From assembly GCA_024401215.1 (NCBI GenBank), contig JAKSLL010000016.1, positions 1-57,152 of the forward strand: DNA of 57,152 nucleotides, read 5' to 3'. The stretch comes from Bacteroidaceae bacterium (lineage in GTDB: Bacteria; Bacteroidota; Bacteroidia; Bacteroidales; Bacteroidaceae). Numbering within the stretch: position 1 is the first letter of the stretch; the number at the start of each line of letters is the position of its first letter. A program made the position numbers and the translations under genes. Shown here in pieces: positions 1 through 57,152 of the stretch. Below the pieces are notes generated by a model, which did not search any database, was not told the origin of the DNA, and saw only the letters and a program-made list of their open reading frames with translations.

Positions 1-405
1 ATAACTTACTATAGTTGCATCGAGCTTTATATTCACTTGGCGTGAATGCAGTCATGCAGTTGGCGTGAATGACATTATTCACACGGCATGAATAACATTA
101 TGCACTTGAACTGAATGACAGCATTCTGTAAACGAGACAGTTTTGTCATGTAAGAGCCAAACAAAAACAGAAATGCACACCTTTGTCTTGATGCTGTCGG
201 AGCCCCCTCTAACTCTCCCCCATGGAAATGAATTTTGCAACAAACTCATCACTCATCACAATCCGCCTGTAAGCAACTGAAATTTAAGTCCTTAACACCG
301 TGATGAGTTGTTTACAACTCGTCACGCACTCGTCACAGTCGTATGGCTCGGATTAACAGTCAGTTAAAGGCTGTTTGTGACGAGTGATGAGTGTTTTAAA
401 AAGAC
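1..405. repeat. Gene-free word-palindrome region
   Basis: No convincing gene is seen. Bases 30-130 repeat the word GTGAATGA and its complement (TTCAC, GTGAATG, ATTCAC, ATGAATAAC) with short linkers such as TTGGC and ACGGC. Bases 244-392 form a second unit built on GTGATGAGT: an 18-base arm at 244-261 is repeated inverted at 375-392 with one mismatch, and an inner hairpin pairs 300-310 with 315-325 around TTTA. The role is unknown; this resembles the word-palindromes elsewhere in the window. Confidence 0.55.
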
Positions 406-499
406 CTACCCCAGCCCTCCCTGTGAGGGAGGGGGGTGCCATTCGGATTGGATTGCTATGCCGAATGCCCCGAATGGTGTCCCCCCTTGGGGGGTAGTA
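405..499. repeat. GC-rich nested palindrome
   Basis: Three nested inverted repeats are visible: CTACCCC at 406-412 with GGGGTAG near 492-498; CCCTCCC at 415-421 with GGGAGGG at 427-433; and CCATTCGG at 439-446 with CCGAATG at 461-467 and CCGAATGG at 470-477. The unit could fold as a cruciform or RNA hairpin. The GC-rich composition is unlike the A-rich surroundings. No coding function is seen. Confidence 0.5.
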
Positions 500-599
500 C
501 TTGCTTGTTGATTTTGAATGATTGGAGCCCGATAGGACAGAGGAGTCTTGTTTGCCGTAAAACGCCTTTCAAGACTGTCAAACACAAAAAAAACAGTAT

Positions 600-634
600 A
601 TTTTTCAGCAATAAGAAAAAAAAGTGTAACTTTG
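600..634 (+). promoter_or_regulatory. Promoter of the DUF1573-meaB-porQ-cmk operon
   Basis: A Bacteroidetes -7 box TAACTTTG lies at 627-634, with a T-rich stretch at 600-605 at about the -33 distance. The start codon is at 730, giving a leader of about 90 nt. It is the only clear promoter before the seven-gene run. Confidence 0.5.
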
Positions 635-729
635 CTCATTATAAGTTTCTGTTCGGAATGTTTTTCTTATATGAGAACAGATGTTTTTCGGTTTTTGTAC
701 AGCTACTTAACAGCATACACTTTTGAATC

Positions 730-1794
730 ATGAAAAAATATATAATCTATTTAGCGGCAGCTCTTATGTCTTTTTCTGCGCATGCTCAGAAAATCTCATT
801 TGACAAATCTACTGTCAATGCAGGCAATACGCTCTGGAAGAGACCTGTAACAGCTGTCTTCAAGTTTACCAATAAAGATAAGAACCCTCTCTTTGTGAGA
901 AATGTTGATGCAGGATGTGGATGCCTCACACCAAAATGGACTGCTACGGCTTTGCAGAAAGGTGACGAAGGCCAGATAAGCATCACCTACGACGCACAGC
1001 TTCTCGGCCATTTTGACAAGATAATCGAAGTGTACACTAACGCCAGCGACAAGCCTGTCAGAATACGCATGAAGGGATATGTGGGTAACGAAGAGAAGCA
1101 GGCGATAGAGGACTTGTACCCTTACAGCATTGACGACATCCTCTTGACGACCAATAATATCGACTTCCCAGAAGTGCATAAAGGCGATTCTGCCAAGGTG
1201 GAATTTGAGATTTACAATAACGGTCAGGATGTGTACACTCCAAACCTCATGCACCTGCCACCTTATATCACGGCAGAATACAAGCCGTCAATGATAGCGC
1301 GAAACAGAAGAGGCAAGATACAGTTGACACTTCACAGCGAGAATCTTCAAGACCTCGGATTGAACCAGACAAGCATCTATCTTGCAAGATTCTCAGGAGA
1401 CAAGGTGAGCAGCAATAATGAAATCGCCGTTTCTGCAGTTCTTCTGCCTGACCTTCATTATGCAGAGACATTTGCCAAGAAACCTGTGTTCGCTATCTCG
1501 CAGACCGACATTACAATGGGTGTGAGCAAGAAACCGAAAGTCACTCAGCAAGTGAAGATAAGCAACAAAGGCAATGGAGTGCTCAAGCTAAGCAAGATAC
1601 AGGCGTTCAACCAAGCCATCACCGTGCAGCTCGCAAAGACAGAGCTTCAGCCAGGCGAGGAAGTGACGATGAAAATCACCCTCGACCAGCGATTCTTGGG
1701 AATGTCGAAGTCAACGCCACGAGTGCTTATAATCACCAACGACCCAAGTCACCCTAAGGAAGTTGTCAATGTGAACTTCACTCCTATCAAATAA
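730..1794 (+). CDS. DUF1573-containing secreted protein
   Basis: This 354-residue protein begins with a Sec signal peptide (M-K-K, hydrophobic core, SAHAQ cleavage region near residue 20). The first Ig-like domain has the DUF1573 features VDAGCGC and a following GQISITYDA strand (about residues 20-120). A second similar domain lies at about 250-350, so the protein looks like tandem beta-sandwich (ASH/MSP-type) modules. Such proteins are common in the Bacteroidetes periplasm or cell surface and their role is not settled. It is the first gene of the run, 34 bp before meaB. A related N-terminal domain is fused to the GH3 enzyme at 47118-50069. The family call is solid; the function is unknown. 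Confidence 0.75.
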   Translation: MKKYIIYLAAALMSFSAHAQKISFDKSTVNAGNTLWKRPVTAVFKFTNKDKNPLFVRNVDAGCGCLTPKWTATALQKGDEGQISITYDAQLLGHFDKIIEVYTNASDKPVRIRMKGYVGNEEKQAIEDLYPYSIDDILLTTNNIDFPEVHKGDSAKVEFEIYNNGQDVYTPNLMHLPPYITAEYKPSMIARNRRGKIQLTLHSENLQDLGLNQTSIYLARFSGDKVSSNNEIAVSAVLLPDLHYAETFAKKPVFAISQTDITMGVSKKPKVTQQVKISNKGNGVLKLSKIQAFNQAITVQLAKTELQPGEEVTMKITLDQRFLGMSKSTPRVLIITNDPSHPKEVVNVNFTPIK

Positions 1795-1828
1795 ATTCGA
1801 ACAAGGAATACCAAACAAAGTCACCACT

Positions 1829-2929
1829 ATGGAACATCCAGAGAATAGCGCAGAATATGCTGGACTACAGGTCAATGCTGGTGTAGCACAGCCATCTATC
1901 GTGAATCCGCATCTCAAAGCGATGAGGAAGAAAAGACAGAAACTCTTCACTCCATCTGAATATGTGGAAGGAATACTGAAAGGCGATGTCAGCATGCTTG
2001 GGCAGGCTGTCACGCTCATCGAAAGCGTGCTTCCTGAGCATCAGGTGATAGCCCAAGAGGTAATAGAGAAATGCCTGCCTTTCTCAGGCAACTCCGTGAG
2101 AATAGGAATCAGCGGCGTGCCAGGAGCAGGCAAATCTACCAGCATCGACGCATTTGGCGTACACCTCCTCAACAACTACGGAGGCAAACTTGCCGTTCTT
2201 GCCATAGACCCTTCATCAGAAAAGACTAAGGGCAGCATACTCGGCGACAAGACGCGAATGGAGAAGCTTTCGGTTCATCCGAAGTCTTTCATCCGCCCTA
2301 GTCCGTCGGCAGGCAGTCTTGGTGGAGTGGCGAGAAAGACGCGCGAGACAATTATACTCTGCGAGGCGGCTGGTTATGACAACATCTTCGTAGAGACGGT
2401 AGGTGTGGGACAGAGCGAGACAGCCTGCCACTCTATGGTGGATTACTTCTTGCTCATACAGCTGGCAGGCACTGGCGATGAACTCCAAGGCATAAAGCGA
2501 GGCATCATGGAGATTGCCGACGGCATAGTGATAAACAAGGCTGACGGAAACAATGTGGATAAGGCGCAGCTTGCTGCCACACACTTCCGCAATGCTCTGC
2601 ACCTCTTCCCTGTGCCAGAGAGCGGTATAGTGCCAGAGGTGATGTGCTATTCGGGATTCTATGAGCTGAACATCGACGAAGTGCTTGAAATGGTGTTCCG
2701 TTACATCAACAAAGTTAAAGAAAGCGGATATTTCCAGTATCGACGCAACGAGCAGTCAAAATACTGGATGTATGAAAGTATAAACGAGCATTTGAAGAAT
2801 GATTTCTACTACAACAAGACGGTAAAGTCAATGATTGAATCTATGGAGCAGGATGTGCTCGGAGGAAAAATCACATCGTTTGTTGCAGCCAAGAAACTTC
2901 TCGACTCATATTATGACACAATTAAGTAA
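1829..2929 (+). CDS. meaB: MeaB-like methylmalonyl-CoA mutase GTPase chaperone
   Basis: This 366-residue cytoplasmic G3E-family GTPase has a Walker A P-loop GVPGAGKST near residues 90-98, a switch region (DPSSEKTKGSILGDKTRM) and VINKADG as the guanine-specificity motif. MeaB proteins load and protect the adenosylcobalamin cofactor of methylmalonyl-CoA mutase, the enzyme of the succinate-propionate branch used by many Prevotella. The mutase subunits are not next to it. The stop overlaps the start of porQ by 17 bp, which suggests co-transcription. The length is slightly above the E. coli relative (ArgK/YgfD, about 330) because of an N-terminal extension. Confidence 0.9.
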   Translation: MEHPENSAEYAGLQVNAGVAQPSIVNPHLKAMRKKRQKLFTPSEYVEGILKGDVSMLGQAVTLIESVLPEHQVIAQEVIEKCLPFSGNSVRIGISGVPGAGKSTSIDAFGVHLLNNYGGKLAVLAIDPSSEKTKGSILGDKTRMEKLSVHPKSFIRPSPSAGSLGGVARKTRETIILCEAAGYDNIFVETVGVGQSETACHSMVDYFLLIQLAGTGDELQGIKRGIMEIADGIVINKADGNNVDKAQLAATHFRNALHLFPVPESGIVPEVMCYSGFYELNIDEVLEMVFRYINKVKESGYFQYRRNEQSKYWMYESINEHLKNDFYYNKTVKSMIESMEQDVLGGKITSFVAAKKLLDSYYDTIK

Positions 2930-3863
2930 GATTCTTCTCACCGCAACATCTATACTCTTGTCGGCTGCAGCAAGCGCGCAAGAGGGCAAGACTGGGTACC
3001 AGTTTCTGAATGTGCCTGTCAGTGCGCATAGCGCAGCATTGGGAGGGAGCAACGTGAGCATCACGGAGGACGACGCAAGCCTTATGTTCACTAACGCTGC
3101 GCTCATTAACAATGTGTCTGACAACACCATCTCGCTCGGTTACAACTCTTATATGTCGTCAAGCAGCATGTTCTCTGCCGGCTACATAAAAGAGGTGGGC
3201 GAAAGAGGAGCATGGGCGTTAGGTGCGCAGATGCTGAACTACGGGAAGATGGATGAGACAGACGAGCTGGGAAATGTCATCGGCGACTTCTCTGCAAAGG
3301 ACATCAACATACAGACATCCTTTGCCTATATGCTCAATGACTACTGGAGCGGAGCTCTGACAGCAAAAGCCATAATGAGCAATTACGGAGAGTTCTCCAG
3401 CACAGCAATCGGAGCAGACCTCTCGCTCAACTATTTCGACCCTCATAGGGGATGGTCAATATCTGCTGTGGGACGTAATATGGGAGGACAGATTGATGCG
3501 CTATATGACGATGGAGACATGGAGAAACTCCCTTTCAACCTTGCTGTCGGAATAAGCAAGGATTTTGCTAATGCGCCTATACGCGTCTCTGTGACAGCCG
3601 ACGACCTCACTCATTGGAGCGATGTGAAGGGCATACAGCATCTCATCATCGGCGCAGACATACTGCCAAGCAAGAACACATGGGTGGGCTTTGGCTTCAA
3701 CTGCCGCAGAGCGCATGAGATGAAAGTGCAGGAGAAAAGTCACTGGGCAGGTTTCAATATAGGTGCCGGACTCAATGTCAAGAAATTCAAGATTGGTGTG
3801 GCTTATGGCAAATACCATGTAGCTTCATCATCAATAATAATAAATGCAGGTTTCTCACTATGA
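2913..3863 (+). CDS. porQ: PorQ-like type IX secretion protein
   Basis: The start at 2913 was chosen because it gives a clean signal peptide ([17 protein letters not shown], cut after ASAQ); an upstream in-frame Met at 2835 lies deeper inside meaB. The 316-residue mature protein begins [21 protein letters not shown], a typical start of PorQ/PorV-like (FadL-type) outer membrane barrels, and ends in the aromatic strand INAGFSL. In Porphyromonas gingivalis PorQ belongs to the attachment complex of the type IX secretion system. It overlaps meaB upstream, and its stop overlaps the cmk start (ATGA). A PorE homologue at 30776 and a sorting tail at 54568 agree with an active system. Confidence 0.85.
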
Positions 3864-4576
3864 AGAAAATCATAATCGCAATAGATGGCCATTCAAGCTG
3901 TGGAAAAAGCACAATGGCAAAACAACTCGCAAAGGAGATTGGTTATGTGTATATTGACACAGGCGCCATGTACCGTGCGGTCACTCTCTTCGCCATGCGC
4001 AACGGCATGTTCCCTGACGATGGCATAAGAGAGGAAGATTTGAAGGACGCTATCAATGCAGACAAGATACATATAAACTTTAAGTTCAACAGCGAGGCAG
4101 GCCGCCCCGACACTTATCTCAATGGGGAGAATGTTGAGACAGAGATACGCCAGATGGCTGTGTCAAACAGGGTGAGCCCAATTGCCGCTCTGCCTTTTGT
4201 GCGCGCATTGCTCACCGAGCAGCAGAAGGCTATGGGGCAGGAGAAAGGCATTGTCATGGATGGACGTGACATAGGCACAGCTGTGTTCCCTAACGCAGAA
4301 CTGAAAATCTTTGTGACAGCAAGTGCTGCTGTGCGTGCGCAGAGACGCTACGACGAACTCATGGGCAAAGCCAAGACACAGGAGGAGAAGGATGCGCTAA
4401 GCTATGACGAGATACTCAAGAATGTGGAGGAGAGAGACTATATAGACTCTCACAGAGCCACAGCTCCGCTCCGTCAAGCCGACGACGCCGTGGTGCTTGA
4501 CAACAGCAACATGACCATTCCTGAACAGAATGCATGGCTCATGGAGAAGTTCAACAGCATTGTAAACGAGGATTAG
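3860..4576 (+). CDS. cmk: Cytidylate kinase
   Basis: This 238-residue enzyme phosphorylates CMP and dCMP with ATP. It has the P-loop [15 protein letters not shown] at about residues 10-24, the [10 protein letters not shown] substrate motif, the [13 protein letters not shown] motif and a lid region with R-x-QRR and [15 protein letters not shown]. The length is typical. The ATG overlaps the porQ stop, so translation is probably coupled. It is followed 52 bp later by ispH, an order common in Bacteroidales. Confidence 0.95.
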
Positions 4577-4628
4577 CGAGACAAGCTGTTAGTTGCAAAC
4601 CCACTTGCTTAAACAACGAACTAAAGAA

Positions 4629-5498
4629 ATGCTGATAGAGATAGACGAAGGATCAGGGTTCTGCTTCGGTGTGACGACAGCCATCAAGAAAGCAGAAGAG
4701 GAACTTGAACAGAGCGAGTCACTCTACTGCCTTGGCGACATTGTTCACAATGGCAGAGAGGTGGAGCGCCTCAAATGCCTTGGACTAATCACGGTGGAGC
4801 ATGCCGACTTGGAGAAGCTGCACGACACACAGATGCTTCTCCGCGCCCATGGTGAACCGCCACATACTTACGACATTGCCAAGAAGCAGAATATAAGACT
4901 CATCGATGCGACATGTCCTGTTGTGCTCAACCTGCAGAAACGCATCAAGGCTGCATACAATGAAGGAGGACAGATTGTCATCTATGGCAAAAACGGCCAT
5001 GCAGAGGTTGTGGGACTTGTAGGGCAGACAGAAGGTAATGCCATAGTCATCGAAAATCTTGAAGATGCAAAGAATCTTGATTTCAGTCATGACATACAGC
5101 TGTTTTCACAGACGACAAAATCCCTTGACGGTTTCCGGGAGATAGTATGCTACATAGAGAAGAATATGCATGAAGGTGCAAAATTCAACTATTTCGACAC
5201 CATCTGCCGCCAGGTGGCAAACCGCATCCCCAACATCAAAAGCTTCGCCATAAAGCATGATGTTGTGCTATTTGTGTGTGGCAAGAAAAGCTCGAACGGG
5301 AAAGTGCTATACAGCCAATGCCTGTCGGTGAATAGAAACACATATATGATTGACGACCCGTCGGAGATTGACTTCAGATGGTTTGAAGGCGTGAAAAGTG
5401 TAGGTATATGTGGAGCGACAAGCACTCCTAAATGGCTGATGGAAAACTGCAGAGACATTATCATCAGCAAAAACACTAATTATAGTAAGGAATTTTGA
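4629..5498 (+). CDS. ispH: 4-hydroxy-3-methylbut-2-enyl diphosphate reductase
   Basis: This 289-residue iron-sulfur enzyme performs the last step of the MEP isoprenoid pathway, reducing HMBPP to IPP and DMAPP. The three cluster cysteines are seen in GSGFCFGV (about residue 12), DATCPVV and DTICRQV; the RAHGEPP and GKKSSN motifs are also present. The ATG at 4629 was chosen; an in-frame TTG at 4593 would only add 12 residues not typical of the family. The stop TGA overlaps the TTG start of the next gene. Confidence 0.93.
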   Translation: MLIEIDEGSGFCFGVTTAIKKAEEELEQSESLYCLGDIVHNGREVERLKCLGLITVEHADLEKLHDTQMLLRAHGEPPHTYDIAKKQNIRLIDATCPVVLNLQKRIKAAYNEGGQIVIYGKNGHAEVVGLVGQTEGNAIVIENLEDAKNLDFSHDIQLFSQTTKSLDGFREIVCYIEKNMHEGAKFNYFDTICRQVANRIPNIKSFAIKHDVVLFVCGKKSSNGKVLYSQCLSVNRNTYMIDDPSEIDFRWFEGVKSVGICGATSTPKWLMENCRDIIISKNTNYSKEF

Positions 5499-5905
5499 AA
5501 GAGATAGATTACGAAATAATAGAACTCCCCAAAATCACCGATCCGAGAGGCAACCTGACGGTAGCAGAGCAGATGAAGAATGTGCCTTTCGATATTAAAA
5601 GGGTGTATTGGACATACGATGTGCCTGGTGGGGAAAGCCGTGGCGGACATGCTCACAAAGCTCTGTATCAGTTGATTGTTGCTATGAGCGGCAGTTTCAC
5701 CGTGACACTCGACAACGGCTATACGAAGAAGACCATACTGCTGAATCACCCATGGCAGGGGCTGCTCATCAAGCCGGGAATGTGGCGAACGCTTGACGAT
5801 TTCTCAAGCGGAGCTGTGTGTATGGTGCTTGCAAGCGAACTTTTCGACATCAACGACTACATCTACGAATACGAAGATTTCCTGGAATATGTTCGAAATA
5901 ATTAG
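5495..5905 (+). CDS. FdtA/WxcM-like sugar 3,4-ketoisomerase
   Basis: This 136-residue cupin matches the FdtA family (dTDP-4-keto-6-deoxyglucose 3,4-ketoisomerases), which make precursors of deoxyamino sugars for surface polysaccharide. Motifs seen are ITDPRGNLTVAEQ, RVYWTYDVPGGESRGGHAH (metal or catalytic histidines) and IKPGMWRTLDDFS. No ATG exists near the N terminus; the first internal Met is residue 27, inside the domain. The start is therefore a TTG at 5495, overlapping the ispH stop as TTGA. The following gene starts inside its 3' end, as expected for a sugar isomerase paired with an acyltransferase. Confidence 0.82.
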   Translation: MKEIDYEIIELPKITDPRGNLTVAEQMKNVPFDIKRVYWTYDVPGGESRGGHAHKALYQLIVAMSGSFTVTLDNGYTKKTILLNHPWQGLLIKPGMWRTLDDFSSGAVCMVLASELFDINDYIYEYEDFLEYVRNN

Positions 5906-6821
5906 ATATTCATCAGCAAGGGAGAAGGAGTGGAACGCTTTTGTGAGTAAAAGCAAAAACGCCACATTCCTCTTTGACAGAAGCTATATGGATTATCACT
6001 CCGATAGATTCTGCGATAGCTCCCTGATGTTCTATCAAAACGGCAAGCTCTATGCTGTCATGCCAGCCAACATAGACGGCAAGACGTTGTATTCGCATCA
6101 AGGGCTGAGCTATGGAGGCCTGTTAATGACAGAGAAATGCACGGCGGCAGGTGTGCTTGCGCTCTTCACCGAACTTTGCGAATGGCTGAAGACTGCCGGC
6201 ATCGAAAAGGTCATCTACAAAGCTATCCCGTCTATTTACTGCAAGTGTCCAAGCGAAGAGGATTTGTATGCACTCTTCCGCAATGGCGCGACTCTTGTGG
6301 CAAGAGGCATATCTTCGACAATAAGCTTGGCATGCCAGTTGAAATGGAGGCAAAACAGACGTACAGCACTTAATAAGGCAAAGGAAACAGGCATAAGTGT
6401 TGCGGAAAGCAATGACATACGAGGCTTTTGGAATATCCTTGAAAGTAATTTGAGGCAGAATCATAATGTGGCGCCTGTTCACTCTGCCGATGAGATGATT
6501 CTGCTCAAAAATCGCTTCCCTGACAACATCAAACTCATGGCGGCCTTTGACAAGAGCGGCAAAATGGTTGGAGGCATATTGCTGTATGTCACAAAGCACG
6601 TCACACATTCACAGTACATCTCTGCCAGCGAAGAAGGGAAGAGAGACGGAGCCATTGATGCGATAATGGATGACATCTTGCATCTTGATGACACGCCTTA
6701 CTTCGACTTTGGCATCTCGACAGAGCAAGGAGGACGGTTTCTCAATGAGAGTCTCATCTTCCAAAAAGAAGGCTTTGGCGGCAGGGGAGTATGCTATGAC
6801 ATATATGAGATGAATGTCTGA
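5889..6821 (+). CDS. GNAT/FemAB-like acyltransferase
   Basis: This 310-residue protein starts at the ATG at 5889 (MFEIIRYSSAREKEW), overlapping the isomerase gene by 17 bp; an earlier in-frame ATG at 5793 would sit inside that gene. It has a FemAB/GNAT-type layout: WNAFVSKSKNATFLFDRSYMDYH near the N terminus, GLSYGGLL, an RRTALNKA segment, and a C-terminal acetyltransferase fold (AAFDKSGKMVGGILLYV, DFGISTEQGGRFLNESLIFQKEGFGG). The partner gene suggests acyl transfer to an amino sugar, but no substrate can be read from sequence. Confidence 0.65.
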   Translation: MFEIIRYSSAREKEWNAFVSKSKNATFLFDRSYMDYHSDRFCDSSLMFYQNGKLYAVMPANIDGKTLYSHQGLSYGGLLMTEKCTAAGVLALFTELCEWLKTAGIEKVIYKAIPSIYCKCPSEEDLYALFRNGATLVARGISSTISLACQLKWRQNRRTALNKAKETGISVAESNDIRGFWNILESNLRQNHNVAPVHSADEMILLKNRFPDNIKLMAAFDKSGKMVGGILLYVTKHVTHSQYISASEEGKRDGAIDAIMDDILHLDDTPYFDFGISTEQGGRFLNESLIFQKEGFGGRGVCYDIYEMNV

Positions 6822-6900
6822 CATGTTGAGGCGAATAAATTTAAAACACAAACAAAATTTGGCGAAGTTATTATTTTGTCATTACAAATTGCACTAAAAA

Positions 6901-6932
6901 TTTGCTTACAAAAGAATAAAAGCATACTTTTG
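6901..6932 (+). promoter_or_regulatory. Promoter of pfkA
   Basis: TTTG at 6901-6904, a 20-nt spacer and TACTTTTG at 6925-6932 match the Bacteroidetes consensus. Transcription should begin near 6938, about 40 nt before the ATG at 6977. AAAGGAGG at 6963-6970 is a strong Shine-Dalgarno sequence, uncommon in this phylum. Confidence 0.75.
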
Positions 6933-6976
6933 CAATGACATTTACTTTATGCTGATATAAATGAAAGGAGGCAATT

Positions 6977-7957
6977 ATGGCAGAAATCAAATGTATTGGA
7001 ATCATCACATCAGGAAATGACGCACCAGGCATGAACAGCGCAGTACGCGCCGTGACTCGTGCTGCCATCTACAACGGCTTGAAAGTTAAAGCTGTCTATC
7101 GTGGCTATAAAGGGCTTATTGACGGAGACATCGTGGAGTTCCAGACTCAAAATGTTAGCAATATCATTCAGCAGGGAGGCACAATACTGAAATCGTCACC
7201 ATCAAAAGATTTCAAGAATCCAGAAGGAAGGCAGAAGGCTTTCGAGAATCTTCAAAAGGAAGAAATCGACGCTCTCGTGGTTATTGGCGGTGACGGCACA
7301 ATACATGGAGCAAGAGTTTTCGCTCAGGAGTTCGACTTTCCTTGCATCGCAATTCCTGCCACTATCGACAACAACCTCTGCGGCACAGACACAACAATAG
7401 GATATGACACCGCACTCAACACGATAATGCAGACTGTTGACAAGATTCGTGACACGGCAACAAGTCACGAGCGACTTTTCTTTGTTGAGGTGATGGGCGA
7501 CGGAGCAGGATTCCTTGCTCTCAATTCAGGTATTGCGTCAGGATGCGAGGAGGCTATTGTACCAACTATTGAAGTAGAGGATGAACAGCTCAATCACTTC
7601 ATCCAGAATGGTTTCAAGAAGACAAAAGGCAGCTCTATCGTACTTGTTGCAGCCAACGAACAGGTGGGAGGCGCTATGCACTATGCCGACCTTGTTAAGA
7701 GTCAGTATCCTGACCTTGATGTCCGCATCTCTATCCTTGGACACCTTCAAAGAGGAGGACATCCATCTGCTCACGACCGTATCATAGCCAGCCGCATGGG
7801 AGCAGCCAGCATCCAGGCTCTTCTTAAGGGCTTGAGAAACGTGATGATAGGTATTGACAATGATGAGATTGTGTATGTGCCATTCTCTCGCGCCATCAAG
7901 GATGACAGAGCTATTGACAGGAATCTCCTTGAAATTCTCCACAACATCTCTATCTGA
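6977..7957 (+). CDS. pfkA: ATP-dependent 6-phosphofructokinase
   Basis: This 326-residue enzyme phosphorylates fructose 6-phosphate in glycolysis. Motifs are [16 protein letters not shown] (nucleotide binding), [32 protein letters not shown] (catalytic TIDND region) and [15 protein letters not shown] (sugar phosphate binding). The glycine in GGDGT is the usual mark of ATP rather than pyrophosphate use. It is monocistronic, with its own promoter and a terminator at 8066-8100. Confidence 0.95.
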
Positions 7958-8065
7958 TTTGAGTATGGAGAAGTTTGTGATGAGCATCTGATTGTACTTG
8001 AAATCTCTTGCGCAAAGCACATAATACAACAGAAAATATTCAACCATACAGGTAGAAACATTCAG

Positions 8066-8100
8066 GAAGAGCGACTCAAAAGTTGCTCTTCTGCTTTTTT
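8066..8100 (+). terminator. Terminator after pfkA
   Basis: GAAGAGCGACT at 8066-8076 pairs with AGTTGCTCTTC at 8081-8091 (one G-U), loop CAAA, followed by TGCTTTTTT. A textbook Rho-independent terminator. Confidence 0.85.
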
Positions 8101-8155
8101 ATATGTCTTTAGCAGTTTGACAAATAGTGAATCATACTATTTGTGAGGTGTTTGC

Positions 8156-8216
8156 TAAGTAGGTTAAGAACACACCTACGAGGATGAACATATAAATAAT
8201 TTTGATTACCTACTTA
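8156..8216. repeat. TAAGTAGGT element, 61-bp deletion form
   Basis: This short copy has the termini TAAGTAGG and TACCTACTTA. Its right part (AAGAACACACCTACGAGG onward) matches the right end of the 188-bp copy at 33168-33355 and the 297-bp copy at 53555-53851. The centre is missing, so it looks like an internally deleted subfamily I element. It sits just upstream of the queD promoter. Confidence 0.7.
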
Positions 8217-8235
8217 AACAAATAAGTTCGTTTTC

Positions 8236-8266
8236 TTTGTGGCGAGAAACAAAATACGTAACTTTG
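8236..8266 (+). promoter_or_regulatory. Promoter of queD-queE-folE
   Basis: TTTG at 8236-8239, a 19-nt spacer, and TAACTTTG at 8259-8266. Transcription should begin near 8273, directly before the riboswitch stem. Confidence 0.75.
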
Positions 8267-8277
8267 CAGCGGATTTT

Positions 8278-8312
8278 GTTAGGTAGAAGCAACCCTAACT
8301 CAAAAAAAACTT
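8278..8312 (+). ncRNA. Putative preQ1-I riboswitch
   Basis: GUUAGG at 8278-8283 pairs with CCUAAC at 8294-8299, enclosing the loop UAGAAGCAAC, followed by an A-rich tail (UCAAAAAAAAC) that ends 8 nt before the queD ATG. The layout (short GC-closed stem, 10-nt loop with AGCAAC-like sequence, A-rich tail that can form the pseudoknot) matches preQ1 class I; the loop is close to the Thermoanaerobacter tengcongensis example as I recall it. Its position in front of queuosine genes supports this. Because the tail abuts the start codon, control is probably translational. Confidence 0.82.
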
Positions 8313-8318
8313 TATAAT

Positions 8319-8657
8319 ATGTACTACATAAAAAAGACAATGGAGGTGTCAGGTAGCCATTACCTGTGCCTCTCACATCAGAGCAAGTGCGAAAACTTGC
8401 ATGGTCATAATTGGATAATCACAGTTTATTGCAAGTCGAAGGAGTTGAACGACGATGGCATGGTGGTGGATTTCACAGAGGTGAAAGCATTGGTTCACGG
8501 CTATCTCGATCACCAAAACCTTAACGAAAGACTTGATTTCAACCCTACAGCAGAGAACATGGCTCACTGGATTGTTGAGCGTGTGCCAAACTGCTATAAG
8601 GCTGATGTTCAGGAAAGCACAGGCAATATCGCCACCTACGAAAAAGATGAAGACTGA
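8319..8657 (+). CDS. queD: 6-carboxytetrahydropterin synthase QueD
   Basis: This 112-residue member of the PTPS family converts dihydroneopterin triphosphate to 6-carboxytetrahydropterin in queuosine synthesis. Zinc ligand histidines appear in VSGSHYL and NLHGHNW, the likely catalytic Cys in QSKCEN, and the conserved MVVDFTEVK and PTAENMA segments are present. The length is typical. The stop overlaps the queE start (TGATG). A preQ1-I riboswitch precedes it. Confidence 0.93.
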   Translation: MYYIKKTMEVSGSHYLCLSHQSKCENLHGHNWIITVYCKSKELNDDGMVVDFTEVKALVHGYLDHQNLNERLDFNPTAENMAHWIVERVPNCYKADVQESTGNIATYEKDED

Positions 8658-9220
8658 TGCGGGTAAATGAGATATTTTATTCGCTGCAAGGTGAAGGCAT
8701 CCATACAGGCGAGCCTGTGGTGTTTGTGCGCTTTGCTGGGTGCAATCTCAGATGTCCGTTCTGTGATACGGATTTCGATTCATACACAGAGATGACAGAA
8801 GAAGAGATTGTCAGCGAAATATGCAAATACCCTTCCAACAAAGTCGTCTTGACAGGCGGCGAGCCAACTCTTCAAATCACTTCCTCTCTGCTATTCCTGC
8901 TTGAGGAAAACATGCGCATCGTGTATGTCGAGACAAACGGCACACATCAGTTGCCTGAGGGTCCGCTGCATTGGGTGGTATGCTCGCCTAAAAACGGCAA
9001 AGTGTACATTCAGCGTATCGACGAGTTGAAAGTCGTGTATGAAGGTCAGGACATGTCGCAGTATGACGATTATAAAGCGAAAGTTTACAGCCTGCAGCCA
9101 TGCGACACCGGCGATCCTGTTAAAAATCAAGAGATTCTACAGCAAACAATCAACTACATTCTTCAGCATCCAAAATGGAAACTATCACTCCAAACCCACA
9201 AGATAATAAATGTAAAGTGA
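8657..9220 (+). CDS. queE: 7-carboxy-7-deazaguanine synthase QueE
   Basis: This 187-residue radical SAM enzyme makes 7-carboxy-7-deazaguanine from the QueD product. The start YSLQGEGIHTGEPVVFVRFAG is diagnostic, followed by the cluster motif CNLRCPFCDTDF (C-x3-C-x2-C) at about residues 31-38, and VVLTGGEPTLQ. The length is near the short QueE type. It overlaps queD by one base triplet frame shift and folE by about 46 bp. No queC was seen in the window. Confidence 0.92.
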   Translation: MRVNEIFYSLQGEGIHTGEPVVFVRFAGCNLRCPFCDTDFDSYTEMTEEEIVSEICKYPSNKVVLTGGEPTLQITSSLLFLLEENMRIVYVETNGTHQLPEGPLHWVVCSPKNGKVYIQRIDELKVVYEGQDMSQYDDYKAKVYSLQPCDTGDPVKNQEILQQTINYILQHPKWKLSLQTHKIINVK

Positions 9221-9816
9221 AGCAATACCCCCCTATGAACACCCACGGCGTTGACACGGAAGAATTGGAAAAGGCAGTATGCACAATCTTACGAGCTATA
9301 GGCGAAGACCCTGAGCGTGAAGGCCTCAAAGGCACGCCAGAGAGAGTCATAAGGATGTGGAAGGAGATATACAGGGGATATGATGCAGAAAACGCCCCTG
9401 CAATCACCACCTTTGACAATGAGGAGGGCATGAGCGAGATGGTCTTCGACAGCGGTGACTTCTACTCAATGTGCGAACACCACATGATGCCGTTCTTCGG
9501 CCAGTATTATTTTGCCTACATGCCAAGTCCAGAAGGCAGGATACTTGGCATCAGCAAGATTGCCCGAGTGGTAGGTTTTTGTGCTGCACGTCTTCAGCTG
9601 CAAGAGCGACTGGCAAGCGACATCCTCGACATGCTTGAGAATGCTCTCGAAGGCAAAGTGGCAGGTTTGGCGATTGTGCTCAAAGGGCAGCACATGTGCA
9701 AGACAATGAGAGGCGTGAAGAATAAAGGCAATATGTGTGTAAGCCTCTTCAGAGGCGCATTCAAAGAGCAAAGTTCTCTGAGGGAGGAATTCTATCATCT
9801 GGTGGCGATGAACTAA
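9175..9816 (+). CDS. folE: GTP cyclohydrolase I
   Basis: FolE opens GTP to dihydroneopterin triphosphate, the shared precursor of folate and of queuosine through QueD. Zinc residues are seen in MCEHHMMPFFG and in GQHMCKTMRGVK (second Cys). The ATG at 9175 (213 residues) overlaps queE by 46 bp; a second ATG at 9235 would give a 193-residue protein with no overlap, and the family domain starts only at about TEELEKAVCTIL, so both starts are possible. Its place behind queD-queE suggests this copy serves deazaguanine synthesis, though it may also feed folate. Confidence 0.93.
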   Translation: METITPNPQDNKCKVKQYPPMNTHGVDTEELEKAVCTILRAIGEDPEREGLKGTPERVIRMWKEIYRGYDAENAPAITTFDNEEGMSEMVFDSGDFYSMCEHHMMPFFGQYYFAYMPSPEGRILGISKIARVVGFCAARLQLQERLASDILDMLENALEGKVAGLAIVLKGQHMCKTMRGVKNKGNMCVSLFRGAFKEQSSLREEFYHLVAMN

Positions 9817-9876
9817 GATGATTCATGACTGCCCAAAATGATTTGTGACACGTTGCATTATTAAACAGATATTGAT

Positions 9877-9916
9877 ACCATAAGCATAAAAAACATTGCT
9901 TATGGTGTCTTTCTTT
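9877..9916 (+). terminator. Terminator after folE
   Basis: ACCATAAGCA at 9877-9886 pairs perfectly with TGCTTATGGT at 9897-9906, followed by GTCTTTCTTTT. Confidence 0.8.
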
Positions 9917-9923
9917 TACATTA

Positions 9924-9956
9924 TTGTGAAAGTTAGACGGAAAAGTGTTAACTTTG
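9924..9956 (+). promoter_or_regulatory. Promoter of the his operon
   Basis: TAACTTTG at 9949-9956 with TTG at 9924-9926, 22 nt upstream. It lies 28 bp before the hisH ATG. Confidence 0.6.
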
Positions 9957-9983
9957 CACCCATAAACTGCAGTTTATATATAA

Positions 9984-10574
9984 ATGGAAGTAGCAATAGT
10001 AAAATACAATGCGGGCAATATCGGCTCAGTAGAGAATGCTGTCAAGCGACTTGGCTTGGAGCCTTTGGTGACTGATAATCCCGAGCTAATAATGAAAGCC
10101 GACCGTGTGATCTTCCCCGGACAGGGTGAAGCTCGAAGCACAATGGCTTATTTGAAAGAGCATAAGCTCGATGAATTAATTGTCAACCTCAAACAGCCGG
10201 TTCTCGGAATATGCATCGGCATGCAGCTGCTCTGTCGCCACAGCGAGGAGTACAATACCGACTGCCTTGGAGTGTTTGATGTCGATGTGAAGAGATTCAT
10301 CCCGCAGAGACATGAGGAGAAAGTGCCGCAGATGGGATGGAATACTGTAGAGAACACAAAGTCACCACTTTTCAAGGGCTTTGAAAAGCCAGAGTTTGTG
10401 TATTTCGTTCATAGCTTCTATGCTCCGCTCAGCGAATTCACTATCGCAGAGACAAACTACATCCAGCCTTACTCTTCAGCGTTGCACAAGGACAACTTCT
10501 ACGCAACGCAGTTCCATCCGGAAAAAAGCGGCTCTGTAGGAGAGAGAATTTTAAGAAACTTTATCGAGTTATAA
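9984..10574 (+). CDS. hisH: Imidazole glycerol phosphate synthase, glutaminase subunit
   Basis: This 196-residue class I glutamine amidotransferase supplies ammonia to HisF in histidine synthesis. The triad is visible: Cys in VLGICIGMQLL (about residue 77), and His and Glu in ATQFHPEKS near the C terminus. PGQGEARSTM is the oxyanion and interface region. It is first in the hisH-hisA-hisF-hisIE cluster, 68 bp before hisA. Confidence 0.95.
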   Translation: MEVAIVKYNAGNIGSVENAVKRLGLEPLVTDNPELIMKADRVIFPGQGEARSTMAYLKEHKLDELIVNLKQPVLGICIGMQLLCRHSEEYNTDCLGVFDVDVKRFIPQRHEEKVPQMGWNTVENTKSPLFKGFEKPEFVYFVHSFYAPLSEFTIAETNYIQPYSSALHKDNFYATQFHPEKSGSVGERILRNFIEL

Positions 10575-10642
10575 TATCTGACTCATTTACCAATTAAAAC
10601 CAAACAAGAAAATATACGACTTGGCATACAAGTCAAAAGAAC

Positions 10643-11365
10643 ATGATTGAGATAATTCCTGCAATAGATATCATCGACGGCAAATGTGTGCGCCTCACCA
10701 AGGGCGACTACAGTACGAAGAAAGTTTACAATGAGGACCCAGTGGAGATGGCAAAGATGTTTGAGGCTCACGGCATCAAACGCCTTCACACCGTTGACCT
10801 TGACGGAGCGCGCTCTCAGCATATTGTGAATTACAAGACTATAGAGAAAATCGCTGACCACACAAGCCTTGTCATCGATTTCGGCGGTGGAATAAAAACT
10901 GACGAGGATATCGACATTGCTTTTGCAAGCGGCGCTTCAATGGTTACTATCGGAAGCGTGGCTGTGAAGAAGCCTGAGCTTTTTGAAAGCTGGATGCAGA
11001 AATACAACGACAATAAGATTATCCTCGGTGCGGATGTCAAAAACGGACTGATAAGCATCAACGGATGGAAAGAGGAGGGTGAAGACGAACTCATGCCTTT
11101 CCTTCGCAGATATGTGAGCAAGGGTGTTGACAATGTACTCTGCACAGACATAAGCAAAGACGGCATGCTGCAAGGTCCTGCCGTGCATCTTTATGAAGAT
11201 ATCATGAAGGAGTTTCCAAACATCAACCTCATAGCAAGCGGCGGCGTCAGCTGCATAGAGGACATTGACCTCCTCAATTCAGCAGGCATTCCATCTGTAG
11301 TGTTCGGCAAGGCAATCTACGAGGGTAAAATAAACATGGAGGAACTGGAGAAATATGTTGGCTAA
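10643..11365 (+). CDS. hisA: ProFAR isomerase HisA
   Basis: This 240-residue TIM barrel isomerises ProFAR to PRFAR. Motifs are [19 protein letters not shown] with the catalytic Asp, [20 protein letters not shown] (phosphate), [12 protein letters not shown] with the second Asp, and IASGGV. The stop overlaps the hisF start by 11 bp. Confidence 0.95.
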
Positions 11366-12146
11366 GAGAATCATACCATGCCTTGACATTAAAGACGGGC
11401 AGACAGTAAAAGGCACAAACTTCGTGAATCTCCGTCAGGCAGGCGACCCTATAGAGCTGGGCAAAGCCTACAGCATTCAAGGAGCAGACGAACTTGTGTA
11501 TCTTGACATTACTGCCAGCCATGAGGGAAGGAAGACTTTCACCGACCTCGTCAAGCGCATTGCTCAGGAGATAAACATTCCGTTCACGGTGGGCGGAGGC
11601 ATCAATGAGCTGAAGGATGTGGACCGCCTCCTCAATGCAGGAGCAGACAAGGTGAGCATCAACTCTGCTGCGCTCAGACGTCCAGAGCTCATCGACGAGA
11701 TAGCGCGCCATTTCGGCAGCCAGGTGTGTGTTGTCGCTATCGACGCGAAATGCGAGGATGACACTACGCATGAGAATGGCGACCCAAACATTGACGGCGA
11801 GTGGAGATGCTATGTCAATGGCGGCAGAGTGCCTACCGAGTACAAGCTCTTCGACTGGGCGAGAGAGGTGAATGAGCGCGGAGCAGGCGAGATACTTTTC
11901 ACTTCAATGAATCATGACGGTGTCAAGCGAGGATTTGCTGACGCTGCTCTCCGCAAGCTCTCCGACAATCTCACAATACCAGTAATCGCTTCAGGAGGTG
12001 CCGGATGCATGGAGCATTTCCGTGACACATTTGTGAATGGTCACAGCGACGCAGCTTTGGCTGCCAGCGTGTTCCATTTCGGTGAGATACCAATCCCCGA
12101 CCTCAAGAAATACCTCGCTGGCGAGGGAGTGAGCGTGAGATTGTAA
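11355..12146 (+). CDS. hisF: Imidazole glycerol phosphate synthase, cyclase subunit
   Basis: This 263-residue TIM barrel uses ammonia from HisH to form imidazole glycerol phosphate and AICAR. Catalytic Asp residues lie in [15 protein letters not shown] and [21 protein letters not shown] and IASGGAG bind phosphate. A loop of about a dozen residues after VVAIDAK ([16 protein letters not shown]) makes it slightly longer than most. It overlaps hisA by 11 bp. Confidence 0.95.
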
Positions 12147-12186
12147 CTTATTTCTTACACGTTACTATAAAATAAATACAATAATA

Positions 12187-12798
12187 ATGGAAATCGATTT
12201 CAACAAGATGAATGGTCTCGTTCCAGCTATCATCCAGGACGCAAAGACTCTCAAGGTATTAATGCTCGGCTTCATGAATGAAGAAGCATACAATAAGACA
12301 GTAGAAACAGGAAAGGTGACATTCTACAGCCGCACTCGCAACACTCTTTGGACAAAGGGAGAGACAAGCGGCAATTTCCTCAATGTCGTTGAGATTCTCA
12401 ATGACTGCGACAAGGACACGCTCCTCATCAAAGCAAACCCAGTAGGTCCAGTATGCCATACTGGAGCAGACACTTGCTGGAATGAGAAGAATGAGAACCC
12501 TCTCATGTTCCTTGCTGAGCTTCAGCGTTTCATCGAGAAGCGTCACGAAGAGATGCCAGAGGGCAGCTATACTACTTCACTCTTCAAGGACGGATGCCAC
12601 CGCATGGCGCAGAAGGTAGGCGAAGAGGCTCTTGAGGCTGTCATTGAGGCTGTGGCAAACAACAACGAGCGACTCGTTTACGAGGCTTCTGATATGCTCT
12701 ATCACCTCATCGTGCTTCTCACATCAAAGGGACTCACTATCGAGAACCTTGCAGAAGAGCTCGCTGAGCGTCATGACCCAAGCTGGCACAAGCATTAA
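12187..12798 (+). CDS. hisI: Bifunctional PR-AMP cyclohydrolase / PR-ATP pyrophosphatase
   Basis: This 203-residue HisIE fusion does two early histidine steps. The N-terminal HisI domain (about 1-110) has LMLGFMNEEAY, TFYSRTRNTLWTKGETSGN and the metal cysteines of GPVCHTGADTCW. The C-terminal HisE domain (about 115-203) has the EE-x3-E helix KVGEEALEAVIEAV and EASDMLYHLIVLL. HisIE fusions are normal in Bacteroidetes. Confidence 0.95.
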   Translation: MEIDFNKMNGLVPAIIQDAKTLKVLMLGFMNEEAYNKTVETGKVTFYSRTRNTLWTKGETSGNFLNVVEILNDCDKDTLLIKANPVGPVCHTGADTCWNEKNENPLMFLAELQRFIEKRHEEMPEGSYTTSLFKDGCHRMAQKVGEEALEAVIEAVANNNERLVYEASDMLYHLIVLLTSKGLTIENLAEELAERHDPSWHKH

Positions 12799-12986
12799 TC
12801 TGCTTTCATGCAGGATTAGATGAGGGATGATGAAGGGGGCAGACAGTTGTGAAGTCGCCGCGTAAGCGTCATTCATGTGTTGAATGTCACAATATTCTCC
12901 ATTGTCCGTTGTCCGTTCTCCAGCAGTTGTGAATATAAGAAGATTTTGAACAACAACATAGAACCACCCACGATTCACATCGGATT

Positions 12987-13685
12987 ATGTTAGTAAAATA
13001 CAATAATGTAAATGTTTACCAAGAGTCTCAGCTCGTGCTTCAAAATGTGAGTTTTGAGATCAATGAGGGTGAATTTGTTTACATAACTGGCAAGGTTGGC
13101 TCAGGAAAAAGCTCTCTGCTCAAGACCATATATGGAGAGCTTCCCGTGAAAGAGGGAGAGGCGCAAGTCATGGACTTTGAAATCCATAAGCTTAAGCGTA
13201 ACAATCTCCCTGCTCTGCGCAAAAAACTTGGTGTCATATTCCAGGACTTCCAGCTTCTCACAGACCGCACAGTTGAGGATAACCTCAAGTTTGTGCTTAA
13301 GGCCACGGGATGGAAAGACAAGGAAGAGATAAGGCAGAGAATAAAAGATGTGCTTGAACTTGTAGGTATGTCAACGAAAGGCTACAAGCGACCTTCTGAA
13401 CTTTCAGGAGGCGAACAGCAGCGCATAGTAATAGCACGCGCCATACTCAACCGCCCTCGACTCATCCTCGCTGACGAGCCGACAGGCAATCTCGATGTGG
13501 AGACAGGTAAGGCTATCGCCGAGCTTCTGCAGCAGATATGCAAAGCAGGCAGCACAATAATAATGATTACTCACAACCTCAACCTCCTTGACCAATACCC
13601 TGGCAGGGTGTTCCGTTGTGAAAACCATAATTTAGTGGAGGTGAAAGGCGAGGCGCTTGCAAACGCCACCGAAGAACTCGACTAA
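12987..13685 (+). CDS. FtsE-like ABC transporter ATPase
   Basis: This 232-residue ATP-binding subunit has Walker [11 protein letters not shown] at about residues 36-45, a Q-loop in VIFQDFQLL, the signature LSGGEQQR, Walker [13 protein letters not shown] and an H-loop in MITHN. The sequence is of the FtsE/LolD class. No permease such as ftsX is adjacent, so the partner is unknown; FtsE (cell division, peptidoglycan hydrolase control) is the most likely role. It follows hisIE after 188 bp with no obvious gene and precedes lysC by 69 bp. Confidence 0.8.
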
Positions 13686-13754
13686 CAACGCGTAAAATGA
13701 CGTGTTTCCCGCACGTTGCTAAAACAATAGGAAATTACACATTTATATATATTT

Positions 13755-15071
13755 ATGAAAGTACTCAAGTTTGGCGGAACATCCGTTGGCACTCCTCAAA
13801 GAATGAAGGATGTGGTAAAACTAATTACTGACGGCGAGCAGAAAATTGTAGTTCTCTCTGCTATGTCAGGCACAACAAATTCACTTGTTGAAATCTCTGA
13901 TTATCTCTACAAGAAGAACCCAGAAGGCGCTCAGGAGACAATCAACGCATTGGAGAACAAGTACAAGAAGCATGTTGAAGAGCTCTACACCACAGAAGAA
14001 ATGAAGAAGCAGACTCTTGATTTCCTCAAGCAGGAGTTTGACTACCTCCGTTCATTCACAAAGGGCATTTTCACTATGTTCGAAGAGAAAATCATCGTTG
14101 GACAGGGAGAGATTATCTCTACCAACATGGTTACAAACTATCTCATCGAGCAGGGTTATAATGCTGCACTCATCCCTGCACTTGAATTCATGCGCACCGA
14201 CAAGAATTCTGAGCCAGACCTTGAATATATCCGCGAGAAAATCGCTCTTCAGCTTGAGGCTGTTCCTGGCAAGGAGATATACATCACTCAGGGATTCATC
14301 TGCCGCAATGCATACGGAGAGATTGACAACCTCCAGCGTGGTGGCTCCGACTATACTGCCTCTCTCATCGGCGCTGCTGTCAATGCTTCTGAGATTCAGA
14401 TCTGGACAGACATCGACGGCATGCACAACAACGACCCTCGCTTCGTAGATAAGACAGCTCCTGTGAGCCATCTCCACTTTGAGGAGGCTGCCGAGCTCGC
14501 CTATTTCGGTGCGAAGATTCTTCACCCAACATGCGTGCAGCCTGCTAAGTATGCTGGCATACCTGTCAAGCTTCTCAACACAATGGATCCTTCTGCTGCA
14601 GGCACAGTCATCAGCAATGAGACTGAGAAGGGCAAGATTAAGGCAGTAGCGGCTAAGGACAACATCACAGCCATCAAGATTACATCTTCTCGCATGCTCC
14701 TTGCATACGGATTCCTTCGCAAGGTGTTCGAGATTTTCGAGACAAATAAGACTGCTATCGATATGATTGCAACTTCAGAAGTTGGTGTTTCTGTGTCAAT
14801 TGATAACACTACAAACCTCACAGCCATTGTCAACGAACTTAAGAAGTTCGGACATGTGCAGGTTGACAATGACATGTGCATCATCTGTGTTGTGGGCGAC
14901 CTCGAGTCTCAGAATGTCGGCTTTGAAAGCAAGGCAACAGAAGCACTCAAGAACATCCCTGTTCGCATGATTTCTTATGGCGGTTCAAACCATAACATAT
15001 CATTCCTTATCTCAGCATCAGACAAGAAGGCTGCTCTCCAGTCTTTGTCCGACCATCTCTTTAATAACTGA
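13755..15071 (+). CDS. lysC: Aspartate kinase
   Basis: This 438-residue monofunctional aspartokinase starts the aspartate pathway. It begins KVLKFGGTSVGTPQRM (kinase motif) and has FICRNAYGEIDNLQRGGSDYTASLIGAA and WTDIDGMHNNDPR. Two ACT domains occupy about residues 300-438 and probably carry lysine or threonine feedback control. It lies just before lysA, with a palindromic repeat between them. Confidence 0.93.
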   Translation: MKVLKFGGTSVGTPQRMKDVVKLITDGEQKIVVLSAMSGTTNSLVEISDYLYKKNPEGAQETINALENKYKKHVEELYTTEEMKKQTLDFLKQEFDYLRSFTKGIFTMFEEKIIVGQGEIISTNMVTNYLIEQGYNAALIPALEFMRTDKNSEPDLEYIREKIALQLEAVPGKEIYITQGFICRNAYGEIDNLQRGGSDYTASLIGAAVNASEIQIWTDIDGMHNNDPRFVDKTAPVSHLHFEEAAELAYFGAKILHPTCVQPAKYAGIPVKLLNTMDPSAAGTVISNETEKGKIKAVAAKDNITAIKITSSRMLLAYGFLRKVFEIFETNKTAIDMIATSEVGVSVSIDNTTNLTAIVNELKKFGHVQVDNDMCIICVVGDLESQNVGFESKATEALKNIPVRMISYGGSNHNISFLISASDKKAALQSLSDHLFNN

Positions 15072-15300
15072 TACAAGTTTCTTTCTGCGAAAGCGCAAGC
15101 GATAACGCTCCACTTGCCCCTGTAGTTAAAGGGTAGTTAAAGAGAAGTTAAAGGGTAGTTAAAGTGACAAATGTCTGACATGGCAAACGTCTCTTTAACT
15201 CCGAGCGAAGCGATAACTCCTCTTTAACTCCACTTTAACTCCTCAAAACGAGCAAGTTGCAAACTTGCAAAAGTTGAATAACTGATTATAAACGAAAAGA
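15068..15300. repeat. AGTTAAAG word-palindrome, copy R1
   Basis: The left flank is TACAAGTTTC..., then GCGAAAGCGCAAGCGATAAC. Four AGTTAAAG words (15124-15166) precede GACAAATGTC, followed by the inverted words CTTTAACTCC around GAGCGAAGCGATAACTCC. The reverse complement of 19960-20073 matches this almost base for base, and 46905-47060 is a decayed third copy. No gene was seen. Confidence 0.75.
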
Positions 15301-15302
15301 GA

Positions 15303-15352
15303 ATACAAGTTTCGTAAGTTTGCAGCTTGCGAAACTTGTATGAATAATTTTG
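15303..15352 (+). promoter_or_regulatory. lysA promoter with overlapping palindrome
   Basis: A 12-bp perfect inverted repeat (ATACAAGTTTCG at 15303-15314, CGAAACTTGTAT at 15330-15341) has TTTG at 15319-15322 in its loop. A -7 box TAATTTTG follows at 15345-15352, 22 nt later. The palindrome is therefore centred on the -33 element and could be an operator; this is inference. The ATG is 16 nt past the -7 box. Confidence 0.5.
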
Positions 15353-15367
15353 AATAGCTAATATTAT

Positions 15368-16528
15368 ATGGCATTAACATTCAATGTAGAGAAGTTCAGC
15401 AATATACGCACACCTTTCTACTTCTACGACACAAACATTCTCCGTGAGACACTTGCTGTTATCAATGCGGAGACAAAAAAATACGACAACTATTTCGTTC
15501 ACTATGCAGTAAAGGCGAACGCCAACCTCAAGGTGCTTAAAGTCATCAATGAGGCTGGTCTTGGCATCGACTGTGTGAGTGGCGGCGAGATTGAACAGGT
15601 ATTAGCTGCCGGATTCCCTGCCGACAAGATTGTATTTGCAGGTGTTGGCAAGAGCGACTGGGAGATTGAACTTGGACTTGACAAGGGGATTTTCTGCTTC
15701 AATGTTGAGTCTATACCTGAACTTGAGGTAATCAATGAGATTGCTGGCAAGAAAGGCAAGGTGGCAACAGTTTGCTTCCGCATCAACCCAAATGTTGGCG
15801 CTCACACTCATGCAAACATCACTACTGGCCTCGCTGAAAATAAGTTCGGCATCGCTATGGAGGATATGGAGAAATTCATCCTTCTTGCAAAGACTCTCAA
15901 AAACATTCAGTTCAAGGGCCTTCATTTCCATATCGGAAGCCAGATTCTTGAGATGGACGACTTCGTCGCTCTCTCTAACCGTATCAACGAACTTCAGGAC
16001 AAGCTCGACGAGTCTGGCCTTTCAATAGAAATCATCAATGTGGGCGGCGGTCTTGGCATCGACTATGACGACCCAATGGGAAATCCTATTCCAAACTTTG
16101 CTGACTACTTCGCTACATATAACAAATATCTCAAGCTTCGCCCAGGACAGTCTGTTCACTTCGAACTCGGACGTTCTGTTGTGGGACAATGTGGCGCGCT
16201 CATCACAAAGGTCAACTATGTGAAAGAGGGCTCTGTCAAGAAGTTTGCGATTGTTGATGCTGGTATGACAGATTTGATTCGTCCTGCACTCTACGACGCG
16301 CATCATAAGACTATCAACCTCTCAAGCTCAGAGGCAGAGGAGACATACGATGTTGTAGGTCCTATCTGCGAGTCAAGCGACGTGTTCGACAAGGGCATCA
16401 AGCTTGCCAAGACAAAGCGCGGCGACTTGATTGCCATGCTTTCTGCTGGTGCATACGGTGAAATAATGGCATCAGGCTATAATTGCCGAAAACTACCTGT
16501 TGGATATACAAGCGACGAGCTTTACTGA
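15368..16528 (+). CDS. lysA: Diaminopimelate decarboxylase
   Basis: This 386-residue PLP enzyme makes lysine from meso-diaminopimelate. The PLP lysine is in FVHYAVKANANLKVL (about residue 48), the phosphate-binding glycines in VGGGLGIDY, and the substrate region in ELGRSVVGQCG and GPICESSDVF. It is somewhat shorter than the E. coli enzyme (420). The N terminus fits the short promoter leader. Confidence 0.94.
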   Translation: MALTFNVEKFSNIRTPFYFYDTNILRETLAVINAETKKYDNYFVHYAVKANANLKVLKVINEAGLGIDCVSGGEIEQVLAAGFPADKIVFAGVGKSDWEIELGLDKGIFCFNVESIPELEVINEIAGKKGKVATVCFRINPNVGAHTHANITTGLAENKFGIAMEDMEKFILLAKTLKNIQFKGLHFHIGSQILEMDDFVALSNRINELQDKLDESGLSIEIINVGGGLGIDYDDPMGNPIPNFADYFATYNKYLKLRPGQSVHFELGRSVVGQCGALITKVNYVKEGSVKKFAIVDAGMTDLIRPALYDAHHKTINLSSSEAEETYDVVGPICESSDVFDKGIKLAKTKRGDLIAMLSAGAYGEIMASGYNCRKLPVGYTSDELY

Positions 16529-16778
16529 TTCCGTTGGCAACCTCACGATAGTGACCAGTTTGTCATGCTTTCATGTAGAGATACGCGCTGATATAGACAC
16601 AATGTCATAAAATGCTGGCATCTGCTGATGCTGGCATCTTTTTTGTTGACGGCGTAATTGGTAGCTGTTCAAGCAATTATTTCACAGAGCAGGTACTTTC
16701 CGACATTTATGGCATCAGAAATGATGCGCCGAGTGTCATTTAGATTTTGAACAACTACTGACTAAAATCCATAACATT

Positions 16779-17357
16779 ATGTCACAAGATACAAAAGAAA
16801 AAGAAGAAATCATTAACGAAGAAGTTGTTAATGAAGAAGTGAATAACGCTGCTCCTGAAGCAGCAGAAGAGGCTCCTGAAGCTGCTGCTGCGGAACAGAC
16901 TCCTGAGGAAAAGATTGCGGCTCTTGAGGCACAGATTGAAGAACTCAAAAAGCAGCAGCTTTATAAAGTGGCTGAGTTCGACAACTACCGCAAGAGGGTG
17001 ATGGCAGAAAAGGCCGATCTCATCAAAAATGGCGGTACGAAGATTATCACCACTCTGCTTCCTGTTGTCGATGACCTTGAAAGAGCCCAGCAGAATATGG
17101 ACAAGTTCGAGGATGTCACAGCCATCAAAGAGGGAGTGAACCTTATCATCGACAAGATGTTTAAGCTCCTTGCGCAGGAAGGTCTTAAGAAGATGGAGGT
17201 TGTTGGAGAGTCTTTCAATGCCGACTTGCACGATGCTATAGCGACAGTTCCTGCTGCGAGCGAAGAGTTGAAGGGCAAGGTGCTTGACTGCACAAAGGCG
17301 GGCTACACACTCAACGACAAGGTTATTCGCTTTGCGCAAGTTGTTGTTGCTCAGTAA
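16779..17357 (+). CDS. grpE: Nucleotide exchange factor GrpE
   Basis: This 192-residue protein releases ADP from DnaK. The first about 50 residues are acidic and low complexity (E, A, V), then comes the dimer coiled coil (EEKIAALEAQIEELKKQQL) and the conserved core AEFDNYRKRV and LLPVVDDLERA, ending in a beta domain (AGYTLNDKVIRFAQVVVAQ). It is followed 52 bp later by dnaJ. The 250 bp upstream holds no gene. Confidence 0.94.
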   Translation: MSQDTKEKEEIINEEVVNEEVNNAAPEAAEEAPEAAAAEQTPEEKIAALEAQIEELKKQQLYKVAEFDNYRKRVMAEKADLIKNGGTKIITTLLPVVDDLERAQQNMDKFEDVTAIKEGVNLIIDKMFKLLAQEGLKKMEVVGESFNADLHDAIATVPAASEELKGKVLDCTKAGYTLNDKVIRFAQVVVAQ

Positions 17358-17409
17358 AAACGCTTGTTCAACATCATCGGTATATATAGCTAACACATAG
17401 CGGCAATTT

Positions 17410-18585
17410 ATGGCAAAAAGAGATTACTATGAAGTGCTTGGCGTTTCTAAAAGCGCTTCAGACGACGAAATAAAGAAGGCTTACAAGAAGATGGCCATCA
17501 AATATCACCCTGATCGCAATCCGGGTGACAAGGAGGCTGAGGAGAAGTTCAAGGAGGCGGCAGAAGCTTACGATGTGCTTCGCGATCCACAGAAGAGGCA
17601 GCGTTACGACCAGTTCGGTCCAGATGCGTTCGGTCCTGGTGCTGGCGGCGGAGGCGGCTTCGGCGGTGGAGCGGAAATGTCTATGGATGACATCTTCAGC
17701 ATGTTTGGCGACATCTTCGGAGGTGGCGGACGCGGCTTTAGCGGTTTCGGCGGCTTCGGCGGTGGAGGCGGTTCGCAGCGCAAGCCTGTGTATAAAGGAC
17801 AGGACCTTCGCATGCGCATCGAACTCGACCTCAATGAGGTTGTCAACGGCACAACAAAGAAGTTCAACATCCGCACCGACATTAAATGTGAGCATTGCAA
17901 CGGCTCAGGCTCTGCTGATGGCGAGAAAAGCACTTGTGGCACATGCGGCGGCTCTGGTGTCGTTGTCAAGAGCCGACAGACTCTGCTTGGCGTGATGCAG
18001 ACTCAGTCTGTCTGCCCAACCTGTCAGGGCGAGGGAAGCGTCATAAAGAATAAATGTAGGCATTGCAACGGCGAAGGTATCGTGAAGGGCGAGAAGCAGG
18101 TCGAGGTCGAACTCCCTGCAGGTCTTGTTGAGGGATATGCATACAATTTCCAGGGCAAGGGCGGCGCAGGACGACGCAACGGCGTGAATGGCGATTTGCA
18201 GGTGCTTGTGCATGAGAAGGCGCACCCAGACCTTGTACGCGACGGATGCGACCTCGTTTACAACCTTATTCTCACCATACCGCAGGCGGCTCTCGGATGC
18301 AGCCTTGAAGTGCCAACGCATGACGGCAAGGCAAAGATAAAGATTGAGCCAGGCACACAGCCGGGCACAGTTTTGCGTCTGCGTGGCAAGGGAATCCCCG
18401 ACATCAACGGCTATGCACACCAACGAGGCGATGAGGTGATAAATATCACCGTCTATATCCCGGAGACACTCACAAAAGAGGAGAAGAAAGCTATAGAGGT
18501 GCTTGACGGAGGCGACAACATCAAACCGTCAACAAGCATCAAGAAAAAGATTTTCGATCATTTCCGTGCGTATTTCAAGTCATGA
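17410..18585 (+). CDS. dnaJ: Chaperone DnaJ
   Basis: This 391-residue type I J-protein stimulates DnaK. The J domain (about 1-70) has the HPD motif in [10 protein letters not shown], then a Gly/Phe-rich linker (about 75-120), and four zinc repeats [24 protein letters not shown] and CRHCNGEG at about 155-220, followed by the substrate-binding beta domains. The length is typical. Confidence 0.96.
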
Positions 18586-18667
18586 TGCTTGGCGCTATCT
18601 CTTTGCTTCTTCCATAGGCGCGAGAGCGCAAGGGCGACAAAGAGTAAGAGTCAAAGTTTATGAGACA

Positions 18668-18705
18668 TAAAAAAAAGACTGGCCGTCGCGGTCAGTCTTT
18701 TTTTC
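18668..18705. terminator. Bidirectional terminator between dnaJ and the esterase
   Basis: GACTGGCC pairs with GGTCAGTC (one G-U) around GTCGC, with an A8 run before it and a T7 run after it. It can end transcription of dnaJ (plus strand) and of the esterase (minus strand). Confidence 0.88.
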
Positions 18706-18762
18706 GTGTAATAAAGTAATTTTACAGAGTTTAGATATCAAATCAATTTTTTATTAAATTAA

Positions 18763-19728
18763 TTATTTCTTTGCGTCATTGAAGAATTTGACCATGACAT
18801 CAAGATTCTCCTTTGAGTACATATTAAAACCATGTCCGCCATTTTCCTGCTTGATGAATCCTGTCTTCACGCCTTTCTCCTTGAGTGCGGCAAACAGCTC
18901 TTCACCCTGGCAGCAAGGTACCACATTATCAGCAGAGCCATGGAACACATGTAGAGGAACACTCTTCTCTGTGATAAAAGTGATAGGGGAGAGAAGCGCA
19001 TAAGCGTTTTCATGACCAGGGTAGGCAAAGCCCATCAACGCATCTTCAGGCTTGAAGCCTTTCTTTTCCACACCGTCACAATCCATATTCATAAGGTCGA
19101 TAGGGCCTGACCACTCGCAACAAGCAAACACGTTGCTGCTCATTTTTGTGTACTTGCCGATATTGCCCTCAATGTCCATTTCTGTGTCACCCACCTTCAT
19201 TGTCTTCACGCCGTTAGACATGGCGCAGAGAGAGGCGAGATGCGCTCCTGAAGAGAAACCGGAAGTGCCGATGTACTTTTGGTTGAAATTATATTTCTTG
19301 GCATTGCCGCGCACCCAGCGCACGACAGCCTTGATGTCATTTATCTGAGCAGGGTACTTAGCGTCGCTGCTGCTTCTGTGGTTAGGACATACAACCGCAT
19401 AGCCCGCGTCAAGAAGTGCGGCACAGATTGTGTTAATGTCAGCCATACCCTTGCTGCTGTTGCTGAACCATGCACTTCCGTAGATGTGTACGATTACAGG
19501 GTAACCTCCTTTTGGTGCTTTGGTCTTTGGTAGGAAGATATCAAGAGTATGGTAAGCCTGATCGTCATCAGCGTAATTAATATCTGTAAATTTCTCTGAG
19601 AACTGTGCTTGGACATCACTCTGCTGATTTCCACCAAATCCAAAACCTCCGCCGAAGTCTTGTGCATTTACTGCCAATGGTGATAATGTCATCATTGAGA
19701 ATAAGATAACACTACAAATCTTTTTCAT
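18763..19728 (-). CDS. Secreted alpha/beta-hydrolase esterase
   Basis: This 321-residue protein has a signal peptide (MKKICSVILFSMMTLSPLAV, cut near NAQ) and then a Gly/Phe/Gln-rich stretch. The hydrolase core has HIYGSAWFSN (oxyanion region), the nucleophile elbow GTSGFSSGAHL with Ser in G-x-S-x-G, an Asp in HGSADNVVP and the catalytic His in GGHGF. It is like the BD-FAE/acetyl-esterase group in gut Bacteroidetes, so a sugar-ester substrate is likely but not shown. It is monocistronic, with palindromic repeats upstream. Confidence 0.8.
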   Translation of the reverse strand: MKKICSVILFSMMTLSPLAVNAQDFGGGFGFGGNQQSDVQAQFSEKFTDINYADDDQAYHTLDIFLPKTKAPKGGYPVIVHIYGSAWFSNSSKGMADINTICAALLDAGYAVVCPNHRSSSDAKYPAQINDIKAVVRWVRGNAKKYNFNQKYIGTSGFSSGAHLASLCAMSNGVKTMKVGDTEMDIEGNIGKYTKMSSNVFACCEWSGPIDLMNMDCDGVEKKGFKPEDALMGFAYPGHENAYALLSPITFITEKSVPLHVFHGSADNVVPCCQGEELFAALKEKGVKTGFIKQENGGHGFNMYSKENLDVMVKFFNDAKK

Positions 19729-19954
19729 TTTCTTATAATTAGTTTTTTGTTATTTACGCATCTTTGACTGCATAGAGATGTGATGGTTTAAATGCTGACA
19801 TGCTTTTTTTGCTTTTCTTTCCTGTATGATGCGTTTGAAAAGTCAGTAATGCGTTTGTGCAGGTTTGTTTGACATACGAAGGAGGATGAAAAAGAATGCT
19901 TGACAGCCGTCGCAGTCTAAATTCCAAAGAGGAATACGCCATGCAACGCCACTT

Positions 19955-20287
19955 CGTTTTGTGGAGTTAAAGTGGAGTTAAAGAGGAGTTATCGCTTCGC
20001 TCGGAGTTAAAGGGACATTTGTCTTGTCGGACATTTGTCACTTTAACTTCTCTTTAACTACTCTTTAACTTCATAACAAGTGTAACTACTCAGCTATTGT
20101 TATTATTGACAAAGATTCAACCTAATTCAACCAAATTGGAGCCTTTAGGCTCTTTGAATTTTCTTGATAGAAGAGCAAATCTTCCTAAAAATTAGGTTGA
20201 ATTTGGTTGAATCTTTGTTTATAAATCATGACTAACAAGTGGAGCTTGCGTTATCGCTTGCGCTTTCGCAGAAAGAAACTTGTATAA
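19955..20287. repeat. AGTTAAAG word-palindrome, copy R2, with a nested GGTTGAAT palindrome
   Basis: Bases 19967-20072 are the reverse complement of R1 (GTTAAAG words, ATCGCTTCGCTC, GGACATTTGTC). Bases 20236-20286 repeat the R1 left flank inverted. Between them an extra palindrome of about 105 bp (20111-20215) has arms built from two ATTCAACC words on the left and GGTTGAAT words on the right, around GGAGCCTTTAGGCTC. It lies between two minus-strand genes and no ORF is credible here. Confidence 0.75.
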
Positions 20288-20294
20288 GTTTATG

Positions 20295-22082
20295 TTATTT
20301 CTTTTTACTTTCGTCGAGAGCAGCAATTTTTGCTTTTACCTCATCCATGTCAGCCTTGAGCTTCTCCATCTTGCGGTTAAGCTCTTCGACGAGAGCGTTG
20401 CCCTGCTTTGACTTGCTTGAGAGATTCAAGAAGCCGAGATTGTTTTCGTAAGTCTTAATCTCGTTTTTGAGGATGTCGAGCTGGCGTACAAGTCGTGTGC
20501 GGATGTCTCCGCTATTATTGTTCTTGATGCTGTCTTTGAAGCGGTTGAGACGCTGCGCCTTAGCGTTGTCGTTGAGGTAGCCGTAGAGGCGGTCCATCTG
20601 TTCGCGGAGCAGCTTATAGAGCTTGTCTTTCTCCTTGAAAGGCACATGTCCCACGTTGTTCCACTCCTCTTGTGCTGTGCGAAGTTTAGCGCGGAGGTCG
20701 CCCTCAAACTGCTCTGGCTGTATAGCGGCAAGTTCGGCGATGATGCCCTTCTTCTTCTCCATGTTGGCAGTCTGTTCTGCTCTCACATCTGAAGTGCTTT
20801 CTTTCTTTGCTGCGAAGAAAGCGTCGCATGCAGCATTGAAGCGCTCCCAGATTTGGTCGCTGTACTTCTTTGGCACGGTGCCAATCTCCTTCCATCTCTT
20901 CTGGAGGTCAACGAGGATGTCTGTTGTCTCCTTCCATGCTGTGCTGTCCTTGAGAGCCTCGGCCTTCTCTACGAGTTCGAGCTTGAGAGCATAGTTCTGG
21001 TTGAGGTTGTCGCGTACAGACTGGAAGTATTCGCTCTTGCGAGTGAAGAAATTGTCGCATGCGCTGCGGAAACGCTCGAAGATTTTTGTGTTCATCTTCT
21101 GTGGAGCGAAACCTATAGTCTTCCATTCTGCCTGGAGAGCTGTGATTTTGTCGGAGAGGCTGTTCCATTCAGCGAAAGTCTTGAGTTCGTCGAGTGCGAA
21201 GCCTTCGATTTCCTCGCAGATGGCAGTCTTCTTTGCGAGATTCTCCTCTTCCTGTGCTTTGCGAGTCTCGAAATGCTCCTGATGGCGTTTGTTGATGACA
21301 GTTGACGCATCCTTGAAGCGTGTCCAGATCTGCTCGCGGAGGTCGCTTGCTACAGGTCCTATCTCGCGGAATTCCTGATGGAGCTGCTGCAGTTTGCGGA
21401 AAGCGGCGATGATGTCAGTCTCTTCTGCCAGTTTCTCTGCAGCCTCACAGATTGCAGTTTTGAGTTCGAGGTTCTTCTTGAAGTCGTAGGCGCGAAGCTC
21501 GTTGTTGAGTTTGAGTGTGTCGTAGAAAGCCTCTACAGCCTGCTGGTAGCTTTTCCACAGGTCGGTGGCTTTTTCTGCTGGCACCTCTTTCAGTTCGTTC
21601 CACTTCTGCTGAAGTTCCTTGAAATCATTGTATGTATGGTTAATCTCATCAGGGTTTTCTGTGAGAGCTTTTATCTTTTCAATTATCTCAAGTTTCTTTT
21701 CGTAGTTGGCTGCACGCTCCTGTTCGAGGGCAGCAGCTGCTGCGGCTCTCTTCTCGCGTATGACAGCCATCTGCGCCTTGAACTCGCCCTCTTCAAGATT
21801 TGGTGCAGGAAGGAAATCTTCTGCGCTTCCTCCTTCTTCGATGAACTTCTTGTATGCAGCGTCAGCTTCCTGATGCTGAATGCGGTAGAAGATGCTCTTG
21901 AGAGAATCAAGTTCTTGACGAGTAACTTCTTCGTCACCTTCAGCGAGAGCCTTGAGGCGGTCAACGACCTGTGCCTTTGTCTCGTAGGTAGCGATAGATG
22001 TTGCTGAGTTTTCTGCCTGAGGCTCTTCTGCTGCTGTAGCTTCTACTACAGGCTCCTCAGTGGGGTTCTGAATTTCAGTCAT
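20295..22082 (-). CDS. DUF349 coiled-coil protein
   Basis: This 595-residue protein is almost wholly helical. After an acidic Ala/Glu N terminus (about 1-30) it has several repeats of about 75 residues with the DUF349 pattern W-K-x-I-G-x-V/A-P and hydrophobic F/W positions (for example RWKEIGTVPKKYSDQIWERF and EWKTIGFAPQKMNTKIFERF). The C-terminal part is a Leu/Lys coiled coil. Such proteins are conserved in Bacteroidales and their function is not known. It is last in the lptB-rsfS-ftsH-cdsA run, 86 bp after cdsA. Confidence 0.8.
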   Translation of the reverse strand: MTEIQNPTEEPVVEATAAEEPQAENSATSIATYETKAQVVDRLKALAEGDEEVTRQELDSLKSIFYRIQHQEADAAYKKFIEEGGSAEDFLPAPNLEEGEFKAQMAVIREKRAAAAAALEQERAANYEKKLEIIEKIKALTENPDEINHTYNDFKELQQKWNELKEVPAEKATDLWKSYQQAVEAFYDTLKLNNELRAYDFKKNLELKTAICEAAEKLAEETDIIAAFRKLQQLHQEFREIGPVASDLREQIWTRFKDASTVINKRHQEHFETRKAQEEENLAKKTAICEEIEGFALDELKTFAEWNSLSDKITALQAEWKTIGFAPQKMNTKIFERFRSACDNFFTRKSEYFQSVRDNLNQNYALKLELVEKAEALKDSTAWKETTDILVDLQKRWKEIGTVPKKYSDQIWERFNAACDAFFAAKKESTSDVRAEQTANMEKKKGIIAELAAIQPEQFEGDLRAKLRTAQEEWNNVGHVPFKEKDKLYKLLREQMDRLYGYLNDNAKAQRLNRFKDSIKNNNSGDIRTRLVRQLDILKNEIKTYENNLGFLNLSSKSKQGNALVEELNRKMEKLKADMDEVKAKIAALDESKKK

Positions 22083-22168
22083 AGTGTAAAAATTAATAGG
22101 TTATCCTCTCATTCTGTTCAGCCATGCCTTGGTGAAGGCGGGTGTAGGCAGTCAGAATGTCAGAAGAT

Positions 22169-23029
22169 TCAGTGAATAATATTTAGCATAATAGTATATA
22201 CATAGATGACAGCGGCAGGTATTGCTATGAGCGAGCTGTCGAATCTGTCGAGCATGCCTCCGTGTCCAGGCAGTATGCTGCCAGAGTCTTTGATGCCGAG
22301 GCGTCGCTTGAGGAGCGACTCAACGAGGTCGCCCCATGTGCCGGTTATGACGACGACAACTGCGAGTCCTGCCCAGAGCAGATGACTTGTGATGCTGTCG
22401 ATGTTTTCTGAAAAGGGGATGAAATAGGCTATAGCCTGTGAGGCGACAACAGCTGTGACGCCACCTCCGATGCTTCCCTCCCATGACTTCTTTGGCGAGA
22501 TGCGTGGGAAAAGCCTATGTTTTCCGAGCCATGAACCAAAGATGTAGGCGCCGGTGTCGCTTGCCCAGAGGAATATGAACACAGAGAGCGCGTACCAGAA
22601 GTAATAGCATACTCCTGAAGGCGTGTTGATGAAGCACAAAGTGTTGAATGCTGCAAATGGCAGGGCGATGTATAGCTGCGCCATGAGCGCCATAGCCCAG
22701 TTGAGGATATTGTTCTCTCTGTCGAAATAGAGTTCGGATATCAGCAAGTATAAGATTGATATGAGATAGGGGATGAAAACCTCTGCCTGCATGAGAGTGG
22801 AGTTGTACATCCACACAGCAGCAAAGAGATATACAGCGGATGCCGTTGTGATGAAACGGTTGACCTGCAGGTTCATGTTGCGGTTGACAATTGTGGTGAA
22901 CTCCCACACAGTCAATGCCGTAATCACCGTGAAGAGTATTAGAAGAGAGACGTGATTCCAGATGATGCAGCCTATGAGGGTTGCAGCATAAAGGATTCCC
23001 GTTATAGCGCGCGTGATGAAATTTTTCAC
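22169..23029 (-). CDS. cdsA: Phosphatidate cytidylyltransferase
   Basis: This 286-residue membrane enzyme forms CDP-diacylglycerol from phosphatidate and CTP. About eight hydrophobic segments are seen. The family signature is at the C-terminal half: SPKKSWEGSIGGG, WGDLVESLLKR, KDSGSILPGHGGMLDRFDSS. The length is typical. It follows ftsH by 74 bp. Confidence 0.94.
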   Translation of the reverse strand: MKNFITRAITGILYAATLIGCIIWNHVSLLILFTVITALTVWEFTTIVNRNMNLQVNRFITTASAVYLFAAVWMYNSTLMQAEVFIPYLISILYLLISELYFDRENNILNWAMALMAQLYIALPFAAFNTLCFINTPSGVCYYFWYALSVFIFLWASDTGAYIFGSWLGKHRLFPRISPKKSWEGSIGGGVTAVVASQAIAYFIPFSENIDSITSHLLWAGLAVVVVITGTWGDLVESLLKRRLGIKDSGSILPGHGGMLDRFDSSLIAIPAAVIYVYTIMLNIIH

Positions 23030-23103
23030 TTTAGGTTAAATCTAAGTAGGTATTCGTAATTAATGTATGCCCCAAACGTGTGTTGAGGTGGATGGGGAGG
23101 CAA

Positions 23104-25203
23104 TTAAGCATTGCCTCCTTCTCCTTCGTCTGTACTTTTATCTTCGTCGTCGTTTGCTGTTGACTTCTTTGCCTTTTCAGCCTTTTCCACAACAGCCTGG
23201 ATGATTTTCTGGCGAATGATTTCCTCGTTCTCCTTCTTGTGGTCAAAGGCTGTAGAGTCGTCCTTCTCTTCGCCATCGCCGTTTTCGGAGTTAGAAGCGA
23301 GAATCTCGTCTGTTCGTGAAGTCCATGGTCGCTTTCCGAAGATATTCTCAAGGTCTTCAGCAAATATCACCTCGCGGTCGATGAGTATCTGTGCAAGCTG
23401 GGCGTGTCCCTCCTTATGCTCTAAGAGCACAGCCTTTGCCCTGTTGTATTGGGCAGAGATGAGGTTGCGCACCTCCTCGTCGATGGTCTCCGCAGTCTTG
23501 TCGCTGTAAGGCTTGCTGAAGTTGTATTCCTGATTGTCGTAATAGCAGATGTTAGGGAGCTTCTCTCCCATGCCGTAGTATGCTATCATGGCGTGTGACA
23601 TCTTTGTCGCTCTTTCAAGGTCGTTGGCGGCGCCGCTTGAGATATGGCCGAGACACAGCTCTTCAGCCGCTCTACCGCCGAGGAGCGAGCAGAGTTCATC
23701 GCTGAGTTGCTCCTTTGTGCTTATCTGGCGCTCCTCAGGCATATACCATGCTGCTCCCAACGCCTGTCCGCGTGGCACGATAGTGACCTTTACGAGAGGG
23801 TTGGCGTATTCGAGGAACCATGAGATTGTGGCGTGTCCTGCTTCGTGGAGGGCGATAGTCTTCTTCTCGAGGTTTGTGAGGAGCTTGGTCTTCTTCTCCA
23901 GTCCGCCGATTATTCTGTCAACAGCGTCGAGGAAACATTGCTTAGTCACCCAGTCGCTGTTGTTGCGAGCAGCAATCAGCGCAGCCTCATTGCAGACATT
24001 GGCAATGTCCGCTCCAGAGAATCCCGGCGTCTGTCGTGCAATCTGGTCCACATCCACCGTTTCGTCAATCTTTATCGGCTTGAGGTGTACCATGAGAATC
24101 TCTTTACGCTCGTTGAGGTCAGGGAGGTCAACATGTATCTGACGGTCGAAGCGGCCGGCACGCAGGAGAGCCTTGTCGAGGATGTCGGCACGGTTTGTTG
24201 CCGCCAGGATGATAATGCCGCTGTTGGTGCCGAATCCGTCCATTTCTGTGAGAAGCTGATTGAGCGTGCTTTCTCGCTCGTCGTTTCCTCCCATGGATGG
24301 TGATTTGCTTCGCGCTCTACCTATGGCGTCAATCTCGTCGATGAACACGATGCATGGCGCCTTAGTCTTTGCCTGCTGGAACAAGTCTCTGACACGGGAT
24401 GCGCCGACGCCGACAAACATCTCGACAAACTCTGAACCTGAGAGCGAGAAGAAAGGCACGCCAGCCTCGCCGGCAACAGCTTTAGCCAGCAGAGTCTTAC
24501 CTGTGCCAGGAGGGCCTACAAGAAGTGCGCCCTTTGGTATCTTACCGCCAAGAAGCGTGTATTTGTTAGGGTTCTTCAAGAAGTCCACAATCTCCTGCAC
24601 CTCTTGTTTTGCGCCAGCCTGTCCTGCCACGTCCTTAAACGTGATGCTTGGCGTATTTTTGTTATTCTCAAAGAGCTGGGCTTTAGACTTGCCGACAGAG
24701 AAGATGCCTCCACCTCCCATGATGCCGCCTCCGCCGCCCATCTTTCTTATTATGAAAATCCAAACGACGATAATGAGTATGATAGGGGCGAAATTCCACA
24801 GAATGTTGGTTAAGATGTCGTTCTCCTTCTCATAGTCAACCTTACCCTTGAAATGTCCCTCTTCAGTCTGTTTGTCAATGAAGTTTTCGAGATTTTCAAT
24901 AGATCCAAACTCTACCTTTATTCTTCCCTGCTCCTTGTCGCCGCTTGCCGCGCCGAAGACTTGCTTGTTGTACTTCTTGTCGATGGCAAGAGTAAGTGTT
25001 AGCTTGTCTTTGTTGATAAGCACGTCAGCAACATAGCCTTTAGTCACCAGTTCCTTGAAAGTGGTGTAGTTGATGGATCTTGATGAAGATGTGTCATGGC
25101 GGGTGAATATCATGAATATCATGCCGCCAATCAAAAGAATGTACAGCCAAGTGAAATTGAATCTTGGCTTTTTCATCTGCTTTTTATTGTTGTTTTGTTC
25201 CAT
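23104..25203 (-). CDS. ftsH: ATP-dependent zinc metalloprotease FtsH
   Basis: This 699-residue inner membrane AAA protease has two membrane helices (about 15-35 and 135-155) flanking a periplasmic domain, a Gly-rich linker ([11 protein letters not shown]), Walker [14 protein letters not shown], Walker [13 protein letters not shown], the SRH region [20 protein letters not shown] and the zinc site HEAGH. The C-terminal tail of about 80 residues is acidic and Lys-rich, longer than in E. coli. Confidence 0.96.
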
Positions 25204-25307
25204 TGTCGATAAACGCTGAAATCATTGCGTAGCAGAACATGCTGCTCTGTCAAATAGTAAAAATGAAGTGAGTTCTAACATCAGCAAACGGACGTCTGGC
25301 TGGTGCT

Positions 25308-25667
25308 TTAGTCAAGATCAGGTATCTCCTCGTAGTCGGCATCCTCCCATAAGTTGTCGATGTCGTAGAATTCACGAGCATCAGGCACGAAGATGTGTAC
25401 GACAACATCGATGTAGTCCATCGCCACCCAGAGGTAGTTGCGTGTGCCGTCAACAGCCGATGGGCGCATGTTCGCCTTCTCGCGTGAGAAGACACGAACA
25501 GAGTCGTAAATTGCTGATACCTGTGTAGGTGTGTTTCCTTCGCAGATAACAAGATATTTTGTGATAGTGTCGTCAATATTTTCGAGGTTGACAACGCGAA
25601 TGTTCTTTCCTTTCTTTTCTTGAATGCCTGCAACGCAAGCTTCTACTAACTTTTCTACTTCTGTCAT
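25308..25667 (-). CDS. rsfS: Ribosome silencing factor RsfS
   Basis: This 119-residue protein of the Iojap/RsfS family binds uL14 and blocks subunit joining. It has the conserved VVNLENIDDTITKYLVICEGNT, S-x-IYDSVRV and YLWVAMDYIDVVVHIFVPDAREFYDIDNLWEDA segments. It is 25 bp after lptB and before ftsH, an order usual in this phylum. Confidence 0.93.
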   Translation of the reverse strand: MTEVEKLVEACVAGIQEKKGKNIRVVNLENIDDTITKYLVICEGNTPTQVSAIYDSVRVFSREKANMRPSAVDGTRNYLWVAMDYIDVVVHIFVPDAREFYDIDNLWEDADYEEIPDLD

Positions 25668-25692
25668 TTATATATAATGTGATGTTATGTTT

Positions 25693-26556
25693 CTATTTGT
25701 TATCTTCAGCCTCTTTCCTCTTCTTCTCCTCAATCTGCTGGAAGTCCTTTGGATGAAGGACGAAATTGCTTCCGAGGTATTTCTCTCTTACGATGCTGTT
25801 TTCTGCCAGCTCTGGCGGTGTGCCTTTGAAGAGGATTCTTCCTTCAAAAAGCAGGTATGCGCGGTCGGTGATGCAAAGCGTCTCCTGCACGTTATGGTCG
25901 GTGATGAGGATTCCGATGTTTCGGTCTTTCAGCTTCCATACCACATATTGGATATCCTCAACCGCTATAGGGTCAACACCTGCAAAAGGTTCGTCAAGCA
26001 TGATGAATTTAGGGTCGATGGCGAGGCATCGTGCGATTTCGCAACGTCGTCTCTCACCTCCGGAGAGCTGATTGCCGTTATTCTTCCTCACCTTTTGGAG
26101 GTTGAACTCATCGAGGAGCTGTTCGAGATGCTCTTTCTGCTCCGCCGTTGACTTGTATTTCATCTCAAGAACAGTCATGATGTTGTCTTCAACGCTCATT
26201 GTCCTAAAAACGCTTGCCTCTTGGGCGAGATAGCCGACACCTTTTTTTGCACGGGTGGATACAGGGTCCTTGGTGATTTCATTGTCATTGATGAAAACCT
26301 GTCCGCTGTTTGGCACCACAAGACCTGTTGTCATATAGAAAGACGTGGTTTTTCCTGCTCCGTTAGGTCCAAGCAATCCTACAATCTCTCCCTGCCGCAC
26401 ACTTATGGACACATTATTGGCCACGGTGCGCTTTCCGTAAGTCTTGACGAGATTGCGAGTGTATAGCGTGTTCCTTTCCTCTGAATATTCTGGAATTTCC
26501 GCGTCTCCTGCATTTGTTGTTAATGATATCGGTTTAATTTCCATATGATATGTCAA
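25693..26556 (-). CDS. lptB: LPS export ABC transporter ATPase LptB
   Basis: This ATPase powers lipopolysaccharide transport. It has Walker A GLLGPNGAGKTTSFYM, a Q-loop in YLAQEASVFRTM, the signature LSGGERRRCEIAR, Walker B FIMLDEPFAGVDPIAV and the H-loop ITDHNV. The 287-residue form has an N-terminal extension of about 30 residues compared with E. coli. A -7 box on the minus strand (TACTTTTG, 26572-26565) would start RNA within a few bases of the first ATG, so Met 5 at 26544 may be the true start. A Lys/Glu-rich C-terminal tail is also extra. Confidence 0.9.
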   Translation of the reverse strand: MTYHMEIKPISLTTNAGDAEIPEYSEERNTLYTRNLVKTYGKRTVANNVSISVRQGEIVGLLGPNGAGKTTSFYMTTGLVVPNSGQVFINDNEITKDPVSTRAKKGVGYLAQEASVFRTMSVEDNIMTVLEMKYKSTAEQKEHLEQLLDEFNLQKVRKNNGNQLSGGERRRCEIARCLAIDPKFIMLDEPFAGVDPIAVEDIQYVVWKLKDRNIGILITDHNVQETLCITDRAYLLFEGRILFKGTPPELAENSIVREKYLGSNFVLHPKDFQQIEEKKRKEAEDNK

Positions 26557-26564
26557 ATTAGTTA

Positions 26565-26572
26565 CAAAAGTA
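26565..26572 (-). promoter_or_regulatory. -7 box for the lptB operon
   Basis: TACTTTTG on the minus strand. No clear -33 partner is seen. It lies just before the lptB start. Confidence 0.5.
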
Positions 26573-26646
26573 CAAATTGTTTGTTGATTAGTTGCTTCAT
26601 AAAAAGAAAAACTATGTTAAATATCTCTCTTTTGAACAAAAAACAC

Positions 26647-26654
26647 TAATTTTG
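26647..26654 (+). promoter_or_regulatory. -7 box for mlaE
   Basis: TAATTTTG on the plus strand, 44 bp before the GTG start of mlaE; divergent from the lptB box. Confidence 0.5.
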
Positions 26655-26697
26655 CGAATATTTTGCTATCTGTAATTTATTAAATCGTAATAAAGAA

Positions 26698-27444
26698 GTG
26701 CTTTCTATAAAAAGTGGATTAACCCATCTTGGCAGGTATGTGCAGCTGATGGGAAGAGTGATTTCTCAGCCAGATAGGTGGAGAATGTTTATGAAGCAGT
26801 ATTTGACTGAAATGTATCAGTTAGGATATAACTCAATAGGTATTGTACTGATTATCTCCTTCTTCATTGGTGCTGTAATCTGTCTGCAGATCAAACTGAA
26901 CATTCAGAGTCCATGGATGCCGCGAATGGTTGTGGGCTACACGACGCGTGAGATTATGCTGCTGGAATTCTCATCAAGCATTATGTGTCTCATCCTTGCA
27001 GGTAAGGTCGGCTCAAATATAGCTTCTGAGATAGGTACAATGCGTATAACCCAGCAGATAGATGCTTTGGACATTATGGGCGTCAACTCTGCTAATTTCT
27101 TGATTCTCCCGAAGATACTGGGACTGATGACAATTATCCCTATACTTGTCACGTTCAGCGTGTGCTCGGGCATTTTAGGTTCGTACGCCACAACGCTTTT
27201 AGGGACGACAACCGTGCCGGAGCTGGATGAGGGCTTCAGGTATAATTTCAATCAGTGGTTTTTCTGGTGTGGCATGATAAAAGCCGTAGTTTATGCATTT
27301 ATCATCACAAGCGTGTCGGCATATAAAGGCTACACGGTTGAGGGCGGAAGTGTGGAAGTGGGAAAGTCAAGCACGGATGCTGTTGTGACATCGAGCATAC
27401 TCATCCTCTTCAGCGATATCTTCCTGACAAATCTGCTGACATAG
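26698..27444 (+). CDS. mlaE: MlaE-like lipid transport permease
   Basis: This 248-residue membrane protein starts at GTG. Five or so hydrophobic helices and the conserved core AGKVGSNIASEIGTMRITQQIDALDIMGVN are diagnostic of MlaE (EQIDAL box, here QQIDAL). It forms the inner membrane part of an ABC system that moves phospholipids between membranes. mlaF follows 53 bp later. No mlaD-like MCE gene is nearby. Confidence 0.92.
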   Translation: MLSIKSGLTHLGRYVQLMGRVISQPDRWRMFMKQYLTEMYQLGYNSIGIVLIISFFIGAVICLQIKLNIQSPWMPRMVVGYTTREIMLLEFSSSIMCLILAGKVGSNIASEIGTMRITQQIDALDIMGVNSANFLILPKILGLMTIIPILVTFSVCSGILGSYATTLLGTTTVPELDEGFRYNFNQWFFWCGMIKAVVYAFIITSVSAYKGYTVEGGSVEVGKSSTDAVVTSSILILFSDIFLTNLLT

Positions 27445-27497
27445 CAACAACAACTGTTTGGGCATCGTAACGGTGTAAACGATTTAGACAACTACTT

Positions 27498-28274
27498 ATG
27501 ATTAAGATAGAGCATTTGTATAAGAGCTTTGATGATAAGGATGTCCTCAAAGACATAAACGCAACTTTCCGTGATGGTGAGGTGAATCTTATCATTGGTC
27601 AGAGCGGTAGCGGAAAGACAGTCTTGATGAAGAACATCGTAGGACTTCTCACTCCGACAAGAGGAAGTATTTTCTACGGCGACAAGGATTTTGTCTCTCT
27701 CTCGAAGAAAGATAAGATACTGCTCCGCCGTGAGATGGGCATGATATTCCAGAGTGCGGCGCTTTTTGACTCGATGACAGTTCTTGATAATGTGATGTTC
27801 CCTCTCAATATGTTCTCATACGACAGTTATGAGGATAGAAAGAAGAAAGCCTTGGAGTGTCTCGCACGTGTCAACCTTGCTGGTGCTGAGAATAAATATC
27901 CAGGCGAGATTTCAGGAGGTATGCAGAAGCGTGTGGCAATAGCAAGGGCTATTGTCCTCGAACCGAAATACCTCTTCTGCGACGAGCCAAACTCTGGTCT
28001 GGACCCAAAGACAAGCATTGTCATTGACGAGCTGATTTCGGATATTACTCATGAGGATAACATAACCACGATAGTGAACACTCATGACATGAACTCTGTG
28101 ATGGGGATAGGCGAGAACATCACATTCATCTGTGACGGCCGCGCCGAGTGGCAGGGCAGCAACAAGGAGATAATGGATGCCGCCAACAAGAAACTGGAGG
28201 ATTTCATATTTTCAAGCGATATTCTGCGTCAGGCGAAAGAGCTGCATGACCAGCATAAGAAGATGAACAATTGA
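27498..28274 (+). CDS. mlaF: MlaF-like lipid transport ATPase
   Basis: This 258-residue ABC ATPase has Walker A IGQSGSGKTVLMK, Q-loop MIFQSAALF, the signature ISGGMQKRVAIAR (SGGM is typical of MlaF), Walker B LFCDEPNSGLDP and the H-loop VNTHDM. It partners the MlaE above. The next gene, topB, is unrelated in function, and the MlaD substrate-binding subunit must be elsewhere if the complex is complete. Confidence 0.92.
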   Translation: MIKIEHLYKSFDDKDVLKDINATFRDGEVNLIIGQSGSGKTVLMKNIVGLLTPTRGSIFYGDKDFVSLSKKDKILLRREMGMIFQSAALFDSMTVLDNVMFPLNMFSYDSYEDRKKKALECLARVNLAGAENKYPGEISGGMQKRVAIARAIVLEPKYLFCDEPNSGLDPKTSIVIDELISDITHEDNITTIVNTHDMNSVMGIGENITFICDGRAEWQGSNKEIMDAANKKLEDFIFSSDILRQAKELHDQHKKMNN

Positions 28275-28334
28275 GTCAATTGACAATGGATGATTGACAA
28301 TGAACTAACTCCGTAATCAGAAAATCACAGCAAA

Positions 28335-30536
28335 ATGATTGTTTGTATAGCAGAGAAACCGTCTGTGGCGCGAGACATTGCCAATGTGCTTGGCGCCACT
28401 CATGCTAAGCAGGGGTATATCGAAGGCAATGGCTATCAGGTCACATGGACATTTGGACATCTCTGTGAGTTGAAGCAGCCAGACGAATATAACGAAAGAT
28501 GGAAGCGTTGGGATATGTGGGATTTGCCCATGATACCAGCGCGCTTTGGCATTAGGCTGAAGGATGATGAGGGCGTGAAGAAGCAGTTCGCTGTTATAGA
28601 AAGTCTGATACAGACCGCTGACGGCATTATCAACTGCGGTGATGCCGGGCAGGAAGGAGAGCTTATCCAGCGATGGGTGATGCTGAAAGCAGGGGCGAAA
28701 TGCCCTGTGAAGCGTCTGTGGATTTCGTCGCTGACAGAAGAGGCTATTCGTGAGGGATTCAACAATCTGAAAGACCAGGATGAGTACCAGTCGCTCTATG
28801 AAGCAGGACTGTCTCGAGCTATTGGCGACTGGACTTTAGGCATGAACGCTACGAGGCTGTACACCCTCAAATATGGACAGAATAAGCAGGTGCTGTCTAT
28901 TGGACGCGTCCAGACACCTACACTTGCGCTTATTGTTAACAGGCAGAAAGAGATAGAAGAATTCGTGCCAAGACAAAGCTGGGTTCTGTCCACCATGTAC
29001 AGAGACACAAAATTCAATGCCATAGCTCACGATGAGGAAGCAGAAGCGGAGGCTGCAGCAGAGATGGCAGAGGCTGTGGCTCAAGGGAAGAATCCTAAAC
29101 CTAAAGGGCCTGTATTCAAACAGATAGAATATGCTACTGAAGAAGAAGGCGCGGCAGTTCTTGACGCTATCAAGGACAATCCTTTCACGGTGATAGACAT
29201 ACAGAAGAAAAGGGGCTCGGAAGCACCCCCTCGTCTTTATGACCTTACATCTTTGCAGGTTGACTGCAATAAGAAATTCGGATATAGCGCAGAACAGACA
29301 TTACAGCTGATACAGAGTCTTTACGAGAAGAAATACACTACATACCCTCGTGTTGACACCACATTCCTCTCTGATGATATTTACCCTAAATGCCCGCAGA
29401 TTCTTTCAGGAATAAGAGGTTACGAGCAGTTTATACAGCCTCTTGCTGGCAGGGCGTTGATAAAATCGAAAAAGGTGTTCGACTCATCTAAAGTGACTGA
29501 CCACCATGCGATTATCCCTACTGGAGTGCCTGCTGTAAGCTTGACAGACATGGAGCGACATGTGTATGACCTTGTGGCTCGCGCATTTATCGCCGTGTTC
29601 TATCCTGACTGTAAATTCGAGATGACGACGGTGTATGGCGAGGTGAAGAAGTCGGTTGCAGAAAGCAATGCTGATGAAACGGCAACCGTGCTTTTCCGCA
29701 CAAGCGGCCGAACGACTCTCGATGAAGGCTGGAAGGTTATATACAAGAAAGCTGCTGCGGATTCGGATGAAGAGAATAAGTCGGATGTTGATGGCTCTCT
29801 GCCATCCTTTGCCAAGGGTGAGTCGGGGCCTCATGTGCCTGCTCTGTCGGAGAAATGGACACAACCGCCAAAGCCATACACAGAAGCCACACTCTTGAGA
29901 GCGATGGAGACAGCAGGTAAATTTGTTGACAACGAGGAACTTCGCGACTTGATGAAGGAGAATGGCATCGGACGACCATCAACACGAGCTGCAATCATTC
30001 AAACGCTGTTCAAACGGCATTATATCCGCAAAGAGAGGAAGAATCTCTTTGCAACCCCAACAGGCGTTGAACTTATCGACACCATCCACGAGGAACTGCT
30101 CAAAAGCGCAGAACTCACGGGGCAATGGGAGAAGAAACTCCGTGATATTGAGAAACATACATTTAGTGCTGCTCAGTTTATAGCAGAGCTCAAGGAGATG
30201 GTGACAGATGTTGTGACTTCTGTGCGCAGCGACACGACAAACAGCAGAGTGACTGTTACTACGGAGGAGGATTTGAAGAGGCGCATGCCTCAGCCGTCAC
30301 CAGCAAACACGCCTGCAGGATTTCAGCCACGAAGGAAGCCAGCAAGGGCTAAGTCACAGCCAGCGACTCCGCAAAAGACAACAGCAGAGGTTAAGGCAGA
30401 GCATAATCCTGACGAGATAATCGGCATGCCTTGCCCAATCTGCAAACAAGGTAAGATAATAAAAGGAAATGCTGCGTACGGATGCTCGCGGTGGCGTGAG
30501 GGCTGTACATATAGATTGCCTTTCGATAAAGCATAA
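28335..30536 (+). CDS. topB: DNA topoisomerase III
   Basis: This 733-residue type IA enzyme has the TOPRIM start IVCIAEKPSVARDIANVLGA, the DAGQEGELIQRW acidic motif, the catalytic Tyr in YTTYPRVDTTFLSDD (about residue 330) and a C-terminal zinc-ribbon-like tail CPICKQGKIIKGNAAYGCSR. An Ala/Arg/Pro/Thr-rich linker (about 640-690) precedes it. Its stop codon TAA at 30534-30536 is made by the terminus of a TAAGTAGGT-type element. Confidence 0.94.
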   Translation: MIVCIAEKPSVARDIANVLGATHAKQGYIEGNGYQVTWTFGHLCELKQPDEYNERWKRWDMWDLPMIPARFGIRLKDDEGVKKQFAVIESLIQTADGIINCGDAGQEGELIQRWVMLKAGAKCPVKRLWISSLTEEAIREGFNNLKDQDEYQSLYEAGLSRAIGDWTLGMNATRLYTLKYGQNKQVLSIGRVQTPTLALIVNRQKEIEEFVPRQSWVLSTMYRDTKFNAIAHDEEAEAEAAAEMAEAVAQGKNPKPKGPVFKQIEYATEEEGAAVLDAIKDNPFTVIDIQKKRGSEAPPRLYDLTSLQVDCNKKFGYSAEQTLQLIQSLYEKKYTTYPRVDTTFLSDDIYPKCPQILSGIRGYEQFIQPLAGRALIKSKKVFDSSKVTDHHAIIPTGVPAVSLTDMERHVYDLVARAFIAVFYPDCKFEMTTVYGEVKKSVAESNADETATVLFRTSGRTTLDEGWKVIYKKAAADSDEENKSDVDGSLPSFAKGESGPHVPALSEKWTQPPKPYTEATLLRAMETAGKFVDNEELRDLMKENGIGRPSTRAAIIQTLFKRHYIRKERKNLFATPTGVELIDTIHEELLKSAELTGQWEKKLRDIEKHTFSAAQFIAELKEMVTDVVTSVRSDTTNSRVTVTTEEDLKRRMPQPSPANTPAGFQPRRKPARAKSQPATPQKTTAEVKAEHNPDEIIGMPCPICKQGKIIKGNAAYGCSRWREGCTYRLPFDKA

Positions 30537-30648
30537 GTAAGTATTCAAAATTATTTATATAAGTAGGCGGTTTCCGATATTTGATACGTCCTCTTTGAGA
30601 CTCAAATAGAACGCATCAAATATTTAAATAATTATGAACACCTACTTA
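30534..30648. repeat. TAAGTAGGT element, 115-bp subfamily II copy
   Basis: The ends are TAAGTAAGTATTCAAAATTA and AATTATGAACACCTACTTA. Compared with the reverse complement of 53120-53307 it lacks the central 73 bp, joined at CTTTGAG / CTCAAATAG. The left TIR overlaps the topB stop. No ORF was seen. Confidence 0.75.
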
Positions 30649-30674
30649 GTAATGACATGTTGACGCAATAAAAT

Positions 30675-30714
30675 GCACCTCTTCTCGTTATTTATAATGT
30701 AGAGGTGCTTTTTC
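30675..30714 (+). terminator. Terminator after topB
   Basis: GCACCTCT at 30675-30682 pairs with AGAGGTGC at 30701-30708, followed by TTTTTCTT. Confidence 0.8.
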
Positions 30715-30775
30715 TTCTGCTCAGCGGCAATGTGCAACACACAAATAAGGCATATTGCATCTCAAAACATTTTAT

Positions 30776-33157
30776 ATGCAACATAATATAAAACATATAT
30801 TACATAATAAGACTTGCTTGTTTGTTGGCTTGTCGCTAATTGCGATATGCCTGCTTTCTGCCTGCAGCAACGAAATGATTGCTTTCAAGAAAGCGGAGCA
30901 GAGCTATGCAATTGGAGAATATTATGCTGCATCCGTAAACTATAAAAAGTCCTATTCCCGATGCAAGCCTCAAGAAAAGGACAAGCGTGCTGTGCGAGCG
31001 TTCATGCTTGGTGAATGTTTTCGCCATATAGGAAACAGCAAGAAAGCTGTTGGAGGCTATTCTAATGCTATACGTTATAAGATACCTGACAGCCTTGCCT
31101 ATCTCTATATCGGTCAGCAGCAGCTCAAACTTGGACAATACAAGCAGGCTGCCCAGAATTTTCAGATATATCTTGACCTCAATCCTGGCGATGAACTCGC
31201 TACTAACGGGTTGGCATCTTGCAAGTTGGCGCAGGATTGGAAATCTCACCCAAATCAGTATAAGGTGAAGAAAGAGGCTGTGTTCAATTCACGTCGCTCG
31301 GATTATTGCCCTATGCTTTTTGGCGACAGCTTTGATCAGCTTGTCTTGTCTTCTACACGAACAGATGCACAAGGCGATGACATATCAGGTATCACAGGTA
31401 TAAAATTTGGTGACCTTTTCCTGGCAAAGAAGAATGAGCAAGGCAAATGGCAGGCTCCGGAGCCAATAGAGGGCGGTGTCAATACCGACTATGATGAAGG
31501 AGCGTCATGTATTGCTCCGGATGGCAAGACAATTTATTTTACACGCTGTTCGTCTGACCCCGACTATCCTCGCTATGCAGAGATATGGCAGTCAAAGCGA
31601 AGCGATGCCGCCTGGGGCGCACCTACTAAATGCGAGATATCTCGTGACACCCTCACCTCTTATGCTCATCCAGCTGTAAGCCCTGATGGACAATGGCTGT
31701 ATTTTGTCTGTGATAGTCCAGAGGGCGAGGGCGGTCTTGACATCTGGCGCACACGTATCCTCGATAGTGGTTTTGGAGGCATGGAGCCATTAGGCAGACC
31801 GATAAACACTCCAGGCAATGAGATGTTTCCTTCATTCCGTCCTAACGGAGATCTTTATTTTTCTTCTGACGGCCATCCTGGCATGGGCGGACTTGATATT
31901 TTCCGTGCATATCAGGATACGGTACGCAATGAGCTTGTTGTTGAAAATCAGCAATTCCCATTGAATTCCCCTTCTGACGATTTTGGAATGACATTCGATG
32001 GTTTGCATAATAGGGGCTATTTCTCGTCATCAAGAGGAGACCTTAAAGGGATGGATCATATCTACTCCTTTGAGTGCCCTGAGATATTGCAGACAGTAAC
32101 AGGATGGGTGTATGAAAAAGATGGCTACGAACTGCCACAGGCGCTCGTCTATATGGTGGGCAATGATGGCACCAACCTTAAGATATCTGTTAAGGGTGAC
32201 GGTTCCTTCACTCAAGAGATAAAGCCGGGGGTGTCGTATGTGCTTCTTGGTACATGCAAAGGGTATCTGAATGTTAAAAACGAGATATGTGTTGAGCGTT
32301 CTCAAGAGAGCGAAGAGTACACCCTACAGTTCCCTCTGCCTCCAATGGATATACCGGTGCTTGTTGACAATATTTTCTACGAGTTTGATAAGGCTAACAT
32401 CACTCCTGCCTCAGAGGATGCCCTTAATAAGTTCGTGACAATGATGAAGGCAAACTCAAACATAACCATTGAACTTTCTGCTCATTGCGACTATCGCGGT
32501 AATGATGAATATAATGAACGTCTTTCACAGCGCCGAGCAGAGTCTGTTGTTCGTTACCTGACCGAACATGGCATAAAGGCTGACCGTATGACAGCTGTAG
32601 GCTATGGAGAGAGTCGCCCGAAAATAATAACAAAGCGTCTTGCAGAGCAATTGCACGACTCCATACCAGGAATAGAAGAGGGTGACACACTCACCGAAGC
32701 GTACATACGCTCAAAGAGTAACGAAAAGGTGCAGAACATCCTTAACTCGCTTAACCGACGCACGGAATTCAAAGTGCTTCGTACTACTTATGGCACTAAC
32801 TTGTCTGAATTTGAAGAAGTGAAAGAGGCTGAGCAACAGGAAGATGGCGAAGATTCTGCTTCAGAATTTAAGGCGCCAACAAAGAAAGAAAATGCTAAAC
32901 AGGAATCAGCAGAATCAGTAGAAGAAACGACAAAGCCAACTGCTAAACCTAATGCTGCAAGAGAAGCCCGCTCGAAGGAGGCAGATGAAAAGTCTGCACA
33001 GAAATCTGCAGATAATAAAAATGCAGATAAAAAAGCTGGCGACAAAAAGGAATCAAACAAGAATACACCTGTGAAAGAACAGAAGCAGGAGAAGGAAGAA
33101 GATATCGAAGAATTTGGAGAGCCAGATGAGAGTTCGGAGGATGTGATAATAGACTAA
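30776..33157 (+). CDS. porE: PorE-like OmpA-family lipoprotein of type IX secretion
   Basis: The ATG at 30776 gives a lipoprotein signal with lipobox LSAC (Cys at residue 30); a TTG at 30755 adds only seven residues. Domain order: TPR helices (about 35-155, FKKAEQSYAIGEYYAASVNY), a PD40/WD40-like propeller (about 180-430, YDEGASCIAPDGKTIYF and SPDGQWLYFVCD), a carboxypeptidase-regulatory-like domain (about 440-510), and an OmpA C-terminal domain (IELSAHCDYRGNDEYNERLS and RRAESVVRYL) that binds peptidoglycan. This is the architecture of P. gingivalis PorE. A tail of about 120 residues rich in Glu, Lys and Ala follows. The whole is longer than PorE (793 against about 670). Confidence 0.88.
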   Translation: MQHNIKHILHNKTCLFVGLSLIAICLLSACSNEMIAFKKAEQSYAIGEYYAASVNYKKSYSRCKPQEKDKRAVRAFMLGECFRHIGNSKKAVGGYSNAIRYKIPDSLAYLYIGQQQLKLGQYKQAAQNFQIYLDLNPGDELATNGLASCKLAQDWKSHPNQYKVKKEAVFNSRRSDYCPMLFGDSFDQLVLSSTRTDAQGDDISGITGIKFGDLFLAKKNEQGKWQAPEPIEGGVNTDYDEGASCIAPDGKTIYFTRCSSDPDYPRYAEIWQSKRSDAAWGAPTKCEISRDTLTSYAHPAVSPDGQWLYFVCDSPEGEGGLDIWRTRILDSGFGGMEPLGRPINTPGNEMFPSFRPNGDLYFSSDGHPGMGGLDIFRAYQDTVRNELVVENQQFPLNSPSDDFGMTFDGLHNRGYFSSSRGDLKGMDHIYSFECPEILQTVTGWVYEKDGYELPQALVYMVGNDGTNLKISVKGDGSFTQEIKPGVSYVLLGTCKGYLNVKNEICVERSQESEEYTLQFPLPPMDIPVLVDNIFYEFDKANITPASEDALNKFVTMMKANSNITIELSAHCDYRGNDEYNERLSQRRAESVVRYLTEHGIKADRMTAVGYGESRPKIITKRLAEQLHDSIPGIEEGDTLTEAYIRSKSNEKVQNILNSLNRRTEFKVLRTTYGTNLSEFEEVKEAEQQEDGEDSASEFKAPTKKENAKQESAESVEETTKPTAKPNAAREARSKEADEKSAQKSADNKNADKKAGDKKESNKNTPVKEQKQEKEEDIEEFGEPDESSEDVIID

Positions 33158-33167
33158 CTTCTTGTTT

Positions 33168-33355
33168 TAAGTAGGTGATCAAAATTAGTTTTATAATAGA
33201 TATACTCTATTTTGATGCAGATTACTATCTTCAGCTGAAGGAGCTATGCGGGCATAGTGACTGAGGATGAAGTAGTAAGGTGCGCAAAAGAGAGTATAGA
33301 TATTAAGAATACACATACGAGGATGAACATATAAATAATTTTGATTACCTACTTA
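33168..33355. repeat. TAAGTAGGT element, 188-bp subfamily I copy
   Basis: The ends are TAAGTAGGTGATCAAAATTA and TAATTTTGATTACCTACTTA, an imperfect inverted repeat. The centre has a hairpin CTATG-CGGG-CATAG. The reverse complement of 53555-53851 matches it apart from a 109-bp insertion in that copy. It lies between porE and the minus-strand methyltransferase. No protein is credible. Confidence 0.8.
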
Positions 33356-33394
33356 TCAAGAAATTAGAGAGCTTCGCCGAGGCTAACGCTTCTC

Positions 33395-34156
33395 TTACCC
33401 CCTTCTTCTGAATTCAGAACATATAATAGCAGTTGCTATTGCGACATTAAGAGATTCGGATGTTTCTCTGCCAGTAGGGTAATTGGGTATGTATAGTCGG
33501 CGATTGACAAGCTTGGAAACAGCTGGCGACACTCCTTTGCCTTCATTTCCCATTATGATAACTCCATTTTGTGTGAGTTCCTCCTTGTAGAAATTGTTGC
33601 CATCTAAGAATGTGCCGTAGAGAGGTGTGGACGAAGGAAGACTGCTGAGCATGTCGGGCAGATCAACATAATGCACCTGCACTCTTGTTATTCCTCCCAT
33701 GGTGGCTTGAATGGTTTTTGGATTGTAAATGTCGGCGCATCCGAGAGAGCAGAAAATATGCTGGATGCCAAACCAGTCGGCAAGTCTTACTATAGTGCCA
33801 AGGTTGCCTGGATTTTGTACATCGTCGAGGGCAAGAACAAGGTTGCTTGCAGCGGCAAGTGCGGGATTTACATCGTACTTTGGCTGACGGAATATGGCAA
33901 GAACCTGTTGGGGCGTTTCCTGGAAACTGGCGCGGCGAAGCTCTTCGTCAGTAACCTCGTCAACCTCAGTATTCCTATCTATGCGTGTGGCATTGTCTGC
34001 GAGCCATTCGGATGTTGCAGCTATATAGACGCAATCGAAATGGCCAAGTATGTCTCCTACAAGTTTGTGGCCTTCAGCAACAAACACGCCTTCTGTCTTG
34101 CGGTATTTTTTCTGTTCAAGAGAATGGATGTATTTAATCTTGTTTTTGCTTATCAT
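33395..34156 (-). CDS. SpoU-type RNA 2'-O-methyltransferase
   Basis: The start at 34156 (MISKNKIKYIHSLEQKKYRKTEGVFVAEG) gives a 253-residue SPOUT enzyme; an open frame extends to 34333 but would overlap the promoter and the divergent gene. It has the substrate-binding N domain and the TrmH/SpoU C domain with LALDDVQNPGNLGTIVRLADW, IIMGNEGKGVSP and LYIPNYPTGRETSESLNVAIA, which form the trefoil knot that binds SAM. The likely substrate is 23S rRNA or tRNA ribose; the exact site is not visible. Confidence 0.88.
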   Translation of the reverse strand: MISKNKIKYIHSLEQKKYRKTEGVFVAEGHKLVGDILGHFDCVYIAATSEWLADNATRIDRNTEVDEVTDEELRRASFQETPQQVLAIFRQPKYDVNPALAAASNLVLALDDVQNPGNLGTIVRLADWFGIQHIFCSLGCADIYNPKTIQATMGGITRVQVHYVDLPDMLSSLPSSTPLYGTFLDGNNFYKEELTQNGVIIMGNEGKGVSPAVSKLVNRRLYIPNYPTGRETSESLNVAIATAIICSEFRRRG

Positions 34157-34173
34157 GATGAATGGATATTTAT

Positions 34174-34234
34174 GCAAAGGTAACCATTTTTCTTTTGTCC
34201 ATTCTAACAATAGGAGATTTTTTCTTACCTTTGC
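34174..34234. promoter_or_regulatory. Symmetric divergent promoters
   Basis: A 10-bp-plus perfect inverted repeat has ATGCAAAGGTAA at about 34172-34183 and TTACCTTTGCAT at about 34225-34236. Each arm contains a TACCTTTG -7 box, one on the minus strand (34182-34175) for the methyltransferase and one on the plus strand (34226-34233) for the TamA-like gene. The region between is only about 40 bp, so a shared control is possible. Confidence 0.6.
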
Positions 34235-34253
34235 ATGATTTTTACAAAAGCGG

Positions 34254-36551
34254 ATGAAAAAACTCTTCTTACATATTACCATGCTTATTGCAATGTGCTT
34301 GCTGGCTCCGTCATGCTCGGTGGACAAGTACATCCCTGAGGGCAGCTATCTGCTTGACAGAGTAAGTGTGACATGTGATGACGAAGAGCTGATGAAAACA
34401 TATCTGCTTAATGATTATGCCACACAAAATACCAATTCAAAGTGGTTTGGCGCGCGTGTGCCATTACGAATATACTGTTTGTCAGGGCAAGATACCACAA
34501 AGAGCCGTACTCGACTCTTGAGAAGGATAGGCGAAGCCCCTGTGCTCTATGATAGCCTAACATCTTCAAAGATTGTCGGAGACATGAAAAAGGTGCTCGG
34601 CAATGCTGGATATATGAAAGCGGAGGTGAGTCAGGTTAAGGATGTCAGAGGCAAGAAGATGGCTTTAGAGTACCATATAAGTCCCAACGAACGCTATACG
34701 CTACGCAATGTGGACAGAGTGGTGGATGATGAAGGTTTGCGCCATTTTGTGTGTGTGGAAGATACCGCCAATTCCCTTGTGAAAGAAGATTATCCTTTGG
34801 ATGTCAATATGTTGAATGGTGAGCGCAATAGGATTGCCAACTATCTGAGAAATAATGGATATTATAAGTTCACGAAAGATAATGTTAAGTTTAGTGCAGA
34901 TACGGCGGCTAATTCAACAGAAGTTGACTTGACGATAATTGTGAAGAAGCATCAGGAAAATGGTCGTGTGAAAGCTTCTGAACACAAAAAATATACTATT
35001 GGTGATGTGCATTTCCTCACAGATGTGGTGTCGGGCAGAGGCAATATTGACACGCTGAAATATCGTGGCTTTTATTTTTTGAGTCAGAATGGAAATGTGA
35101 AATTCAGAAAGAAACTGCTCGCTTCCCACTCCCTAATCAGGACTGGGGATTTATATAACGAACAAAAGTTCAAGCGAACATATAATAATTACACTCGCCT
35201 TGGGGCGGTGGCTTATTCAAGCGTGCAATTTAACGAACGCCCAGGTGAAGATATCCTTGATTGTGATATCACAATAAATCATGCCAAGGAGAACTCTTTT
35301 GGTGTTGATGTGGAAGCCACAAACTCTGCTGGCGACCTTGGGGCGGCATTGTCCACATCGTTTCAGAATAGAAATCTTTTTAATGGATCTGAGTCATTTC
35401 TGTTTAAGATCAGAGGTGCTTATGAGGCGATAACAGGTCTTGAAGGCTATGAGGGAAATAACTATGTGGAATTTGGTGCGGAAGCGCGATTAGGATTCCC
35501 CGCTTTCCTGTTTCCGTATGTGAAACGAGAATGGGGCATGCTGCATAATGCATCATCGGAAATCTCCCTTCAGTATAACTTGCAGAATAGACCAGAATTT
35601 CAACGCCGTGTGCTGTCGGCGGCGTGGAGATATAAATGGTCAAGCAGAGATGCGCACATACAGCATAAATTCGACCTGCTTGAGGTTAGCTATGTTTATA
35701 TGCCTTGGATATCGCGAACCTTCAAGGAGCAATATCTTGACTCACTTGGCAAGACAAATGCAATTCTAAAGTACAACTATGAAAATCAGTTGATAACGAA
35801 ACTCGGATACACCTACACATACAACTCTCTTGGCGCCCGTGAACAGACATACGGAAAGAATGCCTATACAGTCAAATTCAATATAGAGACATCAGGCAAT
35901 GTGCTGTATGGAATATCCAATATGGCAGGCGCAAAAAAGAATGATATGGGGCAGTATGAGTTTTGCGGAATAGGATATGCGCAATATGTCAGAGGTGACC
36001 TCGATCTCGCCAAGAGCATTAAAATAGACAAGAATAACTCTGTGGCTTTTCATGGAGCATTTGGCGTGGCGTACCCTTATGGCAACTCCAAGCAGCTGCC
36101 TTTTGAAAAGCGTTATTTTGCAGGAGGTGCAAATAGTGTGCGTGGATGGTCTGTGCGCTCTCTCGGCCCTGGCAAATACAATGGGAAGGACAAGGGGATA
36201 AACTTTTTGAACCAGTCGGGTGACATAAAGATAGATCTTAGTATGGAGTTCCGCGCTAAGCTGTTTTGGAAGTTTAGCGGCGCGGCGTTTGTCGATGCAG
36301 GCAATATATGGACAATACGCGACTATGAAGACCAGCCAGGCGGTGCTTTTCGTATAGATAAATTCTATGATCAGATTGCTGTGGCTTATGGCATAGGCTT
36401 GAGAATGGATGCTAATTTCTTTATCGTGCGTTTTGATGGAGGTATGAAGGCGGTAAATCCGATGTATTCGGGCAAAGAACACTATCCGATATTTCACCCT
36501 GTCTTCAGTCGAGATTTTGCTTTCCATTTTGCTGTGGGACTTCCTTTCTAA
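34254..36551 (+). CDS. BamA/TamA-like outer membrane lipoprotein
   Basis: This 765-residue protein has a lipoprotein signal (lipobox ending at Cys 21), POTRA-like repeats (about 60-320, with YTLRNVDRVVD and KYTIGDVHFLTD) and an Omp85 barrel (about 320-765) with the signature FAGGANSVRGWSVRSLGPG and the terminal aromatic strand AFHFAVGLPF. Bacteroidetes often carry such lipid-anchored Omp85 paralogues in addition to BamA; their clients are unknown but likely outer membrane proteins or lipids. Confidence 0.85.
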   Translation: MKKLFLHITMLIAMCLLAPSCSVDKYIPEGSYLLDRVSVTCDDEELMKTYLLNDYATQNTNSKWFGARVPLRIYCLSGQDTTKSRTRLLRRIGEAPVLYDSLTSSKIVGDMKKVLGNAGYMKAEVSQVKDVRGKKMALEYHISPNERYTLRNVDRVVDDEGLRHFVCVEDTANSLVKEDYPLDVNMLNGERNRIANYLRNNGYYKFTKDNVKFSADTAANSTEVDLTIIVKKHQENGRVKASEHKKYTIGDVHFLTDVVSGRGNIDTLKYRGFYFLSQNGNVKFRKKLLASHSLIRTGDLYNEQKFKRTYNNYTRLGAVAYSSVQFNERPGEDILDCDITINHAKENSFGVDVEATNSAGDLGAALSTSFQNRNLFNGSESFLFKIRGAYEAITGLEGYEGNNYVEFGAEARLGFPAFLFPYVKREWGMLHNASSEISLQYNLQNRPEFQRRVLSAAWRYKWSSRDAHIQHKFDLLEVSYVYMPWISRTFKEQYLDSLGKTNAILKYNYENQLITKLGYTYTYNSLGAREQTYGKNAYTVKFNIETSGNVLYGISNMAGAKKNDMGQYEFCGIGYAQYVRGDLDLAKSIKIDKNNSVAFHGAFGVAYPYGNSKQLPFEKRYFAGGANSVRGWSVRSLGPGKYNGKDKGINFLNQSGDIKIDLSMEFRAKLFWKFSGAAFVDAGNIWTIRDYEDQPGGAFRIDKFYDQIAVAYGIGLRMDANFFIVRFDGGMKAVNPMYSGKEHYPIFHPVFSRDFAFHFAVGLPF

Positions 36552-36754
36552 TCTATGTGTGAGTCCCTCGCTTTCGTGAAAAAGAATGAGACGCAGCTTG
36601 TCTGACAGATTGCTTGCTGTGCGAATTGTGATGTTCTTCAATACAATGTGAAAAGTGTGGCAAGTTAGAACGGATAAGTATGCTTTCTAAATGATTGACA
36701 TCCGGTAATCTCATTTTTTTGTGTTTCGTCATAGACATTATAACATAAAAGTGT

Positions 36755-36762
36755 TATCTTTG
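36755..36762 (+). promoter_or_regulatory. -7 box for aspS
   Basis: TATCTTTG at 36755-36762, 28 bp before the ATG. The -33 partner is weak. Confidence 0.55.
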
Positions 36763-36789
36763 CATTGAAATTAAATTCACAACAAAAAT

Positions 36790-38553
36790 ATGTATAGAAC
36801 ACATACCAATGGAGAGCTCAGACTCTCTGACGCAGGCAAGCAGGTCACTCTTGCCGGATGGGTGCAGCGCTCACGCAAAATGGGTGCTTTGACATTTGTT
36901 GATCTTCGCGATCGCTATGGTATTACCCAGCTTGTATTTAATGAAGAGACAAATGCAGAACTCTGCGAGAGAGCTAACAAACTCGGACGCGAGTATGTAA
37001 TTCAGATTGAAGGTGTTGTGGCAGAACGCTACAGCAAGAACAATAATATACCGACAGGTGAGATTGAAATAGAAGTTAGCAGTCTTACAGTACTTAATGA
37101 GTCTGTTACTCCTCCGTTCACTATAGAGGATAATTCTGATGGTGGTGACGACATTAGAATGAAATATCGCTATTTGGATCTTCGCCGTGCTGCGGTGCGT
37201 AAGAATCTTGAACTTCGTCACCATTTCTGTATCGCAGTCCGTAATTATCTTTCTAACCTCGGTTTCCTTGAGATAGAAACTCCGATGCTTATTGGTTCAA
37301 CTCCAGAAGGTGCGCGTGACTTTATCGTGCCTTCACGAATGAATCCAGGTCAATTCTATGCTCTTCCTCAGTCACCACAGACACTCAAGCAGCTTCTTAT
37401 GGTGGCAGGCATGGATCGCTACTTCCAGATTGTGAAGTGCTTCCGTGATGAAGACCTTCGTGCTGACCGCCAGCCAGAGTTCACACAGATAGATTGTGAG
37501 ATGTCATTCGTTACTCAGGAGGATATCATCACAACATTCGAAGGAATGGCTAAGCATCTTTTCAAAGAGCTTCGTGGTGTGGAGATTGAAGGTGATTTCC
37601 TCCGTCTTCCATGGATTGAATGTATGAAGCGTTTTGGTTCAGACAAGCCAGATATGCGTTTTGGCATGGAGTTTGTAGAACTTATGGATACAATGAAGAA
37701 GGGCACATTCCCTGTGTTTGATGATGCTGCTTATATTGGCGGTATTTGTGCTACTGGCTGCGCTTCATATACAAGAAAGGATATCGACAAACTCACAGAA
37801 TGGGTTAAGCGTCCTCAGATTGGCGCAAAAGGACTTGTCTATGCGCGTGTTAATGAAGATGGTAGTGTGAAGTCGTCTGTGGATAAGTTCTACACACCAG
37901 AGGATCTTGCTGCTCTCAAGGAGAAGATGAATGCTCAGCCAGGTGACCTCATTCTCATCCTTTCAGGTGCGGATGCGATGAAGACTCGCAAGCAGCTTTG
38001 TGAACTTCGACTTGAGATGGGCGAACGTCTTGGCTTGCGTGACAAGAATAAGTTTGCGCTTCTGTGGGTGACAGAATTCCCTATGTTTGAGTGGAGTGAG
38101 GAAGAAGGACGTTTGATGGCTATGCACCATCCGTTCACTCACCCAATGGATGAGGACATTCCAATGCTTGACACCGACCCTGCAGCAGTACGTGCTGATG
38201 CATACGATATGGTGTGCAATGGTATCGAAGTGGGTGGCGGTTCTATCCGTATCCATGACCCTAAGCTTCAAGCAAAGATGTTTGAAATCTTAGGATTCAC
38301 TCCTGAGAAGGCAGAGGAGCAGTTTGGATTCTTGATGAATGCCTTCAAGTATGGAGCTCCACCACACGGAGGTTTGGCTTATGGCCTTGACAGATGGGTG
38401 TCTATCTTCGCAGGTCTCGATTCTATTCGCGACTGTATTGCCTTCCCTAAGAACAATTCTGGTCGTGATGTTATGCTTGATGCACCATCGTTTGTGGATC
38501 AGAAGCAACTTGATGAGGATTTCATTGCGATAAACCTGCCATCAGCAGAATGA
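36790..38553 (+). CDS. aspS: Aspartate-tRNA ligase
   Basis: This 587-residue class II synthetase of bacterial type has the N-terminal OB fold (about 1-105, [22 protein letters not shown]), motif 2 [23 protein letters not shown], a bacterial insertion (GAD) domain (about 290-420) and motif 3 [11 protein letters not shown]. Whether it also charges tRNA-Asn cannot be told without searching for gatCAB or asnS. It is monocistronic. Confidence 0.96.
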
Positions 38554-38561
38554 TAAAAACA

Positions 38562-38589
38562 TAAGTTTAGACGTTCGTTTCTAAACTTA
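38562..38589. terminator. Perfect hairpin after aspS
   Basis: TAAGTTTAGA pairs perfectly with TCTAAACTTA around CGTTCGTT. No T run follows, so it may be a weak terminator or RNA stabiliser. Confidence 0.45.
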
Positions 38590-38611
38590 ATCTCAAATTT
38601 ATGGTAAGAAG

Positions 38612-38643
38612 TTTGGTCGTCTCGACTAAACTCCTTACCTTTG
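38612..38643 (+). promoter_or_regulatory. Promoter of the YycJ-like gene
   Basis: TTTG at 38612-38615, a 20-nt spacer, and TACCTTTG at 38636-38643. Confidence 0.7.
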
Positions 38644-38703
38644 TGCTTACTTTTCTCGAACTATATCTTTTGTTGATAAAGTGTAGTATTCCTCATTTTA
38701 CAG

Positions 38704-39504
38704 ATGTCATTAACATTTTTAAGCATAGGAAGCGGTAGTTGCGGCAATTGCTATTGCCTGTCAACAGATGACGACGCCATACTCATTGATTGTGGCGTCA
38801 GTTTGCGTAGTTTAAAAAAATACTTGAATGAATACGGAGTTAAAGTGGGGAAAATCCGAGGCTTGCTCATCACTCACGATCATGCAGACCACATAAAAGC
38901 AACAGGTAAATTTAGTGCTGAGTATGGCATACCAGTATATGCTACGCCGCTTGTACACGAAGGTATAAGGAGAATTTGTCTGTCACCAGTCAAGTCTGAC
39001 AATAGGCGTGATATTGAGAAAGATGTGGCGTTTGAAGTAGGACCTTTCAAAGTGACAGCTTTTTATCTGCCTCATGACGCAAGCGAGAATGTTGGCTATT
39101 TTATTGAGATTGGCGAACATAAGTTTTGTGTTATGACAGACGTGGGCGATGCTACCGAAGCCGTAAAGGAGTCTATCCGCAAAAGCAATTACTTGGTCTT
39201 GGAAGCAAATTATGATATGGAAATGCTTGGTCAAGGTCGATACCCTGAAGAACTCAAAAGGAGGATAGCAAGTGGTAGGGGACATTTGTCTAATGTGAAA
39301 TGCGCCACCGCCTTGGCAGAAAATTTCCATGAAGGGATTAAAAATGTGTGGCTGTGCCATCTTAGCGAAGAGAACAACCATCCAGAGCTTGCAAGGAAAA
39401 CTGTTGAAACAATATTGCGTGGCTATGGAATTATTGCGGGTGTTGACTTCAAACTTGAAGTTTTAAGAAGGAAAATACCTACAGGGCCGTTTATTCTTGA
39501 GTAA
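38704..39504 (+). CDS. YycJ-like metallo-beta-lactamase fold hydrolase
   Basis: This 266-residue protein begins LSIGSGSCGNCYCLSTDDDAILIDCG and has the metal motif THDHADHIKATG, DVGDATEAV, a lone Asp/His pair near LEANYDMEML and the GHLSNVKCA segment. This pattern fits the YycJ/WalJ branch, described as 5'-3' exonucleases or hydrolases linked to cell wall and DNA repair control in Firmicutes. In Bacteroidetes the role is not defined. It has its own promoter. Confidence 0.8.
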   Translation: MSLTFLSIGSGSCGNCYCLSTDDDAILIDCGVSLRSLKKYLNEYGVKVGKIRGLLITHDHADHIKATGKFSAEYGIPVYATPLVHEGIRRICLSPVKSDNRRDIEKDVAFEVGPFKVTAFYLPHDASENVGYFIEIGEHKFCVMTDVGDATEAVKESIRKSNYLVLEANYDMEMLGQGRYPEELKRRIASGRGHLSNVKCATALAENFHEGIKNVWLCHLSEENNHPELARKTVETILRGYGIIAGVDFKLEVLRRKIPTGPFILE

Positions 39505-39552
39505 AAAGTCTTAATAATCTCTAATTTTCTACATTATTAGGATATTTATTAC

Positions 39553-39560
39553 TATCTTTG
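39553..39560 (+). promoter_or_regulatory. -7 box for the GlgA-like gene
   Basis: TATCTTTG at 39553-39560, 42 bp before the ATG at 39602. Confidence 0.5.
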
Positions 39561-39601
39561 CATTACTTTTCGTAGATATGCGAAAAAATCAGATGTAAAG
39601 A

Positions 39602-40411
39602 ATGAAAGCTAAGAAAATATTATTTATCACTACAGAGATTGCCCCTTTTGTTGAAGAAAACGAAAATTCAATAAAAGGGCGTATGCTTCCTTCGTCTATA
39701 CAGGAATGCGGACACGAAATAAGAACATTTTCTCCTAAATGGGGTGTTATCAACGAAAGGCGCAACCAGCTTCACGAGGTGCAGCGTTTGTCTGGAATGA
39801 ATCTCATCATAGATGATACAGACCATCCGCTCATCATAAAGGTGGCTTCGCTTCCTTCTGCTCGTATGCAGATATATTTCATAGATAACGAAGATTATTT
39901 CACAAAGCGAGCATTGATTGCAGATAAAGATGGCAACGAATATACTGACAATGCAGAAAGAGCTGTTTTCTATGCGCGCAGCGTGTTGGAAACTGTGAAG
40001 AAGCTCCGCTGGGTGCCTGATGTCATTCATTGTTATGGTTGGGCAGCCACTCTTGCATCAATCTATGTTAAGACAGCTTATGCAGACGAACCTTCATTCC
40101 GCGACTCAAAAGTTGTGCTTGAAGTATCTCCTAATATGTTCCAAAATGATCTCGGCAAGGAGAATGCAAAGTGCATAGAGTATAAAAGCGCTCATTATGA
40201 AGACATTCAGGATATCGTTGCTGATGCGTTTGGCTATACTGAAATGGCGAAAATCGGCGCTAAATATGCAGATGGTGTGATTTTGGAGAATTCTGATGTT
40301 GACCCTGCAATCGCAGATTATGCTAAGTCTCTTGGTATCCCTGTACTTGGCCCTGTTGAGGGCGACTACAAGGATGCCTACAATGATTTCTACGAAACAT
40401 TATTTGACTAA
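39602..40411 (+). CDS. Glycogen synthase N-domain-like protein
   Basis: This 269-residue protein resembles only the first half of GT5 starch or glycogen synthases: KKILFITTEIAPFV, then the N-terminal Rossmann part with DNEDYFTKR, NAERAVFYARSVLE and DVIHCYGWAATL. It ends at about the point where the second Rossmann (nucleotide-binding) domain of GlgA (about 480 residues) should begin, so it probably lacks ADP-glucose binding and full catalysis. The lysine of the K-x-G-G-L motif is replaced (N-x-I-K-G-R). The gene ends 6 bp before the DUF4270 gene and may be co-transcribed. Confidence 0.75.
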   Translation: MKAKKILFITTEIAPFVEENENSIKGRMLPSSIQECGHEIRTFSPKWGVINERRNQLHEVQRLSGMNLIIDDTDHPLIIKVASLPSARMQIYFIDNEDYFTKRALIADKDGNEYTDNAERAVFYARSVLETVKKLRWVPDVIHCYGWAATLASIYVKTAYADEPSFRDSKVVLEVSPNMFQNDLGKENAKCIEYKSAHYEDIQDIVADAFGYTEMAKIGAKYADGVILENSDVDPAIADYAKSLGIPVLGPVEGDYKDAYNDFYETLFD

Positions 40412-40417
40412 TTTGAA

Positions 40418-41785
40418 ATGAGATTCAAGTCTTTTATTGCTTTAATAGCTGTAGCGCTTTTCTTTGTGTCATGTGATGATACTACATCAACATTGGGTGT
40501 TGACATGATGCCGGGAACAGATTTTGTCACTAAGAAATTCCAGACATACGAGGTGGCTACTGAGTCATACGAAGTGGGGGATTCTGTACTTGCACGCTCA
40601 AGTGTATGCTATTTAGGACGTTATACTGACCCTGAGACAGGAACTACAGTAAAGAGTGACTTTCTTGCGCAGTTTCATTGCAATGATAGTTTTAGTTTGC
40701 CAGAGTCAATCCGTGGTGACAGTTGTGTTTCGGTAGAATTGAAACTCTTTGTTAAAGAATTTGTAGGTGACTCGCTTGCAACATTCAAGCTCTCAGTATA
40801 TGAACTTGATAATGATCTTGACAATGACGTTGACTACTATACAAATATCAAGCCAGAAAATTATCTAAAACGTGATGCTAAGCCTATAGCGACAAAGTGG
40901 TTTACACTCAGCGATCGTACCATTCCTGATTCGGAACGCTGGCAGCGTGACTATAATAACAATATCACCGTTGCGCTTCCTAATAGCTTTGGCAAGGCAA
41001 TAATCGATGATTATCGTAAGAATCCTCATCATTACAAGGGAGCTGGTAACTGGTTGAAGTCAGGAATGCCTGGCAGCAAAGGCATGTATTTCAAGCTTGA
41101 GAATGGTGATGGCGCAATGGCATATATTGATGTCATTCAGTATCGCTTGAATTTCGTATATCATAATGACTATTATGACACAGACACGTTGGGATTAGCT
41201 CAGCTTGCTGCAACAGAGGAAGTAGTGCTTGCTACACACTTTGAGAATTCTGGACTCGATAAACTGATGGATGACAAGAGTTCTACATATATGAAGTGCC
41301 CTGCAGGTGTGTTTACTCTTGCCACATTGCCAGTAGGTAACATAAATGTGAACGACACTATCAATTCAGCAAAGATTTCATTTACTCGTTATAATGACAA
41401 GGTGACTGACACGCAGTTCAGTCTTGCCATTCCGCAAACTGTGCTTATGGTGCGTCTTGATGACTATCTTAATGGCTTCTTCGAAACATATAAGGTTAAT
41501 GACGGACGAGAGTCATATATTGCATCTTTCAATAAAAGCACTAACTCTTATGAGTTTGGTAATGTAGCTCGGCTCATTGCTACGATGCTTAAGGAGAAAG
41601 CGAATGGTACGGCAACTGTCAATTATGATAAGGTACTTATCGTTCCAGTGAATGTTACTAAAGACTCAAGTGGAAAAGTTGTGAAGATCGACCATGATTT
41701 CAGTATGAGCAGCTGCCGACTTGTAGGTGGCAATACAGGAGGAGTCAATATGGAAGTAATTTACTCTGCTTTTAATACAAAATAA
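40418..41785 (+). CDS. DUF4270 lipoprotein
   Basis: This 455-residue lipoprotein has lipobox FVSC (Cys 19) followed by DDTTSTLGVDMMPG. The DUF4270 signatures VDMMPGTDF and SSVCYLGRYTDPETGTTVKSDFLAQF are clear, and the rest is beta-rich. The family is confined to Bacteroidetes and its function is unknown; an envelope or surface location is likely. It follows the GlgA-like gene closely, a pairing found in other Bacteroidales. Confidence 0.82.
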   Translation: MRFKSFIALIAVALFFVSCDDTTSTLGVDMMPGTDFVTKKFQTYEVATESYEVGDSVLARSSVCYLGRYTDPETGTTVKSDFLAQFHCNDSFSLPESIRGDSCVSVELKLFVKEFVGDSLATFKLSVYELDNDLDNDVDYYTNIKPENYLKRDAKPIATKWFTLSDRTIPDSERWQRDYNNNITVALPNSFGKAIIDDYRKNPHHYKGAGNWLKSGMPGSKGMYFKLENGDGAMAYIDVIQYRLNFVYHNDYYDTDTLGLAQLAATEEVVLATHFENSGLDKLMDDKSSTYMKCPAGVFTLATLPVGNINVNDTINSAKISFTRYNDKVTDTQFSLAIPQTVLMVRLDDYLNGFFETYKVNDGRESYIASFNKSTNSYEFGNVARLIATMLKEKANGTATVNYDKVLIVPVNVTKDSSGKVVKIDHDFSMSSCRLVGGNTGGVNMEVIYSAFNTK

Positions 41786-41810
41786 AGATTTTATAGATTC
41801 TGTTATACAC

Positions 41811-41845
41811 AAAATCCCATCACTCTCAGGAGGGTGGGATTTTTT
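41811..41845 (+). terminator. Terminator after the DUF4270 gene
   Basis: AAAATCCCA pairs with TGGGATTTT around a partly paired CTCTCAGGAGG loop, followed by a T-rich run. Confidence 0.75.
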
Positions 41846-42277
41846 ATTGCAAACTCATGTTGTTTGGTGGCAGCTATGGAGCGATGTTGACACTTTAACT
41901 TGCATCAGATTCCTTCGCTTTCTTCGCTTTCGTAGTTATATTGTTGCTACGCTATGGACGGGTTGGTAAGTCAATAATTGTATTTGAGTTTTTTGAAATG
42001 TCCTGATTTTTGTGCATTCACATTTCTGTTTCTTATTGTGACAAGAATGTTAATTCGCCCAAAATCTCTTGATGTTGTTTTTTGAGGCGAAAAATATTAC
42101 AATCGATATGCTCTATTTTGATACAGATTACAGTCTTTTGAAAAAGCAAGGGCAACAGGCGATACGAAAACTTATTGCATGGATTTGGGGTTCAAATGTG
42201 AATGACTTTTCTTACAATGAAAGAGGGCGTGTCAAATGGCACACCCTCTTTCATATATATAATAAATTAACTTGACT
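41846..42277. other. Gene-free region with decayed TAAGTAGGT element fragment
   Basis: No credible gene. Bases about 42096-42150 (CGATATGCTCTATTTTGATA...) match the left arm of the 188-bp element, mutated and without ends. At 42221-42252 AAAGAGGG pairs with CCCTCTTT around GTG/CAC, a convergent terminator for the flanking genes. Bases 41895-41945 contain CTTTAACTTG and repeats of TTCGCTTTC, like the flanks of the AGTTAAAG family. Confidence 0.5.
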
Positions 42278-44761
<2,484 letters not shown>

Positions 44762-45553
44762 TTAAAGCTCACCGACAAAGCTGTTATTCTGCCAATTGCC
44801 TGTGTATTGCTTACCAGTATTTGATGTGTAAATGCCTTTGCCATTTCTCATGTCATTGCTGAATTCTCCTTTGTAAATAGAACCAGAAGTCCAGTAGTAA
44901 GTACCTTCGCCCTCGAACTTTGAATTTACAAAATAGCCTTCGTAAACATTGCCATTTGCAAAGACATATTTGCCATAGCCGTTGCGCTCTCCGTCAATCC
45001 ACTCTCCAGTATAAACATCACCATTCGACATTACGTAAGTGCCAATGCCGTTGCGCTTGTTATTTTTGTATTCACCTGTGTATTTCTCTCCTGTTGATGA
45101 TGTGTAGATGCCGTGTCCTGTTCTTACGTCATTTACCCAATCGCCTTCGTATGTGTCACCGTTTGCCCATTCGAGTCTGCCGTGACCATTTCTTTTTCCA
45201 TTAGTCCACTCACCAACATATTTGTTGTTCTTTCTTGAATAGACGGCTGTTCCATTACCTTCGCGTACGCCATTTACAAATTCACCAATATACTTGTCTC
45301 CGTCTTTCCAAATATAAACGCCGAAGCCGTTTATGATGCCTTTAGCAAAGAATCCTTCGAAACGGTCGCCGTTGTCCCACTCATAGACACCCTGTCCGTG
45401 CATCTTGCCATTCTTGATATCACCAATATAATGACCGCCATTCGTGAATTCAGGTGCGCGCCAGTAAATGGAACCTTCAGCGTGAACTGGTGAAGGGGAA
45501 ATTATCCAAGCGAGGATAATTAAGGTTAATATGGTTGCTAATGTCTTTTTCAT
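44762..45553 (-). CDS. Secreted MORN-repeat protein
   Basis: The start at 45553 (MKKTLATILTLIILAW) gives a signal peptide cut near VHA; an ATG six codons upstream is also possible. About ten MORN repeats of 23 residues fill the whole mature protein, with the pattern Y-x-G-x-W/F-x-N-G-x-x-x-G-x-G. MORN repeats bind lipids or act as scaffolds in eukaryotes; in bacteria the role is not known. The last repeat is cut at VGEL, close to its natural end. It has its own promoter. Confidence 0.85.
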   Translation of the reverse strand: MKKTLATILTLIILAWIISPSPVHAEGSIYWRAPEFTNGGHYIGDIKNGKMHGQGVYEWDNGDRFEGFFAKGIINGFGVYIWKDGDKYIGEFVNGVREGNGTAVYSRKNNKYVGEWTNGKRNGHGRLEWANGDTYEGDWVNDVRTGHGIYTSSTGEKYTGEYKNNKRNGIGTYVMSNGDVYTGEWIDGERNGYGKYVFANGNVYEGYFVNSKFEGEGTYYWTSGSIYKGEFSNDMRNGKGIYTSNTGKQYTGNWQNNSFVGEL

Positions 45554-45988
45554 ATTGTTAGTTATTCTCAATAGAGAGTGCTTATGTGTAAAGGTTTAGT
45601 GTAAAAGTTATGTGCAAATATAATGTTGCAAATGAAAACTCCAAAGCAAAAAGATGTTTTTTTTCGATTTTACCCTTAAAATTAATTTAAATCATATTAT
45701 TATGAAGAAAAAAAGAGAAAAATGATGAATTTATAGTGCTGTTGTGGGTAAAAATGTACATTTGACACTTAATCGCCTTATTGAAAACTTTAAGTGGACT
45801 TGGGTGAAAAAGGGTATAATTGACACTTATTACCTTCCTTTTGGTAAATATTTGGATGTTTGTTTGCTTTTGATTGTTATACAAAGAAAAATCCTTCAGA
45901 ACTTGCAATTGATAGTTCTGAAGGATTTTTTTTGCAGTCTTTATTATCACCATCACTACCCGTGTAGTTGGGTTTGTGAGGATATTCT
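45554..45988. other. Gene-free region with promoter and terminator
   Basis: A minus-strand promoter for the MORN gene has TTTG (45645-45642), a 19-nt spacer and TATATTTG (45622-45615). A hairpin at 45887-45933 pairs CCTTCAGAACT with AGTTCTGAAGG and is flanked by A and T runs; it should end the CE1 esterase transcript from the right. The reading frame across 45744-46013 has no family and crosses the hairpin, so it is not called. Confidence 0.65.
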
Positions 45989-46885
<897 letters not shown>

Positions 46886-46904
46886 TTAGGATATATATAA
46901 GTTA

Positions 46905-47060
46905 ATACAAGTTTCGCTCCACTTGTTGTAGAGTTAAAGGGATGTTAAAGAGGAGTTAAAGGGACGAATGTCCGTACATGGTGTCGTTACTTTACTCCGA
47001 GCGAAGCGATTCCACTATAGCTCCCTAAACGAGCAAGTTGTAAACTCGCTCGAAAGTTGA
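46905..47060. repeat. AGTTAAAG word-palindrome, copy R3 (decayed)
   Basis: The order ACAAGTTTCGCTCCACTTG, GAGTTAAAGGGATGTTAAAG, GACGAATGTCC, CTCCGAGCGAAGCGAT, AAACGAGCAAGTTG matches R1 at 15068-15300 with many substitutions. It has the same orientation as R1. Confidence 0.65.
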
Positions 47061-47070
47061 GTTTGTTAAT

Positions 47071-47110
47071 CTTTCCCGCCATTGACACCGATTTGTTAAT
47101 GGCGGGAAAG
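47071..47110. terminator. 13-bp perfect hairpin after the GH3 gene
   Basis: CTTTCCCGCCATT at 47071-47083 pairs with AATGGCGGGAAAG at 47098-47110. It lies 8 bp past the stop of the minus-strand GH3 gene. No long T run follows on either strand. Confidence 0.6.
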
Positions 47111-47117
47111 TTTGCTT

Positions 47118-50069
47118 TTACTTAACTGTCAGATCAATGCTCTGCAAATCCTTGTCGAGAGATGAACTGCCATACATAATCTTGTATCGTCCAGAGCGTG
47201 TGGATAGTTCGTCGATTGATGGGTCGTAATACTCGAAAGACTCTCCATCGAGCGTTATCTCTGCCTTTCCTGTTTCGCCTGGTGCAAGTTTGATTTTCTT
47301 GAATCCCTTGAGCGATTTGATAGGTGCGTCAGCATAGTCAAGAGCTTTCACATACACCTGTACAATCTCTTCTCCTTCACGTTTGCCGGTGTTTGTTACA
47401 GGTATAGTAATAGTGACTTTGCCGTCCTTCTTCATTGAAGACTTTGACAGCTTGCCCTTGCCGTAAGCAAACGATGTGTAAGACATGCCGTAGCCAAAGG
47501 CATATAGAGGCTTGCCTGTGAAGTATCGGTATGTTCTGTTCTCCATGCTGTAATCGAGGAAGTCAGGCAGGTCATTGTTTGAACCATAGAATGTGACAGG
47601 GAGCTTGCCTGATGGGTTGTAATCGCCGAATATGACATCTGCAAGAGCCTTAGCTCCGCCTTGGCCTGCATACCATGCCTGAATGAGTGCTTCGTACTGG
47701 TCTTCAACACTTCCGAATGCGATGGCAGACCCCGAGCAGTTTACCATCACTACAGGCTTGCCTGTTGAGTGCATAGCCTGCAGAAGTCGCTGCTGTACTT
47801 TTGGAAGTTCGATGTCAGCCTTGTCACCTCCCTCGCCTTCCATGCGAGCAGAGATACCGCCTATCACGATGATGGCATCAGCGTTTTTCACATCATTTAC
47901 AACATCTGTGAAGTCCACAAGCTTGCGCTCGCATATTTCTCCACGGAGCATAGCAAAGTTGCCATTGCCACGGCGGTATTCTATTTCGATATCGTAAGTC
48001 TCGCCTGCCTTGACAGGGAATGACTTGTATTCAGGTGTTCTGCCGAATCCGAAACCACGGCGTCCATTGCCTGCCTTTGCTTCTTCAACAACCTCGCCGT
48101 TTACCTTGAGGATGTATCCGTTGTCGGTGGAGAGTGTGTACTTCATGTCGCCTGTGAAGTCTGCCTTGTATTTGCCTGTCACTCTTACAGAGAGATTGTC
48201 TGTGCTGATGCCTTGAGCGAAGCCCCAGCCTCCGAATGTGGAGAAGTTGAGCTCGTTGTAATAGCCTGTGACATCAGGTGCGCCGCTAAGTTCTTTGTTG
48301 TTCCAGAACTCAACAAATGCTCCTTTTCCTTCGTTGAAATCCTTGAGGTGGTTGATGGTGTTGTATTCGTCAGCCAAAGTGCATGCCTTGTTGTAGATGA
48401 CCTTTGCGTTAGGTACGGCATTTTTTATGCCCTCAAGCAGAGAGTGCTTATGGTTGTCGGTAGGTGTGCCGCCATAGTTGCCGTTGAGCAGTTCTACATC
48501 GTCAGCATTAGGGCCTACTACAGCAATTGTCTTGATTTCTTTAGAGAGCGGGAGCACTCCGTTGTTCTTGAGAAGCACCATTGACTCGCGAGCTGCCTGA
48601 GTGGCAAGGTCGTTGAATGCTTCGCAGCTTATCACGTCCTCTTTGATGTTTGCCCATGGAATCATGTCTGCAGGGTCAAACATGCCAAGCTCGAATCGTC
48701 CCTTGAGAGTCTTGCGCAGATGGTCGTCAAGAGTTGACTCGTTGATAAGTCCCTTTTCGAGAGCTTCGGTGAGCACCATGAATACCTTTCCGCATTCAAG
48801 GTCGGTGCCATTGAGTACGGCATCAACAGATGCGGCGAGCGGACCCTCGTGAGTCTCGTGCTGTCCTTTATTATAGAAATTGTTGATAGCGTCGCAGTCG
48901 GTAAGCACGATTGCGTCGTAGTTCCACTTTCTGCGGAGGATGTCAACGAGCAGACGGTCGCTTGTGCAGCAGGGCACACCTTCATATCTGTTGTAGGCGC
49001 ACATCACCTCTCTCACATTCGCTTTCTTCACAAGCGCCTTGAAGGCAGGGAGGTATGTCTCCCAGAGGTCGCGCATTGATACGGATGCGTTGTATGTGTG
49101 GCGTAGTGGCTCAGGACCGCTGTGTACGGCGTAGTGCTTTGCGCAAGCGTGAGTCTTGAAATACTTGTCGTTGTTGCCTTGCATGCCCAGCACGGTCTGC
49201 ACACCCAGCACGGCGTTCATGTAAGGGTCTTCGCCGCATGTCTCCTGTCCGCGTCCCCAACGAGGGTCACGGAAAATGTTTACGTTAGGGCACCAGAATG
49301 TCAATTCGGGATTGCCTGGGTAGTATGTAACACCCATAGGCACGTTGAATACGTTGTGATCCGAGCGGTTCCAGTTGGCTCTTGCCTCGTCTGATACTGT
49401 TGAGAACACATCATACATGAGTTTTTCGCTGAATGCTGCAGCAAGACCGATAGGCTGAGGGTAAACGGTATATCCGCCTTGTCTTACGCCATGGCAAGCC
49501 TCGCTCCACCAGTTGTATGAAGGGATGCCAAGTCGGTCGATAGATATAGACTTGTTCATCATAAGTCCGACCTTCTCTTCAGGTGTGAGCAGCGAAATGA
49601 GGTTCTCCACGCGCTCTTCGTATGAGAGGCTTGGGTTGAGGTATGGGTACTTGTAGCTGTCAGTAGATTCGCTGACTGTCACCATGTCGCCCTCAGCTTT
49701 CACGACAGCCTTTGTCGAGATGGCTCCGAGGGAGTTGTTGTTGTTGTCCACAAGTTCGACGCTTCTGTATGTCTTGCCCGATGCGCCGCTTGGAGAGAAT
49801 GCTACCATTACCTTCACCACCTCTCCTGGACTGATGATTTCTGTTGGGTAGTGCGCTTTGATGCACTCGCAACTTGGTATGGATTTGCCAATCTTAACTG
49901 GCGACTTAGAAATGTTCTTTACTGTGAAAGTGTGGCACACGGTGCCTTTTTCTGCGTTGATATTGCCAAAATCCCATTCGTAAGAGTCGAAAGCGAGGTA
50001 TTTGTTCTGAGCCATTATAGGCGCAGCAGCAAGTGCAGAAAGTGCGATGTATGTAAGTATTTTTTTCAT
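47118..50069 (-). CDS. DUF1573-GH3 beta-glycosidase (xylosidase-like)
   Basis: This 983-residue secreted enzyme starts with a signal peptide, then a DUF1573-type domain (about 22-120, FDSYEWDFGNINAEKGTVCH and IPSCEC). The GH3 catalytic barrel (about 140-440) has the nucleophile Asp near residue 391 in IVLTDCDAI. A PA14-like domain is inserted in the second GH3 domain (about 590-710, ADFTGDMKYTLSTDNGYILKV), followed by VVMVNCSGSAIAF and WYAGQGGAKA, and a C-terminal fibronectin III-like domain (about 880-983). The layout is like Prevotella beta-xylosidases of GH3, and the esterases next to it favour xylan, but glucosidase activity is not excluded. Confidence 0.85.
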   Translation of the reverse strand: MKKILTYIALSALAAAPIMAQNKYLAFDSYEWDFGNINAEKGTVCHTFTVKNISKSPVKIGKSIPSCECIKAHYPTEIISPGEVVKVMVAFSPSGASGKTYRSVELVDNNNNSLGAISTKAVVKAEGDMVTVSESTDSYKYPYLNPSLSYEERVENLISLLTPEEKVGLMMNKSISIDRLGIPSYNWWSEACHGVRQGGYTVYPQPIGLAAAFSEKLMYDVFSTVSDEARANWNRSDHNVFNVPMGVTYYPGNPELTFWCPNVNIFRDPRWGRGQETCGEDPYMNAVLGVQTVLGMQGNNDKYFKTHACAKHYAVHSGPEPLRHTYNASVSMRDLWETYLPAFKALVKKANVREVMCAYNRYEGVPCCTSDRLLVDILRRKWNYDAIVLTDCDAINNFYNKGQHETHEGPLAASVDAVLNGTDLECGKVFMVLTEALEKGLINESTLDDHLRKTLKGRFELGMFDPADMIPWANIKEDVISCEAFNDLATQAARESMVLLKNNGVLPLSKEIKTIAVVGPNADDVELLNGNYGGTPTDNHKHSLLEGIKNAVPNAKVIYNKACTLADEYNTINHLKDFNEGKGAFVEFWNNKELSGAPDVTGYYNELNFSTFGGWGFAQGISTDNLSVRVTGKYKADFTGDMKYTLSTDNGYILKVNGEVVEEAKAGNGRRGFGFGRTPEYKSFPVKAGETYDIEIEYRRGNGNFAMLRGEICERKLVDFTDVVNDVKNADAIIVIGGISARMEGEGGDKADIELPKVQQRLLQAMHSTGKPVVMVNCSGSAIAFGSVEDQYEALIQAWYAGQGGAKALADVIFGDYNPSGKLPVTFYGSNNDLPDFLDYSMENRTYRYFTGKPLYAFGYGMSYTSFAYGKGKLSKSSMKKDGKVTITIPVTNTGKREGEEIVQVYVKALDYADAPIKSLKGFKKIKLAPGETGKAEITLDGESFEYYDPSIDELSTRSGRYKIMYGSSSLDKDLQSIDLTVK

Positions 50070-50230
50070 GACAAATGATAGATTGTTATTGTATCAAGCA
50101 TTAAGACTTTTTACTTTTATGATGGTTTAATGAGGTTTGCAAAAAAAACTGCTGTTACGGCATGATGAACCGTGAAAAAGCAAGAGGGCGACTGCTGATG
50201 TGTCTGCGCATTCCTGTGCGGGGGCTGCGC

Positions 50231-50599
50231 TTACTGCTTGTCGGCGGCAGTCTGCTGTCTCTTGAGTTTCTCGTTGTTGATATGTCTTGTTGCGTCCCTT
50301 TCCGTCTTCTTCCTTATGTTGTTATTCAAGGCGTCGGTGAGGTTCACGCCAGTTTGGTTGGCAAGGCAGATGAGCACCCAAAGGATGTCTGCCATCTCGT
50401 CTGCAGGGTTGTCTGTCTCTCCCTGCTTAAACGATTGCTCGCCGTATTTCCTTGCCATAATTCTTGCCAGTTCTCCGACCTCTTCCATGAGGATGGCTGT
50501 GTTTGTCAACTCGCTGAAATAGCGAACTCCGTATTCGTGAATCCACTTGTCAACCATCTGCTGAGCTTCTGACAGGGTTATTTCGTTGTTGTCAATCAT
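50231..50599 (-). CDS. MazG-like nucleotide pyrophosphohydrolase
   Basis: This 122-residue all-alpha NTP-PPase has the metal motif ILMEEVGELARIM (E-E-x-x-E) and DEMADILWVLICLAN (D-E-x-x-D), and a short basic tail. It is a single-domain MazG relative that may clear non-canonical nucleotides. The promoter lies at 50773-50742. Confidence 0.85.
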   Translation of the reverse strand: MIDNNEITLSEAQQMVDKWIHEYGVRYFSELTNTAILMEEVGELARIMARKYGEQSFKQGETDNPADEMADILWVLICLANQTGVNLTDALNNNIRKKTERDATRHINNEKLKRQQTAADKQ

Positions 50600-50921
50600 G
50601 GGTTTTGTGGTTATTGGTTTCAGTAACAGTTTGTATTTGATGATTTGTTCTCACTTGTTTGTTGTTGCAGCATCGACTTATGCGTTGCGAAGGCGTGGTT
50701 GTTCGGTAATAGATGTTTGCGTTCTATCGCTAACATCGTTGCAAAGTTACGGAATATTTTTGACCCGAACAAACATAAGTACATTTATTTATAAATGTAA
50801 ATAGTTTTTTTGTCCTTTTTCAAGCAATTTGTGTCTTTATAACAATCTTAAGTTGAATGTCAGACAAAACTATTGTTTTTCATTCCTTGCGGTTGTCGAT
50901 TTGAGCGTTATGTTTCCTGCG
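50600..50921. promoter_or_regulatory. Gene-free region with the mazG-like promoter
   Basis: On the minus strand TTTG (50773-50770), a 20-nt spacer and TAACTTTG (50749-50742) match the consensus exactly, giving a leader of about 135 nt. No gene or repeat is seen in the rest. Confidence 0.72.
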
Positions 50922-51707
50922 TTATTTCAGCTTGCTTAATTCTTTGAATAGTCTTAAGAACAGCATTTTCTCTTCCTTGGTTGAATTTGCGCCTACGACA
51001 AATCTTTCTGGATGGAACTGCACGCCATACACTTTTAGCCGCTCGCTTTCCAGTCCTTCTATTATGCCGTCAGTCGATACTGCAGATACGCTGAATCCGG
51101 GTGCTACATCTTTGACTGATTGGTGATGAGTGGAGTTGACGGTCAATGTGTCGTTACCTAAGATGCGGAATAGACGTGACTGCTTGTTGATGCTGATACT
51201 GTGGGCGTGCGACTGTTCTGTGTTCTTGTGAGAGATGGTGGTGTTGCATTCCGTTGGTATGTCTTGTATAAGCGTTCCTCCAAAATATGCATTTATGACC
51301 TGCAGGCCGCGGCAGATACCTACCACAGGCTTTTTCAGACGCATAGCTTCGGCAATAGCACGATACTCGAAGCTGTCGCGTCTGTCGTTTACTGTGCCGA
51401 GCAGAGGCGATGGGGTGGCACCGTAAAGCTGGGGCGCTAAATCTTCGCCACCAGTCAGCATTATCACGTCAGCCTTTTTTAGTGCTTGGCGCAGCAGTAT
51501 GCTGTCGCTTATGTCGGGGATGACAAGCGGTATGTTGCCGCTTAATGCTATTGCATCAACATATCTGCGGGTGGTCGTCACTTCTGCTCCAGGGCACTCT
51601 TCTACTATGCCCACGACGACTCTGCGTTGCGCTGTTGCGTTTGTTGCTCCTGCTATGAGAATCAGCAACAAGAAGTATTTCAGTCTGATAAATGTGTGTA
51701 AATGCAT
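50922..51707 (-). CDS. Secreted peptidase C26 / glutamine amidotransferase-like hydrolase
   Basis: This 261-residue protein matches gamma-glutamyl-gamma-aminobutyrate hydrolases (PuuD-like). The nucleophile Cys is in PVVGICRGLQVINAYFGG, and His and Glu in VQFHPERF; THHQSVKDVAPG is also typical. An N-terminal hydrophobic segment (LKYFLLLILIAGATNATAQ) looks like a signal peptide, so the enzyme may act in the periplasm, unlike the cytoplasmic PuuD. The promoter is at 51781-51750. Confidence 0.82.
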   Translation of the reverse strand: MHLHTFIRLKYFLLLILIAGATNATAQRRVVVGIVEECPGAEVTTTRRYVDAIALSGNIPLVIPDISDSILLRQALKKADVIMLTGGEDLAPQLYGATPSPLLGTVNDRRDSFEYRAIAEAMRLKKPVVGICRGLQVINAYFGGTLIQDIPTECNTTISHKNTEQSHAHSISINKQSRLFRILGNDTLTVNSTHHQSVKDVAPGFSVSAVSTDGIIEGLESERLKVYGVQFHPERFVVGANSTKEEKMLFLRLFKELSKLK

Positions 51708-51749
51708 ATTGATGGCATGATTAATTGTTTTTGCTGACTATTTGTGTTA

Positions 51750-51781
51750 CAAATGTAAGAATAAATGCAAAGTGTTTCAAA
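51750..51781 (-). promoter_or_regulatory. Promoter of the C26 hydrolase gene
   Basis: On the minus strand TTTG (51781-51778), a 20-nt spacer and TACATTTG (51757-51750) match the consensus. Confidence 0.75.
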
Positions 51782-51818
51782 TAAATAATGGTAAAATGAT
51801 TATATTCGAAGAATAATT

Positions 51819-52030
51819 CGACCTGTACTTTAACAAAAACCCAAATCCTCCCCAATTGTCATCTCCAAGTCTAATGGCTTAGCTAAGACCACAGGCAGCA
51901 CTTAAGCTTTAATAGACATTTGTATCAAGATAAAGGTGTGGATTTATGTTTTGTCTACGCTTTAAAATACAGGTCGGAATATTTTATATGTTCATTCTCG
52001 TAGGTGTGTTCTTGAAATCTATACTTTGTC
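51819..52030. repeat. Decayed TAAGTAGGT element fragment with a flanking palindrome
   Basis: Bases about 51976-52030 (ATTTTATATGTTCATTCTCG, then TAGGTGTGTTCTT) match the right arm of subfamily I copies, mutated. A 15-base arm CGACCTGTACTTTAA at 51819-51833 is repeated inverted at 51962-51976 with one mismatch. The whole 51708-52294 gap has no gene. Confidence 0.45.
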
Positions 52031-52125
52031 AATAGTCATGGTGGGGGAGAACGTGATTGATATGGTTCATCATCATTTTTGTGTGGAAAAATGCGAGAAA
52101 AAGTCTGTTTTACAAAAAAGTTATT

Positions 52126-52133
52126 TAACTTTG
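52126..52133 (+). promoter_or_regulatory. -7 box for the 52295 lipoprotein
   Basis: TAACTTTG at 52126-52133 predicts a leader of about 155 nt before the ATG at 52295. Confidence 0.5.
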
Positions 52134-52294
52134 TGGCATTATTCGTTCGCAATGGCAGATTATGTGCTTGTTGTCTGACCCGAAGTCTTTGCTGATGCGA
52201 GATTTATGGAGTGTCAATTAACAAGAGGCAATCTCGCCAAAGATTATGTTGATGCGAGACGGATTGATTTATTAACAGTAGAAAACATTTGATT

Positions 52295-53047
52295 ATGAAA
52301 AAGGTATTTTTTTGTGTTATGGCATCACTCATGATGGCAGCATGTACAAGCAAAGATGGTTCTGCCCTCAGCAGTTTTGTGTCTGAGGTTTCATCTGGTG
52401 GGTCAAGTGATGCAGAGGCTGCGGAGGCAGAAGCTCCTGCTTCTGAGATTGAGGTGTGGTCAACAGGCGGCATCGACCCTAAAGAGTGGCAGGGCGGTCA
52501 GACAGCGTCAGTAAGCATCAGTCGCATACCAAGAAACGTGGCAGAGTTTAAGGAATTGCAGAAAAAACTCGGCACTACTCCTGAAGGATGTGTTATGTTG
52601 CAGCTTGTGGCATTCGAGATGTTTGGCAGAGACAAGAACGTAGGCGAACAATGTGTGAATCTCAACAATACAGACATCAATGTGCCTTCTGTGATGCGCC
52701 GTCTGCCTGATATCCTTACTAGGAAGGATGATACTTATGTTCGCCGTCATCTTGTTGCTACCTACTTCGATGGCGCGTCCCCAGAGAATGGCTTCAATCC
52801 GACTTCGCCTTACACTATCAAAGTTCGCACAAGTCAGGTTCACCAGTATGAACGCTCAAACTCTCTAAAGGGCTATGTGCTTTACCTTGAGGTGTACAGC
52901 ACAGGCTACGACACACCTTGGCGCGGATGTGAAGTGGTGAAGCAGAAAGGTTCAGAATATTACAAGGTGTGCAACTCACCTTCTATGTATGTACAATGCA
53001 AAGAGGTGGATTTTGATGCATCAGAAGATTACAAAGGCCTGAATTGA
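52295..53047 (+). CDS. Uncharacterised lipoprotein
   Basis: The ATG at 52295 (a TTG at 52289 adds two residues) gives 250 residues with lipobox MMAAC (Cys 17). A Ser/Ala/Glu-rich linker of about 35 residues follows, then a folded domain starting near SVSISRIPRNVAEF with YTIKVRTSQVHQYER and LYLEVYSTGYDTPWRGCEV. Similar DUF6935-type proteins are found in Bacteroidetes, but I am not certain of the family. No function can be assigned. Confidence 0.7.
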   Translation: MKKVFFCVMASLMMAACTSKDGSALSSFVSEVSSGGSSDAEAAEAEAPASEIEVWSTGGIDPKEWQGGQTASVSISRIPRNVAEFKELQKKLGTTPEGCVMLQLVAFEMFGRDKNVGEQCVNLNNTDINVPSVMRRLPDILTRKDDTYVRRHLVATYFDGASPENGFNPTSPYTIKVRTSQVHQYERSNSLKGYVLYLEVYSTGYDTPWRGCEVVKQKGSEYYKVCNSPSMYVQCKEVDFDASEDYKGLN

Positions 53048-53119
53048 TGGCAGCTTTGGCTAATTACTCACATAGCGTGTTTTTTATACGTGGGTGCTCA
53101 AAAGAGTCATAGATGTTAA

Positions 53120-53307
53120 TAAGTAGGTGTTCATAATTATTTAAATATTTGATGCGTTCTATTTGAGCGCAGATTTTCGTTTTCATTTGAATGAGCAATG
53201 CGGGCATTGTGACTGAAAATGAAATGGAAAGATGCCTCAAAGAGGACGTATCAAATATCGAAAACGCCTACTTGTGTATTATATAAATAATTTTGAACAT
53301 CTACTTA
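53120..53307. repeat. TAAGTAGGT element, 188-bp subfamily II copy
   Basis: The ends are TAAGTAGGTGTTCATAATTA and TAATTTTGAACATCTACTTA. The centre has CAATG-CGGG-CATTG, the covarying counterpart of the CTATG-CGGG-CATAG hairpin in subfamily I. The 115-bp copy at 30534-30648 is its inverted, shortened relative. Confidence 0.8.
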
Positions 53308-53399
53308 ACACACCTACGGTAGATGATTCGTATGCTGATTAAAGAGGGAAGCACCTAATTGCTGTTGGGTGTTTTCCCTCTTTTTGTGCCAAAACTCGT

Positions 53400-53525
53400 G
53401 TTTGATGTGGCACTTGTAACATGCTCGGTGTAACATTTGCAACACACCGCGTGTTACGCTTGTAACATACGGCGTGTAACAAGCGTAACACACAATGCAC
53501 GCAATCTATGTAACGCCGAGCAGAT
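53400..53525. repeat. GTGTAACA word-palindrome
   Basis: The word GTGTAACA (or GTAACA) and its complement TGTTAC recur about eight times within 125 bp, joined by variable linkers such as CTCG, ACGGC, AAGC and ACCGC. The linkers resemble those at 30-130. No gene was seen. Confidence 0.6.
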
Positions 53526-53554
53526 GTAAAAGAACTTGTCGACTGGGGTGCTAT

Positions 53555-53851
53555 TAAGTAGGTAATCAAAATTATTTATATGTTCAACCTCGTAGGTGTG
53601 TTCTTAATATCTATACTCTCTTTTGCGAAACACCCTTGCGCTTAGCGCCTTCTCGTTCGCTTTCATTCTTTGGCTCCGACAAGTCGAGCGCTGCGCCCCG
53701 AGTCTTCGAAATCGATATTTAATCGATTCCTTGCCTCGTCTTACTACTTCGTCCTCTGTCACTATGCCCGCATAGCTCCTTCAGATGAAGATAGTAATCT
53801 GCATCAAAATAGAGTATATCTATTATAAAACAAATATTGATCACCTACTTA
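53555..53851. repeat. TAAGTAGGT element, 297-bp subfamily I copy
   Basis: The reverse complement matches 33168-33355 on both sides of a 109-bp internal segment (about 53631-53740) that carries its own palindrome ATCGAT-ATTTA-ATCGAT and the word TTCGCTTTC. The TIRs are TAAGTAGGTAATCAAAATTA and ATTGATCACCTACTTA. It may be the fuller form of the element. Confidence 0.78.
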
Positions 53852-54059
53852 TTAATAAAGTACGTTTTTACCACAAAATTTGATATTTGTCAAAAACACT
53901 TCCGATTAGTAACACATATCAGCGTGTTATAACCCTTTTTTGCTATATCGAGTTGACAAAAAATATATTTTGCCTTTTATTTTAGGGCGATTAAGTGCGC
54001 ATTTTATTGACATAAATCAAAAAATGTGCAAAAAGACTGAAAATTGTCAAAATTTCTTA

Positions 54060-54567
54060 TTGGTGTTAAATGAATTTTGTAACTTTGAACTCAAAGGCGA
54101 ACGTTATCAATAATAAGATCGGGAAAATACTATTTATAGTTACGTTTATTAAATTAGGCATAACAAATTTGGCATTGTTTAGTAAATTTTTTGGTATTGT
54201 TGAAGGTAGCGCCCCGTTAGTAGCTGTGAAAAAACACCACGATTCAGGACAAAAAGCGTAACTCAGCGCAGGGATGTGATGAAACGCAAGACATTCTCCC
54301 ATTAGGGGGAATTTGGCCGTTTTAGTCGTGACCTACGGATACTAGAAAGATACAGGAAACATCAAGCCAGACAATCGTACTAATGAATAGGCTAAAAGAT
54401 GAATGATGATGATAGCCGAGAATGAAATATATGAAAAGCTTGTCCATAAGAACGACGGATTGAACTATGAAAACTAAACTACAATTTAGTATGTAGATCT
54501 CAAATGTAAGCCACCAAAAAGAAAATAACTAATAACTAATAACTAATTCAACAACCCCTAATGCAAG
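54060..54567 (+). promoter_or_regulatory. Promoter and long leader before the discoidin-like gene
   Basis: TAACTTTG at 54080-54087 should start RNA near 54094, so the leader before the ATG at 54568 is about 470 nt. It holds a hairpin ATTCTCCC / GGGGGAAT near 54290-54312 and a three-fold TAACTAA repeat at about 54526-54546. A 63-codon frame that begins at 54070 starts upstream of the -7 box, so it is unlikely to be translated. No known riboswitch is recognised. Confidence 0.45.
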
Positions 54568-55767
54568 ATGATCAGATTTAAGTTACATTTCAAGCCGATA
54601 GTCGCATCAATAGCAGTGACGATGGCAGCACTCATGCCTCATGAAGGGTGGGCGCAGAAGCTGTATTCATTTAATTATGTGAATAGTTCAGATGAAACTT
54701 TCGAATCTTATTCTTTGAAAGTGTCAGATGTCAAAGGGAATGCTGGCATTGGAGAAGACGAAAATGCCGAAAACCTATTTGACGGAAAGACAAGCACAAA
54801 ATGGTGCGCAAAATTGGTAGAGAATGAAGGAGCATCAGTCTCTTTCAATGTTGACAAGCGCATTTTGGTGCAGAGATATGTTGTGACAACAGCAAACGAC
54901 GATGTGAAGTACCAAAGAACCTTCAAGCATTGGTATTTGCAGGGCAGCAATGACTCTTCAAACTGGACAACGTTGCATGAAGGTAAGAGTGGGGAATTTG
55001 GTGCTACAGATAATTTTACTGCCCACTCTTTTGATGTACCGGAGCAGAACCGCGGATATTATAGCAGTTATCGCTTGCTTGTGACAGAAGCTGGCAAGGA
55101 AAATATAGCGCAGGTTTCAGAATTATCATTCATCTTCCAATTGCCAGAAGAAAAGGTGATGTTTGGCATGGATAATGAATCAGGCAAATGTGAAATCAAT
55201 CTGAGCAAGATAGGCTCATATTATTATACTTCATTATATACAGATTTTTCTTACACTTGCTCTCAGCCAGTATATGCGGTGACAGGTGTTGACACAGGAG
55301 ACGGCGTGATAACACTAACGAAGATTGAAGGTGTTGTACCTGCTTCTACTGGAGTTGTCATCCGTGGCGAGGAAAGCGATGATGAGACTGCAGATCCAAC
55401 AAAATGTGTGCTTACCTTTACAAAGGAAGAGCCTGCAGTAGTGACATCTTTGCTGAAAGGCTCAAGCAAAGATGTAGAGGAGGCCTCAGAAAGCCAGCTT
55501 GCATTCTCACTAAATAAGAGAGGTTATATTGGTTTCTGGGGATGGACAGGAAAGAAGATTCCTGCATGGAAAGCTTATCTCGAACTCGAATGGAATTCAG
55601 AATCAAAAGGCTACCGTATGGAGTTTGATGAGATGACAGGTATAGAAGATGTGGTGGAGAGCCAGAAAGCTTCTGATGTTATGTACGACCTTTCTGGACG
55701 CAAGGTAAGCAATCCTGCAAATGGCATCTATATTATGAACGGAAAGAAAATTTATGTAAAGAAATAA
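54568..55767 (+). CDS. Discoidin-like surface protein with a T9SS sorting tail
   Basis: This 399-residue protein has a signal peptide (cut near GWAQ), an F5/8 type C-like carbohydrate-binding domain (about 45-190, NLFDGKTSTKWCAKL, KHWYLQGSNDSSNWTTLHE), a beta-rich middle (about 200-340) and a C-terminal tail of about 30 residues, VMYDLSGRKVSNPANGIYI then KIYVKK. That tail is typical of type IX secretion sorting domains. Export through the T9SS and surface display or release are therefore likely. The ligand is unknown. The next gene, 76 bp on, is another large surface protein. Confidence 0.8.
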   Translation: MIRFKLHFKPIVASIAVTMAALMPHEGWAQKLYSFNYVNSSDETFESYSLKVSDVKGNAGIGEDENAENLFDGKTSTKWCAKLVENEGASVSFNVDKRILVQRYVVTTANDDVKYQRTFKHWYLQGSNDSSNWTTLHEGKSGEFGATDNFTAHSFDVPEQNRGYYSSYRLLVTEAGKENIAQVSELSFIFQLPEEKVMFGMDNESGKCEINLSKIGSYYYTSLYTDFSYTCSQPVYAVTGVDTGDGVITLTKIEGVVPASTGVVIRGEESDDETADPTKCVLTFTKEEPAVVTSLLKGSSKDVEEASESQLAFSLNKRGYIGFWGWTGKKIPAWKAYLELEWNSESKGYRMEFDEMTGIEDVVESQKASDVMYDLSGRKVSNPANGIYIMNGKKIYVKK

Positions 55768-55843
55768 GAGAAATTAAGCTGAATTACTTACTCTTTTTTT
55801 GTTAATTATATATTATATCCATTAATCGTAAATCCAACATAAA

Positions 55844-57152
55844 ATGAAACGTTTATCTAATATTATAATATGTGTCCTGTCCATGCTCTTGGTCTCAATG
55901 GCGGCACATGCACAAAAGGTTACAATAAGTTCCACGTCATCCTCTTCTTTGGAGGCTGGCAAGAGTTATGTTCTTAAAAGCAGGCAGTATGGTAACTGCT
56001 GGATCTGTTTTAAGAATGGCGAACTTGTCATTAGTGAAGAAGCACCACAGCAGGATGCGCTCATTCAGGCGTCAACCGTCAGCTCTTATATGCTTAAATT
56101 CAATGCGGATGCAACATTGTCAGCACCATCAGTAAAGCTTACAAATATAAACGATGTAAGCATTGGTGTTGGTGGTGAAGATGGCGACATCCTGCTTTCT
56201 CCTCCAGCGAGAGCAACAGAGGCATTCGTAACTTTCAAAGATGTGGCAGGTCAGTATGCAATGTGCGATGGCACAGGCGTGTATGGCATAAAGACATCAA
56301 ATCCAGACATCAAGGCTCTATGGATAGCATACGAGGTGAAAGAGCACGTGCATTCAATAGTTGTTGATGCTGAAGTTCCTGCCACTTGTGTTACTGTAGG
56401 AAAGACTGCAGGCAGCCATTGCTCTGAATGCAATGAAGTGATAGTGGCTCAGCAAGTGATTCCTGTAACTGTTCACTCATTCACAAACTATTTGTCTGAC
56501 AACAACGCTACATGCACTTCAGACGGCACAGAGACAGCAAAGTGCGACAACTGCGATGCTACCGACACTCGTACAGCAGCAGGCAGCAAACTCTCTCACT
56601 CATTTGCAAACTATGTGTCAGACAGCAACGCTACTTGTAGTTCAGACGGCACAGAGACAGCAAAGTGCGACAACTGCGATGCTACCGACACTCGTACAGC
56701 AGCAGGCAGCAAACTCTCTCACTCATTTGCAAACTATGTGTCAGACAGCAACGCTACTTGTAGTTCAGACGGCACAGAGACAGCAAAGTGCGACAACTGC
56801 GAAGCAACAGATACTCGTACAGCAGCAGGCAGCCAGCTCTCACACTCATTCACAAACTATGTGTCAGACAACAATGCATCTTGTACTTCAGACGGCACAA
56901 TGACTGCTAAGTGCGAAAATTGTGATGCTACTGATGTTAAGGTGATTGCAGGCAGCCAGCTTTCTCACTCATTCACAAACTATTTGTCTGACAACAACGC
57001 TACTTGTACTTCAGACGGTACAGAGACAGCAAAGTGTGACAACTGCGAAGCAACTGATACTCGTACAGCAGCAGGCAGCCAGCTCTCACACTCATTTACA
57101 AACTATGTGTCAGACAACAATGCATCTTGTACTTCAGACGGCACAATGACTG
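55844..57152 (+). CDS. Cys-rich tandem-repeat surface protein (partial)
   Basis: This frame starts at ATG 55844 and stays open to the window end (at least 436 codons). A signal peptide (MKRLSNIIICVLSMLLVSMA, cut near AHAQ) is followed by a domain of about 185 residues of no known family. A degenerate unit (HSIVVDAEVPATCVTVGKTA) then leads to five full and one partial 41-residue units from 56474: H-S-F-x-N-Y, Cys 14, Cys 24, Cys 27 (K-C-x-x-C). One His and three Cys per unit suggest a small metal-binding or disulfide fold. It is probably a T9SS or adhesin-type surface protein; the tail is not in the window. Confidence 0.75.
   Translation, partial: MKRLSNIIICVLSMLLVSMAAHAQKVTISSTSSSSLEAGKSYVLKSRQYGNCWICFKNGELVISEEAPQQDALIQASTVSSYMLKFNADATLSAPSVKLTNINDVSIGVGGEDGDILLSPPARATEAFVTFKDVAGQYAMCDGTGVYGIKTSNPDIKALWIAYEVKEHVHSIVVDAEVPATCVTVGKTAGSHCSECNEVIVAQQVIPVTVHSFTNYLSDNNATCTSDGTETAKCDNCDATDTRTAAGSKLSHSFANYVSDSNATCSSDGTETAKCDNCDATDTRTAAGSKLSHSFANYVSDSNATCSSDGTETAKCDNCEATDTRTAAGSQLSHSFTNYVSDNNASCTSDGTMTAKCENCDATDVKVIAGSQLSHSFTNYLSDNNATCTSDGTETAKCDNCEATDTRTAAGSQLSHSFTNYVSDNNASCTSDGTMT
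56474..57152 (+). repeat. 123-bp coding tandem repeat
   Basis: Units begin at 56474, 56597, 56720, 56843, 56966 and 57089, an exact 123-bp period with no indels. Units 4 and 6, and 1 and 5, are closest, as are the first two thirds of units 2 and 3. The array runs off the window. Confidence 0.95.

Follow-up and report, generated by a model that had tools for sequence, protein, structure and literature searches.

A repeat family in Bacteroidales, most likely IS5-type MITEs that share a conserved folded core

Five short palindromic repeats lie between the genes of one contig of a Bacteroidaceae bacterium (assembly GCA_024401215.1, contig JAKSLL010000016.1), and they raise the question of what moves such gene-less sequences and whether their interiors matter. 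MITEs are usually viewed as dead IS elements with an unimportant interior. We analyzed the whole stretch of 57,152 nucleotides, here called the window, together with the genome that contains it and other Bacteroidales. The best explanation as a whole, and one that we hold to be probable, is a MITE family with IS5-type ends and a conserved folded core. That is, the elements are most likely IS5-type MITEs whose common folded core outlasts changes of the ends. MITEs themselves are known; what is new is a MITE superfamily with a conserved core between different ends.

Repeat copies and their mobility

An earlier note on this DNA had placed five copies with common inverted ends at the coordinates given for them in Table 1. 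We confirmed all five there, with paired ends and spans of 61-297 bp, and the ends occurred above chance: TAAGTAGGT was found 18 times in the window with at most one mismatch, against 6.67 expected, and 0 of 100 shuffles reached 18. One-mismatch ends bound the copy at 30534 on its left (TAAGTAAGT) and the copy at 53120 on its right (TAAGTAGAT). The copies are short and lack a transposase gene, as MITEs do, and the reported absence of such a gene from the window held up in a Pfam scan, which showed no transposase domain in the 44 ORFs scanned of 97 mechanical ORFs of at least 100 aa. The five had also been called intact, which is true of those at 33168, 53120 and 53555 and not of those at 8156 and 30534, whose core is largely or entirely deleted. 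Subfamilies I and II, thought to be unlike in most of their inner sequence, instead align end to end with ~71% identity. The element at 33168 forms an end-to-end hairpin of -70.0 kcal/mol on the + strand and -51.4 kcal/mol on the - strand; the element at 30534 is still a hairpin despite its core deletion (-44.0 kcal/mol on the - strand).

Table 1. Repeat elements in the window and their parts. R2 is a covariance model of the core alone, described below.
Feature	Coordinates	Strand	Details
Subfamily-I remnant without core	8156..8216	+	61 bp
Solitary end TAAGTAGGTATTCGTAATTA, probably a relic	23043..23062	+	End pattern
Subfamily-II element, most of core deleted	30534..30648	-	115 bp; R2 only at E=0.13
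Full-length subfamily-I element	33168..33355	+	188 bp; ends TAAGTAGGT...ACCTACTTA
Conserved folded core of the 33168 copy	33197..33298	+	R2 match 105.8 bits (copy among the sequences used to build R2)
Subfamily-I relic, left part (split by the 53120 insertion)	53093..53119	+	Joined-flank alignment
Full-length subfamily-II element	53120..53307	+	188 bp; sits within a decayed subfamily-I copy
Conserved folded core of the 53120 copy (subfamily II)	53149..53250	+	R2 match 96.3 bits (copy among the sequences used to build R2)
Subfamily-I relic, right part (split by the 53120 insertion)	53308..53318	+	Joined-flank alignment
Subfamily-I element with extra inner module	53555..53851	-	297 bp; module ~53628-53739
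Conserved folded core of the 53555 copy, module adjoining	53720..53822	-	R2 match 64.4 bits

The genome containing the window (G000) comprises 4.35 Mb in 234 contigs and is 93.55% complete, with 7.04% contamination. Searching it for the ends, as had been proposed beforehand, gave 74 forward and 73 reverse matches to the 20-base end TAAGTAGGTNNTCANAATTA with at most one mismatch; the reversed control gave 0 and 0. Full-length matches to subfamily I numbered 19 (89-100% identity), eight of them identical, namely the window copy at 33168 and those at seven further sites; subfamily II had three full-length copies (97-100% identity). Numerous partial copies were present besides. The 188-bp element had blastn matches in 3 of 61 genomes (G000 and, among 60 relatives, G022 and G030), and single end-pattern matches occurred in relatives G003, G007 and G015. 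A scan of genome contigs for the end matched at least 87 stretches, and those listed included the isolate Prevotellamassilia timonensis, Candidatus Minthosoma caballi, Marseilla massiliensis, and various gut and rumen assemblies. Element sizes gathered at 183-191 bp across several genera; sizes such as 200 and 221 bp were outliers. Several contigs terminated at or within element copies, which calls for caution in genome assembly.

Three copies were nested within other copies (L033, L066 and the window copy at 53120). We joined the flanks at each nested site and compared just two options, keeping one TA or none. Alignment scores were higher with one TA at L033 (136 vs 125), L066 (121 vs 110) and 53120 (41 vs 35); the duplication was clear at the first two sites and weaker at 53120, where the host copy is decayed. 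Because the joined flanks aligned better with one TA, we concluded that the target is TA and that it is duplicated. Apart from TA, A+T richness was the only feature that the flanks of 89 elements showed. The repeats are non-autonomous mobile elements, that is, MITEs with many dispersed copies and target duplication. The earlier proposal of MITE-like repeats moved by an outside enzyme stood as regards mobility, on copy number, near-identical dispersed copies, fixed ends and nested TA duplication; as regards the enzyme, we propose that a transposase supplied from elsewhere would recognize the ~20-bp inverted ends and insert the element at TA.

Some copies carry additional sequence. The ~110-base inner module of the 53555 copy recurs in L020, L021, L022, L024, L026, L027 and L063, and it takes the place of one and the same short stretch in several subfamily-I copies. 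A second module of ~80 bases lies near the loop in L023, L026 and L027 (subfamily I) and in L034 (subfamily II). Because this module is nearly identical by eye in subfamilies that are only ~71% alike, the two seem to have exchanged it. TAAGTAGGT-like ends also surround quite different inner hairpins of ~200-335 bp (L066, L076, L201, L207, L077), which are further kinds of cargo for such ends.

Structure and covariation of the core

The inner ~100 bases form a hairpin whose long stem contains G-A mismatches and is topped by a short capped hairpin. The alignment comprised 23 representatives of less than 93% identity, chosen among 67 elements of 165-200 bp after L063 and L068 had been dropped; L005 replaced L001. 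RNAalifold on these 23 elements gave 50 pairs, 28 of them with double changes. In the 49 pairs counted, 28 again with double changes, 94.6% of cells were paired, compared with 81.4% in shuffled alignments, and the covariation score was 0.383, compared with 0.154. On none of five measures did any of 500 shuffles score as high, and pairing fell to 39-48% when the partner was slid by 1-3 columns. Of the 19 pairs in the end helix, 13 were invariant and so uninformative on covariation. The idea that only the ends matter and the inside drifts therefore found no support, as the interior is a folded core that has been conserved and is also found between other ends. We propose that every full copy would carry one such ~100-base core, selected on one strand.

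Long near-perfect hairpins invite template-switch correction, by which replication would copy one arm onto the other and produce a fold without use. Consistent with this, a double change segregates within P. timonensis (columns 49-116, with TA in 4 of the 13 copies and CG in the other 9). However, correction should not leave G-U far above A-C on one strand, and in the inner stems of the 23 elements the ratio of G-U cells to A-C mispairs was 70:9. The 13 P. timonensis copies gave 103:11 over 75 pairs; by our own count, one-sided changes off an ordinary pair in this species led 17 times to G-U and 5 times to A-C (15 and 4 when the small 3' hairpin is left out). Correction should also erase mismatches, yet at columns 70, 71, 74, 75, 94, 95, 98 and 99 the base was fixed in 20 to 23 of the 23 sequences. 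These eight positions would form two steps of tandem G-A mismatches that surround two ordinary pairs, and the ordinary pairs between the steps, like the stem above, covary. Core length and most motifs, moreover, hold across genera. The G-U excess and the fixed G-A positions argue against arms that merely copy each other, and point to one strand, either RNA or single-stranded DNA. We consider palindrome correction unlikely.

Selection on one strand might instead serve the host, with the core acting as a useful RNA part (an attenuator, or an mRNA-stability or processing hairpin) and mobility merely past. The strand-biased covariation fits this explanation, and so does the finding that 0 of 89 elements of at least 150 bp, from several genomes, lay inside an ORF according to a crude ORF caller. 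Both orientations were found among the elements, which upholds the earlier description of copies lying either way round between genes. Relative to the genes, 28 elements were co-directional, 22 were opposite, 20 lay between divergent or convergent genes, and 19 were left unassigned. Because this shows no orientation bias to neighboring genes (28 vs 22), the core is less likely to act in mRNAs on behalf of the host. In the genus, just three of the genomes searched had blastn matches, and identical, hence recent, copies occupy different sites, which also speaks against a part kept for the host. On balance a host-useful RNA seems to us rather improbable.

We favor a core that works for the element, and helping the element persist or spread is, we infer, its most likely job. 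The folded strand, whether RNA or single-stranded DNA, would aid that persistence or spread. As RNA, the core might insulate the element from transcription entering from outside; alternatively, the folded strand might bring the element ends together.

Two other roles were considered. Two frames of the core were partly protein-like, but a protein-coding core was rejected, as no frame is conserved (frames open in 2, 2 and 4 of 20 sequences). An intrinsic terminator is not favored, since no T-run was seen by eye 3' of the hairpin. The Rfam 15 covariance models gave no match above the gathering score in the window. When six loci were searched at E<=1, one of six matches overlapped an element; this was mir-5014 on L022 909-1016, which overlaps a subfamily-II copy. 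It scored 28.3 bits, far below the gathering score of 101, and is taken as chance.

The core between other ends across Bacteroidales

We searched the order with R2, which was built from 20 of the 23 sequences (L111, L117 and L126 omitted), at E<=0.001 and with ten candidates scored per genome. R2 matched 25 of 393 Bacteroidales genomes, G000 among the 25, in 18 of 207 genera. A simple search with no chance control found inverted ends scoring at least 10 of 20 at 22 of 28 core loci inspected. Most ends at the order-wide core loci were unlike TAAGTAGGT, for example GAGCCTGTTTAAATTT, GAAACTGTTTTGAATT, GGAAGTGATTTAAAC and GGTTCTAAAAATT; the end at L298, ATAAGTAACTGTTCAAAATT, was close to it. The ends of 46 of the 78 core matches were checked, and 39 had recognised ends while 7 did not. 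Identical three bases flanked both sides in 32 of these 39 elements and not in the other 7; the flanks were TTA or TAA, and once TCA/TCA. Because flanks are common to L303/L310, L304/L311 and L276/L312, the independent events number fewer than 32.

The fold itself was retained. All 31 pairs had double changes among the 78 matches (68 distinct), and the covariation score was 0.645, compared with 0.186 in shuffled alignments and at most 0.146 when slid. Double-change cells numbered 511, compared with 140.5 shuffled and at most 140 in slid versions, in an alignment that was fitted to R2 and so favours its pairing. The order-wide ratio of G-U to A-C was 177:65, with 216 other mispairs, and the G-A motif was not universal, being missing by eye from cores of the G262 type. 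In P. timonensis the core lay within TAAGTAGGT elements and also, at L153 4695, between different ends as judged by eye; thus, even in a single genome the core is not bound to one set of ends.

The same core between different ends in other Bacteroidales indicates a module kept by MITEs, one that would have been associated over time with more than one set of ends. Retention of the fold between differing outer ends suggests a function for the folded strand. A bolder reading, which we offer tentatively, would make the core a new order-wide structured RNA or folded strand, a module of its own that spreads by lodging between the ends of different IS5-type elements, swaps ends over time, and is selected for the action of the strand on behalf of the element and not for its sequence. 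The element interior seems to be the most durable part, since the fold persists where the ends differ, and it offers a case in which selection on the body of an element without genes can be tested. In Prevotellamassilia, Minthosoma, Marseilla and other gut bacteria it is also likely to represent a new family of RNAs or DNA hairpins.

At 12 loci in two genomes (L329-L333, L280, L337, L338, L341-L344) a core on the + strand was followed by one on the - strand at most 500 bp away, and at the six printed loci of this kind (L280, L329, L332, L333, L337, L338) one end pair encloses both cores. Two inward-facing cores would suit shielding from both sides. Neighboring cores in one direction, seen as pairs in L107 and L139 and as three in a G251 locus, do not suit two-sided shielding. 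We rejected inward core pairs as a general part of IS elements, given that they occur in only two genomes, that cores elsewhere face the same direction, and that there are IS5 loci without a core.

Among the viral contigs scanned, the core motif occurred in 3 stretches, other ends occurred in 8, 1 and 0 stretches, and the TAAGTAGGT end occurred in 0. Contigs classed as viral match the core at L362, L363, L364, L366 and L373, and phages or prophages may therefore ferry it. Searches of plasmids and phages, for which the window element or one of its relatives served as query, found no match.

Candidate transposases and known systems

Two of the other groups have IS5-type ends. The Bacteroides fragilis plasmid CP103159.1 encodes an IS5-family transposase (Pfam PF01609, DDE_Tnp_1; PF13340, DUF4096; PF13586, DDE_Tnp_1_2) that lies between GAAACTGTTTTGAATT and GAAGCTGTTTTGATTT with TTA on both sides, and the right end GAAGCTGTTTTGATTT differs from the left end at 2 of 16 bases. 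The MITEs of G301 end in GAAACTGTTTTGAATT, as does this element. At L369 an IS5-type C-terminus runs into an GAGCCTGTTTAAATTTT end; as read from the DNA by eye, it has 51% identity over 35 aa to the CP103159.1 transposase, and two IS5 queries against 12 viral-contig loci, L369 among them, matched nothing. Two decayed relatives on plasmids (L374, L375) are arranged much as L369, and L337 and L280 hold IS5 transposase remnants between two cores. An autonomous partner was thus seen for relatives with GAAACTG and GAGCCTG ends, and CP103159.1, L369 and L337/L280 together link the three-base-duplication groups to IS5-family enzymes. No core match at E<=10 was present in the IS5 loci L369, L374, L375 and L376, nor in L370; L369 shows ~100 element bases.

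For the TAAGTAGGT group a link to IS5 is suggested by the shared core and the similar ends, and an IS5-type transposase would act on these elements in trans. Because this group duplicates TA and the others three bases, the enzymes may differ. IS5-family elements make target duplications of 2-4 bases. We found no autonomous element carrying TAAGTAGGT ends among the bearers searched, where draft assemblies lose repeats; neither the end patterns in P. timonensis (among the matches listed), G302 and G262 nor 34 ends in 33 loci read inward revealed one. Neither in G302, a complete genome, nor in G262 did ends paired at IS spacing flank an IS5 gene; G302 has one + and one - end 1.9 kb apart, but the second of these is part of a short element, and L314 gave no match to IS5. 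DDE_Tnp_1 was matched in all four genomes searched, at no point between the listed element ends, and small element copies lay near three such loci (L252, L257, L267). These DDE_Tnp_1 matches showed no resemblance at E<=0.01 to the CP103159.1 protein. DDE_Tnp_1_2 was over the cut-off in 0 of 10 bearers, with one weak match in G000 (E=3.1e-4). The L251-L267 region of P. timonensis contains a different multi-copy IS, partly tandem, with a DDE_Tnp_1 gene and ends ACCCGTTGGCGGAATTAATTTA, of which L254 1075-2105 is an example.

The TA duplication also brings to mind a MITE of the IS630/Tc1 type. ERIC and Correia elements are intergenic palindromes of Proteobacteria; they use TA as insertion site and their transcripts fold, and our elements can be likened to them by description, not by sequence. 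Together with RUP, such TA-inserted bacterial repeats are often linked to the IS630/Tc1 family. However, DDE_3 was over the cut-off in 0 of 10 bearers, with one weak fragment in G000 (E=0.0036) and with drafts that may lack repeats, and relatives that share the core show duplications of three bases together with ends of the IS5 type. An IS630/Tc1 origin appears to us the least probable of the alternatives.

A RAYT-like gene, which the earlier note had proposed to look for, would belong to a system of the REPIN/RAYT type, in which folded single strands with GTAG near their ends are moved by a Y1 (HUH) transposase. Here GTAG is present in the ends and the fold is strand-specific, and at L233 1480-1690 a fragment of a decayed Y1 transposase is flanked by a full element on one side and a solitary end on the other. 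Of the Y1 loci inspected, however, L233 was the only one with an end within two mismatches. Y1_Tnp matches were also independent of the element, occurring in 20 of 30 genomes (13 over the cut-off), bearers and non-bearers alike, and not in the bearer G062. TA or three-base duplications are not expected of Y1 enzymes. REPINs with RAYTs are likewise hairpin mobile units with compensatory changes, but in the part of PMC3116915 available they are tied to a single-copy Y1 gene with repeats beside it, whereas none was tied to TAAGTAGGT ends at the loci checked. A RAYT-like enzyme gains no support, and we deem a REPIN/RAYT-type system very unlikely.

IS5-type MITEs, the reading that we prefer, have counterparts nearby. 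Porphyromonas gingivalis belongs to the same order as the window bacterium. Its MITE239, MITE293, MITE700, MITEPgRS/464 and BrickBuilt are IS5-related MITEs, with ends that resemble those of the IS5-family elements ISPg1, ISPg3, ISPg4 and ISPg9 (PMC4596501). They are likewise gene-less repeats with IS5-like ends; however, their listed ends are unlike TAAGTAGGT by eye, and the available part of PMC4596501 describes no conserved folded core, in a comparison by ends and description and not by full sequences. The literature searched, with few subscription papers and preprints and in part as excerpts, held no description of TAAGTAGGT ends or of the core, and the excerpt of PMC5771137 held nothing on MITE structure. 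ERIC and Correia elements are named in the review PMC10969869.

More distant systems share single traits with the family. MITECca01 of Cardinium is likewise a high-copy element found mostly between genes and in mobile elements, but it derives from ISCca4 of the IS982 family, and no fold is described in the part of PMC9769881 available. The pneumococcal BOX, RUP and SPRITE repeats are likewise short and may affect co-transcribed genes; the ends of BOX and RUP are paired in a tight fold, and BOX is modular (PMC3049150). In contrast to our elements they are streptococcal, and the accessible text of PMC3049150 describes no covarying core between different ends. Lastly, at L126 7408-7467 and 7490-7564 of P. 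timonensis, both on the - strand, a SAM-II riboswitch match (60.4 bits) adjoins a tRNA.
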